Shown here in pieces: positions 1 through 64,000 of a DNA stretch of 64,000 nt. Location: NCBI GenBank assembly GCA_023251875.1, contig JAHEXY010000014.1, forward strand, positions 1-64,000, read 5' to 3'. Position numbers and translations under genes: made by a program. This DNA is from Bacteroidota bacterium (GTDB taxonomy: Bacteria > Bacteroidota > Bacteroidia > JAHEXY01). The notes beneath the pieces are model-generated. The model did not search any database, was not told the DNA's origin, and saw only the letters and a program-made list of their open reading frames with translations. Numbering within the stretch: position 1 is the stretch's first letter; each line of letters starts with the position of its first letter.

Positions 1-351
1 TGCTTTTTGCTTGATTGACTCGTAGTCAAATTTCTTTTCGGTTGATTCCATTTTACTGTGTGTTTAAGGTTTATTAATTTAATAAATTTTCCTTTTGACA
101 CAGTTTACTTTACACTCTCAATAAAATGTTAATATTTAATTTTGGCTTTATCTTAAATTAACAATTTATTAACATGCTTATGTGTAGCGACATTAAATTT
201 AATTATACTTATGTATGTAGAATTTTTTCTATTAAAAGTATATTTCAGATTTTAATGATGAATATTTTCTATTAAAATGGCAATTTGGTTGAAATTTTTC
301 TAATTACAGAATGTCATTTTCGAAATGCATATATCGCAAGGTATTGATGTT

Positions 352-1899
352 TTATATTTTTGCTACCGGCTTTCCTTTCATACTTGCATTTACTAAATAA
401 GCAATAAATTTTGAAAAATCTTCTATATTCATTTCAACACTTGCTTTTTCCAATGACTTCATATATATGTCTCTTTCTTCAACCGGTATCACCGTCCATG
501 GATAGCCTCCTGAAGCTAACATCACATTCATCAAAAAGCGACCCATACGGCCATTTCCATCTAAATAAGGATGAATAAATACAAAAATAAAATGCCCTAA
601 TACTGCCTTAACAAAAGGTTCAGTTTCTTCCTGCAGTAATTCAAATAACACAGGCATGGTATCACGAACAGCATCTACATTAAGCGGTACATGTTTGGAT
701 CGACTGATATATACCGGTTCATTTCGATAACCTGCGAGATCAGATGTTTTTATAATACCAGCTGTTACGCTAGGGCCAAACAGTTCCAAATACCAATCTC
801 CATGATCAGCATCAATAACTTTTCCCGGATTTTTTCCATTCAGGATTTTTTTAATACTTTTTCTTACAACTTGAGTTGCTTGCCAATATCCTCTTGCGGC
901 CATTGCATCTCTTTGTTTTTTATCTTCTTCATTTCCTTTTGCGTTCCATGATCCGCTTCTTACGCGTTCTATTAATTCAGGAGTAACCCTATACTTTTCA
1001 ATGGACAAAGAATGGTAAGCATCGGTAACATACATAGCTTCTACAGCCTTCATATATTTTTCATGATCCTTTGGTAATCCGGGAGCTTTCGGAGAATATT
1101 TAATTACGACTTCTCTCATTTCATGCCACATAAGTTTTATGCGGTTTACATAGGGTGATCGCTGTCTTGAAGATAATAGGATTGGTGTTGGGTTTTCAAA
1201 AGGATCAGTTTCACGGATGTCATATCCGGCAGAAGTCATCCCTTTTAGAATTTCATTTGCAATTCTTTCTTGTTTGATATTGCGAAAAGCACCTACTAAT
1301 CGTCCTGCAATTCTGCTATGGCCACCATCCAATAATGGCCGAAGTATTTCAGATGAATTTTTTATCAATGCAAGGGCTGCTCTTACATCTGTTGAATTTC
1401 TCGTAAACATTGCAGTTGAGCAATGAATAAGTGAAGACGTCAGCGACAGCATACGTATGTTATCCACAATTACAATTTCTGCTGCGGATGGTAATTGCGA
1501 AATCATACTGAACAAAGATGTACCATAAGGCAAGGGAGTATTAGAGTTAGACCCCTTTGGGGACTTTACAATAAGTTGAGTTGGTACCGAATGATTACCT
1601 GCATGAAATTGTAAAGATTGATCAGCTGAGATCCAATAAGAATCACCCAATCGCTCAACTAAATATCTTGAACAAAAATGCCAATAGGACGCATACCAGG
1701 AAGTACTATCTCCATCCTGTTCATCAGCGCTTGCCAGTATGTACCAACCTTTAACTACTTCTTTGAGGAAGCCTGCTTTTAAAAGACGCCCACGATGTAC
1801 CCGGCTTAACTCTGATGTTTTAATAGCAGTCATATCCCGGTCTTGTAATTGCTTAAGTAGCTCTAGAGATTCTGCTAGTTTTTCGTTAGGCTTTGCCAT
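352..1899 (-). CDS. Fic/DOC family protein with N-terminal AbiEi-like winged-helix region
   Basis: HPYLDGNGRMGRFLMNVML matches the Fic motif HPFxDGNGRxxR; N-terminal SRVHRGRLLKAGFLKEVVKGWYIL resembles an AbiEi-type wHTH. Likely start at MAKPNEK (1899); longest ORF runs to 1944. Confidence 0.88.
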   Translation of the reverse strand: MAKPNEKLAESLELLKQLQDRDMTAIKTSELSRVHRGRLLKAGFLKEVVKGWYILASADEQDGDSTSWYASYWHFCSRYLVERLGDSYWISADQSLQFHAGNHSVPTQLIVKSPKGSNSNTPLPYGTSLFSMISQLPSAAEIVIVDNIRMLSLTSSLIHCSTAMFTRNSTDVRAALALIKNSSEILRPLLDGGHSRIAGRLVGAFRNIKQERIANEILKGMTSAGYDIRETDPFENPTPILLSSRQRSPYVNRIKLMWHEMREVVIKYSPKAPGLPKDHEKYMKAVEAMYVTDAYHSLSIEKYRVTPELIERVRSGSWNAKGNEEDKKQRDAMAARGYWQATQVVRKSIKKILNGKNPGKVIDADHGDWYLELFGPSVTAGIIKTSDLAGYRNEPVYISRSKHVPLNVDAVRDTMPVLFELLQEETEPFVKAVLGHFIFVFIHPYLDGNGRMGRFLMNVMLASGGYPWTVIPVEERDIYMKSLEKASVEMNIEDFSKFIAYLVNASMKGKPVAKI

Positions 1900-1938
1900 A
1901 TTATTAATGAATTCTGTGTTAATTAATAATTTATTTCC

Positions 1939-2010
1939 GTGCAATTATTAGGTTTACGTGTTGTGCAATAATTAGGTTTGCGTGCTGTGCAATAATTAGG
2001 TTTCCGTGCA
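1939..2010. repeat. Three tandem 24-bp repeats GTGCAATWATTAGGTTTNCGTGYT upstream of the fic gene
   Basis: Units 1939-1962, 1963-1986, 1987-2010 read directly; nearly identical. Confidence 0.9.
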
Positions 2011-2016
2011 AATATA

Positions 2017-2505
2017 CTATAAATCAGGAACTTTACCTACTAGACACCAAAGAAGTATTATGAGAGTTAAACTCCAACCAAAACCAACCCATGAAGCATC
2101 TTGTTCAGGAGAAGCACCACTTTGATAATTAAGTGACATATTGTATCCACTACCATGAGGCCCAGGTATGGATAAAACAGGTAGATTATAAGAAAAATCT
2201 CCTGTAAATTCATTTACCATCGAACTAGCTTGGTAGGGTTCAAATGCTGTAAAATCAGGTGAAGATGGTCCAGAAGTTAAAGCAAATATTTGCTGCACAA
2301 TTAGTGCCTGTATAAGTATAATAAAAGCTAAAGAAACTGAGATGGTTTTCTTAGCTCTCGACTTTATATACTTCCCTACCTCCTCTTTTGTAGAGGTGAA
2401 TGTTTTGAAATTTTTTGTAGTGGTCAATAGGTTTTTCATATGTATATAATTTGTTTTTAAAATGTCATATGGAATACGCCATGTTATATTCATTCGTGTT
2501 TGCAC
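2017..2505 (-). pseudogene. Truncated N-terminus of a large RHS/YD-repeat-type secreted protein
   Basis: NEFTGDFSYNLPVLSIPGPHGSGYNMSLNYQSGASPEQDASWVGFGWSL is typical of the N-terminus of very large Bacteroidota RHS proteins; the ORF ends after 162 aa with unrelated residues. Confidence 0.65.
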
Positions 2506-2626
2506 ACGTTTAGTGCATAGCTATTTCATGGTTCAATTATTTTATTTTGTTCTTGTTACGTTTTTTTTAAAAAAAGTTTCATTATTTTCAATTATTTGAA
2601 TTATTTGTTTCATTTGTGATGATATT

Positions 2627-3034
2627 CTATTTTTTTGTTACATAAGCTATTCCTGTTTCTAAATCGAGTAAAAGCAAAGGGTAATAAGAGATAGTTTTGC
2701 TTTTGTCTTCTATAAAATAACTTAGTTCCTTTAATTTTTTTTCTTCCGGTGTTTTAGAGTTTTGCATTTCATTTATTAATTCAGAAAATTGTTGCAAATG
2801 TCTATATACAGTACTGTGATTTATTTTTAATGTTGTAGCTATATTTCTATAGCTCATGCCTTCGAGGCTAAGATGCAAGGCCTGCCTGTTTTGAATGACT
2901 TGATAATCTTTTTTATCTAAATAATTTTCTGAAAATTGTTTTTCGCAGGTGCGACATAAAAAACGTTGTTTGTTTCTATAGCTTCCATTTTTAACAACAT
3001 TTTGAGATTGGCAGTTGGGGCAAATTAGGTTCAT
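2627..3034 (-). CDS. IS1-like (InsA-type) zinc-ribbon/HTH protein, truncated before the catalytic domain
   Basis: CPNCQSQNVVKNGSYRNKQRFLCRTCEKQF zinc ribbon plus HTH (MSYRNIATTLKINHSTVYRHL); only a short InsB-like start follows. Confidence 0.6.
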   Translation of the reverse strand: MNLICPNCQSQNVVKNGSYRNKQRFLCRTCEKQFSENYLDKKDYQVIQNRQALHLSLEGMSYRNIATTLKINHSTVYRHLQQFSELINEMQNSKTPEEKKLKELSYFIEDKSKTISYYPLLLLDLETGIAYVTKK

Positions 3035-3062
3035 GGTGTTTGATTGTTAATTTAGTATTAAG

Positions 3063-3142
3063 GGCTTTCTAAAAATTGTATTTTTTATTTACTCTCCCTG
3101 CCCTCTCTAAGAGAGGGACGCAAAGCTAATTTTTAGAAAGCC
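3063..3142. repeat. Nested inverted repeat (15-bp outer arms, CCCTCTC/GAGAGGG inner hairpin)
   Basis: ggctttctaaaaatt (3063-3077) / aatttttagaaagcc (3128-3142). Confidence 0.75.
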
Positions 3143-3394
3143 TTTTACTTTGTTAAATTACTTCTATTCGTTTATTTAAATTGCCTCTTATTTTTAATGA
3201 ATATTAATGGATGGATCTAAAAAACAACAAAGAAGTTTCGTATTAAACTACTGATAATTAGGATAGTATTAAATATTTTAAAATGATAGTATTAATGAAA
3301 CACTTTTTTATCTTTATTTTTTATTACCTATTAATTCATGTAACTTATTTATACATTCAAGCGTAAAACCTTAATTAATTATAACCCTGAAAAG

Positions 3395-5806
3395 ATGAAG
3401 TCATTTTTACCTGTTTTATTCATTACCCTTTTATTTTCTACAAATAATGTGTTAAACGCACAATCGGTTTGTGCAGATTCGCTTTATGGATCGCATAAAA
3501 ATATTGGGCTTTATGGAGGATATATTACTGATTTAACATACTCCTATCAAAACAAAAGATTATTTGCTACGGTTGAATCTCCTGCATCGTTATTTTATTC
3601 GGATGATACAGCTAATACTTGGAAACCGGCATACGTATACGATTCATTAAAATATGAATGTGGAGATAGAGGATGGGGAGGCGGTGCTTATAAAGTAATT
3701 GCCAATAGCCATAATTGGGTTGCAAGCATGAATAAAAATGTATCAACATCTTCATGTGTAGTAAGTTTTAATGGAGGTGATTCTGCAACTTGGCAAACTG
3801 CAGTTGATCCTTATCTATTAAATCAGCAAGGCTTAACGAAGGGTGGCGTTGTAAATGATATTGCTATTTCTGATTCTTTTTTATATGTGGGAGTTGGTTC
3901 GTATTTGATTAAAATTGATCAATCTGGATATGATCCTTTAACGGATGTTACAGATGTTGGGTTTAAGATTGTAAATGCTAATAGCAATTCAAAAATTATT
4001 GGTATTGCTGCAACAAATAATACAAGCGGATTTCCTATTTGTGTTATTGTTGATACTACCGGTTTTGGATCAACCGAAGGGCTTTTATATAAATACAATG
4101 GAAGTACCTTCTCTGCTATAACTTTACCTATTGCTTTAAATTTTGTACAAAAAGTTTTTACAATTTTTAATCAAACCACAGGCGATACATTATTTATTAC
4201 CGGTAAAGACAATTCAAATACTTCAAAAATGTATCGCACTTTTGACGGGGGATTAAATTGGATAGATATTTCAAATACAAACGATTCTTTGTTAGATGTA
4301 GATTATAGCCCATTGTGGTTAAACTATGCTCAATCCGGAACAATACTTTTTGCACAAGAAAATCAATTCTCCCCTAATTTGGGAACAACATGGCTTCAAT
4401 ACAATGATGGCAGTTCACATTATGGATGTGTACATCCGGTTGATACCAATACATGGATATCTAATTCACCATTGGGGGTAGTTAAAAGTAATAAAGGCCC
4501 AATGAATATATTTAATGTAGCAAGCAATATTAATCTCGAAGCAATTGACATTAATCATATAGCAAAAACATTATCTCATGCCACTACTTATGCAGCTACA
4601 CAATCAGGCTTGGCCTATACTTCAGCATATAATAATTCTATTATTGACCCTTATCAAAGATGGAGAGTGCCTTATGGTAAATTTCCTATTTCGCCAATAG
4701 AAAAACGAACCATGACTTCAGTAGCTATTGATGCTTCAGATTCTTTGCATGTTGTTACAACCTCAGAACATGAAATATTTTATTCGTTTTTTGGCCCGGA
4801 TAGTTTTAAACTTGCCCAATTTAATTTCTCATTTAATACAGCAGAATTTTTTACCGATATTGCCTTTGTAACACCGAGTATTGTATTAGCTGTAACAAAA
4901 AAGCGATCTGATAATGCTAATCAAAATTGTAATGTTTATAAATCAACAGATGCCGGAGCAACATGGAATATTGAATCAGTACCTGATTTTGAAAATGGAA
5001 ACACCATTGCAGTTAATTACGATAATAATGATACAGCCATATATATTGGAACAGGCTCAATTGAACTATTTAGTGATACGGGATATTTATGGAAATCTAC
5101 CGATTTAGGTGCAAATTGGAATAAATTTATTGGTCCTACACAAAGTGTTAGTCCTTTTAACAAAGGATTAGCCATACAAGATATTGTTATTGACCCCAGA
5201 GGCAATGATACTATATACATGGTTACCGAAGATTTAAATGATATTGTAAAATCTTATGATGGAGGAAATACTTATATCTATAAAAACGTAAGTTCAGGTA
5301 ATGGTGTAAGTGGAAGTGTAGCCATAAATAAAATTTATCCTGATTCTGTTTATTTTGGGTTGGGAAATAAATTGATTGTATACAATAACCCTTTAGATTC
5401 AGCACGAATATTATATTGGGGCATACCAGGAGAAACTTTAAATGATTTAAGCATTGGATCGGTATTGGTTGGTAGTACTACCGGGTTTTATGTAATTAAT
5501 TTAGATCCTGTTATTGATATGACAGGTATAAATGAAAATAAAACTGATGAAAATAAAAATATCATAGGATATCCCAATCCATCATCAGGCGAAATTATAT
5601 TTTGTATAAATAATGTTGAAAATAATAATGCCACATTATATATCAATGATATATTTGGTAATGAACTAAGCAAATCAGAAGTTAAAATTGTAGAAGGGAA
5701 ATTAATATGTGATCTAAATTCACTTCATTTATCAAACGGCACTTATTTAGTAAGTATTAAGCAAAATAAAAATATTTATAGATTTAAAATGATGGTTATA
5801 AAATAA
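3395..5806 (+). CDS. Secreted BNR/sortilin-like repeat protein with T9SS type A C-terminal domain
   Basis: Signal peptide; repeated STDAGATWN/SYDGGNTY motifs; C-terminal IGYPNPSSGEIIF...GTYLVSIKQNKNIYRFKMMVIK. Confidence 0.85.
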   Translation: MKSFLPVLFITLLFSTNNVLNAQSVCADSLYGSHKNIGLYGGYITDLTYSYQNKRLFATVESPASLFYSDDTANTWKPAYVYDSLKYECGDRGWGGGAYKVIANSHNWVASMNKNVSTSSCVVSFNGGDSATWQTAVDPYLLNQQGLTKGGVVNDIAISDSFLYVGVGSYLIKIDQSGYDPLTDVTDVGFKIVNANSNSKIIGIAATNNTSGFPICVIVDTTGFGSTEGLLYKYNGSTFSAITLPIALNFVQKVFTIFNQTTGDTLFITGKDNSNTSKMYRTFDGGLNWIDISNTNDSLLDVDYSPLWLNYAQSGTILFAQENQFSPNLGTTWLQYNDGSSHYGCVHPVDTNTWISNSPLGVVKSNKGPMNIFNVASNINLEAIDINHIAKTLSHATTYAATQSGLAYTSAYNNSIIDPYQRWRVPYGKFPISPIEKRTMTSVAIDASDSLHVVTTSEHEIFYSFFGPDSFKLAQFNFSFNTAEFFTDIAFVTPSIVLAVTKKRSDNANQNCNVYKSTDAGATWNIESVPDFENGNTIAVNYDNNDTAIYIGTGSIELFSDTGYLWKSTDLGANWNKFIGPTQSVSPFNKGLAIQDIVIDPRGNDTIYMVTEDLNDIVKSYDGGNTYIYKNVSSGNGVSGSVAINKIYPDSVYFGLGNKLIVYNNPLDSARILYWGIPGETLNDLSIGSVLVGSTTGFYVINLDPVIDMTGINENKTDENKNIIGYPNPSSGEIIFCINNVENNNATLYINDIFGNELSKSEVKIVEGKLICDLNSLHLSNGTYLVSIKQNKNIYRFKMMVIK

Positions 5807-5885
5807 GACCTCGTTCTTCCCCTCTCACTTGAGAGAGGGAAGTTTGTAATATTTTAAATAGAGGTTGAACTAAATACACATACGT

Positions 5886-8800
5886 ATGTTGAAATTATTT
5901 ACTGTTCTATTCTCAATAAGTTTATTTTTTTTCTTGCCAAAAATGTATGCGCAATTTCCGGCTATTTCAATGGAATTAACTGAATTTGCTGCTAATAATA
6001 GTTTTGCTTTGGATGTGCCTATATATATAAAGCTTACTGCAATTGGCATTGACAATTCAATAGATACGAACTATAACCAAACTGTAACTGCAAGCATTTA
6101 TTCAGGGCCTGGAAATTTAAAGGGTACAAGCAGTGTTAGTTTTACAAAAGGCTATGCGTATTTTACTAACCTAAAATTAAATGTTGCAGGTTGGTATAAG
6201 CTTGTATTTTCTTCAGGTACATTAAATCCATTTGTTTCCGATTCATTTTATGTATACAACAAAATTAATTTAGGTGGGCCATCAGCAGTAATGGATATGA
6301 TTTTTGGTGGTAGTGGAGAACAAACTAAAGCAAGCCTATTTTATTTATATGCATTAGCTTTAAACAGCAACTATGAAATTGATACTACCTATCAATCTTC
6401 AATTACTTTAAGTGTATCAAATTCTTCTACTTTATTAAAGGGTAACACATCAACAAATTTTATAAATGGAGTTGCTTTGTTTTATGATTTGTCAATTACA
6501 GATATTGGCAAGTTTGACATTATAGGCACAAGCGGATCTCTATCAAATAATCCCTATGCCATTACAATAATTGATACCGCTATTGCACAAACTAATTGTA
6601 AAATAGCAACTGCAGGAGATAGAAAAAATTTAGGAATATATGCCGCTAGCGTAAATGACCTTTCATTTTCTAAGAAAACGAATAGAATTTTTGCTTCTGT
6701 GGTAGCTCCTGCATCCTTATTTTATTCTGATGATAGTTGCCATACTTGGCACACTCCATTTCCTATTGATTCTTTGGAATACAATTGTGGGGAAAGAGGT
6801 TGGGGCGGTAGTGGAATAAAGTTGTTAACTAATTCTATTGGTTGGATTGCCCTTCAAACCCATGCAGATGAAGGGTTATTAAATTCATCTGCTATTAGTT
6901 TTAGCAATGGAGATTCAGGCACATGGAAAACAGCAATGGATTCTTATTTATTAAGTCAGTATGGTTATACAGATTCACTTGTAAATGGTATTGGCTTGTC
7001 TGACTATTATATGTTTTCCTTAATGGGTCCTTATATTACAAGAATTAGTAATGCAACATTTAATCCCATAACAGATATTATTGATGTTAGAAATTATATT
7101 TCCGGGATCAATATAAATTCCAGGGTTTATAGCATCGCTATCGCAAATAACTCAAATGGATATCCCTATTATGTGGCTATTGATACCTTGGGAACCAATC
7201 CTGATTTATGTCAATTGTATCGTTATGATGGAACAAATTTTTCGAAGATTAATTTACCGTCTACAATTGATGGAATAAAAAATGTATTTACCCATATTGG
7301 ACAAAGTATAGGAGATACTATTTTTATAAGTGGAACAAAAACATTAAATGATACTGCTTTCTTATTTAGATCTTATGATTCAGGAACTAGTTGGACTGAA
7401 ATTGATAAAGGCGAATATTTAAGTAAGGTTGATTATTCTGATGCATGGAAAACGATAATGCCACAAAGCAATGGATTGGTTTTATATTCTGGAACAAAAG
7501 CCGTTCATATATCAAAAGATCTCGGTAATTTTTGGAGCCCTAGTTTAAATCCCTATTCAACATTAAATAATTTTGATACCCTATTTGTAATAGCCCAAGA
7601 TACCAATGGAGGAATTTTGCAAAGCGTTAATGGTACAAATGGTAACTTTGTTAATAATGGTAATACAGGATTGGAAGCCGTACAAGTTATACAAATTGCT
7701 CGTAATGCCAGTAAAACTATTTTTTATGTAGCTACTTCTGCCGGATTAGCCTATACAACAGCCTATCTTAATAATTCAATTGAGCCTTACCAAAAATGGA
7801 TTCCTCCGTATGGCATTTTTGTTGTTCCAATAAGTACAGGAGGCTCAAAATTGATGACTTCTTGTGTTGCAATAGATCCATTAGATTCATCACATGTTAT
7901 TGTAGGTGGCCGATTAGATAGTGTTCAAGCTTTAAATAATGGAGGTATTGCAACAACTACAATGGGCCCTAATGGTTTTTATAATACAAATGCATTTTCC
8001 TCTTATCCCTTAGAGCCAATTGTGAAAGATGTGGCTTTTGTAAATTCATCTATTGCACTCGCAGTAAGTGCTGGTATAACCGATTCGCAAGCCGGTTTAG
8101 GTAATATTTGGAGATCAATGGATGGAGGAGTCACTTGGAGCATTGTTTCCCCAAGTGGATTTACAAGTGGCAGATGCATTGCAGTTGGTTATGCCAATAA
8201 TGATACTGTAATTTATGTGGGAACAGGATTAAGTACTTTAGATAAAGGTAAGCTATGGAAATCGAACGATCTTGGTATAACATGGACGCAAGTAAATACA
8301 GGGCCAACATCACAAAGCGGAAGTTTATTAGCTGAAATTCCTATTAATGATATTGCCATTGATCCTAGAAGTAATGATACATTATATTTAGCTGCAGGGC
8401 AAAATTTAGATTACGCATGGGTTCGTTCTACAAATGGCGGAACATCCTATCAATATATTAATGTTGGCGGAGAAGGAGCCTATACTTCTGTTATGGTTAA
8501 TCATAATAATGCTGATTCAGTTTATGCAGCAATACGTAGAGAAATATTTATTTATGATGCGATCAATAATGACACTGCTCTTTTATTTAGAGGTCTTCCC
8601 GGAGAATTAATCCCCACACTTTTAAGCGGATCTATTTTGGTAGGATCAACAACCGGATTTTATGTAATTAATTTAGATCCCGTAATTGATATAACAACAG
8701 ATATAAATGAAAACAAAATAACTGAGAATAGAAGCATCATAGGATATCCAAATCCTTCGTCAGGAGAAATAATTTTTCAGTTAAACAATTCTGAAATAAA

Positions 8801-8984
8801 TAATAATGCTATATTATGTATTTATAATATGTATGGTGAAGGATTAAGCCAAACAGAAGTGAAACTGACAGATGGGAAGTTAGCGTATAATGTAAATCAG
8901 TTGCATTTATCAAATGGCACTTACTTGGTGAGCCTTATGCAAAATAAAAATAGTTATAGATTTAAAATGACAATTATAAAATAA
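5886..8984 (+). CDS. Secreted BNR/sortilin-like repeat protein with T9SS type A C-terminal domain (paralog of preceding gene)
   Basis: Signal peptide; SNDLGITW, SMDGGVTW motifs; C-terminus nearly identical to preceding ORF. Confidence 0.85.
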   Translation: MLKLFTVLFSISLFFFLPKMYAQFPAISMELTEFAANNSFALDVPIYIKLTAIGIDNSIDTNYNQTVTASIYSGPGNLKGTSSVSFTKGYAYFTNLKLNVAGWYKLVFSSGTLNPFVSDSFYVYNKINLGGPSAVMDMIFGGSGEQTKASLFYLYALALNSNYEIDTTYQSSITLSVSNSSTLLKGNTSTNFINGVALFYDLSITDIGKFDIIGTSGSLSNNPYAITIIDTAIAQTNCKIATAGDRKNLGIYAASVNDLSFSKKTNRIFASVVAPASLFYSDDSCHTWHTPFPIDSLEYNCGERGWGGSGIKLLTNSIGWIALQTHADEGLLNSSAISFSNGDSGTWKTAMDSYLLSQYGYTDSLVNGIGLSDYYMFSLMGPYITRISNATFNPITDIIDVRNYISGININSRVYSIAIANNSNGYPYYVAIDTLGTNPDLCQLYRYDGTNFSKINLPSTIDGIKNVFTHIGQSIGDTIFISGTKTLNDTAFLFRSYDSGTSWTEIDKGEYLSKVDYSDAWKTIMPQSNGLVLYSGTKAVHISKDLGNFWSPSLNPYSTLNNFDTLFVIAQDTNGGILQSVNGTNGNFVNNGNTGLEAVQVIQIARNASKTIFYVATSAGLAYTTAYLNNSIEPYQKWIPPYGIFVVPISTGGSKLMTSCVAIDPLDSSHVIVGGRLDSVQALNNGGIATTTMGPNGFYNTNAFSSYPLEPIVKDVAFVNSSIALAVSAGITDSQAGLGNIWRSMDGGVTWSIVSPSGFTSGRCIAVGYANNDTVIYVGTGLSTLDKGKLWKSNDLGITWTQVNTGPTSQSGSLLAEIPINDIAIDPRSNDTLYLAAGQNLDYAWVRSTNGGTSYQYINVGGEGAYTSVMVNHNNADSVYAAIRREIFIYDAINNDTALLFRGLPGELIPTLLSGSILVGSTTGFYVINLDPVIDITTDINENKITENRSIIGYPNPSSGEIIFQLNNSEINNNAILCIYNMYGEGLSQTEVKLTDGKLAYNVNQLHLSNGTYLVSLMQNKNSYRFKMTIIK

Positions 8985-9040
8985 ATCCAAACACACCCTC
9001 TTCTTTTTAAGGAGGGGGATGGGGTGAGGTAATAAAATAT

Positions 9041-10573
9041 ATGGCTACAGATAGTTTACATAGTTTAATACATATTTTAAGTATTGAAGAAAAAAAGAAA
9101 ATTAAAAAACTTTTAAAAACGGATACTAAAACAGAAGAGCTAGGGCATAATTTAAATTTTTTTTTAGCTTTTGAAGAATGCCTTGAATTTAATAAAGAAG
9201 ATATTCAAAAAAGATTAAAACTTACCAATAATGATAATCTCTTTAGTGTAGTTAAATATAATTTATATCAAAAAATTTTAGATATTTTATGGGAAACTTC
9301 AACTAAAAATGAAATTAAAGATCAAGTAAATCAACTAATCGAAAAATCTGAAATATTATTTAATAAATGCTTGTTTAATGAAAGTTATAAACTATGCCTT
9401 GATGCAAAAGAACTAGCAAAAGAATATGAATTGGTTGGAGCTTTATACAATATCATTAATCATGAATTACGATTATTATCAAAACTAGGGGGGCAGGATT
9501 TTTATACTAAGGTTGAAGAAGTGCTTAATGAACAGGAAAGAGAAATAGAAAAATCTAGAAATATAGTTCAATATAATAAGCTATATTATAAATTAGTATA
9601 TGCTATATCGGGTAATAAATGTAGCAAACAAGAATCAACTGAAATTATTAATAAGTTAGTTCAAGAACCCTTATTAAATGATTACGACAAGGCCTTATAC
9701 TTTAACAGTAAAAGGCTGTTTATTAATATTAATGTTCTTCTCACTGATATTTCAGGCAATAATAAAAATCGTATTGAATTGTTAAAAAAAGAAATTGAAT
9801 TATGGGAAAGTCATCCTAAGTTTAAGGAGCTTCATCAGTTTATTTTTTACTTACAGCTCTATAATTTACTTGATTTATGTATTGACGAAAATGAGTTTGA
9901 TAATTTTAATTCTTTATTTGAAAAATTTAAAATTAAACCCACAGAATCGAGGTACAATCAAGATTCTGTTTTATTATTTTCTGAAATTTTAAAAGCAAAA
10001 ATTGCAACAAAAGAGGGAGATACAAAAACAGGTTTAACAATTTGCAAAAAGCTATTGAATATGGATGTTATCAATAGCAATTCTATTGTACATAATCATT
10101 TTAAATTAATACTTAATTATTATTGTGCCTATGCTTATTTTTTAAATAACGATTTCAAAAATGTTAACGTTTATATAAATGAGATAATCAATAATAAATG
10201 GCAAGCCGGAAAAGAGTTGATTAATTTTGTTAGATTATTTTCTGAAATAGTTTTATTAGAATCTAAAAAACAAGCACTAATGCTTCATTCGCTTGAGTCG
10301 ACAAAAAAATATTTTGAACGACATAATTTGCTAAATAATTTTGAGAGGATTCTTTTAAAACAGCTTAAAGAAATTATAAATGCTGATTCTTTAAAAGAAA
10401 TAAAAGAGTTATTCTTAAAGTTTAAAGAACAATTAACAGGTTCATATACTCCTGCTCAATTAATAAAATCAACCAATGTATTTGATATTGTAGCATGGGC
10501 AGATTCTAAAATTGAAGGAAAACCCATGGTTGAAATATTAAAAGATAAAGCAAATAATAAAATTATTTTATAA
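9041..10573 (+). CDS. Hypothetical protein, helical/TPR-like
   Basis: 510-aa ORF, Lys/Glu/Leu-rich helical pattern, downstream of two BNR-T9SS genes. Confidence 0.75.
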   Translation: MATDSLHSLIHILSIEEKKKIKKLLKTDTKTEELGHNLNFFLAFEECLEFNKEDIQKRLKLTNNDNLFSVVKYNLYQKILDILWETSTKNEIKDQVNQLIEKSEILFNKCLFNESYKLCLDAKELAKEYELVGALYNIINHELRLLSKLGGQDFYTKVEEVLNEQEREIEKSRNIVQYNKLYYKLVYAISGNKCSKQESTEIINKLVQEPLLNDYDKALYFNSKRLFININVLLTDISGNNKNRIELLKKEIELWESHPKFKELHQFIFYLQLYNLLDLCIDENEFDNFNSLFEKFKIKPTESRYNQDSVLLFSEILKAKIATKEGDTKTGLTICKKLLNMDVINSNSIVHNHFKLILNYYCAYAYFLNNDFKNVNVYINEIINNKWQAGKELINFVRLFSEIVLLESKKQALMLHSLESTKKYFERHNLLNNFERILLKQLKEIINADSLKEIKELFLKFKEQLTGSYTPAQLIKSTNVFDIVAWADSKIEGKPMVEILKDKANNKIIL

Positions 10574-11845
10574 AGCCGACAACACTTTGTTTTTTACTTC
10601 TCCAAAACCTATTCGTGTGAGTTCATTTTCTGCAAATCCTTTCATAATTACAGTATCATGATCATTGATAAATTTTCTTTCGCTGCCATCTGCTAATTTT
10701 AATGGTTTTGTTCCTCTCCATGTTAATTCAAGCATAGATCCATAAGAATCAGGCGTGGGGCCGCTAATAGTTCCTGATGCATACAAATCTCCTACATTAA
10801 TATTGCAACCATTTGAAGTTTGATGCGCCAATTGCTGGCTCATGTTCCAATACATGTATTTAAAATTTGAAGTACATACTTTAAATGGTTCTTTATCTTG
10901 TGCTTTTATATATACTTCCAAATTGATGTTAAAATTTTTGTTTCCTGAAAACTCAAGATAGGGAAGTACTTTAACATCTTGTTCAGGTCCTTTGGTTCTA
11001 AAGGGTTCCAATGCATCAAGTGTAACAACCCATGGTGAAACTGATGAGGCAAAGCTTTTTGCAAGAAAAGGTCCTAATGGAACATATTCCCAGGTTTGCA
11101 TATCTCTGGCTGACCAATCGTTGAAAAGCATAAGCCCCCAAATATGATCTTCGGATTCAGCAATAGAAATTGATTCTCCAAGCTTAGTAGCATTACAAGT
11201 AGTAAAAGCCATTTCCAATTCAAAATCGAGAGAACGTGTTGGAACAAATATAGGAGCTTCGGCATCTTGAGGTTTTATTTGACCTTTTGGCCTATGAAAT
11301 TTTGTACCCGAAACAACAATAGAAGAAGCCCTGCCATGATAACCAATGGGTATGTGTTTCCAATTAGGAAGTAGTGCATTTGCCGGATCGCGAAACATAG
11401 AACCTACATTGGTAGCATGTTCTTTGCTTGAATAAAAGTCGGTATAATCATTAATCTTAATAGGTAAAAGCAATTCTACTCTATCAATTGGATATAACAC
11501 TTTGGAATTTATTTCAGCATTATCTCTTAGGCTAGCATTGTTTTTTTCAAATAAATCGGATAAGGTATTTCTAACATCAGCGCAAACTTTTTTGCCCAAT
11601 GCCATAAAATCATTTAAAGAACTTGACTTAAAAACTTGTGTTGAGAAATTACACTTATTAAAATATCCCTCATGTGCCAATGCAGAAAGATCAATTACGG
11701 TATTACCAATAATACTTCCAACCCTTGGTTTTTTATCTTTTTCAATGGATTTAAAAATTCCAAAAGGTAAATTTTGAATGGGGAAGTCGGAATTTTTTTC
11801 AACTTTTATCCAAGATTGAAGAGATGGGTTGTTGGCTTTGATCAT
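10568..11845 (-). CDS. fahA: Fumarylacetoacetase
   Basis: DFYSSKEHATNVGSMFRDPANALLPNWKHIPIGYHGRASSIVVSGT; 425 aa. Confidence 0.95.
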   Translation of the reverse strand: MIKANNPSLQSWIKVEKNSDFPIQNLPFGIFKSIEKDKKPRVGSIIGNTVIDLSALAHEGYFNKCNFSTQVFKSSSLNDFMALGKKVCADVRNTLSDLFEKNNASLRDNAEINSKVLYPIDRVELLLPIKINDYTDFYSSKEHATNVGSMFRDPANALLPNWKHIPIGYHGRASSIVVSGTKFHRPKGQIKPQDAEAPIFVPTRSLDFELEMAFTTCNATKLGESISIAESEDHIWGLMLFNDWSARDMQTWEYVPLGPFLAKSFASSVSPWVVTLDALEPFRTKGPEQDVKVLPYLEFSGNKNFNINLEVYIKAQDKEPFKVCTSNFKYMYWNMSQQLAHQTSNGCNINVGDLYASGTISGPTPDSYGSMLELTWRGTKPLKLADGSERKFINDHDTVIMKGFAENELTRIGFGEVKNKVLSAL

Positions 11846-11901
11846 ATGTTTGTTCTAAGATTACTTATAGGTAAAGAGGATAAATTATCTACTCTGAAAA
11901 A

Positions 11902-11968
11902 CTAGAAGTCAGAAGACGGAAGTCCGAAGTTAAACTACTTCTAGCTTCCGTCTTCCGACTTCGGACTT
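11902..11968. repeat. Intergenic palindrome built of GAAGTCNGAAG-type units
   Basis: agaagtcagaagacggaag ... cttccgtcttccgacttc. Confidence 0.7.
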
Positions 11969-11970
11969 TC

Positions 11971-12750
11971 TTACAAAGATAACTTCGTTTGCAATTCTCT
12001 CAATTTTATTTCTGTCAATATTTTTTTTGTATAAAGCGGAAAATCACCTTCCATCATCCAATTGTAATACGATGGTTCTTCTTTTAATAAACGGGTAACC
12101 GTTTTTCCTTTGTGTTTTCCGAAATTAAAAACCTCCTCGCCTTTTTCATTGTATACAATTCTCCCTGCAAAATCAACATTAGAAGTTTTAGATGAAAAAT
12201 CGTGCAAAAAATCAATATCATTTTTTAATTCAGAATACCTTTCCAGCTGTGCGGCAAAGACTTCATAGGTAGCTTCTACATCTGCCAATGCACTGTGTGC
12301 ATTTACTAGTTCTTTTGTGCAATAAAATTTATACGCAGCACTCAATGTTCGTTGTTCCATTTTATGAAAAATGGTTTGCACATCAATAAATTTTCTGTTT
12401 TTGATATTAAAATCAACATCAGCCCTTAAAAATTCTTCAACCAATAAGGGTACATCAAATTTATTGGAGTTGTATCCGGCAAAATCACAACCTTGCATAA
12501 AGCGGCTCAAATCTTTAGCAATAGCTTTAAAAGTTGGTTTGTCTTGCACATCGGCATCATAAATACCATGTATTGCTGATGCTTCTTTGGGAATGGGAAT
12601 AGTAGGATTGATTCTGTATTCTTTTGATTCTTTATTCCCATTTGGATTAATTTTTAAAATTGCAATTTCAACAATTCTATCTTTAGCAATGTTAATACCC
12701 GTAGTTTCAAGATCGAAAAAAATTAAGGGACGTTTTAGTTCTAGCTTCAT
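11971..12750 (-). CDS. 3'-5' exonuclease (DnaQ/Pol III epsilon-like)
   Basis: FFDLETTGINIAKDRIVEIAILK (DEDD Exo I motif) and HSALADVEATYEV (Exo III). Confidence 0.92.
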   Translation of the reverse strand: MKLELKRPLIFFDLETTGINIAKDRIVEIAILKINPNGNKESKEYRINPTIPIPKEASAIHGIYDADVQDKPTFKAIAKDLSRFMQGCDFAGYNSNKFDVPLLVEEFLRADVDFNIKNRKFIDVQTIFHKMEQRTLSAAYKFYCTKELVNAHSALADVEATYEVFAAQLERYSELKNDIDFLHDFSSKTSNVDFAGRIVYNEKGEEVFNFGKHKGKTVTRLLKEEPSYYNWMMEGDFPLYTKKILTEIKLRELQTKLSL

Positions 12751-12811
12751 TATATATGAATAGTTTAAGATTTATTTTGGAATGCGGATAACGCTGATTA
12801 TAATGATAAAA

Positions 12812-14524
12812 TTATTTTGTGTCAGGTTTTGGAGGTATAATTGATTTAATAGGAGGAGTAATTGGTTTAACAGGTGTTTGGGTAAGAGCAGCATCTTTTT
12901 CCATTATAATATTTTTTAAAATTTCAGCCTGAAAAGAACCTTTATCTAAAATGTCAATATCTTCTGAGTGATTTTTAAATCCATCTGCTTGCACATCTAT
13001 AGTATACTTTCCGGGAGCAAGAATAATTACGTATTTTCCACTTTTTTCAATTGGCACATAGTTACCTACAATTTCAGAGGTTTCAAGGCTGGTAATGGTG
13101 ATATAGGCTTTTATTTTAGGATTGGCACTATCTCCATTAAATACCACACCCTTTAAAACAGTTTGAGGTGTTTCAATATCATTAAAAATTACCTGATAAA
13201 TATCTAAATCTCCAAAACCACCAGGCCTATGCGCTGATACATATCCATATTTTTGATTTTTAGAAAGTGAAAAAGTTAAATCATCATTAGGCGTATTAAT
13301 GGGATATCCAATATTGGTAGCTGTTGACCATTGTTGTTTATCATCGTCCCATTGAGATTTAAAAATATCATAACCACCCATTGTAGTATGGCCTTGTGAA
13401 CAAAAATAAAGAGTTTTACCATCAGCAGAAATTATTGGATAATTTTCATCAAATTCTGTATTCACATTATCTCCTAAATTAACAGGAACACCCCAATCTC
13501 CGGTAGGTAATTTTTTCGACATAAATAAATCAGTTCCCCCATGTGTGTTTAATCCTTCACTTGCAAAATAAACTTCTTCTCTATCCGCATCAAGAGAAGC
13601 TGCCCATTCATATTTGTCGGTATTCAAACCTTTCATGGGCATAGCTTTTTGAAAATTTTTACCTTTTGATGTACTTGCCATATAAAGATCTCCTAAAATA
13701 TCGTAGCCATTATTGATGAAAACAAGTAAGTTTCTTCCATCTGGCGTTAGTCCTACCACTTGCTCATCGTATTCTGTATTTACGGAATAACCAATACTTT
13801 TTGCTTTTGCCCATTTTCCTCCTTTCTCTTGTGAAATAAAAACATCGGCAGTATGATATCCATCTATATCAATAATTTCGCCTGTAACTCCTTTCCTTCT
13901 TGTCGAAAATACCATAAAAGATTCATCTTCAGGAACAAATGGGGCATAATCGGGGCCATCAGAATTTACATCTTTACCCACATTTTTAAATGTAACATTG
14001 GTTGGAAATTTCATTAATTCTTTTCCATTATTACACATTTCAATTAAACGATCGGCTTGTTTTATATTTTCAGTTTCATTAGGAGCAAGTTCTTTAAATT
14101 TATCAAATGCAGTAATGGCTTCATCAAATTTATAATTTAAGTGATAGGCTTTTCCTAAATAAAAATAGGTGATGGATTCAACATCTTTTTGGCTTATTAA
14201 ATATTCGAGATAGGGAAGAGCCTTTGATTTATCAATATTGGTATTGATATAACAAATAGCAATATTCATTTTATATTTAGCATTATCCGGTTCTTCTTTT
14301 AGTAAAACAAGATATTCTTTTAATGCATCTTTATAATCTCCGGTTTTAAAATAATCGCCTGCAATTTTAGGGTCTCCAAATACTTCGCCTTGAGCAGGAA
14401 TTTGCTGAGCTAAAAGCCTAAACGAAAGAATTAAAGTGCAAAAAATAATAAACATTGCTCCTCTTATTCTGTAAAATAGAGACATGCTTTTTTTAGGAAA
14501 TAGGCTTTTAATAGGTGAAATCAA
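12812..14524 (-). CDS. TPR/PD40 beta-propeller protein (PorE-like, no OmpA domain)
   Basis: TPR N-terminus; PD40 repeats; carboxypeptidase-regulatory-like segment; no C-terminal OmpA. Confidence 0.8.
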   Translation of the reverse strand: MISPIKSLFPKKSMSLFYRIRGAMFIIFCTLILSFRLLAQQIPAQGEVFGDPKIAGDYFKTGDYKDALKEYLVLLKEEPDNAKYKMNIAICYINTNIDKSKALPYLEYLISQKDVESITYFYLGKAYHLNYKFDEAITAFDKFKELAPNETENIKQADRLIEMCNNGKELMKFPTNVTFKNVGKDVNSDGPDYAPFVPEDESFMVFSTRRKGVTGEIIDIDGYHTADVFISQEKGGKWAKAKSIGYSVNTEYDEQVVGLTPDGRNLLVFINNGYDILGDLYMASTSKGKNFQKAMPMKGLNTDKYEWAASLDADREEVYFASEGLNTHGGTDLFMSKKLPTGDWGVPVNLGDNVNTEFDENYPIISADGKTLYFCSQGHTTMGGYDIFKSQWDDDKQQWSTATNIGYPINTPNDDLTFSLSKNQKYGYVSAHRPGGFGDLDIYQVIFNDIETPQTVLKGVVFNGDSANPKIKAYITITSLETSEIVGNYVPIEKSGKYVIILAPGKYTIDVQADGFKNHSEDIDILDKGSFQAEILKNIIMEKDAALTQTPVKPITPPIKSIIPPKPDTK

Positions 14525-16474
14525 TTATTCAGTTTTAAGTATAGTTAACTCTGTTCTTCTATTTAATTGCATACCTTCTTCGGTATTGTTATCAGCAATA
14601 GGTTTTGATTCCCCATATCCTTTTGCAACTAGTCGAGCAGGTTCAATTTTCTTAGAAACCAAATAGGCAACAACTGATTTAGATCTTTCTTGCGATAATT
14701 TTAGGTTATACTCATCAGTTCCTTTGGCATCCGTGTGGCTGGCTATTTCAATTACCATTTTGGAGTTATTAACCATTAATTCGTATAATTTATCTAATTC
14801 AGATTGTGATTCCGATCTAAGAGAAGCTTTATCAAAATCATAAAAAATATTATTGAGTGTAACTTTGGCACCCACTTTAATAGGAGCGAGGGTAATAGGG
14901 TTACTAATTTCTCTATACGATGATCCTTGCGGGATATTTAAATTTTCTGATTTAAACAAACGATCATTGGCTTCATAGGTTACGCTATAATTTTTACCGG
15001 GTTCAAGAATAAAAAGAAATTTCCCTGTTTTAGAATTGGGTTTATAAATACCTTGTATTTCACTTGTAGTAATATCGGTAACAGTAATGGTAGCATCATC
15101 AGGTACAGAACCATCAGCATCTTTAAATGTTCCTTTTATTACAGTAAGCGGAATTTCTTTAGCGTCCGGATATTTTATTAAGTAAAGATCTTGTCCACCT
15201 ACTCCATCTGCTTTAAATGATGAATAATAAGCTCTTTTTCCATCAGCCGAAGGAACATAAAAAACGTCATCGCCTGTAGTATTAATAGGTGCGCCAATAT
15301 TATAGGCTTCTGTCCAATTACCTTCTTCATTAATGTTAGTAACAAAAATATCAAAACCGCCCATGCTTTTATGACCTTGTGAGCTAAAAAATAAGGTTAC
15401 ACCATCCGGGTGAATATAGGGAGCATCTTCATCGTTTGAAGTATTTACTTCGCTTCCTAAATTTTCAGCTCTTGACCATTCTCCATTGGGCAGTTTTTTT
15501 ACCCTGTAAATATCTCGTCCTCCAAAACCGCCTGATCTATCACTTACAAAATACAAAGTTTGTCCATCTGCAGAAATACTAGCACTGGGTTCCCAAGCTT
15601 TACTATTAATCGTAGTCCCCATTTTTACGGGAGCGGTCCAAATATCACCAATAAGTTTACTGATATAAATGTTTCCATCTCCTAAATCATCTTTATAGGT
15701 AAGTAATGTTTGTCCGTCTACAGATAAGGCAATTGAAGCATCATGTTCTACGGTATTAATGTTGGTTCCTATGCTTACGGGTTCATTCCACTCTCCATTT
15801 ACTTTTTCAGATGTATACACATCTTCGTAATATTTACCCTCTTCAGTAGTTTTTCCACCTGTACTTCCTTCTCTTCTAGACGTAAAAATAATAGTAGCTT
15901 CATCGGCTGTAATTAAAGGGGCATATTCATCATAAGGAGAATTAATGGCTTTTAAATTTATAATCTCCATTTTTTGTTGAGGCCTCTTCATAATGCTTTT
16001 TCCATTTTCGCAATATTCAATCTCTTTGTCAACATCTAAAAGCATTTGTTTTTCAGCTTCTGTTTTTCCTTTTAACAAGGTTTTATAATGTTGTAAGGCC
16101 TCAATAGCTTCATCAAATTTGTATGCAAAATGATAGGCCCTGCCTAATTGGTAATAAGCATCTTGAGGAGCTTTTCTTTCTTTAGCGCTTTCTTCGTTAT
16201 ACGTTTCGGTTGTAGCTAAAATAGCATCTTGTAAATAAGTAACGGCATCAGCTTTATGAGTGAGTGAATGTAAATAGCATTCACCAATTCTAAAGTTAAC
16301 ATTAGCATTGCCTTGATCTAAGGCATCTAATTCTAATAGTAAAGGAAGTGCTTTATCATAAGCGCCTTCTGCCATAAAAGCTTGAGACTGATCAAATTTT
16401 TTCTTGAAATCTCCATTTTGAGCAGATGATACTATACAAAATAAAATTATTACTGAAGTAAATAGTATACGCAT
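14525..16474 (-). CDS. TPR/PD40/OmpA-family protein, PorE-like
   Basis: C-terminal IASHTDAKGTDEYNLKLSQERSKSVVAYL...LNRRTELTI is OmpA-like; preceded by PD40 propeller and TPR. Confidence 0.87.
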   Translation of the reverse strand: MRILFTSVIILFCIVSSAQNGDFKKKFDQSQAFMAEGAYDKALPLLLELDALDQGNANVNFRIGECYLHSLTHKADAVTYLQDAILATTETYNEESAKERKAPQDAYYQLGRAYHFAYKFDEAIEALQHYKTLLKGKTEAEKQMLLDVDKEIEYCENGKSIMKRPQQKMEIINLKAINSPYDEYAPLITADEATIIFTSRREGSTGGKTTEEGKYYEDVYTSEKVNGEWNEPVSIGTNINTVEHDASIALSVDGQTLLTYKDDLGDGNIYISKLIGDIWTAPVKMGTTINSKAWEPSASISADGQTLYFVSDRSGGFGGRDIYRVKKLPNGEWSRAENLGSEVNTSNDEDAPYIHPDGVTLFFSSQGHKSMGGFDIFVTNINEEGNWTEAYNIGAPINTTGDDVFYVPSADGKRAYYSSFKADGVGGQDLYLIKYPDAKEIPLTVIKGTFKDADGSVPDDATITVTDITTSEIQGIYKPNSKTGKFLFILEPGKNYSVTYEANDRLFKSENLNIPQGSSYREISNPITLAPIKVGAKVTLNNIFYDFDKASLRSESQSELDKLYELMVNNSKMVIEIASHTDAKGTDEYNLKLSQERSKSVVAYLVSKKIEPARLVAKGYGESKPIADNNTEEGMQLNRRTELTILKTE

Positions 16475-16634
16475 AAACTTAGATTAAATTATACAAACCT
16501 ACATGATTTTTTTAAAACAACACAAAGTAATGAAAACATTTAAAATCGTAAATATATTTTTTAAAATGATTTATCAAAACAAGAAGGTAAACTATTTATG
16601 AGCTTACGATTGTGGATTACTTTTTTTATCAGAT

Positions 16635-17957
16635 TTAAAATTCTCGATTGATATCAAATGATTCTAAATAATCGGCTACCTTACGTACAAAACTTCCGCC
16701 AAGAGAACCATCAACAACTCTGTGGTCGTATGAAAGAGAGAGAAACATCATGTGTCTAATACCTATGGTATCTCCTTGTGGCGTTTCAATAACGGCAGGC
16801 TTTTTACGAATGGCCCCAACTGCTAATATGGCTGCTTGTGGTTGATTAATTATTGGCGTACCCATCACATTACCAAATGAACCTACATTGGTAATGGTAA
16901 AAGTACCATCTGTAACTTCATCGGGTTTTAATTGGCTATTGCGAGCTCTGTTGGCTAAATCATTTACTTTTTTGGTAATACCTAAAAGATTGAGTTGATC
17001 GGCATTTTTGATAACAGGTACAATTAAATTTCCAGAGGGAAGTGCAGTGGCCATTCCAATATTGATGAATTTCTTTATTATTATTTTATTCCCATCAACC
17101 GATACATTTATTCTTGGTAAATCTTTTATTGCTTTAACAACAGCCTCAATAAAAATAGGGGTAAAGGTAATTTTTTCGTTTTCTCGCTTCTCAAATTGTT
17201 TTTTTACTTTTTCACGCCATAAAACCAAATTGGTTACATCGGCTTCAACAAATGATGTTACGTGTGGGGAAACATGTTTAGACATTACCATATGATCGGC
17301 AATGAGCTTACGCATGCGATCCATTTCTATAATTTCAACATCACCGGAAACAGATGATTTGGCATTCGTATTTGTAGTTTGAATTTCAGGTTTGCTTTCT
17401 TGTTTCACCTGAATTGGTTTCAATTCTGCGGTACTATTTTTTTGACTGAGAAAAGAAAGTACATCTTCTTTTGTTACTCTTCCTTCTTTTCCACTTCCTT
17501 TAATAGTTTCAAGTGTTTCAAGGGCAATATTTTCTTGTTTAGCAATATTTTTTACCAAAGGGGAATAAAATTTTTTTGCATTATCGAAACTAAGTGAAGA
17601 AGTATGTTCTGTTTTAAGAGCAGTGGTAGTTGCAACATTAACTACCTCTTGGAGAGGTTCTTTTTTTTGTTCTTGTATAAGTTCTTTTTTAGGAGTGTTT
17701 ATTTCAGCACTTCCATTTGAAGTAGAAATTTGAGCAATAATCGTATCAATTTTTACTACATCCCCTTCTTTAAATAATTTTTTTGTTAATATGCCGGCAG
17801 TAGTAGAGGGTACTTCAGTATCAACTTTATCGGTAGCTATTTCTAATAAGGCCTCATCTTCTTCAATTCTATCACCTTCATTTTTGAGCCATTTGGTAAT
17901 GGTTGCTTCCATTACGCTTTCTCCCATTTTGGGCATAACAACATTTATTTGAGACAT
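16635..17957 (-). CDS. Dihydrolipoamide acyltransferase (E2 of 2-oxoacid dehydrogenase)
   Basis: Lipoyl domain EIATDKVDTEVPS; catalytic SYDHRVVDG. Confidence 0.93.
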   Translation of the reverse strand: MSQINVVMPKMGESVMEATITKWLKNEGDRIEEDEALLEIATDKVDTEVPSTTAGILTKKLFKEGDVVKIDTIIAQISTSNGSAEINTPKKELIQEQKKEPLQEVVNVATTTALKTEHTSSLSFDNAKKFYSPLVKNIAKQENIALETLETIKGSGKEGRVTKEDVLSFLSQKNSTAELKPIQVKQESKPEIQTTNTNAKSSVSGDVEIIEMDRMRKLIADHMVMSKHVSPHVTSFVEADVTNLVLWREKVKKQFEKRENEKITFTPIFIEAVVKAIKDLPRINVSVDGNKIIIKKFINIGMATALPSGNLIVPVIKNADQLNLLGITKKVNDLANRARNSQLKPDEVTDGTFTITNVGSFGNVMGTPIINQPQAAILAVGAIRKKPAVIETPQGDTIGIRHMMFLSLSYDHRVVDGSLGGSFVRKVADYLESFDINREF

Positions 17958-18089
17958 ATTTTTCTGCTTTTATAGGCAGCAAAAATACGATAATATTTTG
18001 TGATTTAGTAAGGGCTAAGTAATAAATAAACCTGCATCATAGTTTGCTGGTTTTGGTAAATAATTAAAGGTTATAAGTTATAAAAAAAT

Positions 18090-18127
18090 AAAAAGGGTAG
18101 GCTCAATTAAAGAACCTACCCTTTTTT
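18090..18127 (-). terminator. Intrinsic terminator
   Basis: aaaagggtaggctcaattaaagaacctacccttttttt. Confidence 0.8.
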
Positions 18128-18153
18128 AGTATGAATTAAACAGCTAATAAAAA

Positions 18154-19065
18154 CTATCTGTTTCTCAAAAATACTTTTTTAGTGAAATTGCCACTTTCTG
18201 TTTGAATAGAAACAACATACATGTTTCCGGCAGATTCATTAATATTTATTTGAGTATTGGCTTCAGAAATAGCAGTAGTATACACTTCTTGACCAAGAGC
18301 ATTTGTTACATAAATATTTCCTTTAGGTAATTTACCGTTTGAAAAATTAACATTAATATTATTGTGGAAACTATACACAGAAACATTATTTAATGCTTGA
18401 ACTGTTTTAATAGATGCAGCAGCTGTATCTTCTCCAAGATCTAAAGTATCTCCTGTTGAAAGCATATAATTAACAGTAGAATTATATGCAAAATCTTTAA
18501 TTGTCATGGAAGTTAAATCTGCACTAACATCAAATCTTGCCCATCCAAAATATGTATTTGATCCATCTTTTATTTTTAAAGCAGCATATTTATCTTGAGC
18601 CCCTAGCCAATCTCCTCCAGTAAATGATTGACTTAAAGCTGGAACAGTAGCCATAAATCCCATTAAAAAGTAAGATTGATTTGCCCAATCCATTTTGCTA
18701 TTAATTTTAACACTTTTATTATTAGCTACCGGGCCATAATATTTTTGAGTGCCATAGCTACTTGCAGTTGTAAAATTAACTTCATTGCTACCGGCAGGTT
18801 GTAATCCAGCAAATTTAGCTAATACTGACAATCCTTGGTAAGTATAACTTTTGCTTGAAAGAAAAACGGCAAAATCAGCATTACTATCGCCATTTAAGTC
18901 TAAGGAATATTGCTCACCTCCATTAATGGTAACATCAGGATCAACATCAGTATACACAACACCGCCAGCGTTTGCAGTACCACCAATTGCTAATAAAGCA
19001 GTAGCAGCTGTAGAATACGTTTTAATTTTTTTTGTAACATCACTTGTAAGGGTAGATTTTTTCAT
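18154..19065 (-). CDS. Secreted protein with T9SS-type C-terminal sorting domain
   Basis: N-terminal hydrophobic signal; C-terminus GNMYVVSIQTESGNFTKKVFLRNR. Confidence 0.8.
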   Translation of the reverse strand: MKKSTLTSDVTKKIKTYSTAATALLAIGGTANAGGVVYTDVDPDVTINGGEQYSLDLNGDSNADFAVFLSSKSYTYQGLSVLAKFAGLQPAGSNEVNFTTASSYGTQKYYGPVANNKSVKINSKMDWANQSYFLMGFMATVPALSQSFTGGDWLGAQDKYAALKIKDGSNTYFGWARFDVSADLTSMTIKDFAYNSTVNYMLSTGDTLDLGEDTAAASIKTVQALNNVSVYSFHNNINVNFSNGKLPKGNIYVTNALGQEVYTTAISEANTQININESAGNMYVVSIQTESGNFTKKVFLRNR

Positions 19066-19117
19066 TGCTAAATGTTTTTAAGTTTTAGAAACGCAAGTTA
19101 CTATTTATCTTTTAATA

Positions 19118-21529
19118 TTAATTATTTGTTAAGAGAATTTTTGTACTTGCAATGGTTTTATGGATGGTTTTTATTTGAATGAAGTAATTTCCCCTTGCCC
19201 AATGCTCTGAATTTATGTTTACCAAATTATTATTATTGAGAGCTTCTTTTAGCATCATTTTTCCGCTAGAATCGGTAATGAGTAGGGTGTAATTTTTTAT
19301 TTGATTAAAAGAAGATAAATCAATGGTAAAATTTGTACTTGCAGGATTAGGATAAACATCTATTTTAGGTGATACGGTATTGTTATTTTCTTTTATTCCT
19401 AATAATGATGTGCCAATTGCAAATGCGTATTCACCTTTCATTAAGGAATCAATTGTTATATAGCCGTATTTATCAGAATGAGATCCACTATAGTTTTTTA
19501 TGTAGTACGGAAATTCTTTCCAGTCATCTGCTGCATTTTTTCTGTATACCAGCATCAAACTATCTTCAGTTGTTGAAATAAGGTCCATATCAAGATATCC
19601 TCCATTGGTACTGGCTTTTCCATTATAATATATTTTTGCCGATGCTTGAAAAGTTGAAGGAAACAATCCATCTACCCTCCAGTAACGATAATCTGAAAGT
19701 TTTACAATTTGAGATGAAGTATTTTTTAAAGAATCGGGAGCGGCCCAATTGTGTTCTATACGAACATAAGCAGAATCTGAAATAGATTGAACATTAACGG
19801 TAACATGTGCATTTCCAAAATCATAATCTCCAGCTGTTTTAATAACTTGAGCTTCAGAAGTAATAGCATCGGAAATTTTATCATCTAAATCAATTCCTAT
19901 ATAAGTTGGATTAAAAGAAAGTGAAACTGTAAATGAATCATGGTCTCCAGAAATTTCAGAACTAATTGTATGAGAATTCCATAATTGATCTTTAAAAGTA
20001 AAATCGAGCGGAACATTGGTATAATAGGAGGGAGCTCCTCTTAATTTTTGTTTTATGTAAACAGTAGCATTGTATAAATTTCCATTGGGTGTTACTGCAA
20101 ATGAGTCAACAGAAAAATGAGGAAATCCAGGACTAAACACCCAGTTATCAAAAAATGGTGTAAGATTAATACCGGAGTAGGTTGAAAGAAAATCTCTAAG
20201 TGTATAGCTAGTGATAGAAGTAAATTGATAGGTATTTAAAAAAGCGGTTAATCCACCAAAATATAATGAATCACCTAAATACCCCCTAAGTGTATGAGCT
20301 ACATCTGCTCCCTTGTTATAAACATGCTCGCTATAAGTATAATCCTGCGATACTCCTGAAATAGCTTTATAACCATTTTCTGTATAATATAAATAATGAA
20401 TTACATGTTCATGATTGTCGTTTACCGCTTGTAAATAGGCATCTTTTCCGTAAAGAGATTCGCTAAATATATATTCCGAAAAAGTAGCCATACCTTCATT
20501 GAGCCACATGTCTTCTGCGGTTTCACAGGTTACCAAATCTCCCCACCAATGGTGTGATAATTCATGGGCATATAAAGTTTCGTAAGTGGTTTTTCCGTCA
20601 ACAAATGCTTTTGGATATGCAATATTGGTGGCATGTTCCATTGCTCCTGAACTAAAAGGTACCATTGCATAACCAACTCTATTCCAGCGATACGGTCCGT
20701 AATGAGTTTCAAAAGAATTGAGCGCCCCTGTTAAATTTATAAATGAGCTTATAATTTTTGTAGTATCACTTGCTATTGCCGCAATTTCAATAGGTATGGT
20801 GTCTTCAATTCCATAATAGGTTTGTTTTAATGTGGTATACTTTGCAACTGCAAGAGATGCCAAATAGGTGGGCATGGTATTTTTCATTTCCCAAGTCCAA
20901 GTTGTAGTAGCATTACCATTATTGGTTTCGGCAATAAGCTCTCCATTACAAAAAGCTTTGTATAATGAATCGGTAACAATGTTAAAAGTATAAGTAGATC
21001 GTTCAATAAAATTATCAAAGCAAGGAAACCAAACCCTGCCATAGCAATGAGGATTGGCGTCAAAACCAACCCCTAAATTATAAGCATAGCCCGATTGAAA
21101 ATAAAATCCACCCCAACCCGATGCATCTTGTTGAGGAGAACCATGATAATAAACTACTACATTTTCTGTATCATTAATATTTACAATAGATGAAAGTTGT
21201 ATTTTTAAAAGCGTGTCATTATAAGTATAATTTAATGGAATATTATTAAATTGAATAGAATCTATACTTAATTTAAGTAAATCTAAATTGATTTCTGAAA
21301 TATTATTTAATTTGGGTGTAAATGTAATTTCACAATTTCCTGAAATGGTTTTTCCTGAAATATTAGTAAGATCAAGATTAATAGTATAGTTTAAAATATC
21401 AAGGGTATCACTTCGGCTATTATCGGCTGTTATAGCATTAGTATTATTTGGAGAAGATTTAAACGATTGAGATTGCGCTGTGGTAAAAAATACCAAAGCT
21501 AAAAGAGTAATAAGTAATCCTTTATTCAT
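19118..21529 (-). CDS. M1 family aminopeptidase with T9SS C-terminal domain
   Basis: GAMEHA, HELSHHWWGD...WLNEGMATFSEY; C-terminal DVYPNPASTNFTIDL. Confidence 0.92.
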   Translation of the reverse strand: MNKGLLITLLALVFFTTAQSQSFKSSPNNTNAITADNSRSDTLDILNYTINLDLTNISGKTISGNCEITFTPKLNNISEINLDLLKLSIDSIQFNNIPLNYTYNDTLLKIQLSSIVNINDTENVVVYYHGSPQQDASGWGGFYFQSGYAYNLGVGFDANPHCYGRVWFPCFDNFIERSTYTFNIVTDSLYKAFCNGELIAETNNGNATTTWTWEMKNTMPTYLASLAVAKYTTLKQTYYGIEDTIPIEIAAIASDTTKIISSFINLTGALNSFETHYGPYRWNRVGYAMVPFSSGAMEHATNIAYPKAFVDGKTTYETLYAHELSHHWWGDLVTCETAEDMWLNEGMATFSEYIFSESLYGKDAYLQAVNDNHEHVIHYLYYTENGYKAISGVSQDYTYSEHVYNKGADVAHTLRGYLGDSLYFGGLTAFLNTYQFTSITSYTLRDFLSTYSGINLTPFFDNWVFSPGFPHFSVDSFAVTPNGNLYNATVYIKQKLRGAPSYYTNVPLDFTFKDQLWNSHTISSEISGDHDSFTVSLSFNPTYIGIDLDDKISDAITSEAQVIKTAGDYDFGNAHVTVNVQSISDSAYVRIEHNWAAPDSLKNTSSQIVKLSDYRYWRVDGLFPSTFQASAKIYYNGKASTNGGYLDMDLISTTEDSLMLVYRKNAADDWKEFPYYIKNYSGSHSDKYGYITIDSLMKGEYAFAIGTSLLGIKENNNTVSPKIDVYPNPASTNFTIDLSSFNQIKNYTLLITDSSGKMMLKEALNNNNLVNINSEHWARGNYFIQIKTIHKTIASTKILLTNN

Positions 21530-22674
21530 TTTATAGAAGTGCTTGTAAGGTTGTATAATTCAATAATAGCATTCATCATTACTTCCCACGAAAATTTCTT
21601 TTTTTCAAGAGCAGCGTTTGCTGAAAACTCTTTTAATTTATTTTCAGAATAAAATGTAAGAATAGCATTGGCAATATCTAATGCATTTGGTTTTACTACA
21701 TAACCAATTTTATTATGAGGTACTGTTTCTGCTAATCCTCCAACATCGGTTACAATCATGGGTTTATTAAAATGGTAAGCTACTTGTGTAACCCCACTTT
21801 GTGTTGCATCTTTATAAGGCTGCACTACCATATCCGCAGCACAAAAATATTCTGACACTTTATTATCAGGAATAAAATCAGTCTTTAAAACTACATGTTC
21901 TTGCAAGTGATTTTTTTCAATACTATCGTAATAGGGTTTAGAGTCGGAATAAAATTCTCCTGCAACAATTAGTTTGAGGGCTAAACTGCGTAGTCTTTTA
22001 TCTGCAAAAGCTTCCAGTAAAATATCGAGGCCTTTATAATCTCTAATAAATCCAAAAAATAATATGTAATGAAAATTTTTATCGAGTTTTAGTTTTTCTT
22101 TTGCAGTTTCTTGCGAAATCAAAGATCCAAAATTATCGTATAAAGGATGTAAGCAGAATTTTTTTGGTTTTACTTTATCAAATACTAACAAATCATTTAA
22201 TACCGCTTTTGACATGGTTACAAATGCATCCACTCCATTAACAAAATACCGACTAAATATTTTATCTCCCGGACGTTTTTCATGTGGTATAACATTATCA
22301 ACAATAGAAATTATTTTAGTATGCTTATTACTTTTAGCAATACGTGCAATGGTTCCAAGACATGGCCCCATCAAGGGTAGCCAATAACGAATAATAATTA
22401 AATCGGGTTTTAAATGCTTGAGCTCAGTGCCAATACTTAACCAATTGAATGGATTAATGGAATTAATTTTAACTTTTATATCTAAATCGGCAGGAGGAGC
22501 ATCTGTAGAATATTGTGTTTTGCCTGGAAATAAAAAACCGGGATACTGAAGACTAAATGTATAAATACTTACTTTATGATGGTGTTGTTGAAATTCTTGA
22601 GCTAAACGATGATTATAGGTTGATAAACCTCCTCCTTTTAAGGGATATGCAGGACCAATAATAACTACGTGCAT
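21526..22674 (-). CDS. Glycosyltransferase family 4-like
   Basis: N-terminal GPAYPLKGGGLSTYNHRLA; C-terminal QPYKDATQSGVTQVAYHFNKPMIVTDVGGLAE. Confidence 0.9.
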   Translation of the reverse strand: MHVVIIGPAYPLKGGGLSTYNHRLAQEFQQHHHKVSIYTFSLQYPGFLFPGKTQYSTDAPPADLDIKVKINSINPFNWLSIGTELKHLKPDLIIIRYWLPLMGPCLGTIARIAKSNKHTKIISIVDNVIPHEKRPGDKIFSRYFVNGVDAFVTMSKAVLNDLLVFDKVKPKKFCLHPLYDNFGSLISQETAKEKLKLDKNFHYILFFGFIRDYKGLDILLEAFADKRLRSLALKLIVAGEFYSDSKPYYDSIEKNHLQEHVVLKTDFIPDNKVSEYFCAADMVVQPYKDATQSGVTQVAYHFNKPMIVTDVGGLAETVPHNKIGYVVKPNALDIANAILTFYSENKLKEFSANAALEKKKFSWEVMMNAIIELYNLTSTSIK

Positions 22675-22690
22675 ATTTTCTATTTGATTA

Positions 22691-23647
22691 CTATTTGGAA
22701 AGGTTTATCATTTTTGAGATAGCATATTTATTTCTATCATGAGAATTACGGGAAACTAGTTCTGCCAAAAAGCCTGCTAAAAAAAGTTGTGTACCTATAA
22801 TCATAATAAGCATTGCAAAAAAGAATAAAGGTCTTTCGGTCATTTTGTATTCATGCCAGGCAAATTTTGCAATAGCAAGATATAAAGCAATACCAAAACC
22901 AATAATAAAACTTACAGTACCTAATAATCCAAAAAGATGCATGGGGCGTTTACCAAATTTAGAAACAAATGTAATGGACATTAAATCTAAAAAACCATTG
23001 ATAAACCTTTCTATTCCAAATTTTGAATAACCAAATTTTCGTTCCTGATGCATTACTGCTTTTTCTCCAATTTTGGTAAAGCCCGACCATTTGGCAATAA
23101 CCGGAATATAACGATGCATTTCACCATATACTTCAATGGTTTTTATTACCTCTTTTTTATAAGCTTTTAATCCGCAATTAAAATCGTGTAACTGTATACC
23201 GGATGCTTTTCTTGTGGCCCAATTAAAAAGTTTGGTAGGAATGGTTTTAGTAATAGGGTCGTGCCGCTTTTTTTTCCAGCCCGAAACGATTTCATAGCCA
23301 TCAACAGTAATCATTTTATAAAGATGAGGAAGTTCATCCGGGCTATCTTGCAAATCGGCATCCATGGTAATTACCACATCTCCCATAGCCATTTCAAATC
23401 CGCTATGCAATGCAGCAGATTTGCCATAATTTCTTCTAAACTTAATGCCTTTAATATTTTTATTTTTAGAAGATAATTCCTCAATGGTTTTCCATGAACC
23501 GTCTTTACTTCCGTCATCAATAAAAATTACTTCATAAGAAAATTGATGGGCATTCATTACCTTTTCAATCCATGATGAAAGTTCAGGTAGAGATTCCTCT
23601 TCATTAAGAAGCGGAATTACAATTGATATGTTAATGTTTGAATTCAA
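22691..23647 (-). CDS. Glycosyltransferase family 2 (DPM1/GtrB-like)
   Basis: SIVIPLLNEEESLPEL, FIDDGSKDGSW, TMDADLQDSPDELP; two C-terminal TM segments. Confidence 0.92.
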   Translation of the reverse strand: MNSNINISIVIPLLNEEESLPELSSWIEKVMNAHQFSYEVIFIDDGSKDGSWKTIEELSSKNKNIKGIKFRRNYGKSAALHSGFEMAMGDVVITMDADLQDSPDELPHLYKMITVDGYEIVSGWKKKRHDPITKTIPTKLFNWATRKASGIQLHDFNCGLKAYKKEVIKTIEVYGEMHRYIPVIAKWSGFTKIGEKAVMHQERKFGYSKFGIERFINGFLDLMSITFVSKFGKRPMHLFGLLGTVSFIIGFGIALYLAIAKFAWHEYKMTERPLFFFAMLIMIIGTQLFLAGFLAELVSRNSHDRNKYAISKMINLSK

Positions 23648-23673
23648 TTATTAATAGAAACGAAATATAAAAT

Positions 23674-24240
23674 TTATTGATTAAACAAAGGCTCTTTCTT
23701 TTTCAAGATAAGTCCTATAATTAAAGAAACAAAAAATCCTCCATATAATTTGGTTTGAAAATCTCCCCATACAAAGGAGCCTAAAGTAAAATTTTCGGGA
23801 TGTTTTTCAAGTTCGTCAGCCGCTTTGTTATAAAATTGTTGAAGAGATTCTGCAAGAGAGCTATTTCCCATATCTTTCATTTGATTAATACTATTTTGCA
23901 TTTCATCTATTTGCTCCATTACTTCTGTCATTTGCCTATCTACTACATCATGGGCTATAAATGTGCCAAATGAATATACCAATATGCCAAACAAAGAAGC
24001 CGATACAAGACTGATTAACATTCCAGTACCAAGCGCTTTTATATAATCAATATAGCCATTTAGTTCTTTATCACGATGGTGTTTTATTCCCCAATAAATT
24101 ACAACAATGGGAACCCAAATGCCTATATACGAATAAGAGCCAAGGGGATTTTTACCTGAATAATATATTGCAATAAAAATAATAAAGTTGACTAAGCCTG
24201 CAATGGTGCCATAGTTGAGAGGAATTTTTGGAAACTTCAT
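23674..24240 (-). CDS. DUF4199-like membrane protein
   Basis: Four-TM 188-aa protein, IYWGIKHHRDKELNGYIDYIKALGTG. Confidence 0.75.
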   Translation of the reverse strand: MKFPKIPLNYGTIAGLVNFIIFIAIYYSGKNPLGSYSYIGIWVPIVVIYWGIKHHRDKELNGYIDYIKALGTGMLISLVSASLFGILVYSFGTFIAHDVVDRQMTEVMEQIDEMQNSINQMKDMGNSSLAESLQQFYNKAADELEKHPENFTLGSFVWGDFQTKLYGGFFVSLIIGLILKKKEPLFNQ

Positions 24241-24304
24241 TTTAGTTTTGAATTAAGTTTCAAAAGTAAGTAAAAAAGAAGAAATAATTTTTATCTTTGT
24301 ACTC

Positions 24305-24406
24305 AGAGGGTAAGTCTTGTACGATCAGCTCCTGCTGAATTCCCCCAGGTCCGGAAGGGAGCAAGGGTAGGCGGTTGTAGCGGTGCGATATAAGTAGCTT
24401 ACCCTT
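24305..24406 (+). ncRNA. ffs: Signal recognition particle RNA (small bacterial type)
   Basis: Conserved core ccccaggtccggaagggagcaagggtaggcggttgtagcgg and closing stem gggtaag/cttaccc followed by T-run. Confidence 0.93.
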
Positions 24407-24586
24407 TATTTTTTTTAGAAAAGAGCTTTCTCTAGTTTGATTATTGATCTTTATTTTATAACTTATTCGTTATAATTTTTATACCCTCCCAAGTAAATCA
24501 ATTTATATTATTTTTTGTTGCCATCTAGGAGCAGTAATCCTATATTATTTGTTTTTATTCAATTTTTAAAACTTAAAATCTTCTTT

Positions 24587-25849
24587 ATGAAATCTTCTTT
24601 TAAATTTATATCAACGGTTATTTTTGTGTTATTTTTTAACAATCAAGTTTTTTCGCAATGGATTCAAAAACAATCGAATACGCTCAATGATTTAACTGAT
24701 ATTTATTTTATTGATAACAATGTTGGGTATATTTCAGGGGCTTACAGTACAATTATAAAAACAATTGATGGCGGTAATACTTGGTCTGTTTTACAAACTG
24801 TTGTTGATTCTAATAGCAAGGTTTCGTTAATGTCTATTTATGCTATAAATCAGGATACTGTTTTGTGTTCTCGAGTAAGTCTATATAAATCATCGGATGC
24901 TTGTAAAACATGGTCTGATATTGGTGGATTTGGCAACCTTTTTGGGACTATTTTTGATATTGAATTTTTGAATTCCCAAACAGGTTTCTTTGTTGGAAAA
25001 GCAGGAGAGCTTTATAAAACAGATGATTCAGGAAACAATTGGACACAAATTGGCACATGTGGAAGTAACCAAATAAAAAGAGTTGATAGTATAACGGCAT
25101 TTTTATATGATGGTGAATTATACAAAACAAGCGATGGGGGAAATAGTTGGAAATTATCTACTTCATTTGGTTCTTTAGAAAGTATGCTTTCACTCGATAT
25201 TGTTAATAATTTCAAAGCCTATTGCATAACGGTTCCTAATTTTATAATTGGTTCTAATAAAGCAATGAGTAATAAATGTAGTATTTATGTTTCTAATGAC
25301 GGGGGCGATAATTGGATATTAAAAAACACTTTTAACCCAAATACAAACGATTATTGTACATCAGTGGCTTTTACAGATTCTTTAACCGGATATATTTCAA
25401 CGAGTTTAGGATTTATTTATAAAACCATTGATGGGGGGCTTACGTGGAAAAAAGATGTGATGTGTTCAAATGGAAATTATGTATATCGACTTTATAAATT
25501 ACTTTCTAATGAAATTATTGGTATTGGCCCGGATGGTTTTATAATAAAGTTGGCAAATCAGATAACAAACATTCAAAAAAAGGATTTGACAGAGTATAAA
25601 CAAATTTATTCTGTTTATGGTTTGAGCGATTCAAAAAGCATAAGAATTGAGTCCAAAATAAGTTCTAATGTTAAAATAATTTTAAATGACATAAATGGAA
25701 AAACATTATTTATGTTAAATTATTCACTAAATGAAGGGGAAAACGTAATTATTTTACCTTCTTTTCTGAGCAGTGGCCTCTATTTTATAGGTATTTTTAA
25801 TAGAGAAAGTCTAATCCCAGATTTTTATAAACTATTAGTAGGTAGATAA
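24587..25849 (+). CDS. Secreted Ycf48/BNR-repeat protein
   Basis: Repeated TIDGGNTWSVL / TDDSGNNWTQI / TSDGGNSW; signal peptide MKSSFKFISTVIFVLFF. Confidence 0.83.
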   Translation: MKSSFKFISTVIFVLFFNNQVFSQWIQKQSNTLNDLTDIYFIDNNVGYISGAYSTIIKTIDGGNTWSVLQTVVDSNSKVSLMSIYAINQDTVLCSRVSLYKSSDACKTWSDIGGFGNLFGTIFDIEFLNSQTGFFVGKAGELYKTDDSGNNWTQIGTCGSNQIKRVDSITAFLYDGELYKTSDGGNSWKLSTSFGSLESMLSLDIVNNFKAYCITVPNFIIGSNKAMSNKCSIYVSNDGGDNWILKNTFNPNTNDYCTSVAFTDSLTGYISTSLGFIYKTIDGGLTWKKDVMCSNGNYVYRLYKLLSNEIIGIGPDGFIIKLANQITNIQKKDLTEYKQIYSVYGLSDSKSIRIESKISSNVKIILNDINGKTLFMLNYSLNEGENVIILPSFLSSGLYFIGIFNRESLIPDFYKLLVGR

Positions 25850-25854
25850 ATACA

Positions 25855-25890
25855 AAAAAACGGAAACCATCTAAAAGATAATTTCCGTTT
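25855..25890 (+). terminator. Intrinsic terminator
   Basis: aaaacggaaa-ccatctaaaagataa-tttccgtttt. Confidence 0.75.
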
Positions 25891-25943
25891 TACCTAAAAA
25901 TCATTTGCACGATTGTTAAGTGTCAAGCTACAGTTTACTAACT

Positions 25944-25993
25944 AATTATCATAAATTGACTGCCGGTTAAGGCAATCAATTATAATGATAATT
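25944..25993. repeat. Long imperfect hairpin
   Basis: aattatcataaattgactgcc ggttaa ggcaatcaattataatgataatt. Confidence 0.7.
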
Positions 25994-27698
25994 AAATTCT
26001 TTCCGAAGAAAACCTTTTTAAATTCATTGCTGAATTTAATGTATGGTATGCAATTCTTTTTGTCATGACAAGCATGATTTCAAATTTATCTTTTCAATTG
26101 CTTGAAAAAATAAACTCTTTCAGATTTGGTATACCAATGAAATATACTTTTTTTCAATAAAATGCTTCCACTTTATCGCTTTGTATCTTGTCTTTAAGAA
26201 TAAGTAAATTTTATTGCTAAAACTTAACTAGTTCTCATTTTTACTTGCTTGTTACAGCTTGTAAAAACCAGCTTAGGCTGTTGTAACGCTTTCATCGTTA
26301 TTTCAAATTTTACCTTGTTTGCACAAGAAAATTCTTTCGATTTAATACTTAGAGTATTATTTCCAGTTTTTGTTTCACTTATTAGTAATTTTAAAATTGC
26401 CAATAAGTGTATCGTATTCATTTTTTCTGCCCTTTCATTTGCATTGCTGCAAATAGATTGGACAGAAAAAATAAGTACGATTTCAAAACATTATTTATAA
26501 TTATAATTTGCATTATAAGTTTATAAATATCTATTTAATTTGCCTTAACAAATTAACAGAACCTTGACAAAGATGTATACGTTTGCACGTATAATTCTCA
26601 TTTAAAAATATTTTTAAGGTTATTTTTAAATGTCATTAGCCGAAGCTAATGATAACCACATATATATTGCTATATATTTTTGTAAAACTTACGCTTTATA
26701 ATGGTCCTCAAGGTTTCTCTAGCAATTTAAATTAGTTTAAATTTCTTTTTACAGAAAATCACTTTTTCTAAATTTTTTTCATTAAGTCTTTTGAACTTTT
26801 CTGATATTTCAATCAGAACTAAGAATGATTCGGCTTATTGGCGTTTATTTATTTTGTTATGGTAGGCCCTAAGGCTCCCATAAGGAAAAATAAATAGGAC
26901 ATACAGTGATTGCAAAGTTTTAATCTTCACAATGTATATACCCAATTACTGAATTGATAAAATTACTTTTTTTGAGGAAGGATTTTATCTCAGCAATTTT
27001 ATTGAATTTTTTAAGGATTCAATAAAAATCGTTCAATAACCGTAGACTACTTTTTCAATAATAATTTGACTTATTATTTTTTAAGCTACCTTATGTTCTA
27101 ATAGATTAAAACAAGGTTTCATGTTTTATATAACAAATACAAGTATTTATTTTACGTTACATGAAGTCTCAATATATTTTTCATTTATCTAAATCAAGTA
27201 TTTAATTTTAAATCGAAACTTAAAACTAAATTTAATTTAGTAATAATATGTGTATCAGGTCTTTTGAACTAGATACTCTATTATAAAACTCTTTAGAAGT
27301 TTAAATGTAAAAATCATTTTTTATTGATTACTCAATAGAAATTTAAATAAATAATTTTTTTGCAAAACTATTGTATTTAAAAATAAAAGTAGCCGGTTTG
27401 TATTTTGTTCTAAATTTTACTTTAGAGTTTTAACACCACCCTTGTGTATATCGTTTATCTTCTTGCGAAAATAATTATATACAATCCCTTTATAATAATC
27501 TTCTCAATATATCGTGTTAGAGATTTTTCTAAAACAAATTCTGTTGCCAGATTTTATTTTAGTGTTTTGATAACATTTCTTTCAAAGAACAATTTCAGAA
27601 GAGGTTTAAGATTCTTTTGGAATCTGTCAATTATCTCTTGCTTGATGAAATCAAAGGTATAGCAAAAAATAAGATCTACAAGTTTTTTAAGTACTTAG

Positions 27699-27762
27699 TT
27701 ATCAATAAGAAACAAACTTGATATACACAGCTTATGAACCACTTATAAACAAGTTATTAACA
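27699..27762. promoter_or_regulatory. Phased array of DnaA-box-like 9-mers (candidate oriC element)
   Basis: TTATCAATA 27699, ATATACACA 27721, TTATGAACC 27732, TTATAAACA 27743, TTATTAACA 27754; offsets are multiples of 11 bp; next to a large AT-rich non-coding region. Confidence 0.5.
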
Positions 27763-27850
27763 ATTTTAGATAAAAAATAACTGATAAGTGAATCAGTTTG
27801 TTTACCATGAATTGTTGAAAACCTAGTAAAATCAACCTATGCAAATAAAT

Positions 27851-28312
27851 TTATCGTATTTGAAAGAGTACGAACATTTCAGGCTTTGTATTTTTGCCTT
27901 TAATTTGGCTCATATTATAACTTCTGGTTTTTTCATCATGTACATCTGCTATTCCAATGTAACTGATGTAAAAATTAATTCCACCGTCTTCGTGTTCATT
28001 GTTGTCAATAATTTCTAGTCGAATGTTTGCTTCCTCCAAAATATATTCAAAGGTTTCTTTAAACCATGCAAAAATTTGTTCGTTTGTAATCTCGTTGTTA
28101 AGTAAAGTAAAATCAAGATCTTCTGAAAATCGGTAATCTTCAAAATATATTTTCTTTAAAACAGTTCCACCTTTAAAAACAATCGCATTAGAAAGTTGCT
28201 CGTTTTGAGCAACACCCTGCAATATCCACGAGAGCATATAGTCCTTTTCTATTTGCTGGTCACGAACACCTACTTCACGTGCCTTTAGTGATGTTTCACC
28301 TGGTTTAATCAT
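27851..28312 (-). pseudogene. AbiEii-type nucleotidyltransferase toxin truncated and fused in frame to a Vsr endonuclease N-terminal fragment
   Basis: AbiEii motifs FKGGTVLKK and RFSEDLDF, then from about residue 118 ADVHDEKTRSYNMSQIKGKNTKPEM, typical of the Vsr N-terminus. Confidence 0.75.
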
Positions 28313-29130
28313 GTATAAATTGCAGATTTAATCGTTTCTGTTTCCAAGTTTTGCTGAATGCTCCATCTGCTAATTAGTTTTCCAGACTTCGGTAATTCCG
28401 TATCTAATAAAACATAAGAAGCGGTTTTTGCTTTTTGTAATTTCTCTGTGATATTATTATTTATTTCCAGTAGCTCTAATAAAAATCCAAGTCGTTTGAT
28501 AACCGCCTGAGATTTGAATTTTTGTGTGTAATCAAGTAACGTGTCAAATTTTATTTTTTCTTTCGAAATATAAATTGCCCTTGCTACTTCAACAATTCCG
28601 CCTGCGTAATCGGGTTTAAATAAACAGTCAATAATTGTTTTTTCTAAATCAGAACAAAGCACTTTATTGAAATTATCAATCCATATTTTTTTTGCACCGA
28701 AAAAATGTTTGTGGTTGTGATAAATGAATTGAAAGGGAATATTTTTGATTTTTATTTCCGATGGTCGAATTTGTTTTGAAACAACAATCTGTTCTTTCAA
28801 AGAAGGTTGTGTTATTAGGTTATGAATTTGCAAAGCAGAATAGTAACCAATATAATATTGGGCATTATTTACCAGGTTTTCTGCTATTAAATGCCAGTCG
28901 GGCATAAAGTTTTCAGCATTTGCTTCGTATGGTATGATATAATAAACTCCGTCTTTCAATCTCATCAGAAGTCCACGCTTTGTCATGTCGCTAAGTAACT
29001 CCCGAAGTGTGCTTTCCTTTGAATCAGGCATTGCGTTGAAAGCTTCGCTATAATCAAAGCAAGTCTTATTCTGTCCATTGAAATAGGATAGAAGTTCGTT
29101 TGACTGCGTTGATATGTATTTACTTTTCAT
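28309..29130 (-). CDS. Type IV TA system AbiEi family antitoxin
   Basis: wHTH LRELLSDMTKRGLLMRLKDGVYYI plus PDWHLIAENLVNNAQYYIGYYSALQIH; overlaps the toxin start. Probable start MKSKYIS at 29130 (ORF extends to 29178). Confidence 0.88.
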   Translation of the reverse strand: MKSKYISTQSNELLSYFNGQNKTCFDYSEAFNAMPDSKESTLRELLSDMTKRGLLMRLKDGVYYIIPYEANAENFMPDWHLIAENLVNNAQYYIGYYSALQIHNLITQPSLKEQIVVSKQIRPSEIKIKNIPFQFIYHNHKHFFGAKKIWIDNFNKVLCSDLEKTIIDCLFKPDYAGGIVEVARAIYISKEKIKFDTLLDYTQKFKSQAVIKRLGFLLELLEINNNITEKLQKAKTASYVLLDTELPKSGKLISRWSIQQNLETETIKSAIYT

Positions 29131-29139
29131 AGTAATAAT

Positions 29140-29156
29140 GTCAGGATAAACCTGAC
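29140..29156. promoter_or_regulatory. Inverted repeat GTCAGG-N5-CCTGAC, candidate AbiEi operator
   Basis: gtcaggataaacctgac about 10 bp upstream of the antitoxin ATG. Confidence 0.5.
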
Positions 29157-29187
29157 GACAATGATACGGATGTATCAAACTATAAAA

Positions 29188-29379
29188 ATGCTAAACAAAA
29201 GAATCTGCATATACGCTAAGGATGTTCAACTAATAACTGGCCGCACGGAGAGGTACGGAAGAAAGCTTTTAGAAAAGATTAGAAAGCAATTAAAAAAAGA
29301 AGACCATCAATTGGTAACGATACAGGAGTTTTGTGATTATACTGGCTTGCCACTAGAAGAGATTGAGAAGTACGTTTGA
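29188..29379 (+). CDS. Small HTH-like protein (paralog 1 of 3)
   Basis: MLNKRICIYAKDVQLITGRTERYGRKLLEKIRKQLKKEDHQLVTIQEFCDYTGLPLEEIEKYV; homologous to ORFs at 57211 and 57703. Confidence 0.75.
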   Translation: MLNKRICIYAKDVQLITGRTERYGRKLLEKIRKQLKKEDHQLVTIQEFCDYTGLPLEEIEKYV

Positions 29380-29444
29380 ACCATCCTAGAATAGGGAAAA
29401 CTCAAAATGTTTACCCTATGTTTACCCCGTAACTTTTATCCAAC

Positions 29445-29470
29445 AAAAAAGCCCCTATTTTAGGGGCTTT
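29445..29470 (+). terminator. Intrinsic terminator
   Basis: aaaaaagcccctattttaggggcttt. Confidence 0.8.
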
Positions 29471-29483
29471 CAAGCATTATTGT

Positions 29484-29498
29484 GTGATCCCGCTGGGA
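29484..29498. repeat. Putative left attachment core GTGATCCCGCTGGGA
   Basis: Identical 15-mer in direct orientation at 57512-57526; reverse complement TCCCAGCGGGATCAC resembles a tRNA 3' end. Confidence 0.65.
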
Positions 29499-29658
29499 CT
29501 ACAAATAATTTATTGATTTTCTTTCAAAAGCACCAGTTTTCCTTTATAATTAAGGGTTTTAGCGAGGTTTGTAAAAACAATCATATTAAAGAAAAGCATC
29601 AAAATATCGAAAATGTTTCCCACATTGTTTCCCACACTTTTATTTTTTCATTACTTTA

Positions 29659-30891
29659 GTGTTACTCAAAAAAAATGATTTTATGGCTACTGTTTCTATT
29701 ATTTTACGAAATGATGTGATCAACAAAAAAGGAGAAGCTCCGATTAACTTCTTTGTTATTAAAGATCGAAAACTAACTAAAGTATCAACCGGGATTTTAA
29801 TTGATCCTAAACATTGGGATGATAAAAATAAAAGGATAAAGGCCGGACAAAAGAATTCAGCAAGGCTGAATTCTTTTCTTACAAATAAGTTTGCTGAGCT
29901 TCAAGATAAAGTTTACGAACATGAAACCATATCAAAGTCCCTTACCACTCGTCAACTTAAAGAAAAAATTTATGGTAAAACACCTGCTGATTTCTTTGGA
30001 TTTACCAACGAGGTTATAGAAAAATACAAAAGAGAAAATAAGATAGCTACCTATGATAAGTCTCGTTCAATCATAAAAAAGCTAAAAGATTATTTGGGTG
30101 AAAAAACAATCGACTTTCAAGATATCACACCAGATTTTTTAGAGAAATATGAATCGTATTTACGTACTGAATTAAAAAACAAAACAAATTCAATTCATAA
30201 AGATTTAAAGTTTTTACGTAAGGTATTTAATGACGCAATTAGATTAGATAAAATATCGGCTGAACATAATCCTTTTACCAAGTATAAATTAAAACAAGAA
30301 AAAACACAACGAACTTATTTAACAGAAGAAGAGTTAAGTGCTTTTGAAAATATTGATTGCGCTCCCGGTACTCGTTTGGAATTGCATAGAGATATGTTTG
30401 TATTTGCTGCTTATACCGGTGGGCTTAGAGTGTCTGATGTGCTTCAATTAAAATGGAATGATTTTGATGGCTCACACATTCATTTTAAAGTTCAGAAAAC
30501 TGGCAGTCAGCTTTCCATAAAATTGCCAAATAAGGCATTGGACATATTAAAAAAGTATAAACCTATCAAGGTTAATAAAGATGAATTTATTTTCCCTATG
30601 CTTCCTAATGGCCTTGATTTAAAAAATTTCAAATTAATTGATCAAAGAATTTCAGGAGCCACAGCATACATCAATAAAAACTTAAAAATACTTGCCAAAG
30701 AAGCCAAAATTAATAAACCCATAAGTTTTCATATGAGTCGGCATACCTGGGCAACAAGAGCGCTTCTAAAAGGTATTACTATTGATAAAGTATCTAAATT
30801 AATGGGACACGCTCAAATTCGTGAAACACAAATTTATGCTAAAATAGTTTCTTCCGAACTAGATAAGGCAATGGATATTTTTAATGAGTAG
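29659..30891 (+). CDS. Tyrosine recombinase / site-specific integrase
   Basis: AAYTGGLRVSDVLQLKWNDF, HMSRHTWATRALLKG, LMGHAQIRETQIYAKI: R-HxxR-Y catalytic set. Confidence 0.95.
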   Translation: MLLKKNDFMATVSIILRNDVINKKGEAPINFFVIKDRKLTKVSTGILIDPKHWDDKNKRIKAGQKNSARLNSFLTNKFAELQDKVYEHETISKSLTTRQLKEKIYGKTPADFFGFTNEVIEKYKRENKIATYDKSRSIIKKLKDYLGEKTIDFQDITPDFLEKYESYLRTELKNKTNSIHKDLKFLRKVFNDAIRLDKISAEHNPFTKYKLKQEKTQRTYLTEEELSAFENIDCAPGTRLELHRDMFVFAAYTGGLRVSDVLQLKWNDFDGSHIHFKVQKTGSQLSIKLPNKALDILKKYKPIKVNKDEFIFPMLPNGLDLKNFKLIDQRISGATAYINKNLKILAKEAKINKPISFHMSRHTWATRALLKGITIDKVSKLMGHAQIRETQIYAKIVSSELDKAMDIFNE

Positions 30892-30956
30892 TTTTAGACT
30901 AACAATTGATATCATAAGGTATTTGTTTTTTGCATCTTTGTTCATTATATTTATAT

Positions 30957-30973
30957 GTTCGTGATTCACGAAC
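30957..30973. promoter_or_regulatory. 17-bp palindrome GTTCGTGATTCACGAAC upstream of AbiEi-type gene
   Basis: Perfect 8-bp arms with 1-bp centre. Confidence 0.6.
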
Positions 30974-30997
30974 GTAGTTTAATATCGAACGAAAGAT

Positions 30998-31996
30998 ATG
31001 ATAGAAAAAAAAATAATACAAAATGCATTGCAGAATCTAAACCGATTAACGGGTTACCAATGTAACTATGAATTAACCAATAAATTCTTACCAGCGTTTA
31101 ATGCACAAGTACAACTTATACGGCTAAAATCAAAACCGTATCTGTTTCAAACAAAAATAAAAAACGAATTACGAGCTGTACATTTACCTCAACTTATAAA
31201 AGAACATAAAAACAAAGACAATAATTTAATCATTAGCCAATACCTCTCCAAAGAACATCGTGAACAGTTACGTAATCTGCAAATTAATTATCTTGATAGT
31301 TCCGGAAACTGTTATATCAAGCATAACACATTATTTATTTTTATCGATAACCAAAAGGTAACAATGAACCGCGCTACTAAGAGTAGAAAACTTTTTAGTC
31401 AAACTGGCCTCAAAATTATTTATGCCTTTTTGTTAAATCCTGATTTGATAAATATGCCATATAGAACCATTGCTGTGGAAGCAGGAATTGCATTGAGTAC
31501 AGTTAGCCTTTTATTAAGTGAAATGCAAGAAAGCGGATATATAAAAATGAAGGGAGATGAACGTATTTTATGTAATAAAGATGAATTAGTAATAAAATGG
31601 GCAGAATACTATAACGATAAACTAGAGCCAAAGATTTTCAGAGGACGATTTAAATTTATCAAAGATTATCATAAAGATCCTGATTATTGGAAAACCCTAA
31701 AACTCAAAAATGCCTTTTGGGGAGGAGAACCAGCGGCAAATATTCTTGATAGATTTTTGCAACCACAAGAATTTATCATTTATTCGAAAGAGGATGAATA
31801 TGTTTTAATGAAACAATTAAAGTTAGTTCCTGATTTGAATGGTAATATTAAATTATTAACCCCTCCGATTAATAAAATGCCGGATAACAATGTTGCTGAT
31901 CCTTATTTAATTTATGCCGATTTAATTTATAAAAAAGATAGTCGTTGTCTTGAAGCAGCCCAAAGAATAAAAGAGAAATACCTTGATGCAAAATAA
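30998..31996 (+). CDS. Type IV TA system AbiEi-like antitoxin (wHTH)
   Basis: Winged-helix region YRTIAVEAGIALSTVSLLLSEMQESGYI; adjacent overlapping nucleotidyltransferase. Confidence 0.75.
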   Translation: MIEKKIIQNALQNLNRLTGYQCNYELTNKFLPAFNAQVQLIRLKSKPYLFQTKIKNELRAVHLPQLIKEHKNKDNNLIISQYLSKEHREQLRNLQINYLDSSGNCYIKHNTLFIFIDNQKVTMNRATKSRKLFSQTGLKIIYAFLLNPDLINMPYRTIAVEAGIALSTVSLLLSEMQESGYIKMKGDERILCNKDELVIKWAEYYNDKLEPKIFRGRFKFIKDYHKDPDYWKTLKLKNAFWGGEPAANILDRFLQPQEFIIYSKEDEYVLMKQLKLVPDLNGNIKLLTPPINKMPDNNVADPYLIYADLIYKKDSRCLEAAQRIKEKYLDAK

Positions 31997-32756
31997 TATT
32001 CCCATAAGCAGAGAAGTGCAAGAAATGCTTTCATCAATAAATACTGTGATTAAAAATCTTGGCATTGATTTTTATTTAGTTGGTGCTGTTGCCCGCGATT
32101 GCCATTTAAGTAGGCTTCCTGGTTGGCAACCCTCTCGTAAAACCTTAGATGTTGATTTGGCTGTATTAGTAGCTAGCGAAGAGCAATATATTCAACTCAA
32201 AGAATCTTTATTGAAAACTAAACTATTTACGGAACATCGCACTGAACCAATTAAACTATTTTATAGAAATGAAGTAGAACTTGATTTATTACCTTTTGGG
32301 GGTATCGAAGAAAATGGAGTAACCATTTTAACAAAACCAAACTTCATGTCACTGGAAATGCCCGGTTTCGAATTGCTAAATCAGTATAAAAATTTGTTTG
32401 AAGTTAATGAGCAATTAAAACTAGACATCTGTTCTTTAGAAGGTATTGTATTGCTAAAATTAATTGCATGGGATGATAGACCGGAGCGTACTAAAGATTT
32501 ATTTGATATTAAACATATTATTCATTACTATTTCGAATTAACCAGTGATGATATTTATAATGAGCATTTCGATTTGATGAAACTGTATCCAACACACGAG
32601 AGTGATTATATTCAGAAAGTATCAGCCCACGTTATTGGTAGAAAAATTGCCAACTATTTAATAGAGGATAAAAAACTAAAACAACGAATTATTCAAATTT
32701 TACATAAGCGAGAAGATGATTGGTGGCCTTTTATTTTATTAGGGTTAAGTAAGTAA
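31983..32756 (+). CDS. Nucleotidyltransferase, AbiEii-like toxin
   Basis: FYLVGAVARDCHLSRLPG...KTLDVDLAVLV; VELDLLPFGG; overlaps antitoxin ORF. Confidence 0.8.
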   Translation: MMQNNIPISREVQEMLSSINTVIKNLGIDFYLVGAVARDCHLSRLPGWQPSRKTLDVDLAVLVASEEQYIQLKESLLKTKLFTEHRTEPIKLFYRNEVELDLLPFGGIEENGVTILTKPNFMSLEMPGFELLNQYKNLFEVNEQLKLDICSLEGIVLLKLIAWDDRPERTKDLFDIKHIIHYYFELTSDDIYNEHFDLMKLYPTHESDYIQKVSAHVIGRKIANYLIEDKKLKQRIIQILHKREDDWWPFILLGLSK

Positions 32757-32976
32757 TAAAAAACAATAACTACTTAACCATCTGATTAACAAACAAATTT
32801 GATATCTGCTCACTAAGTATTATTACTTTCCGTGTGTTAATAAATTGTTAAGTTAATTTAAAGCCAAAATTAAATATTAACATTTTATTTGAAATATCCG
32901 GCCGGAATATATATTTGATATAACCTTTTTGTTACCGCTATAGGAAAACATTTCCGCTAAATCTTTTCATCGTTTT

Positions 32977-33867
32977 ATGTTCACCGCTTTCGTTCAGCCC
33001 ACCTTGTTTGTGGAGCATCCTATTGTTGACTTTACTAAAGTTAGCACTCAAGATTTTGATATCACAGCTAAAACCTGCAACACTCCACCAGATTTCATGG
33101 AGAATGATCATTTTTCTCAAGCAGCTTATTGTGACCGCCTGCTTACTAAAATTTGTGAATTGAATAAGTTTCAATTAAAGCCATTTATCCAATATCAATG
33201 CCAGAGTTTACAAGAACCAATTATATGGCTAAATAAGTTGGAAGAATTAATTGATCTTAATTCTGATCTATATACTTGCAAGGATGATATTATTAAAATG
33301 AATAAAGCACGCTATATAATAGAAGTGCTAAGAGATCATTTTGAAGAAAAAAATAAGCCCGAATTAAATTCTAACAGTAAAGAATATAATTTTCCGAAAG
33401 TAAAGGAACATTTAAAAAACTTCAATACTGATGATGATAAAATTTGTTATTTATTAGAACAGAAAACTGACTACCTACAGAATAAACCAACCTTAACTAA
33501 TACAGCAGAGAATTCATTTGATAAAAGAATAGATCTAGAATTAAAATTAATTGCAGATTTAGCATCCATAAGAGCAAAGAAATTGCAAGCTATTTCTAAA
33601 GATCCAGATGAAATAAAACATTTTGCAAAAGCAAAAATTAACTGCAATGTCAATCAGTTTGTAGATATTTTCTATCAAATGATGGCAGAAAAAGAAATTG
33701 ATGGGAAGTCAATTCTAGAATCAGAAAGCAATACCATAGTAGCTATAATAACACATTACTTCACCGATAAAAACGGCCACGAAATTTCAGAAGAAACAGT
33801 CCGTACAATTCTCAAGCCCTCCCGCTTCGAAAAACGCCCTAAAGGAAAAAATCGTTTTCAAATATAA
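32977..33867 (+). CDS. Hypothetical protein with RteC-like C-terminus
   Basis: C-terminal ISEETVRTILKPSRFEKRPKGKNRFQI resembles RteC-type proteins of Bacteroidota mobile elements. Confidence 0.65.
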   Translation: MFTAFVQPTLFVEHPIVDFTKVSTQDFDITAKTCNTPPDFMENDHFSQAAYCDRLLTKICELNKFQLKPFIQYQCQSLQEPIIWLNKLEELIDLNSDLYTCKDDIIKMNKARYIIEVLRDHFEEKNKPELNSNSKEYNFPKVKEHLKNFNTDDDKICYLLEQKTDYLQNKPTLTNTAENSFDKRIDLELKLIADLASIRAKKLQAISKDPDEIKHFAKAKINCNVNQFVDIFYQMMAEKEIDGKSILESESNTIVAIITHYFTDKNGHEISEETVRTILKPSRFEKRPKGKNRFQI

Positions 33868-34102
33868 TTCCTTTGTATTCTTCAACTAAGTCTTAAAATT
33901 CTTCAATAAGAATTAGCTATTCAATGAAATTACCTTACCTGCCTATGCCTGCACGAAACTTTGGCTTTGCGCAGGCAGGTTTTTTAGTTCTTTTTTCTAA
34001 AAAAAGGAACAAGAAAAACAATGTTTATCTAAAAAAAAGTCCCCGGCTCACTTTTACTCCAACCAAAATCACTATTCATTTTCAATCTCTTACAAAAAAA
34101 AT

Positions 34103-34126
34103 GGTCCCCGGGGACCGTCCGGGGAC
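34103..34126. repeat. GC-rich palindrome GGTCCCCGGGGACC followed by GTCCGGGGAC
   Basis: Perfect 14-bp palindrome in an AT-rich intergenic region. Confidence 0.8.
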
Positions 34127-34183
34127 TTCTGGACTTTTTACTTCTCACTTCCTTTACTGCATAACTAAAAAACACAACTGCAC

Positions 34184-34468
34184 ATGGAAGCAATTATTTT
34201 AACAAAAGACCAGTACCAAGACTTGGTAACTCGTCTCGACAACATCAACAAACATTTAAAGCAAAACGATGCACCTTCGCATGAAAAGTACATCGACAAC
34301 CAAGAGTTCCTGCAGCTCTTGAAAATTTCTAAACGAACTGCACAAACCTGGCGTGACGAAGGCAAAATTTCTTTCTCACAGGTAGGCGGAAAGATCTACT
34401 ATAGGCTTTCAGACGTGGAAGCATTAATGCAGCAACATTATATAAAATCATACACACGCAAACATTAA
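34184..34468 (+). CDS. Helix-turn-helix (excisionase/MerR-like) DNA-binding protein
   Basis: YIDNQEFLQLLKISKRTAQTWRDEGKISFSQVGGKIYYRLSDVEALM. Confidence 0.88.
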   Translation: MEAIILTKDQYQDLVTRLDNINKHLKQNDAPSHEKYIDNQEFLQLLKISKRTAQTWRDEGKISFSQVGGKIYYRLSDVEALMQQHYIKSYTRKH

Positions 34469-34472
34469 TCTT

Positions 34473-34856
34473 ATGGAAACATTTGAAGAAACTATTCATG
34501 ATTTATCATGGAACGAATTACTGGCTCAGATTGGTGTTATACTTGCTCGTGATGCAAAATCACTTGAAACAAATGTAGGTTATTATAAAAAGTTGTTTAA
34601 TGATAATAATGCTGACAAGGGACAATTAAACAAGCTTTTTGAAAAACTACAGCTTGATAAGTTACGCTACGCTTACTTCTCTGAACTCTATTTTAGATTG
34701 GATGAAAGCAGGTATAAGTTTATTCTAATGAGTTTAGAGAACTCTATGCAGCAGGCAATACGCATCCAAAACAAACAACCCAAAGATTGGGTTGCTACTG
34801 TAAGATTCGAAGAAGGAGAGATCAAAGTTTATTTCATGCCTTTAAACTATTTTTAA
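34473..34856 (+). CDS. Hypothetical protein of integrative element
   Basis: 127-aa ORF between HTH and ATPase genes. Confidence 0.65.
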   Translation: METFEETIHDLSWNELLAQIGVILARDAKSLETNVGYYKKLFNDNNADKGQLNKLFEKLQLDKLRYAYFSELYFRLDESRYKFILMSLENSMQQAIRIQNKQPKDWVATVRFEEGEIKVYFMPLNYF

Positions 34857-34866
34857 TACTAAACCT

Positions 34867-36039
34867 ATGTTTGATATACCAGCACCGCTAAAATACAATG
34901 GACATTCAATGCCGGCTTTAAACGGCATTGAAAGCGCCCATCAAAAACTAGAACGCTTACTTGCATCCCAACGCAAAATAGCAGAGAACAAAAGCAAACC
35001 TATATCCTTTAGCCAGCCTATTATGTGGCAAAAAGAGAATCCGGTTTTCTTTCCTAAAACTATTAATGTAATACAAGGTAAGGCAGGCGTGCATAAATCA
35101 CGTCTTGCCGAAACCATTTGCGCTTCTCTATTAAAAAAGCCAGATAGCAACCGTGACTTACTTAATTTTAGAGCGGCTCCATTAAAACGATATGCAATTT
35201 GTTATGTAGATACAGAACGTAATCTATCAGATCAGTTGCCATACTCACTTCAGCAAATACAAATAAAGGCAGGCTATCCAATAGAAGAACATCCCTATGG
35301 ATATGATTATATTTCATTATTAGAGTTTGCCAGAGAAGAACGCTTTGATATGCTCAATATGTATTTAGAACATATACGCACAAAGTTTCCCATGCATGTA
35401 TTTATAGTATTGGATGTAATTACAGATTGTGTATTTAATTTCAACGATACCAAAGACAGCATGAAATTAATTGATATGATGAATCAAACCATCAACCGGC
35501 ACGATGTAACTTTTTTATGTTTAATTCATGAGAACCCTGGCAATACAGATAAGGCCCGTGGACATTTAGGTACTGAAATTTTAAATAAGGCATCTACAGT
35601 AATTCAAATTGGTTTCGAAAAAGATGCAGAAAACCACAATACAGATTTAATCAAGGTTGCTTATCTAAAATGTAGGAGTTCCAAAAAGCACGAGCCATTT
35701 TACGTACAATATTCCGATACCGAAAAGGGATTGGTTTTAGCGGATCCATTTTCTACTCAGGCAGCTTTAGATAAGAAAAATATTAAAGCGTCCTTATCTG
35801 AAACCATTGATCTATTAAGCCAATTTTTAACCGAGCCTAAAAGCCGTCAGGAACTCATTGAAATTTTAACCGACCAGCTCGATTGTAGCAAAAGAACAGT
35901 TATCATTCGTCTTAAACAAATATTAGATGCCCAATTGCCTATTGTGCAAAATGGAGTAAACTACACTTTCTGCACTCGTACAGAAGGTAAAGAACTACTT
36001 TACTACCTAAACGAAACAAAATCAAGCTTTTTAGATTAA
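34867..36039 (+). CDS. AAA family ATPase, RepA/RecA-fold-like
   Basis: Walker A-like VIQGKAGVHKSRLAE; CYVDTERNLSDQ; HVFIVLDVITD. Confidence 0.78.
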   Translation: MFDIPAPLKYNGHSMPALNGIESAHQKLERLLASQRKIAENKSKPISFSQPIMWQKENPVFFPKTINVIQGKAGVHKSRLAETICASLLKKPDSNRDLLNFRAAPLKRYAICYVDTERNLSDQLPYSLQQIQIKAGYPIEEHPYGYDYISLLEFAREERFDMLNMYLEHIRTKFPMHVFIVLDVITDCVFNFNDTKDSMKLIDMMNQTINRHDVTFLCLIHENPGNTDKARGHLGTEILNKASTVIQIGFEKDAENHNTDLIKVAYLKCRSSKKHEPFYVQYSDTEKGLVLADPFSTQAALDKKNIKASLSETIDLLSQFLTEPKSRQELIEILTDQLDCSKRTVIIRLKQILDAQLPIVQNGVNYTFCTRTEGKELLYYLNETKSSFLD

Positions 36040-36048
36040 ATAAACTAC

Positions 36049-36094
36049 GAGTGCAGAGTGCAGACCCTTATATATGGGTTTGCACTCTGCACTC
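36049..36094. terminator. Strong hairpin after ATPase gene
   Basis: gagtgcagagtgcagaccc ttatata tgggtttgcactctgcactc; 19-bp near-perfect stem. Confidence 0.75.
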
Positions 36095-36125
36095 ATCACT
36101 TTAAAGCGAAAATCTACATACAACA

Positions 36126-36155
36126 TTTTGGCAAAAACACCATATTTTGCCAAAA
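36126..36155. repeat. Hairpin TTTTGGCAAAA ... TTTTGCCAAAA
   Basis: 11-bp perfect arms. Confidence 0.75.
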
Positions 36156-36240
36156 TATAGAATACATGATTAGAAGCACTACTGTTTGATTACCGAACAA
36201 AGCCCTTCTTTTTAAAATTTCTTTAATCTTATGTTACCTG

Positions 36241-36276
36241 CTGTTCGTTCGGAGCACAACTGTTTGAGGTTCGCAC
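36241..36276. repeat. Cassette-boundary repeat core, copy 1
   Basis: CTGTTCGTTCGGAGCACAACTGTTTGAGGTTCGCAC. Confidence 0.7.
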
Positions 36277-36315
36277 CACTGGTTGTTTGAAAGATTTGCA
36301 TTCATGGCTGTGAAG

Positions 36316-36921
36316 TTATGAGTTTACTTTGTCTGTAGTTGAGTAAAATGGTTCACATAATTTGTCCGCCAATTCTTTTGGGATATTGTTGTTTGCCTTT
36401 AAAAGTTCTTCGGACTTAATTTCTGATATTGTAGGTTGTAAAGCTCTAACTTTTTTAATTATGTCATTGTCAATTGCAAGTAGGTCTTTAACTAATTTGA
36501 CTGCTTCAATATATTTAGGCAAAGAAGCAAACCAATCACCAAGTCCGTTTTGTTTCATATACCACTCCGAAAAGTAAGTAGCAAGTCCTTCCTCTAAAAT
36601 GTTAGCGGCTTTCTTACCAATTGGCGATAGGCAATGAACAGTTTCGTGAGATAACTGATACAATGCTTGGTTTACATCTTCAAGTGCATGTTTGTTAAGC
36701 TGAATAATAATGTGCTTACAATTACCGGGATACCAAACTTGCAATCTTTCGGTCAAAGCAAACTCAACGCCTAAGATTGTGTATTCAATATCACGCTTAC
36801 CAAAAAGTTCTTCAGCTTTTTTCAGCGTATCACCAAGTCGTGAAGCCATTGTCCATGTGTAGCCGTCTTTAGTTTCCAATTCTTTCGTAATAAATAATTC
36901 TGCATTTATGTCCATTGTCAA
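36316..36921 (-). CDS. Putative zinc metallopeptidase-like protein (HEXXH)
   Basis: LSHETVHCLSPIGKKAANILEEGLATYFSEW: HEXXH with downstream Glu. Confidence 0.65.
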   Translation of the reverse strand: MTMDINAELFITKELETKDGYTWTMASRLGDTLKKAEELFGKRDIEYTILGVEFALTERLQVWYPGNCKHIIIQLNKHALEDVNQALYQLSHETVHCLSPIGKKAANILEEGLATYFSEWYMKQNGLGDWFASLPKYIEAVKLVKDLLAIDNDIIKKVRALQPTISEIKSEELLKANNNIPKELADKLCEPFYSTTDKVNS

Positions 36922-36942
36922 TTTACTTGGTTATGGTTTTTA

Positions 36943-37001
36943 CTGTTCGTTCAATACTCAAATGTTTCGGGTTAGCACTGTCCCTATGGGTTGCTGCTAA
37001 C
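36943..37001. repeat. Cassette-boundary repeat, copy 2
   Basis: 59-bp match (46/59 by hand) to 40436-40494. Confidence 0.75.
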
Positions 37002-37149
37002 GTTTGGCAGATTTGCGATGGGCGGGATTTTTACCAAAAATGTTAATGCGGATAACTGAACTTTCTGTAACCACAAAACTGTCTGCGAAGCAAGAATCCC
37101 CGCCTATTGCAAATGTGCTACTAGGCTGGTTTATTATTTATATAACTTT

Positions 37150-38283
37150 TTAATCGCAATTCAAAACGCATTTATTGTTAGTGTCGATAAAATATTTCTT
37201 GCCATTCAAGAAAACTTTTGCCATACCATCTGAAAAATAAAAGTCACTGTAATCATATTCAAATGGGATAATAGTTACTCCTTCTTTGTTAATGGCTCCA
37301 TATTTCCCATTATTTTTTACACAAGCCAATCCTTCACTAAAACGAGGATAATAACCACCTTCATAAATACAGGCAATTTGTAATTTGCCTGTTTTATCAA
37401 TGAAGCCATATTTTCCGTTTATTTGAACTGCAGCAAACCCTTCAGAAAAATGTTCTGCTCGATCAAATACGCAAGGAATTGCAACATTAAGGTTTCTATC
37501 AATAAATCCATATTTACCATTTATATTCACAATCGCTAATCCTTCACTAAACTGATTGACATATCCAAGTGTATAACCAAAATCATATTGCTTATTAATT
37601 TTTTTCATTTCACCTTTTATGTTGATTAATTGTAAACCATTCAAATTATCAGTAACAATGCAAACGGAATCATGAAAAGAAGTCATATTAGTTCCATTGT
37701 TGTATGCTTTTCCGCTCGGGATAATTGCAACAAATTTTTCAGGATAAATAAGTTGACCTTTCTTATCTATAAACCCGTATAAAAAATCTCCATTCTTAGT
37801 TAAACCAGCTTTACCTGAACTAACTGCTGCAAGTCCATCAGAAAAAGCATAAGCCTCGTGATATTGAAAAGGAATTGCAAGTTTGTTGTTTTTATCTATA
37901 TAACCCCATAAGTTTTTTGATAAAACTAAGGCAAGTCCTTCACTAAAGCTTCCTACTCCATCATAAATGCAGGGTATTGACAATTTTCCTGCTTTATCAA
38001 TAAATCCAAATTTTCCATTTATTTTAACTGCCGCCAATCCTTCGGAAAATTCAATATTATAATTCTCATAAACGCAAGGAATTACAATTTTCCCTGTTTT
38101 ATCAATTAATCCATATTTCCCATTTAATTCGACTGATGCTAATCCGTCATTAAATGAACCAACATAGTTGTCCCAAATTGTTTGGCAATTAGCAATATTA
38201 ATTGATAGTATTGTAACGCAAAATCCTAAAATGTATTTTTTCATTTCTAATGTTGATTTTAATTTGATTCTAAACTTGCCCAT
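37150..38283 (-). CDS. WG-repeat protein
   Basis: Repeated FSEGLAxVxINGKYGFIDKxGKxxIPCxYD. Confidence 0.9.
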   Translation of the reverse strand: MGKFRIKLKSTLEMKKYILGFCVTILSINIANCQTIWDNYVGSFNDGLASVELNGKYGLIDKTGKIVIPCVYENYNIEFSEGLAAVKINGKFGFIDKAGKLSIPCIYDGVGSFSEGLALVLSKNLWGYIDKNNKLAIPFQYHEAYAFSDGLAAVSSGKAGLTKNGDFLYGFIDKKGQLIYPEKFVAIIPSGKAYNNGTNMTSFHDSVCIVTDNLNGLQLINIKGEMKKINKQYDFGYTLGYVNQFSEGLAIVNINGKYGFIDRNLNVAIPCVFDRAEHFSEGFAAVQINGKYGFIDKTGKLQIACIYEGGYYPRFSEGLACVKNNGKYGAINKEGVTIIPFEYDYSDFYFSDGMAKVFLNGKKYFIDTNNKCVLNCD

Positions 38284-38294
38284 AACGAAAAAGG

Positions 38295-38418
38295 GATTAA
38301 AGAAGTTTTAAAAAAGGGGGATTAGAAGCACGACTGTTTGTATAACCACAACTGTTTGATAGATGCACCACTGTTTGTTTAACGGTCAATGCCCCCTTTT
38401 TTAAAATTTCTTTTAATC
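38295..38418. repeat. Long inverted repeat enclosing direct repeats CACNACTGTTTG
   Basis: gattaaagaagttttaaaaaaggggg / cccccttttttaaaatttcttttaatc; motif at 38329, 38347, 38366 (and 38453 outside). Confidence 0.8.
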
Positions 38419-38438
38419 TTATGTTAGCTTCTGCCGTG

Positions 38439-38474
38439 CTGTTCGTCCGAAGCACAACTGTTTGAAGTCCGCAC
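38439..38474. repeat. Cassette-boundary repeat core, copy 3
   Basis: CTGTTCGTCCGAAGCACAACTGTTTGAAGTCCGCAC. Confidence 0.7.
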
Positions 38475-38496
38475 ACACTTTGTCCGAAGAGTTGTA

Positions 38497-40383
38497 TCAT
38501 ATTGCTTCAAGATTAAATTGTCCCATACCTGAATTGGTTGTTTCATCAATAGAGAGCTTCAATTCGCCAAGCCCCCACTTGTCCAAGATTTTTAGTTTGC
38601 AAATAAATTTATCGTTGCTCGTAATTGTCAAAGAAGATATTTCTAAAACTCGCTTATAAGAATTCCATTCGTTACCAAAATAGTTTGGGATTGTTTCTGC
38701 TGATTTTACTACACCTGTTTGAATTCCTTTTTGAATTTTGTAAATCAATGAACCAAGATGATTTTTTATCGGAAGCAAATAGTCAACTTTGGGTTCAGCA
38801 GGCAACAAACTAATTACTTGAAAAAAGTAGCCATATCTGTTTTCTAATTCTCCAACTTCCAATGTCGTAAAAAGCAGTCCAAGTTCTTTTTCTATTGTTT
38901 GCTTTTTAATTCCATCGTTAATTTCATAAATGTTTCCTGTGTATGATGGGAGATAGTGTTCCAATGCTCCGCCTCGTAAAAGGAAAACATCTTGTGCTTT
39001 AAGTGCACCGATAATATTGTTTAGTTTTCCTTCAATTTCTAAAACAGATAACTCTGTTAGAACTTCAACAAGTGTTTGCCTGTGTTTATCTAAATGAATC
39101 AAGAGTGCCAATCTTGCTTTTTTCAATCTTTCTTTTTTGTCTTCTGCGGCTAACACCTTTTCTAAATATTGTTGAAGTTCTTTAATTTGTTGGTTCTCCG
39201 AAACAGTTTGTCTAATAGCTGCGATAGATTTAGTAAGTAGTTTCTCTAACTCACCACAATAGTTTTGAAACTCTGCACCTGCTCCAATCTTTGCAAGAAA
39301 GGTTTTAATCTTTTCGTCAGAATCGGCATTGCTTCTTAATGCTCTTGTAAAAATACTGTCCAAGTCGTAAATGTATTTTGCTTTCTTACCAAAAGCTTCA
39401 ATCAATTTATGATACAATGCAATCTCTGAATTACCTCCTACATCAATTACACAACTGCCACTTCCTTCCATCGAAACATCTCTGAATTCTTGAACGCCTT
39501 TTATAAACTGTGCATCAAATATTCCTTCAACGAAAATGGGACAGTCAGCAAAGAAAAGTTGTTTGTGATGCACATTTAATCTCGGGATTATTGAAGCGAA
39601 AGCATTAATCTCTACTTCGGATTTATCAAATAAGTGAGAGGGTGCAGAAAAATCAGAGTGAAAACAAATTATTGATGAAAGGTCTTTCTTATTGTTAATG
39701 TCAAGTATGAATGGAGAATGTGTAACTAAAAAAATAAGCTTCTTTCCTGGTGTTTCAGGGTCGCCAGCTATTTTGCGAATCTCTTGAACTAAAAATGCTT
39801 GAAACTGTGGATGAAGATTTAATTCGGGTTCATCAATTACAAGTGTTTTATGAGAGTCGTCATATAAGTGGGTTAGTAAAACCAAAAGTTCTTTTATGCC
39901 ATGACATTCTTCCTTATGCAAGTCATAAGTTGCTTCTTGTCTTATGTTGTATGCTTTCGGAACTAATTTTCCGCTATCCCATTCCAAACGAATTTCTCTT
40001 TTAAGAACTTGCGATAGTGTTGCTTCAACTCTAATTCTAATATCAAGTTTCTCTTCAAGAATTACGAAAGCATCGCCACCAATTCCAACTGCTTCTGCAC
40101 CTGACTTGTAATTTGAGAATTGACTTTTGTTGTATCCTTCAGCTACATTGCTTCCACCAACAAGTAGGTGAGAGTTTCCACCTTGTTTAAAAAAAAGTCC
40201 TGCTAACCTGTCTGAACTTAGAATTCTGCAATGAGGCAACTGTGGTTTCAATGCTTCTGTAAACCTTGATTTGCCTGCCCCGTTTGCACCAACTAAAAAA
40301 TTGATGTAACCAAATTTGTCAGTTTTGAATCGCTTGTTTTTCCAAGGTTGAGGAAGTTCTATATCTATATTTTTTAAAAACAT
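38497..40383 (-). CDS. AAA ATPase with TOPRIM-like segment (OLD-family-like)
   Basis: Walker A VGANGAGKSRFTEAL; Walker B LVIDEPELNLHPQFQ; FVEGIFDAQFIKGV resembles OLD-type TOPRIM. Confidence 0.75.
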   Translation of the reverse strand: MFLKNIDIELPQPWKNKRFKTDKFGYINFLVGANGAGKSRFTEALKPQLPHCRILSSDRLAGLFFKQGGNSHLLVGGSNVAEGYNKSQFSNYKSGAEAVGIGGDAFVILEEKLDIRIRVEATLSQVLKREIRLEWDSGKLVPKAYNIRQEATYDLHKEECHGIKELLVLLTHLYDDSHKTLVIDEPELNLHPQFQAFLVQEIRKIAGDPETPGKKLIFLVTHSPFILDINNKKDLSSIICFHSDFSAPSHLFDKSEVEINAFASIIPRLNVHHKQLFFADCPIFVEGIFDAQFIKGVQEFRDVSMEGSGSCVIDVGGNSEIALYHKLIEAFGKKAKYIYDLDSIFTRALRSNADSDEKIKTFLAKIGAGAEFQNYCGELEKLLTKSIAAIRQTVSENQQIKELQQYLEKVLAAEDKKERLKKARLALLIHLDKHRQTLVEVLTELSVLEIEGKLNNIIGALKAQDVFLLRGGALEHYLPSYTGNIYEINDGIKKQTIEKELGLLFTTLEVGELENRYGYFFQVISLLPAEPKVDYLLPIKNHLGSLIYKIQKGIQTGVVKSAETIPNYFGNEWNSYKRVLEISSLTITSNDKFICKLKILDKWGLGELKLSIDETTNSGMGQFNLEAI

Positions 40384-40435
40384 CTTTGCTGATTATGGTT
40401 GGTCAAATTTAATGTTGTGTCATTTTGTTTTGTGT

Positions 40436-40494
40436 CTGTTCGTTCAATGCTCAAATGTTCAAAGTTAGTAGTGTCCCCAAAGCTTGTCGCTAAC
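40436..40494. repeat. Cassette-boundary repeat, copy 4
   Basis: CTGTTCGTTCAATGCTCAAATGTTCAAAGTTAGTAGTGTCCCCAAAGCTTGTCGCTAAC. Confidence 0.75.
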
Positions 40495-40768
40495 TTCTAA
40501 ATAAGCCTATATTTAACATCATTACTAACTAATTAAATAGTTAAAGTTCAACAAATTTACAATTATTTAAATCATGAAAGGCATTTGCTTAGCTCTGTAT
40601 TAATAAAATGTTTTGTTTGCGAACTACTACACTTTCCGTAGTAAATCGCAAACATAAAATTCTGCATAAAGGCTACCAACTATGATTCAAATAGGTTTTT
40701 GAAAAGATTGATATTTGTCTTGAAATAATTACATTTACTTTAACCACTAAATCTCTATGTAAATATAA

Positions 40769-41266
40769 ATGAAGTACTTATTTTTTATATTTTCTTATCT
40801 ATATTATTTTGTTCCGGCTTATTCCCAAAATACCGTACCTGAAATATTAACTAGTGGGGGTGATTATTTAACAAATAACTATGCTTCTATGAGTATTACA
40901 TTAGGAGAAGTTGCTACAGAAACCATAAGCAATTCTAATAACAAACTAACACAAGGTTTTCAGCAGGCTAATATGTTTACATCCTCTATTTTAAAAACGG
41001 AAGTAAATTCAAGCTACTTTCAAGTATATCCAAATCCTACTAACGGAGATATATTCGTTCATTTAAATAACCAAAACATTATTCCGGTAATAATTTACAT
41101 TGCAGATTTAACCGGAAAAATTATTTTAGAAGAAAAGTGCGAGAGTTTTGAAAACAATAAAAAACTGAGCCTATTAAATCTTGCTATGGGCAGCTATTTT
41201 ATAACCATACAGGCCATTGGAGTTAATGCTATAAAAGAAACATTTTTGATTACTAAAGTTTATTAA
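40769..41266 (+). CDS. Small secreted protein with T9SS type A domain
   Basis: Signal peptide; FQVYPNPTNGDIFVHLNN. Confidence 0.8.
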   Translation: MKYLFFIFSYLYYFVPAYSQNTVPEILTSGGDYLTNNYASMSITLGEVATETISNSNNKLTQGFQQANMFTSSILKTEVNSSYFQVYPNPTNGDIFVHLNNQNIIPVIIYIADLTGKIILEEKCESFENNKKLSLLNLAMGSYFITIQAIGVNAIKETFLITKVY

Positions 41267-41269
41267 TGC

Positions 41270-42811
41270 ATGAAAATATATCTACTTTATTTCACTTTAT
41301 TATTTAGCTGTTATACAGCTTTTGCCCAAGCTCCACAATCTTTCAAATATCAAGCTGTCATTCGTAATTCAAATAACAGCATAGTAGAAAATCAGCTTGT
41401 TTCATTGCGGATAAGCATTTTGTCAGATAGCGCTCTTGGCAATGCTGTTTATGTTGAAACGCATTCAGTAGCTACAAATGATTTTGGTCTGGTAAATATT
41501 AATATTGGAAAAGGTACAGTAGTTCAAGGAGTATTTGAATCTATAAATTGGAAACAAGGTTCTTATTTTATTAAAACCGAGTTGGATATAAACGGAACTT
41601 CTAATTACAATTTTATTGGTACTACTCCAATTCTTTCTGTGCCCTATGCCTTATATGCTGAAACAACTGCAAACAGTTTATCTGATCATGACACAAGCAA
41701 AACAAACGAGATTCAAATACTAAGCCGGTCCAACGATACATTGTATTTATCAAACGGAGGTGAAATTTATTTAGGAGATTATAAAGACAATACTGATAGC
41801 CAAACAATACAACTTAGTGGTAACAATGTATTGACTATAAGTAACGGAAATTCTATTCAACTTTCAGCGGGCTTAGCAGATAATGATGCTGACCCAACAA
41901 ATGAATTGCAAAATTTAACTATTAACAATGGAACGATAAGCATTACAAGCGGCAATAGTATTCAATTGCCGGATAGTAGTACAACAAATGAATTACAAAC
42001 TTTAACTCTTTCTAATGATACAATATCTATCAGTAATGGAAATTCTATTGTATTGTCTCCTGATGTTGATGCAGACACAACAAACGAAATTCAAAACTTA
42101 TCTATCATTAATGATACCTTAAGCATTTCTAAAGGAAATAAAGTGGCCCTTGATGTTTATTTGGATAATACCGATACTCAAAATATAAAATTTTCAAATG
42201 ATACACTTAGTATAACAAATGGAAATTCTGTTTACATACCACCGCCATTTAATTTTTCATTCCCCGATGGTACTGATAATATTACACCTATTACAATGGA
42301 TAGTTTATTATTGGTTCCATACACTGTTCCTGCCGGATACAACCTATACATCACAAAATTTTACATTGGTGCCGCATATAATGGAAGCTTGACAATAGAT
42401 GGAATTGTAGTTTTTAGTTCGGGTAATAAACAATCCTACTCTCGCTCACTCATTATACCCTTGATAGCCGGATCTGGAAGTATGGTAAAGGCCGCTGATA
42501 ATAATAGTAGCATAAATGGTTTCTTAATAAAAGCAAAAGTTACACCCATTACTTTAAAAAATCTTTATACAACCTCGTATGTGGTGCCACAGGGTTATAC
42601 ATTTTATATTACCAATATTTATTCGTCCTATGGCGCTGATGGTATTAAAATTGACAATACAATCGTCAATTACGGTACAAGTAATTATGATACTTCGTCA
42701 AACACTTTTTTTTATATCGACTTTGGGCTACCAATATTTGCAAAAGGAGGGCAAACAATAAATGGCATTTCAATAACAAATACTGTAACCATTAACGGGT
42801 ACTTGAAATAA
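41270..42811 (+). CDS. Secreted repeat protein, tail-fibre/adhesin-like
   Basis: Signal peptide + APQSFKYQAVIRNS; repeated TNELQxLxxxNDTxSISxGNSIxL. Confidence 0.72.
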   Translation: MKIYLLYFTLLFSCYTAFAQAPQSFKYQAVIRNSNNSIVENQLVSLRISILSDSALGNAVYVETHSVATNDFGLVNINIGKGTVVQGVFESINWKQGSYFIKTELDINGTSNYNFIGTTPILSVPYALYAETTANSLSDHDTSKTNEIQILSRSNDTLYLSNGGEIYLGDYKDNTDSQTIQLSGNNVLTISNGNSIQLSAGLADNDADPTNELQNLTINNGTISITSGNSIQLPDSSTTNELQTLTLSNDTISISNGNSIVLSPDVDADTTNEIQNLSIINDTLSISKGNKVALDVYLDNTDTQNIKFSNDTLSITNGNSVYIPPPFNFSFPDGTDNITPITMDSLLLVPYTVPAGYNLYITKFYIGAAYNGSLTIDGIVVFSSGNKQSYSRSLIIPLIAGSGSMVKAADNNSSINGFLIKAKVTPITLKNLYTTSYVVPQGYTFYITNIYSSYGADGIKIDNTIVNYGTSNYDTSSNTFFYIDFGLPIFAKGGQTINGISITNTVTINGYLK

Positions 42812-42820
42812 TAGGTTTGC

Positions 42821-43849
42821 ATGAACAACTACTGGTTTAATGTACATAAGAAATTTTGTGTTGAATTAATTATAAGAGCTGTATGGCTGTTATTATTATT
42901 GTGTATTGGTTTCAATAATAGTGGGTGCAAAAAACTTGATATTAAAAGAATAAATAAAATAACAACTGGTAAACCGGAAAGTAATTCCCTTAACCAAATT
43001 ACTGTTAAGGCTGAAATAATAGACTTTAATAACGAACAGGAAATTATTTCTTTTGGCCATTGTTGGAGTACATCTTCAAACCCAACAATAGAAAATGCTT
43101 GCACAAGTGTTAATGGAAGCGAAATAATGCAAGGTACATTTACTTCTCAGCTTGCAAATATTAAACCAGGCCAAAAATATTATTTACGTGCGTATATAAG
43201 AAATAATGAAAGTGTAACGTACAGCAAAGAAGTAGATTTTACTTTTGATATTCCTACCCTTTCTTTAAAGGCAGATAGCATTAGTATTCTCTCTTATTCT
43301 TCTGTTAAAGTAAATGGTAGTATAGAAAACATTGGATCTTATCATGTATTAAACTTTGGTCATGTATGGTCAACAAATACAAATCCTACAATAAATGATT
43401 TTTATTCCGGCAATGATGAATTAACAAGCGACACCTCATTTTATACCACCATTTCTAATCTAAACAAATCAACATACTATTACCTTAGAACTTTTGTACA
43501 AATTACAAGTTCTTCCTATTTATATAGCGATGCCATTTCATTTATTATTCCTGAACTGGAAATTACTACCGATTCTTCTTCTGTTACTGCAAGTACCAGT
43601 ATCAAATTAATGGGAAGCATTACAAGCTTGGGTATAGATTCTGTTTCTGATTATGGTTTTTGTTGGTCTTATACAAGTTCAAATCCCAATTATAATGGCA
43701 ATCTAATATCATTGGGTTCAATAAATAAAGTCGTTCAATTTAATTCAACCATGCAAAACATACAGCAGGGAGTTACATATTATTATAGGGCTTATGCAAT
43801 TGAAGATGGAGTAATAAAATATGGAACAATTAAAAATTTCATTCTCTAA
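42821..43849 (+). CDS. Secreted multi-repeat (FN3-like) protein
   Basis: Three repeats FGHCWSTSSNPT / FGHVWSTNTNPT / YGFCWSYTSSNP...YYYRAY. Confidence 0.7.
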   Translation: MNNYWFNVHKKFCVELIIRAVWLLLLLCIGFNNSGCKKLDIKRINKITTGKPESNSLNQITVKAEIIDFNNEQEIISFGHCWSTSSNPTIENACTSVNGSEIMQGTFTSQLANIKPGQKYYLRAYIRNNESVTYSKEVDFTFDIPTLSLKADSISILSYSSVKVNGSIENIGSYHVLNFGHVWSTNTNPTINDFYSGNDELTSDTSFYTTISNLNKSTYYYLRTFVQITSSSYLYSDAISFIIPELEITTDSSSVTASTSIKLMGSITSLGIDSVSDYGFCWSYTSSNPNYNGNLISLGSINKVVQFNSTMQNIQQGVTYYYRAYAIEDGVIKYGTIKNFIL

Positions 43850-43850
43850 T

Positions 43851-45818
43851 ATGAAGCAGTTATTCCTATTTATTTCGTTACTGCTTAGTATATCTGTTTA
43901 TTCGCAAAAACATACCAATGCCATTATCTCAAATATTCAATTTAAGTACGATTCAATAATAGGCAATACAGCTATCTCTTACAATCTTCTTAATACAAAG
44001 CCATCTGATAAGTTTACAATTTCTTTAGAAGCACAAAAAATAAATACATTTCCCCCATTTCCTTCGTATGAAAAAGAAATAAAATTAAATATCAAAACCT
44101 TGTCCGGTGAAACATCAAATATAAGTGGAGATGGAATTAAAAACTTTAAATGGGATCAGAGAACTGATGGATATATTTTAGATGATACCCTTCAATTAAA
44201 GATAAGCGCATATACTTTACCTCAAATACCAACTTTAAAACATATTGAACGATCGTTATTTTTCCCCGGCATAGGCGATTATCAACTCCGTAATGGTTGG
44301 CATTATTTTATTTATGGAGTATTATCATACGGATTAATTGCTTCTTCAATTTATCTTAACCAACAGGCCGAGAGCAATTATAATCTCTATAGAAATTCTT
44401 ATGATATTACTCAAAGCAATAATTTATTTCTTCAATCAAAACAACAATATCAATTATCATTAATTTCTGCAAGTGCCGCAACAGCAATTTGGGTTTTCGA
44501 TTTAAGTGGCATATTGCTAAAAGCAAGAAAAGTTAAAAAAGAACTGAGTCCAAAAAATAGTAAATACTATTATAAACAAAGCCTTCAACCGGTAATTGCA
44601 TATTCTGATGCAATATATCTTAATACCCAAACCCCTTTTGAAAAAGCTACTCAAAAAGCTAACAAATTATTTGAAGAGAAAAAATACAATGAAGCTTTAG
44701 TTGAATATAAAAACGCTCTAAATCACAATCCAAATGATGAGTTCACAAAAAACAAAATAGCAGAAACAAATGATACTTTGTCAGCAATCAAATCGAGAGA
44801 AGAACTCTATCAAAGTTTAGTAAAAAAAGCTGACTCACTATATTCAGAAAAAATTTATACAGCATCTTTAATGTTTTACAGTAAGGCTATAAAGATGCAA
44901 CCTGAAAACCAAAGTTTAAAGAATAGTATTGCAGAAATTTCAAGAATTATTAATCAACTCAAAATTGATAGCATATACAATGGTTTTATTGCAAGTGCAG
45001 AAATAGAATTAAAAAGGAAAAATTATGATAAGAGCATTGAGCTTTTTGCAAAAGCTTATACAACTAAGTCAAATTCATATCCCACACAAAAAATAAATGA
45101 GATACAGGGTATTCTTGCAGAAATAGAACAGAAGAATATTGATGATAAATATTACTCATTAATTAAACAAGCGGATGCTGCATTTAAAATAGCTAAATAT
45201 GATAAGGCCTATGATTTTTATTTGAACGCTCAATCCTTGAAACCCAATGTTGGTTACCCAAAACTTCAAATTGAAAAAATCAATGAAGAAATAAAGCAAA
45301 AAGAAAAAGAGGATCAATATAAAAATATAATTAATGCAGCCAATACCAATTTTACAAACAAAAATTGGGAAATGGCAAAGGAGCGATATAACGCAGCCTT
45401 AGCATTAAAGCCAAATGATAGTTTTGCGGAATCACAGTTGATAAAAATAGAAATCAGTTTAACGAAAGATAGTTATCCAATAAAAATTTGGAGTAATTGG
45501 GAAAATATATATAGCGATAGCTATATAAAAGTAGAAGTGCAATACAAATTATCTGGTGAAAGTTGTAATTATGGTAAAAAAAATAAGTTTCGTTATCGGT
45601 TAAGTGGATCATATAGAACATACGATTACTCTTTAAATTGGGAAATGGAATATATTGATTGCGATGGTAATTTTAAAACAACGGAGAATAGTATTGCAAT
45701 TGGAAAGGTAGGCGGAGGTATAGCTGATCCTGATGTTTTGATCGAAAGCCTCGATTATTCATTTGTTTCAAAATCCATAAAAAAGCAGCCTCATTATAAT
45801 TCAAATACACACTACTAA
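43851..45818 (+). CDS. TPR-repeat protein with N-terminal secreted/membrane region
   Basis: Signal peptide MKQLFLFISLLLSISVYSQ; TPRs KANKLFEEKKYNEALVEYKNALNHNPND. Confidence 0.78.
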   Translation: MKQLFLFISLLLSISVYSQKHTNAIISNIQFKYDSIIGNTAISYNLLNTKPSDKFTISLEAQKINTFPPFPSYEKEIKLNIKTLSGETSNISGDGIKNFKWDQRTDGYILDDTLQLKISAYTLPQIPTLKHIERSLFFPGIGDYQLRNGWHYFIYGVLSYGLIASSIYLNQQAESNYNLYRNSYDITQSNNLFLQSKQQYQLSLISASAATAIWVFDLSGILLKARKVKKELSPKNSKYYYKQSLQPVIAYSDAIYLNTQTPFEKATQKANKLFEEKKYNEALVEYKNALNHNPNDEFTKNKIAETNDTLSAIKSREELYQSLVKKADSLYSEKIYTASLMFYSKAIKMQPENQSLKNSIAEISRIINQLKIDSIYNGFIASAEIELKRKNYDKSIELFAKAYTTKSNSYPTQKINEIQGILAEIEQKNIDDKYYSLIKQADAAFKIAKYDKAYDFYLNAQSLKPNVGYPKLQIEKINEEIKQKEKEDQYKNIINAANTNFTNKNWEMAKERYNAALALKPNDSFAESQLIKIEISLTKDSYPIKIWSNWENIYSDSYIKVEVQYKLSGESCNYGKKNKFRYRLSGSYRTYDYSLNWEMEYIDCDGNFKTTENSIAIGKVGGGIADPDVLIESLDYSFVSKSIKKQPHYNSNTHY

Positions 45819-45834
45819 AACTTTTTAGTATTTT

Positions 45835-46614
45835 ATGACATTAAAAAAAATTATAGGTATTACAGCCCTCTTATTAATAACAATAGCTCTATCCTTATTT
45901 TTACGAATTATAATGAAAGTAGACTACTCTTGTTCTATCCCAGTAGAACAAGTATGTAATAATGAAAAAAGCTATTTCATAGCGGATCATTTAAAAAATA
46001 TTAATAAAACGAATCTATTAGATTCCTTTCCATATACATGGTATGCTGATTCTGCTAATAGGTGTAATATTAATTCCATTAAGAAAGACCTTGCGGTATT
46101 AGATTCTATAAATCCAACGGGCATTGGAGGCGATAATCAACAATTACTTTCAATTGCGTTAACAAACAAGTTAGAAGAAAAAATTAAACCGGAATTTGAA
46201 AAATATAATCCTGATGGGTTAATAAAGGTTTTACAATGGGCTGAAAAATTTAATTATTATTCTGACATAGAAGAGAAGAACGCAACCTTATATCAGGTTA
46301 CATATACGTATTGGCTCACATTTATTTCAAATAAACTTAGCGATTATTATAAAATAGATCAATCACTAAAATATAATTTCAAATTTAAGTATCTAAATGC
46401 CCGCTGCAAAGAAAAACAATTTGGAGCACCAATAAATAATTCTAATACAGAAAAAATCATAAATAACCTTATAGAAAACAATTGGACTTATTTATTTAGC
46501 CGGTTTTGGAATGATTCAGATATTTTAATAAAACTTATTGGGTTAATTGCCCTTTTAGTCGTTTTCATACCTTACTTAATAATTTATAGAATAATTAAAA
46601 AAAACAAACAATGA
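45835..46614 (+). CDS. Hypothetical membrane protein, N- and C-terminal TM
   Basis: Hydrophobic segments at both ends. Confidence 0.65.
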   Translation: MTLKKIIGITALLLITIALSLFLRIIMKVDYSCSIPVEQVCNNEKSYFIADHLKNINKTNLLDSFPYTWYADSANRCNINSIKKDLAVLDSINPTGIGGDNQQLLSIALTNKLEEKIKPEFEKYNPDGLIKVLQWAEKFNYYSDIEEKNATLYQVTYTYWLTFISNKLSDYYKIDQSLKYNFKFKYLNARCKEKQFGAPINNSNTEKIINNLIENNWTYLFSRFWNDSDILIKLIGLIALLVVFIPYLIIYRIIKKNKQ

Positions 46615-47489
46615 GATACATCTATTTAATCAGTATTCTTTTATTGACAACATCAATAGTTCCTTATAAAAATATAATAATTCCCAAGTATGATGCAGCC
46701 TATGTTGAGGTATCATCTGTTCAATATAAAAATGAACAGTACAATGTAATTTGTATGAAGAGGAAAGATGAAAAAATAAAAGTTAAATATTTTGCTGCAG
46801 CCGACTTTAATGGCAATAATGTTTATAAAAGGTACGGAAATTGGTCAGCCGGAAAAAATATTGTTTTAGTTAGTAGTGGAACCTATATGGATAATAATTA
46901 TAATCCTGTAGGATTAGCAATAGATAATGGCATTTGTGTTAATAAAACATTATCTAATGATTTTGATGGGCTAGTAATTGTTTATGCTACGGGAGGTATG
47001 GTTGCTTCTAATTTAAAGGATGGAGATTTAACGGTTAAAGGAGGCAATGTTGACAATAATAAAAAATTGGATATTAGAGGTTCTGCATGGGATTTTCAAA
47101 CATTTATTAAATGGGCGCAAGATCAAGAAGCAACGGTTTTTCAAACACACTTATTGGTGTATAAAAACGGATTAAAAATATCTGGAATAAACTCCTCAGT
47201 AAAGACAGCCGAAAGAAGATTTTTAGCTGTGTGTAAAGATGATAGTGGTAATATCATTCATGTAATCGTAAATCGTCCTGATCATACCACTTTATATGAA
47301 GGGGCAAAAAACACATTAGACTTTTTAAATAATTATAAGGACATGGAGGTGATTTTTATGATAAATTTGGACACCGGCTACCAAGATGTTTTTCAATTTT
47401 ATAATAAAGATGGTACTATAAATAGCACCATAAAGGGGCAAAAAGATTTAAGCACTGCAATAAATTTACTTGCATATTATTTTGAATAA
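46611..47489 (+). CDS. Phosphodiester glycosidase/DUF2233-like secreted protein (divergent)
   Basis: LVSSGTYMDNNYNPVGLAIDNG and FMINLDTGYQDVFQFY resemble the NAGPA fold. Confidence 0.55.
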   Translation: MRYIYLISILLLTTSIVPYKNIIIPKYDAAYVEVSSVQYKNEQYNVICMKRKDEKIKVKYFAAADFNGNNVYKRYGNWSAGKNIVLVSSGTYMDNNYNPVGLAIDNGICVNKTLSNDFDGLVIVYATGGMVASNLKDGDLTVKGGNVDNNKKLDIRGSAWDFQTFIKWAQDQEATVFQTHLLVYKNGLKISGINSSVKTAERRFLAVCKDDSGNIIHVIVNRPDHTTLYEGAKNTLDFLNNYKDMEVIFMINLDTGYQDVFQFYNKDGTINSTIKGQKDLSTAINLLAYYFE

Positions 47490-47503
47490 AGAACAAGACA
47501 TAA

Positions 47504-49162
47504 ATGAAGCTTCTTATAAAATTTACACTTCTTTTCTTTTTTATTAGTAGCACTTTATATTGCCAAAATGTAATTGCTTACTATCCATTTGATAATAATG
47601 CCAATGACGTAAGTGGGAACAATAATAATGGAGTAATATATGGCGGAGTAAAATCAACAACTGATAGATTTGGCAATCCTTGCGGAGCATTACATTTTAA
47701 CGGCATAGATGCTTTTATAGAAGTTCCTAATTCAAAAACCTTACAACTTCCCCAAAATAAGATATCTATAAGTTGTTGGTTTAAACTAGAAAATAATTTA
47801 ACCTCAAATGGAGATAAATGGTTAACGCTACTCTGTAAAGGCAATGATGCTTTAGAAACACAAAACAATCCACAATACAGATTACAGGTTTTGCAATCAT
47901 TAAGCCAAAGCACCATTTCTATTAGTACCGATTTTACTGAGTACGATTATAATTATCAAAATAACAGTATTGAAATGGGTGCTTGGAATTTTTATGCTTT
48001 GGTTTATGATGGCAGTTTTGTAAGAACATATTTAAACAATAAAAAAGTATGGGAATTTGCATACAATAAAAATTTTGAACCTAATGATTTGCCACTCTTA
48101 ATTGGGAAAGATGTACCAGGTGCTACAGAATTTTATTTAGGAGCATTAGATGAATTACGAATTTACAATTCAACCTTAACCGAAACAGAAATAAATAATC
48201 TATTTAATGATAAAACCGGAGTTTATTTTGATAATGAGTTTTCATTAGAATGTTCTGATAATATGTATTTATATTCTGAAAAAAATAATTGTGGCAGACA
48301 AGTTATATACTCACTCCCATCATTAAAACTCCTTTGTGGTGGAGATGTTACCATGAAACAAATTGAAGGATTGCAAAGTGGTTCTTTTTTTTCTGTTGGT
48401 ACTACTACAATAGCCTACTTAGCAGAAGGCGCAACAAGTTTTAAGCAAGCCTGTAGTTTTAATATAACAATAAGTGATACTATTTCTCCAAAGTTGATTT
48501 GCCCTTCAGATACAATTGTTTATTTACAGAACAAAGAAACTAAAACCAAAGTTTATTATTCGCTTCCTAAGGCAATTGATAATTGCAGTATAGATTCAAT
48601 ATACTTAACAAGTGGTATAAAAAGCGGAGAAGATTTCCCACTTGGTTTAACAAAAAATATTTTTAAAGCGGTAGATAATTATGGCAATGAATCATTATGC
48701 TCGTTTTCTGTAAATGTAAGCCCCATGGTAGTTACCGATAAAAAAAATAATTTAACGAATAGTTCAATAGATACTTCTCTTACGGATTCTATTATTTATT
48801 CTCATGAGCTTACCTTTAGCAATTGCTTAATTACGGCCGTAATGTATGATAACAGTAAAGAGGACTTTGATACAATTTCAGTATTTTTTAATAATAAGCT
48901 GATTGTAAATAAAGAAATGATCAGATTAAAAGAACATGCTACTATAATGCGTGTTCTTGATTTAAATAAAAATGAAGCGAACAATTTAGTAGTTAAAGCA
49001 TGGAATACTGGTCTTTATTCTCCTAATACATTAGAAATTGAATTTTATGCCGGTGATTTATCTCAATCCCCAAATTTATTAAATAAGAATACGCCTGATA
49101 TGACAAAAATATTACATTCAAAACCAGGATTTGCAGCTGCAATAAAATTATCATGCAATTAA
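47504..49162 (+). CDS. LamG/concanavalin-like + HYR-like secreted protein
   Basis: VIAYYPFDNNANDVSGNNNNG...LGALDELRIYNSTLTETEINNLF; HYR-like ISPKLICPSDTIV. Confidence 0.82.
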   Translation: MKLLIKFTLLFFFISSTLYCQNVIAYYPFDNNANDVSGNNNNGVIYGGVKSTTDRFGNPCGALHFNGIDAFIEVPNSKTLQLPQNKISISCWFKLENNLTSNGDKWLTLLCKGNDALETQNNPQYRLQVLQSLSQSTISISTDFTEYDYNYQNNSIEMGAWNFYALVYDGSFVRTYLNNKKVWEFAYNKNFEPNDLPLLIGKDVPGATEFYLGALDELRIYNSTLTETEINNLFNDKTGVYFDNEFSLECSDNMYLYSEKNNCGRQVIYSLPSLKLLCGGDVTMKQIEGLQSGSFFSVGTTTIAYLAEGATSFKQACSFNITISDTISPKLICPSDTIVYLQNKETKTKVYYSLPKAIDNCSIDSIYLTSGIKSGEDFPLGLTKNIFKAVDNYGNESLCSFSVNVSPMVVTDKKNNLTNSSIDTSLTDSIIYSHELTFSNCLITAVMYDNSKEDFDTISVFFNNKLIVNKEMIRLKEHATIMRVLDLNKNEANNLVVKAWNTGLYSPNTLEIEFYAGDLSQSPNLLNKNTPDMTKILHSKPGFAAAIKLSCN

Positions 49163-49165
49163 AAT

Positions 49166-50410
49166 ATGAGAACTAAAAAAAATATTTATATCATCATTCT
49201 ATTGGCTACTGCATTTGTATTGTCAGTATTTGCTTTTAATATAAATGGCCGCTCAAATAATAATCCATCCGAAAATTATTTATCAAACAGTAATCTACTT
49301 AATGAAACAGATACACTACAAGTTCTGATTGATAAATACGCTAAGTTAGTGCAAGAAGCTGAAGGATGTAGTAAAGAAACAGTAGATATAAGAAGTCAAA
49401 TCAAAAATCATGAGAATCTAATTTTTGATTTAGAAAAAGTGCAGCAAGATTTTAATTCTTTATGTGATAGCATACCCATCAGTAAATTGTCAAAAGAAAA
49501 AATAGATACCTGCCAATTGTATATCAACTATCTTATTAAGGTAAAAAGTATAAATAAAAACTATGATAAATTAGATAAAAAAGTTATCCAAGAAATTAAA
49601 GAACAACTAATCGAACAAAATAAATTATTGAATAGCAAAAAGAATGATAGCATTAAAATATCATACAAACTAAACAAAACTATTTCAGATGTTCAGCAAT
49701 ATACTTCTAGGATTATTGGTAGCAGACATATTGTATGCAATGGAATACCATTTGATCTTTTTGTGGCCGACATAAATGTTCACGAAATAAGAACTCATTT
49801 GAAAAATCCGAAAAGTGGTAAAAATTATTACAACCTACAATCACTAATAAATTCAAATGAATTTATTAATAAAAAGCTCTTAATGGCTACTAATGCAGGT
49901 ATGTATACACAAACCAATGAACCACAAGGCTTATACATTGAAAACTTTAAAAAATTAAAGAACATAGATACGACAGATACGGATAACACTTTAAATTTCT
50001 ATTTAAAGCCCAATGGAGTATTTTATATTGATACTAATGAAACTCTTCATATTTCCACAACAGAAATATTTTATGGTAAATATTATAAACCAAAAATTCC
50101 GGTAAAATATGCTACACAGTCAGGTCCGATGTTGGTGATTGATGGGGAAATTCATAATGAATTTACACAGGGATCTAGTAACAAAAATATTCGAAGTGGG
50201 GTAGGTATTATAAATGATAAAAAAGCTGTATTTATTATTTCGAATGATAGAATCAATTTCTACGATTTTGCTTTATTATATAAAGATATTTTTAACTGTA
50301 AAAATGCATTATATCTGGATGGAGCAATTTCATTAATGTATTTGAAAGATATTGCTCCGCAAGTTACAGGAGGCGAATTCGGCCCATTAATTTCAGTTTC
50401 CGAAAAATAA
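49166..50410 (+). CDS. Phosphodiester glycosidase family (DUF2233/NAGPA-like) protein
   Basis: ATNAGMYTQTNEPQGLYIE, FYLKPNGVFYI, ATQSGPMLVIDGEIH, RSGVGI, NALYLDGAISLMY. Confidence 0.82.
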   Translation: MRTKKNIYIIILLATAFVLSVFAFNINGRSNNNPSENYLSNSNLLNETDTLQVLIDKYAKLVQEAEGCSKETVDIRSQIKNHENLIFDLEKVQQDFNSLCDSIPISKLSKEKIDTCQLYINYLIKVKSINKNYDKLDKKVIQEIKEQLIEQNKLLNSKKNDSIKISYKLNKTISDVQQYTSRIIGSRHIVCNGIPFDLFVADINVHEIRTHLKNPKSGKNYYNLQSLINSNEFINKKLLMATNAGMYTQTNEPQGLYIENFKKLKNIDTTDTDNTLNFYLKPNGVFYIDTNETLHISTTEIFYGKYYKPKIPVKYATQSGPMLVIDGEIHNEFTQGSSNKNIRSGVGIINDKKAVFIISNDRINFYDFALLYKDIFNCKNALYLDGAISLMYLKDIAPQVTGGEFGPLISVSEK

Positions 50411-50422
50411 ATATGAATTAAT

Positions 50423-51169
50423 ATGAAAATAAAATTTCCTTTCTTTCTGTTTTTATTCGTTGTTAATTCAATATTGCTTTCTGCTCAAATAACTACTTAC
50501 ACAAACTTTAAATTTAATGAAGATTCATTTGATGTTTTTATAGTCAAAATAGATACGGCATCCTTAAAAAGATTCAACATAATAGAAAACAAAGAATTAT
50601 TTAAAAACTCTGAATTTACCTCAAGCATTTCAAAAGGAACATCACTTTTTTCCATTAATGCAAGCATTAATGATTCGGGTTGTAATCCAATAGGGTATTG
50701 CGTAAGAAATTTTAAAGAAACCTCAGCGGTTAATCTGAAGAATGGCAACGGAAATTTTTATTTAAAGCCGAATGGTGCATTATTAATCATGGAAAAAAGT
50801 GCAGTTATTTGCGAAGCTTCAAAAATTAAAAATTACAATAGCATACGATTAGGCATACAGTCAGGGCCAATGTTAATATTAAATGGAGTTATAAATTCCA
50901 ATTTTAATGCAAGCTCCACTAATAAAAATATACGAAGTGGTGTTGGATTTTTTACCAATGATAAAAAGGAAAGTTTTTTAATTTTTAGCACATCAGTAAA
51001 TCCAATAAGCTTTTATACTTTTTCATTATTCTTTAATAAGAAATTTAATTGCGCAAATGCATTATGTTTGGAAAGTGTGAATTGTTCAATGAATTTGCCA
51101 TACTTAAATAGTAGCTCATCAAAAGCAGCGAATGTAATTTGTAATTATATTGTTTATCATATAAATTAA
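50423..51169 (+). CDS. Phosphodiester glycosidase-like paralog with altered motifs
   Basis: GNFYLKPNGALLI, IQSGPMLILNG, NKNIRSGVGF; LDG replaced by LES. Confidence 0.7.
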   Translation: MKIKFPFFLFLFVVNSILLSAQITTYTNFKFNEDSFDVFIVKIDTASLKRFNIIENKELFKNSEFTSSISKGTSLFSINASINDSGCNPIGYCVRNFKETSAVNLKNGNGNFYLKPNGALLIMEKSAVICEASKIKNYNSIRLGIQSGPMLILNGVINSNFNASSTNKNIRSGVGFFTNDKKESFLIFSTSVNPISFYTFSLFFNKKFNCANALCLESVNCSMNLPYLNSSSSKAANVICNYIVYHIN

Positions 51170-51182
51170 AGTACCCTGATAT

Positions 51183-51677
51183 TCACTTACTTTTATTTTC
51201 TAAATAATATTTCAATAAAATCGGATTATGACAATATTTTAAATCCTGCTCATTAATGTGCTTCTTAATAAAATCATTATCAATAGGTATTCCGTAATAA
51301 TAAAAGTATTTATCAGGTGGATTAGCAAAATTAGACGAGTTTTCTATCCACGTTACATCAATCACTTTATCATCTTTAATATTAAATCCATGATGAATGC
51401 ATGTTTTAAATACAGGGCCATACATCAAACCTTCAGAATATTGAATATTATTATTTAGACTTATCAATTGAGCATTATAAAAGCAATTCTGAGCGGCATG
51501 GTTTTTAATCGTTAAATATTTAGGAATTTCTTTTTCCACACTAGTCAAAAATAATCCATGCTTGCAAGTTATAAACCAATCAATAAAAGCAGGTGTAACT
51601 TCAAAATTCCATAAAGTAGAATCGTCAAATAATTCTTTGGATGCTAAATTCTTCTTAAAATCTTCTAGATAGCCCAT
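51183..51677 (-). CDS. Hypothetical protein
   Basis: 164-aa ORF; no family recognised. Confidence 0.6.
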   Translation of the reverse strand: MGYLEDFKKNLASKELFDDSTLWNFEVTPAFIDWFITCKHGLFLTSVEKEIPKYLTIKNHAAQNCFYNAQLISLNNNIQYSEGLMYGPVFKTCIHHGFNIKDDKVIDVTWIENSSNFANPPDKYFYYYGIPIDNDFIKKHINEQDLKYCHNPILLKYYLENKSK

Positions 51678-51824
51678 ACGTGAAATTGTTAAGCAATAAA
51701 ATAAATGGATTCAATTTTGGAAATTATTATATCTGCCTTATGTTGTTCAATCATAAACTCTGATCTAATTCGATAATTTAAATTTAAAATATTTTCAAAT
51801 TTTCTGTAATGACAAATGCTATTC

Positions 51825-52590
51825 CTATTGTTCTCTTGCAATAAACCTAAGTGTGTTTAATATTTTCAATTCTACACTCAAATCATTTGTATTTTTATTA
51901 TGCATAGAGAAAGCATCTCTAATTCTCTTTTCATCAGGAAGTGTTCTATTTACTGCAGGCCATTCAAGTACATATTCATCTTTTATTATTCCGGTCTTAT
52001 ATGGCACTTTATATTTGCAAATCAATTTTTTTTCAACTAAATATTCTATACTTGGAAGATATTTTACCTTGTTTTTCATTTCTTCGTACTGTTTGATATA
52101 AGCTTTTATTGCAGTTGCATCTACAGTACAACCAGCCCATTCTTGTTTCGATTCCTGAATGTATGCATCAACTATACCTTTTCCAATTAATGCCTGTTGT
52201 GTAACATCTGTTTTTATTCCCATCTGCCTTTTTAAAAATGTCATTTCCCCTCTTACTATCGCACCACGCATGGGAAATCCAGCTAATGTACAGTGATTAA
52301 TAACGTTTCTTACTGTTACGATTAGATTAATAAAACTTTGCATAGAATCATCATCAGTCCATAGAATTACACTATCTGAAATATTAATTGAATTGACGAG
52401 AGCATGATTTAAATCAGGAACGGCAAGTTCCTTGCCAGAGTTTTCTATAATATTGTATTTTCCTTGTGAGAGACTTAATTCTATGGAAATTGAAAAAAGA
52501 TTTTGGAATTTTTTAATCAAAGTTTCATGATCATTGTTTAAAACTAATTCTTTAAAGCCTAATATATCTATATATGCGATGAATTTGTTC
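51825..52590 (-). CDS. Class III nucleotidyl cyclase-like protein
   Basis: FIAYIDILGFKELV, ISDSVILW, RGAIVRGEMTF, IGKGIVDAYIQES follow class III cyclase order; likely start MNKFIAYID (ORF extends to 52700). Confidence 0.5.
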
Positions 52591-52726
52591 ATAATTGTAC
52601 ACAATGACTTTAGCTGATTTTTTTGTGAAGATAGGATAGATTTTACAATCGATAAAAATGTAAAATCAAATACTTTATTCTTTTCATTGGCTGTTTTCAT
52701 GAAATCATAATTTGCTTCTTTGATTA

Positions 52727-53405
52727 ATATATTCCAACCTCACAATGCCAAATGCAGGTAAAGCGGTGTTCATTCCAGCCCAGCAAGCAAAAAATTCGCC
52801 AAGCCATTGTAGCACATTTTTATTATATGTTTATTTTTTAAGGTATAAAAAAGAGCTACAATGCCCTTCGGGTTGCCCAGCCAACACACAAGCTAAAAGG
52901 GCAAGCTTGTCATATTTTGTTGCTTTTGCAGGGCTTTCATTCACGGCAGCCTCTTTGTCCTGCAAGCACCTTCACTCATTCCCTTCACTTCAGCCGGCAA
53001 AGCCTGGCTTTCGTTTCGGTTCATTCGTTCAGTCGCTTGCAGTCCATCGGCTGCCCATATTAGGCTCGCCTGCTTTGTCGTTCGGGCTTCGGTCAAAAAA
53101 CATGGAATAATTTGATTTTTAAATTGTATGTTTTTTGCCCTCGTGTAGTTCACTTTACTGTGCCGATCTGTTGGTATAAATGGATTTTATTATTTGGCAC
53201 ATTAAAGCTCCTACATAGTTTGCATACGCCCTCATTTCATTACGTTTCGCGAAAAGCTTCACTTCATTCCATTCCGGGCTTTTATGCTGCACACCCTCAC
53301 TCCACTCGCAGGAGGCTCGCTGCACAATGGCTGCAAACCGTTTCATTTCGTTACGCTGAAGCTTCACTTCATTACACTATTTGCATCCATTTTCCCACGT
53401 TTGCT
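52727..53405. other. GC-rich, apparently non-coding conserved segment, candidate structured RNA (copy L)
   Basis: Overlapping ORFs on both strands, no convincing protein; conserved with 60132-60837. Confidence 0.5.
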
Positions 53406-53439
53406 CATATCTTTGCAAAAGATGATATTTTAGATTATC

Positions 53440-53640
53440 GTATTTTATTAAAACAACAATTTTTATGAGCTTAAGCAGAAAAGTAATCGGTACGCTGGCT
53501 AGACAAGTTTATTAAACTATGTTGACCTTGAGGCATCCCTTTTCTGTTTTTTCTTTCAAGTCTGAACAGTACTTAAAGATATAGAGCATCTATAATCTTG
53601 AATAATTATGAGCAAAGACAGTAAAAGAAATTAAGCTGAT
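53440..53640 (+). ncRNA. Candidate IS110 bridge RNA in 5' non-coding end
   Basis: Stem CAGAAAAG/CTTTTCTG (53476-53483/53539-53546) encloses ACGCTGGCT and CCTTGAG; ACAGTACTT and AAAGATAT at 53566-53582 match element ends. RNA ends approximate. Confidence 0.6.
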
Positions 53641-53661
53641 AGAATATAAAAAAAAGAAAAC

Positions 53662-54870
53662 ATGAAACATGGAAAGTATGGCTGTGGAATTGACATGGCT
53701 AAAGAAAAATTCGATGCCTGCTTAGGACTATTCGATATTAATCAAGGGTTTACCAAAGTAAGTGTTAAGCAATTTCCAAACACATCAAAAGGCTATCTTG
53801 AATATTTGGAATGGATTAAAAAACAATGCAAATATTCTTTGCCCGTTTTTCATTTGATGGAAGCCACTGGAATTTATTATGAAAATCTTGCTTTTTACTT
53901 GTATAAAAAGAAAGAATCCGTTTCGGTTATACTTCCAAACAAAGCCAAGAAGTACAAAGAGTCCTTAGGTTTTAAAACCAAGACCGATGGTGTAGATGCG
54001 TTAGCACTTAGCCGAATGGTTTGTGAACAAGTGCTGACTCTTTGGCAAGCGGCCCATCCAAATCTGTACAAATTATGCTTATTTACTAGACAGTTAGAAA
54101 ACGTTGTGGTACAAACTGGTTCCGTCAACAACCAACTTGAAGCTCTTTCGTTCAGCATGTATCCAAACAAACATCTCGAGAAATTACTTAAACAACAAAT
54201 CATTTTTTTTGATAAACAAAGAGAGGAACTGCTAGAAACAATTATCAAAATAACGGAGGAAGATGAAGAATTGAAAAGAAAATTTGCCAACATATTAAAA
54301 ATAAAAGGTCTTGGATTACAAGCTATCGCCACAATAATAGCAGAAACCAATGGCTTTGAATTGGTTGAGAATATATCCCAATTGGTAAGTTATGTAGGTT
54401 ATGATGTAGTAGAAAATCAGTCAGGTAATCACGTAGGCAAAACAAAAATATCAAAAAAAGGAAACAGTAGAATTAGAAGATGTTTACATTTTCCAGCACT
54501 CAATGTTGTGCGCTTTAAAGTAAAACCATTTGTGCAATTGTATGAAAGGGTTTACAAAACAAGTAATATTAAAATGAAAGGTTATACTGCAGTTCAAAAA
54601 AAACTACTGGTGATGATATATACCCTATGGAAAAAAGATGAAGTTTTTAATGAAAATCACTATCAAGATAAAATATCCAGAGATGATGAGAAGGAGCCTT
54701 CTTTCGTCTCTGCTTCGAAGAAGCAGCATAAAATATCCAATGATAACGATAAAAAAAACTCTTTCATCTCTGATTTACAGAAGAAGCAAAAAAAAGTAGC
54801 TCCGGTAAAAACCGAAGCTACACAAGATAAACATCCATCGAAGAATCGAAGTATGCCTTCTTTCGTCTGA
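53662..54870 (+). CDS. IS110 family transposase (DEDD RuvC-like + Tnp_20)
   Basis: GIDMAKEKFDACLG; LMEATGIYYENLA; TDGVDALALSRM; C-terminal LKIKGLGLQAIATIIAET...YVGYDVVENQSG. Confidence 0.93.
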   Translation: MKHGKYGCGIDMAKEKFDACLGLFDINQGFTKVSVKQFPNTSKGYLEYLEWIKKQCKYSLPVFHLMEATGIYYENLAFYLYKKKESVSVILPNKAKKYKESLGFKTKTDGVDALALSRMVCEQVLTLWQAAHPNLYKLCLFTRQLENVVVQTGSVNNQLEALSFSMYPNKHLEKLLKQQIIFFDKQREELLETIIKITEEDEELKRKFANILKIKGLGLQAIATIIAETNGFELVENISQLVSYVGYDVVENQSGNHVGKTKISKKGNSRIRRCLHFPALNVVRFKVKPFVQLYERVYKTSNIKMKGYTAVQKKLLVMIYTLWKKDEVFNENHYQDKISRDDEKEPSFVSASKKQHKISNDNDKKNSFISDLQKKQKKVAPVKTEATQDKHPSKNRSMPSFV

Positions 54871-55271
54871 TACAAATATAAATATTTTTGAAATAGTATT
54901 AGGTTTTTAACACAGTACCTCAGGGCTGTTTTACCGCTTACACACATAGCCTATTCTCTCTTCGAAAAGTATTTATCGACAAATCAGGAAAAATAAAAAT
55001 ACAGTATCAAATAAAAAAAATCGCAAAGTTAGTCGGGCTCACACAAGCCCACACACAACGGCTTTCAAGGTCAAGCCCTACGGGTTTTGATAAAAAAATT
55101 TACCTCCCCATCACATCAACATTATTCAACCATTAAATTATGTCATGGATTCAGCTGACTAATTATTATTAAATTTTTTTCTCAAAAACCTTGACAGCCT
55201 TGCATAGCCCGCCAATAAAAAAGCTTTCTTTTTCTTTTTTTTCCTTTTTTTTCTTTCTCTTTTAAAAATGG

Positions 55272-55739
55272 TTGCGGTGCACAAATTTTAAATCCATCAT
55301 TATGCTTAGATCAAAAATAAAATGCCACACGATTGGCAACAAGTATGAAAAGCCTCATTTCTTTATTTTATCGAAAGGAAGAAATGCAGGGAAACCAATG
55401 GTCGAATATTGCGCCAACTGTTATGTTTTTCTTGCAGATTCTGAAGAAGAAAAATGGCACTATTATAATTTATGTTTTGCCTTATGGCAGGGGAGGTATT
55501 TCATTCCTTTACTCGTAGGTTCTGTAATTGAGTTTATTCGTATAGATGAATTAGCAATTTCTATTCATCATGCAAATATCAATATTTCTCAAGATCTCGA
55601 AACTTATAAGGATTATTTAGATTACTTAAAGAAGCTAAATGAGCAGAGACTTTATTTAAAACAGCAAATTGCTTTAATACATCAGGTGGGGCAAGCATTA
55701 TCCTACAAAATGTTCAAAAGCAAAAAGGCCGCTCATTAA
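55272..55739 (+). CDS. Conserved 155-aa protein of inverted module (copy L)
   Basis: Near-identical to 59356-59823. Confidence 0.75.
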   Translation: MRCTNFKSIIMLRSKIKCHTIGNKYEKPHFFILSKGRNAGKPMVEYCANCYVFLADSEEEKWHYYNLCFALWQGRYFIPLLVGSVIEFIRIDELAISIHHANINISQDLETYKDYLDYLKKLNEQRLYLKQQIALIHQVGQALSYKMFKSKKAAH

Positions 55740-55757
55740 TAAGAGCGACCTTTCTTT
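55725..55757. terminator. Bidirectional terminator
   Basis: aaaaaggccgctcattaataagagcgacctttctttt between convergent ORFs. Confidence 0.7.
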
Positions 55758-55771
55758 TACATTTAACGGTT

Positions 55772-55957
55772 CTAATTTTTAATCTTCCGAGTAAGCCATT
55801 TTAAAAGTAATGAAACTAAAACACTAACTGTTGCTCCTAAAGTGGCAAGTATGATAGTTTTTAGTAAATCAGTTGACGTAATATTTACCACAGCTAAAGC
55901 TGTTCCTCCAATGGTTCCTAAAACGGTTCCATTTTCGATTGACTGATTTGTTTCCAT
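55772..55957 (-). CDS. Small membrane protein (copy L)
   Basis: 61 aa, TM segment; near-identical to 59152-59340. Confidence 0.7.
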   Translation of the reverse strand: METNQSIENGTVLGTIGGTALAVVNITSTDLLKTIILATLGATVSVLVSLLLKWLTRKIKN

Positions 55958-56193
55958 TACTCATTTGATAGATTTGGTAAATTAGTTTTCTCTCCATCAA
56001 CTGTAGTTTGTGCTACGGTACTTGCTACTGAACCGGCAACAACCATATAGCCTCCAACAGTTACAACTGCTGCAGGCAAGGCAACAGGAGAAGCAAGTAT
56101 TGCTCCTCCTACCGCTGCCAATACAATACCGACAGTACGTAATACTTTGAAGAATTTAGGAATGGGTGCTTTTATTCTTTCTACTAGTGTCAT
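55957..56193 (-). CDS. Small membrane protein, Ala/Val/Gly-rich (copy L)
   Basis: 78 aa; differs from 58916-59152 at 2 residues by eye. Confidence 0.75.
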   Translation of the reverse strand: MTLVERIKAPIPKFFKVLRTVGIVLAAVGGAILASPVALPAAVVTVGGYMVVAGSVASTVAQTTVDGEKTNLPNLSNE

Positions 56194-56219
56194 ATCAATT
56201 ACGATTTTAAGATTAATAA

Positions 56220-56969
56220 TTAAAGGATATCAACAATGTTGAGTGAATTGTAGGCTCCGTTTTTCATTGAATACTGAACTGCATTCACTTCTTGAAAAAA
56301 CTCAACTTGCAATAAGAATAGATCCGTTCCGGATCCACTTGGAACTGCACTAGGAGTTAAAAGAACATTTGTTGATGTTCCATCAATAGCCAGATTTACT
56401 GAACTTGATTGTTGAACATCATAAGTTCCTGCAACAAAATCTACTTTTGCCCAAGCTCCTTTCAAATTGATATGAGTAGATCCAGATGGAAATCTGATAT
56501 CATTTAATGGTGCAAGAGATGGAATACTTATTTCACCGGTAGCGGTATTTACACTGTATGGTTTAAATAAGATGCTTCCTAAAATTGCTTTGATGTTGAA
56601 ATCAAAACCATCTAACAAAGCTTTTGCATCCAGACCAGCAATTGCAGTTCCAACTGTACGAGAACCTCGTACATTGGTTGTGTCAAGATTTTTAATATCT
56701 GACATTACTTTGGTTAATCGGGCAGTTACTCGATTATCTGATGCAGTCATGAGCATAGAGCGCAATGCATCTCTCAGTAATTTACCTGAAGAAGCTGCAG
56801 CTCCAAATTCGGAACCGTTTTCACGGGTTCTGATAAAAGCATCGTCTTTTGCAATACGATCTCCATCTACTCCGCCTTTTTCACGAGCAAGATGTCCATC
56901 TTGTGTTTTGTAAAAAGAAATATCTCCGATAGTTCCTTTTAATTTAATAATCCCTTTTTGTTGTGCCAT
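56220..56969 (-). CDS. Conserved 249-aa protein, possible structural protein (copy L)
   Basis: MAQQKGIIKLKGTIGDISFYKTQDGHLAREKGG; near-identical to 58140-58889. Confidence 0.78.
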   Translation of the reverse strand: MAQQKGIIKLKGTIGDISFYKTQDGHLAREKGGVDGDRIAKDDAFIRTRENGSEFGAAASSGKLLRDALRSMLMTASDNRVTARLTKVMSDIKNLDTTNVRGSRTVGTAIAGLDAKALLDGFDFNIKAILGSILFKPYSVNTATGEISIPSLAPLNDIRFPSGSTHINLKGAWAKVDFVAGTYDVQQSSSVNLAIDGTSTNVLLTPSAVPSGSGTDLFLLQVEFFQEVNAVQYSMKNGAYNSLNIVDIL

Positions 56970-57210
56970 TTTTTTATGGTTTTTAGTTTTTAATATTTGA
57001 ATTTGTTGTAAACAATACTCAACCGCGGATTGATTTTGTTTATCTATTCAAAAATATATTACACCATAATGGTTATCAAATAAGGCGTTCCGTATGTTCC
57101 GATTGCTCCTCTTTGTTCCGAATTAGCCGTAGTATTTTTAATAAGAGTAGCATAGTTTTGTATATAGATAAAGCATAGTAAGAGTATAGATAGAGTATCA
57201 AACTATAAAA

Positions 57211-57408
57211 ATGCTAAACAAAAGAATCTGTATATATCCAAAAGACATCCAACTTATCACCGGTAGGACGGAAAGATATGGAAGAAAGTTATTGCAGAAA
57301 ATTAGAGTGTATTTAAAAAAGGATGAGCACTGCCTCATCACGATAAATGAGTTCTGTTCTTTTACTGGCTTACCTTTCACAGAAGTTGAAAAGTTCCTTT
57401 CAGATTAA
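57211..57408 (+). CDS. Small HTH-like protein (paralog 2 of 3)
   Basis: MLNKRICIYPKDIQLITGRTERYGRKLLQKIR; shares identical upstream DNA gtatcaaactataaaaatgctaaacaaaagaatctg with 29188 locus. Confidence 0.75.
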   Translation: MLNKRICIYPKDIQLITGRTERYGRKLLQKIRVYLKKDEHCLITINEFCSFTGLPFTEVEKFLSD

Positions 57409-57462
57409 ACCAACGCAATAGAGGGAAATATAAAATGTTTCCCATATGTTTCCCACAGAAGC

Positions 57463-57501
57463 AAAAAAGCCTTGTAAATCGTTGATTTACAAGGCTTTTT
57501 T
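57463..57501 (+). terminator. Intrinsic terminator
   Basis: aaaaaagccttgtaaatcgttgatttacaaggctttttt; 18-bp perfect stem. Confidence 0.85.
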
Positions 57502-57511
57502 AGCGTTATCA

Positions 57512-57526
57512 GTGATCCCGCTGGGA
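57512..57526. repeat. Putative right attachment core GTGATCCCGCTGGGA
   Basis: Direct repeat of 29484-29498. Confidence 0.65.
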
Positions 57527-57702
57527 AATTCCGAATCTTTGCAAGGCCTGTAAATATTGGTGTTTCAACAAAAACACAAAAAAAGGTGACCGATTAGGTT
57601 ACTTGAAACTTGTATTAATTTGATTGAATTCAATGAACTATTCTATGGGTGTAAATGTAGTTCAAACACGTAGTAAATACAAGTAAAATCATCTAAATTT
57701 TA

Positions 57703-57891
57703 TTAATTAATTATTCCTAATACCTCATCTTTTTTTAGGCCCAAATAATCACTTAGTTCTTGTATTGAAAGTTGCTGATGTTCTTTTTTATTGAGGTAGG
57801 ATTTTATTTTTTTCAATAGGTCGCGCGAGTAACGCTCACTCTTTCCCGTGATAAGCATAATATCTTTTGGATAAATAATTATTCTTTTCAT
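57703..57891 (-). CDS. Small HTH-like protein (paralog 3 of 3)
   Basis: MKRIIIYPKDIMLITGKSERYSRDLLKKIKSYLNKKEHQQLSIQELSDYLG. Confidence 0.7.
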   Translation of the reverse strand: MKRIIIYPKDIMLITGKSERYSRDLLKKIKSYLNKKEHQQLSIQELSDYLGLKKDEVLGIIN

Positions 57892-58139
57892 ACTCTATCT
57901 ATTCTTTATCTATAAGGCATTCATACATTATTTCTAGTAAACAATATAAAATTAGTAACAAGTGATGAGGAATAGAACTGCAAAATCGGCATAAACTAAC
58001 ACAAAGTTTATGATTCGGAAGTAGAGCATTGATAAACCATTCTGCTTGAAATACATTTGAATCATCAAACGAAATTTATTCGCGATAGAATGTAGTTTGA
58101 TTTAATTCATTTATAAATCACAAACTAAAAACCATAAAA

Positions 58140-58889
58140 ATGGCACAACAAAAAGGGATTATTAAATTAAAAGGAACTATCGGAGATATTTCTTTTTATA
58201 AAACACAAGACGGACATCTTGCTCGTGAAAAAGGTGGTGTAGATGGCGACCGTATTGCAAACGATGATGCATTTATTAGGACTCGTGAAAATGGTTCTGA
58301 ATTTGGCGCGTCTGCTTCTTCAGGTAAATTGCTGAGAGATGCATTGCGCTCTATGCTCATGACTGCATCCGATAATCGGGTAACAGCTCGATTAATGAAA
58401 GTAATGACTGATATTAAAAATCTAGACACACTCAATGTACGTGGAGAACGTAGCGTAGGAACTGCAATTGCAAGCCCCTCCGCAAAAGCTTTACTGGATG
58501 GTTTTGATTTTAATATTAAGGCAATTTTAGGAAGCATATTATTTAAACCGTACAGTGTGAATACTGCTACAGGAGAAATAAGCATTCCTTCTCTTGTTCC
58601 TTTAAACGATATTAGATTTCCTTCTGGATCTACTCATATTAATTTGAAAGGAGCCTGGGCAAAAGTTGATTTTACAAATGGAACTTATGATGTTCAACAA
58701 TCCAGCTCTGTGAATTTAGCTGTTGATGGAACATCAACGAACGTTCTATTAACTCCGGCTGCTGTACCAAGTGGATTGGGTACAGATCTGTTTTTATTAC
58801 AGGTTGAATTCTTTCAACAAGTAAATGGAGTTCAGTATTCAATGAAAAATGGAGCTTACAATTCTCTCAACATTGTTGATATCCTTTAA
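58140..58889 (+). CDS. Conserved 249-aa protein, possible structural protein (copy R)
   Basis: See 56220-56969. Confidence 0.78.
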   Translation: MAQQKGIIKLKGTIGDISFYKTQDGHLAREKGGVDGDRIANDDAFIRTRENGSEFGASASSGKLLRDALRSMLMTASDNRVTARLMKVMTDIKNLDTLNVRGERSVGTAIASPSAKALLDGFDFNIKAILGSILFKPYSVNTATGEISIPSLVPLNDIRFPSGSTHINLKGAWAKVDFTNGTYDVQQSSSVNLAVDGTSTNVLLTPAAVPSGLGTDLFLLQVEFFQQVNGVQYSMKNGAYNSLNIVDIL

Positions 58890-58915
58890 TTATTAATCTT
58901 TAAATCTTAAACGAT

Positions 58916-59152
58916 ATGACACTAGTAGAAAGAATAAAAGCACCTATTCCTAAATTTTTCAAAGTATTACGTACTGTCGGTATTGTATTGGCAGCGGTAG
59001 GAGGAGCAATACTTGCGTCTCCTGTTGTCTTGCCTGCAGCAGTGGTAACTGTTGGAGGCTACATGGTTGTTGCCGGTTCCGTTGCAAGTACAGTAGCTCA
59101 AACTACAGTTGATGGAGAGAAAACCAATTTACCAAATCCATCAAATGAGTAA
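58916..59152 (+). CDS. Small membrane protein, Ala/Val/Gly-rich (copy R)
   Basis: See 55957-56193. Confidence 0.75.
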   Translation: MTLVERIKAPIPKFFKVLRTVGIVLAAVGGAILASPVVLPAAVVTVGGYMVVAGSVASTVAQTTVDGEKTNLPNPSNE

Positions 59153-59340
59153 TGGAAGCAAATCAGTCAATAGAAAATGGAACCGTTTTAGGAACTATTG
59201 GAGGCACAGCTTTAGCTGTGGTAAATATTACATCAACTGATATAGTAAAAACTATTTTGCTTGCTACCATTGGAGCAACAGTTAGTGTTTTAGTTTCATT
59301 ACTTCTAAAATACTTGGTCCATAAACTTAAAAAGTTCTAA
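59152..59340 (+). CDS. Small membrane protein (copy R)
   Basis: MEANQSIENGTVLGTIGGTALAVVNITSTDIVKTILLATIGATVSVLVSLLLKYL. Confidence 0.7.
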   Translation: MEANQSIENGTVLGTIGGTALAVVNITSTDIVKTILLATIGATVSVLVSLLLKYLVHKLKKF

Positions 59341-59343
59341 TAG

Positions 59344-59373
59344 AAAAGGTCGCTCTTAATGAGCGGCCTTTTT
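59344..59373. terminator. Bidirectional terminator
   Basis: aaaaggtcgctcttaatgagcggccttttt. Confidence 0.75.
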
Positions 59374-59823
59374 GCTTTTAAATATCTTGTAGGATAACGC
59401 CTGACCCACCTGATGAATTAAAGCAATTTGCTGCTTCAAGTAAAGTCTCTGTTGATTTAACTGTTTTAAATAATCTAAATACTCTTTATAAGTTTCTAAA
59501 TCCTGAGAAATTGTAATATTAGCATGATGAATAGAAATTGCTAATTCATCAATACGAATAAATTCAATTACTGAACCTACGAGTAAAGGAATAAAGTACC
59601 TTCCCTGCCATAAGGCAAAACATAAATTGTAATAGTGCCATTTTTCTTCTTCAGAATCCGCAACAAAAACATAACAGTTTGCACAATATTCAACCATTGG
59701 TTTTCCTGCATTTCTTCCTTTCGATAAAATAAAGAAATGAGGTTTTTCATACTTGTTGCCAATCGAGTGGCATTTGATTTTTGATCTAAGCATAATGATG
59801 GATTTAAAATTTATACCTCGCAA
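59356..59823 (-). CDS. Conserved 155-aa protein of inverted module (copy R)
   Basis: See 55272-55739. Confidence 0.75.
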   Translation of the reverse strand: MRGINFKSIIMLRSKIKCHSIGNKYEKPHFFILSKGRNAGKPMVEYCANCYVFVADSEEEKWHYYNLCFALWQGRYFIPLLVGSVIEFIRIDELAISIHHANITISQDLETYKEYLDYLKQLNQQRLYLKQQIALIHQVGQALSYKIFKSKKAAH

Positions 59824-59879
59824 CCATTTTTAAAAGAGAAAGAAAAAAAGGAAAAAAAAAGAAAAAGAAAGCTTTTTGA

Positions 59880-60837
59880 TTGGCGGGCTATGCTAGGCTG
59901 TCAAGGTTTTTGAGAAAAAAATACTACCCGATTCAATTAAAAAATAAACAAAAGAGGGTGGAGATTTTTTTATCAAAATTCATCTTGACCTTGAAAGCCG
60001 ATGTGGGGGGCATGTGTGAGCCCGACTAACTTTGCGATTTTTTTTATTTGATACTGTATTTTTATTTTTCCTGATTTGTCGATAAATACTTTTCGAAGAG
60101 AGAATAGGCTATGTGTGTAAGCGGTAAAACAGCCTTGAGCAAACGTGGGAAAATGGATGCAAATAGTGAAATGAAGTGGAGCTTTTGCGTAACGAAATGA
60201 AACGGTTTGCAGCCATTGTGCAGCGAGCCTCCTGCGAGGGGAGTGAGGGTGTGCAGCATAAAAGCCCGGAATGGAATAACGCAAATAATAAAATCCATTT
60301 ATGCCTTAATGTTATTGCGTAATGAAATGAGGGCGTATGCAAACTATGTAGGAGCTTTAATGTGCCAAATAATTAAATCCATTTATACCAACAGATTGGC
60401 ACAGTGAAGTGAACTACACGAGGGCAAAAAACATACAATTCAAAAATCAAATTATTCCATGTTTTTTGACCGAAGCCCGAACGACAAAGCAGGCGAGCCT
60501 AATATTGGCAGCCGATGGACTGCAAGCGACTGAACGAATGAACCGAAACGAAAGCCTGGCTTTGCCGGCTGAAGTGAAGGGAATGAGTGAAGGTGCTTGC
60601 AGGACAAAGAGGCTGCCGTGAATGAAAGCCCTGCAAAAGCAACAAAATATGACAAGCTTGCCCTTTTAGCTTGTGTGTTGGCTGGGCAACCCGAAGGGCA
60701 TTGGAGCTCTTTTTTATACCTTAAAAAATAAACACATCATAAAAATGTGCTACAATGGCTTGGCGAATTTTTTGCTTGCTGGGCTGGAATGAACACTGCT
60801 TTACCTGCATTGGGGTTTGTGGGGTGGGAATATATTT
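59880..60837. other. Conserved, apparently non-coding segment, candidate structured RNA (copy R, intact)
   Basis: Conserved with left-arm segments flanking the IS110. Confidence 0.5.
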
Positions 60838-60843
60838 AAACTA

Positions 60844-61722
60844 CTATAAGTCTTGTATCAATTCTGATAATTTCTTATGCTTTGAGTTTATTATTTTATC
60901 AATATCCTTTTCAAGTTTTTCAGGATCTATTAATGTTACATCTTTAGTTTTTACATTATGCTTATAAAAAGTATCAAAAAGTTCCTTCTGAGTAGACTTG
61001 GCTGTAGGCTCAATAGCAACTAATTTAGTATATGTATCCATCTTTAGTTTATTCTTAGCATAGTTAGCTACAGAGTTTTTTATAGCAATTAATTCATACA
61101 GCTTATGGGCTAAAGATATTTTATCATTAACATTAAAATCTATTGCCTGATACAGATCTAAGCTACCATTAGTTGTAACCATCGAAATAGTTGCATTTTT
61201 CAGCAAGCCATCAAATGTTAAAGAATTTAGAACATAATTAATATCTGCTTTTTCTTTAAGCTCCGGTTTGCTTAAATATTTTTTTATTTTTTTAGTGAAT
61301 GGTTTATTAATTGTTGTATGGACAACTTCTTTACCTATGAATTTTTCAAAAAGATCTTCAAATGTTTTTTTATTAAGATCAATATCATAAGGCTTAGGAG
61401 AGTTAAACTGTATCACACCAGAAGCATATTTGCTTAAATAATCTATATAATCCGCATTAAAATTATTTTTAATATTAAATAAAGTTATCTGTTTATCAGA
61501 TAATTTAATATTTGTTGAATCAACTTTATTTTGGATTAATTCAAAAGCATTTTGAGCCAATAGCTTAATGCCGTCAGGAGATAATTTTGCAGCAAAATCA
61601 ATTTTATCAGTATTAATTTTAAAGAACACTCCTTTATCACTTGCAGCTAATAAAGCACAAGCAATCTTTTCATTGGTATAATGATTGGTTTGAATATATA
61701 ATGGGCTAACAAAAGTTTTCAT
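60844..61722 (-). CDS. Hypothetical protein, partner of HipA-like kinase gene
   Basis: 292-aa ORF, 1-bp spacing from HipA-like gene. Confidence 0.65.
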   Translation of the reverse strand: MKTFVSPLYIQTNHYTNEKIACALLAASDKGVFFKINTDKIDFAAKLSPDGIKLLAQNAFELIQNKVDSTNIKLSDKQITLFNIKNNFNADYIDYLSKYASGVIQFNSPKPYDIDLNKKTFEDLFEKFIGKEVVHTTINKPFTKKIKKYLSKPELKEKADINYVLNSLTFDGLLKNATISMVTTNGSLDLYQAIDFNVNDKISLAHKLYELIAIKNSVANYAKNKLKMDTYTKLVAIEPTAKSTQKELFDTFYKHNVKTKDVTLIDPEKLEKDIDKIINSKHKKLSELIQDL

Positions 61723-61723
61723 A

Positions 61724-62563
61724 TTACAAGAGTTTTAATGATTCGTACATTTTATTAGAAATTCGACTCAAACGATTAGGGTTTGACAAAAATTTCACTA
61801 CCCTTTCATTTAGATTTTCAGGTATCTCCCACGAACAATGAAACAATGTAAACGCACTTTGTATGGCTTTAAGATATACTTCATTGTACGAATTTACAAA
61901 TTCTTCTAATACCTTCAATCTTAATTTTTTAGGCACAAACTTAATGTAGCTATTAAAGTATTCACTATCAATTAGTTTTGAACCGTAATGAATATTGTCA
62001 TCTGGCTTAAAGAATCGCAATCCATCAATGCCACCAAAAATAAAAGCATGATCTATCGCATAAAATGTAAGTTGCCTTTTACCATCAATTACAGATTCTG
62101 ATTCCAATAAATTTATATTATCAGCCCTTCCTCTATCACAATTGTCAACCATTAAATCAAAAGCAGCTATTTTAATTAAATCAGTATGATTGGTATAACG
62201 ATTTACTTCTTTTTTTGATGCAAATAACTGAGTTCCATTAACGAGGCTAGATGCTTTTATTAATTTAGATCCAAAACAAATAGCATTAGGCCAAGCTCTT
62301 TGGTTATGCTTTAAATCCTTTTTAACACATGAATCAGATGATAACTGAACAAGAGCAATATCTGGTGTTTTTATGTCAAGTGCGACCAATAAACGATTTG
62401 CAATAATTTCATAAGCTAAGCAATCTAATTCTTCTTTTTTTACCGAAATCCTATACTTGCAATAGTAAATGTCTCCATCATTGCATTCAAATTTCATTGG
62501 ATGGTGACCATCTGTTTCTTCTTCTCGTATAAAATAGGTTGTGTTTACTAGAGGTATTTTCAT
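61724..62563 (-). CDS. HipA-like kinase domain protein
   Basis: YYCKYRISVKKEELDCLAYEIIANRLLVALDIKTPDIALV; AAFDLMVDNCDRGRADNINLL; YAIDHAFIFGG. Confidence 0.75.
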   Translation of the reverse strand: MKIPLVNTTYFIREEETDGHHPMKFECNDGDIYYCKYRISVKKEELDCLAYEIIANRLLVALDIKTPDIALVQLSSDSCVKKDLKHNQRAWPNAICFGSKLIKASSLVNGTQLFASKKEVNRYTNHTDLIKIAAFDLMVDNCDRGRADNINLLESESVIDGKRQLTFYAIDHAFIFGGIDGLRFFKPDDNIHYGSKLIDSEYFNSYIKFVPKKLRLKVLEEFVNSYNEVYLKAIQSAFTLFHCSWEIPENLNERVVKFLSNPNRLSRISNKMYESLKLL

Positions 62564-62694
62564 TCAGGTAATATAAATTTGATCCTATCTTATTCTTTTA
62601 TTTTCATTTCCAATACCGAAATTAATCAATTTTACCGGCAGGCAAAAACGGTAATATTTACCGGTAACTGATATACTGAGCCAATAACTGGCTC

Positions 62695-63324
62695 TTAAGC
62701 CCTTTTATCATTTACGGATTTATCAAATGAAAATAAATTAAACATTTCCCTCATTCTTGATCTTATCCGATTACCATAAGTGGCTTCAATTTCAGAAGCT
62801 GAGAGATTTGTAGTTATGTGTGTTACGAGCTTGCGAGAAACGAATAAATCGTATCTGCTCAAAAGAATTTCTCCCATAACATTACATTCATTGCCATAGT
62901 ATTTTAAATTATTTTCAATTCCTAAATCATCAAAACAATATGTTTTTGGTACAAAACTTTGAAAGCTGTTGCGGCTGTATTTGTGTATTGTTTCATAACC
63001 TTCCTTAATAAACTCAAAACTTATCTCTCTGCAGGATTTAATTATAAGCCGGCTTTGAGTAGGTTCGAAGAAGCGCACCAAAGACATAAGCGTAGTTTTT
63101 CCACAACCTACAGGGCCTGTGAGCAAAATCCCTTTATCTAAATTAACATTAAGTTGCGAAGCAACTAATGTATCATGCAGGAAATAACAAAGCAATTTGC
63201 GAAGCAAATCTTTGTCATCCTCAAAAACTTTGAAGTGTTTACCATATAGCTCAATCCCCTTATTTTCTAGCTGTATAATAGCTTTATCATAATTATAAGG
63301 GTTCTGCATAATCTTTGTTTCCAT
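62695..63324 (-). CDS. DnaC/IstB-like P-loop ATPase
   Basis: GILLTGPVGCGKTTLMSLVRF; YCFDDLGIENNLKYYGNECNVMGEILLSRYDL. Confidence 0.85.
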   Translation of the reverse strand: METKIMQNPYNYDKAIIQLENKGIELYGKHFKVFEDDKDLLRKLLCYFLHDTLVASQLNVNLDKGILLTGPVGCGKTTLMSLVRFFEPTQSRLIIKSCREISFEFIKEGYETIHKYSRNSFQSFVPKTYCFDDLGIENNLKYYGNECNVMGEILLSRYDLFVSRKLVTHITTNLSASEIEATYGNRIRSRMREMFNLFSFDKSVNDKRA

Positions 63325-63997
63325 GGGTCTGAAGTTTTCCGGCTCTACTTTTTATTTCAGTGCTAAATTTATTTGAATTTAATATCCAGTTATGGGCTGC
63401 AGCTTGCCAATTTTGCATAGGTGTTTTACCTCCTACAAGCCAACCATTACTCTCAAAGTAATTGTAAAACTTTTCTGCCTCAATTGTTAACCATTGCTTT
63501 TCTGTAAAGTAACTTTTGATTTCTTCGAGCATTGGTATTTTTCTTTTTTGACGCAAACTTTTTTCTTTTTGACTTTGCAACTCTTTAGAATTATTTTTTA
63601 AGTTATCATCAGAAATTAATTTTTTAGAATATTTTTTTTGTGCTTGTTCATCCAAGTTTAAACTGTTTAAATTGTTTGTATTGTTTAAACTGTTTATAGA
63701 AGGTATCACAACCTTAGCAAGAGCTTTATCACTACCTTTATCACTACCTTTATCACTACCTTTATCACTACCTTTATCACTACCTTTATTAAAAGTGTAC
63801 AGGTAAATTTTGCTTCCTTTATTTGGATTGAATGAAGGCATGTATTTCAAATAGCCCCATGAATCTAACTCCCTTAAACATTTTGTATAGGTATTTGTCG
63901 AACCAATTTTTGATGACTGCATTAGCTCCTCCCTACAAATTGAAATGGGATTACGAAATTTTGATAGGTTCCAGTTTTGAAATAAAGAATAATACAA
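63293..63997 (-). CDS. Replication-associated winged-helix protein (N-terminus at or beyond window edge)
   Basis: MQSSKIGSTNTYTKCLRELDSWGYLKYMPS HTH-like; precedes and overlaps the DnaC-like ATPase. Confidence 0.65.
   Translation of the reverse strand: MYYSLFQNWNLSKFRNPISICREELMQSSKIGSTNTYTKCLRELDSWGYLKYMPSFNPNKGSKIYLYTFNKGSDKGSDKGSDKGSDKGSDKALAKVVIPSINSLNNTNNLNSLNLDEQAQKKYSKKLISDDNLKNNSKELQSQKEKSLRQKRKIPMLEEIKSYFTEKQWLTIEAEKFYNYFESNGWLVGGKTPMQNWQAAAHNWILNSNKFSTEIKSRAGKLQTHGNKDYAEPL
63724..63783. repeat. 5x 12-bp tandem repeat CTTTATCACTAC encoding (GSDK)n
   Basis: Read directly; in frame within 63293-63997. Confidence 0.92.
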
Positions 63998-64000
63998 ACT

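What the first reader, a model, noticed from the sequence alone, without database searches (positions are those of the whole stretch)
53406..54920. IS110-family element with base-level ends and readable candidate bridge-RNA guides, calibrated by an empty site in the other repeat arm
The right arm preserves the uninterrupted target (plus sense ...CCCACGTTTGCTCAAGGCTGTTTTACC). The left arm reads ...CCCACGTTTGCT-CATATCTTTGC...ACAGTACCT-CAGGGCTGTTTTACC, giving a CT core at both junctions. The ~255-nt 5' non-coding end folds with stem CAGAAAAG/CTTTTCTG enclosing ACGCTGGCT (7/9 to left target ACGTTTGCT), a small hairpin (AGTTT-ATT-AAACT) and CCTTGAG (exact reverse complement of CTCAAGG: core plus right target). 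Downstream, ACAGTACTT (8/9 to right element end ACAGTACCT) and AAAGATATaGAG (reverse complement of the left-end junction CTCATATCTTT with one extra base) look like donor-loop guides. This is the target/donor two-loop logic described for IS621-type bridge RNAs.
Basis: partly seen in the sequence, partly recalled or inferred. Interest (0 to 1): 0.85.

Follow-up and report, generated by a model that had tools for sequence, protein, structure and literature searches.

The report
IS110 transposon with readable bridge-RNA guides

Summary
The element at 53406-54920 (1515 bp) is a complete-looking IS110 insertion sequence with an intact DEDD/Ser recombinase. The other arm of a surrounding inverted repeat keeps the empty target. 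Each element's left and right flank matches its own 5' guide region better than other elements' flanks do (z 8.7 and 11.5; 0 of 20,000 permutations). The signal survives reduction to representatives under 60% identical with the core left out. A covariance model built without this element finds it at 120 bits, E 1e-26. The fourth, AAAGATATaGAG, is rejected: it is one arm of a covarying hairpin. The right donor guide is AATTATGAG (53604-53612); its ATGAG complements CTCAT, and in relatives it changes with the donor core. The base after it pairs with target position 7 in 26 of 32 elements, as the IS621 handshake model predicts. Joined ends would rebuild a Bacteroidota -33/-7 promoter, though this copy's -33 box is degenerate. 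New member of a known kind; the clade-level regularities are the more interesting part. No activity was tested.

The parts
53406..54920 (+). IS110 element, 1515 bp, core CT counted once at the right
   Evidence: Empty-site alignment with the other arm; conserved ends in relatives
53397..53405 (+). left target ACGTTTG plus core CT
   Evidence: matched by LTG
53408..53415 (+). TATCTTTG, Bacteroidota -7 box (TAnnTTTG), also part of the right donor
   Evidence: consensus from PMC9723704 and PMC4747536
53466..53621 (+). bridge RNA body found by a covariance model built without this element
   Evidence: 120.4 bits, E 1.4e-26; only hit in the genome
53473..53549 (+). target-binding loop closed by stem 53473-53483 / 53539-53549
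   Evidence: Fold; arm-swap test z 9.6
53492..53500 (+). left target guide ACGCTGGCT (7/9 to the target)
53502..53523 (+). inner hairpin of the target loop
   Evidence: Compensatory pairs
53526..53532 (+). right target guide CCTTGAG (7/7 to the empty arm)
53533..53533 (+). handshake base G, pairs with donor position 7 (C)
   Evidence: 29 of 32 relatives have G here while the donor base is C; invariance, not covariation
53560..53619 (+). donor-binding loop closed by GTCT 53560-53563 / AGAC 53616-53619
   Evidence: Compensatory pairs
53566..53574 (+). left donor guide ACAGTACTT
   Evidence: Agrees with the right end over 7 nt in 40 of 42 elements, variants included
   Evidence: Compensatory pairs in 3-16 of 32 sequences
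53604..53612 (+). right donor guide AATTATGAG; ATGAG pairs with CTCAT
   Evidence: ATGAG/ATGTG follows donor core CT/CA in 30 of 30
53613..53613 (+). handshake base C, pairs with target position 7 (G53403)
   Evidence: 26 of 32 elements paired, 10.6 expected, 0 of 20,000
53662..54870 (+). IS110 recombinase, 402 aa, D11 E67 D109 D112 S254
54899..54902 (+). TTAG where 44 of 47 relatives have TTG: degenerate -33 box
54912..54920 (+). left donor ACAGTAC plus core CT (right end of the element)
60133..60146 (-). empty target ACGTTTGCTCAAGG in the other repeat arm

Best explanation
This is an IS110-group insertion sequence whose 5' non-coding end encodes a bridge RNA. Inferred steps: the excised circle joins right and left ends, rebuilding a Bacteroidota promoter that transcribes the RNA; the recombinase binds it; the target loop (LTG 53492-53500, RTG 53526-53532) pairs with the two strands of the target, the donor loop (LDG 53566-53574, RDG 53604-53612) pairs with the joined ends; strands are exchanged after the CT core, helped by handshake bases 53533 and 53613. 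Shown here: the anatomy, the empty site, structural covariation, and covariation of guides with target and donor across relatives. Transcription, the circle and catalysis are inferred from IS621 (PMC11208160, PMC11208158).
For: Recombinase family and catalytic residues. Empty site. Flank-guide permutation tests on 31 elements, z 8.7 and 11.5; fixed guide positions; per-position pairing; after dereplication below 60% identity and without the core, z 9.0 and 10.0. 21 of 23 structural pairs with compensatory changes. Independent covariance model, 120 bits. Left donor guide covaries, right donor guide follows the donor core, handshake base follows target position 7. Split -33/-7 promoter in relatives.
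Against: Two of nine LTG positions do not pair with the target; the -33 box is TTAG, not TTTG; only one copy in the genome, so no recent activity is shown. The donor-core covariation probably reflects one event in one lineage. Flipped-out bases in the right donor pairing of IS621 cannot be placed exactly here.
Confidence: 0.93

Rival explanations
1. A genuine bridge-RNA IS110 by descent, but this copy is decaying or very weakly active: the rebuilt promoter lacks a good -33 box and the left guide has drifted from the target.
For: TTAG in place of TTG; LTG 7/9; single copy.
Against: Recombinase gene intact with all catalytic residues; RNA scores 120 bits; RTG still matches the empty site 7/7. 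L038 has the same TTAG.
Confidence: 0.3
2. One reading: the right donor guide is AAAGATATaGAG (53575-53586) with one bulged base.
For: 11 of 12 bases complementary to the left end.
Against: The segment is the 5' arm of a hairpin with many compensatory changes and varies freely while the donor end does not; the ATGAG segment has the expected place and follows the donor core.
Confidence: 0.03
3. The guide matches are chance and the 5' end is only a leader of the transposase gene.
For: Single-sequence folding is unremarkable; 7/9 matches are common in 250 nt.
Against: Permutation tests on about 30 distinct elements and on dereplicated sets; fixed guide positions; covariance model.
Confidence: 0.01

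Closest known systems
IS621 (IS110 group, Escherichia coli) and its bridge RNA (PMC11208160, PMC11208158)
   Same: DEDD plus Ser recombinase, bridge RNA in the left end, target loop then donor loop, order LTG-hairpin-RTG and LDG-hairpin-RDG, CT core, handshake base, promoter rebuilt at the joined ends.
   Different: Right target guide is 7 nt with the core (4 in IS621; longer ones are noted in PMC11208160); Bacteroidota -33/-7 promoter instead of sigma-70; right donor sequence CATATCTTTG doubles as the -7 box; protein only distantly similar (phmmer E 1e-22).
ISCro4 transposase (solved structure 9t56)
   Same: IS110-family recombinase, similar score to IS621.
   Different: Distant in sequence; its RNA was not compared here.
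IS1111 group / seekRNA elements (PMC11187229)
   Same: DEDD recombinase guided by an RNA from a non-coding end.
   Different: IS1111 carries the RNA in the right end and has 7-17 bp subterminal inverted repeats; here the RNA is in the left end and the right end is only 50 nt.

Membership tests
IS110 group | DEDD RuvC-like domain and Tnp domain with catalytic Ser | tested here: met
   Pfam PF01548 and PF02371, NCBIfam NF033542 over its cut-off, D11 E67 D109 D112 S254 aligned with IS621
IS110 group | Long left end, short right end | tested here: met
   256 nt left, 50 nt right
IS110 group | Structured RNA with two internal loops in the left end | tested here: met
IS110 group | Target guides that covary with the insertion site | tested here: met
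IS110 group | Donor guides that covary with the element ends | tested here: met
   LDG; RDG with the donor core only, probably one lineage
IS110 group | CT core, no long target duplication | tested here: met
   Empty site; relatives
IS110 group | Promoter rebuilt across the joined ends | tested here: inconclusive
   Clear in relatives (TTG 44/47); TTAG in this copy
IS110 group | Circular intermediate and RNA-guided recombination | not testable with these tools
   Needs wet-lab work
IS1111 group | Bridge/seek RNA in a long right end | tested here: not met
   Right end is 50 nt; RNA model hits only the left end

The most novel reading that the evidence does not exclude
This Bacteroidota clade is a distinct bridge-RNA variant: a 7-nt right target guide, a split Bacteroidota promoter so that the RNA is made only from the circle, a right donor frozen because it doubles as the -7 box, a lineage with a CA donor core followed by its guides, and a Pontibacter subgroup whose target guides are aimed at the donor-guide segment of other IS110 bridge-RNA genes.
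Probability: 0.5. Interest if true: 0.6.

Novelty: new member of a known kind. Interest (0 to 1): 0.42.

Why it matters
It gives an independent, natural test of the IS621 pairing rules, including the handshake base, in Bacteroidota, with an empty site in the same genome for calibration. It also yields a set of readable guide-target pairs from that phylum, where I know of few characterised programmable recombinases (my judgement, not a search result).

Tried and rejected
Single-sequence folding gave no signal beyond shuffles. Rfam has no bridge-RNA match. IMG/VR gave no relatives; plasmids gave only Persicobacter. Aligning the outer target-loop stem column by column failed because the register drifts and was replaced by an arm-swap test. 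An E. coli sigma-70 scan found nothing above chance at this end.

Full report
Observation. The 1515-bp stretch 53406-54920 carries one open reading frame of 402 codons (53662-54870) that matches Pfam DEDD_Tnp_IS110 and Transposase_20, passes the NCBIfam cut-off for 'IS110 family RNA-guided transposase', and aligns with the solved IS621 recombinase with all five catalytic residues present (D11, E67, D109, D112, S254). It is the only copy and the only IS110 gene found in the 4.8 Mb genome. It sits in one arm of a long imperfect inverted repeat. Dropping it and aligning the flanks with the other arm gives the uninterrupted target, with one difference at the junction (CTCAGGG against CTCAAGG).

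Relatives. A scan of GTDB genomes gave 64 loci, mostly Bacteroidota and mostly 36-55% identical (higher only in short matching pieces); further genomes and Persicobacter plasmids were added. Nearly all intact elements begin (CT)CATATCTT and end ACAGTACC(T or A), which gives base-level flanks independent of any guide assumption.

Guides against targets. For 31 distinct elements with both flanks, each element's 9-nt left flank and 7-nt right flank matched its own 5' region better than swapped flanks (z 8.7 and 11.5, 0 of 20,000 permutations each). Best matches fall at fixed places: the left guide usually ends one base before the aligned start of the inner hairpin, the right guide starts two bases after its end. 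The window's ACGCTGGCT and CCTTGAG lie at exactly these places. Per position, right-guide pairing is strong at target positions 10-14 and absent at 15, so this guide is 7 nt including the core; left-guide pairing is strongest at positions 4-7. After reducing to representatives under 60% identical and leaving the core out, z is 9.0 (19 elements) and 10.0 (21 elements); at 50% it is 5.3 and 4.6 with 8-9 elements. Multi-copy elements (Pedobacter segetis, Persicobacter, Psychroflexus maritimus) hit the same motif with unrelated outer flanks.

Structure. RNAalifold on 32 left ends finds the inner target-loop hairpin, the donor-loop hairpin and the donor-loop closing stem; 21 of 23 pairs have compensatory changes. 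The outer target-loop stem drifts in the alignment, but own arms pair better than swapped arms (z 9.6; base composition may contribute). A covariance model from 25 relatives without this element finds 53466-53621 at 120.4 bits, E 1.4e-26; the next best hit in the window scores 13.7 bits, and it is the only hit in the genome.

Donor guides. ACAGTACTT (53566-53574) is the left donor guide: guide and end agree over 7 nt in 40 of 42 elements, including ATAGTAC and ACAGCAC variants. The segment 3' of that hairpin ends in ATGAG or ATGTG in nearly all relatives and follows the donor core exactly, ATGAG with CT and ATGTG with CA, 30 of 30; the CA group is Spirosoma and close relatives, so this may be one event. 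This is also where IS621 has its right donor guide (PMC11208158).

Handshake. PMC11208158 proposed that the base after the right donor guide pairs with target position 7 after strand exchange. Here it pairs in 26 of 32 elements against 10.6 expected (0 of 20,000), z 4.4 after dereplication; neighbouring offsets show nothing. In the window it is C53613 with G53403.

Promoter. TATCTTTG at 53408-53415 matches the Bacteroidota -7 box TAnnTTTG (PMC9723704, PMC4747536). In 44 of 47 right ends a TTG lies at one fixed position, which places it about 20 nt upstream of that box once the ends are joined. By analogy with the IS621 promoter rebuilt at the joined ends this suggests that the RNA is made from the circle. 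The -33 consensus itself is from my own knowledge. The window's copy reads TTAG there, so its promoter may be weak.

Verdict. Everything about activity is inferred.

Noticed in passing
L029:2076-2300, L025:2060-2480 and 3683-3740, L012:1-60, L028:1-60 (Pontibacter pamirensis): IS110 elements inserted at the CT core inside the left-donor-guide segment of other IS110 bridge-RNA genes. The inserted elements' own target guides match: L029 LTG AACAGTAAT vs AACAGTACT; L025 LTG GACAGTACT vs GGCAGTACT and RTG CATTAAG = reverse complement of CTTAATG, 7/7. It looks like one IS110 programmed against others' bridge RNA; recombination driven by the donor-like sequence of that segment is an alternative.
   Followed up: partly
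L010, L026, L031, L032, L036, L040, L048, L049, L050 (Spirosoma and relatives): Right junction core is CA rather than CT and the right donor guide reads ATGTG where the left end is held; the left junction keeps CT, TT, TA or CA. Unoccupied repeats ACGGTCSGCCG-NN-GCSG in the same genomes carry CT, TT or CA cores, as if each junction keeps the core of a different partner.
   Followed up: partly
window 52726-60836: Long imperfect inverted repeat (arms 88-97% alike in pieces) flanking about 1.2 kb; both arms carry a DUF6943 gene (55272-55739 and its partner). Its origin was not worked out.
   Followed up: no
window 54909-54911 and 53411-53413: In relatives the three bases before the left donor are mostly AAG and the left end has invariant CTT, resembling the short subterminal inverted repeat described for the IS110 group; this copy has AAC.
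   Followed up: no
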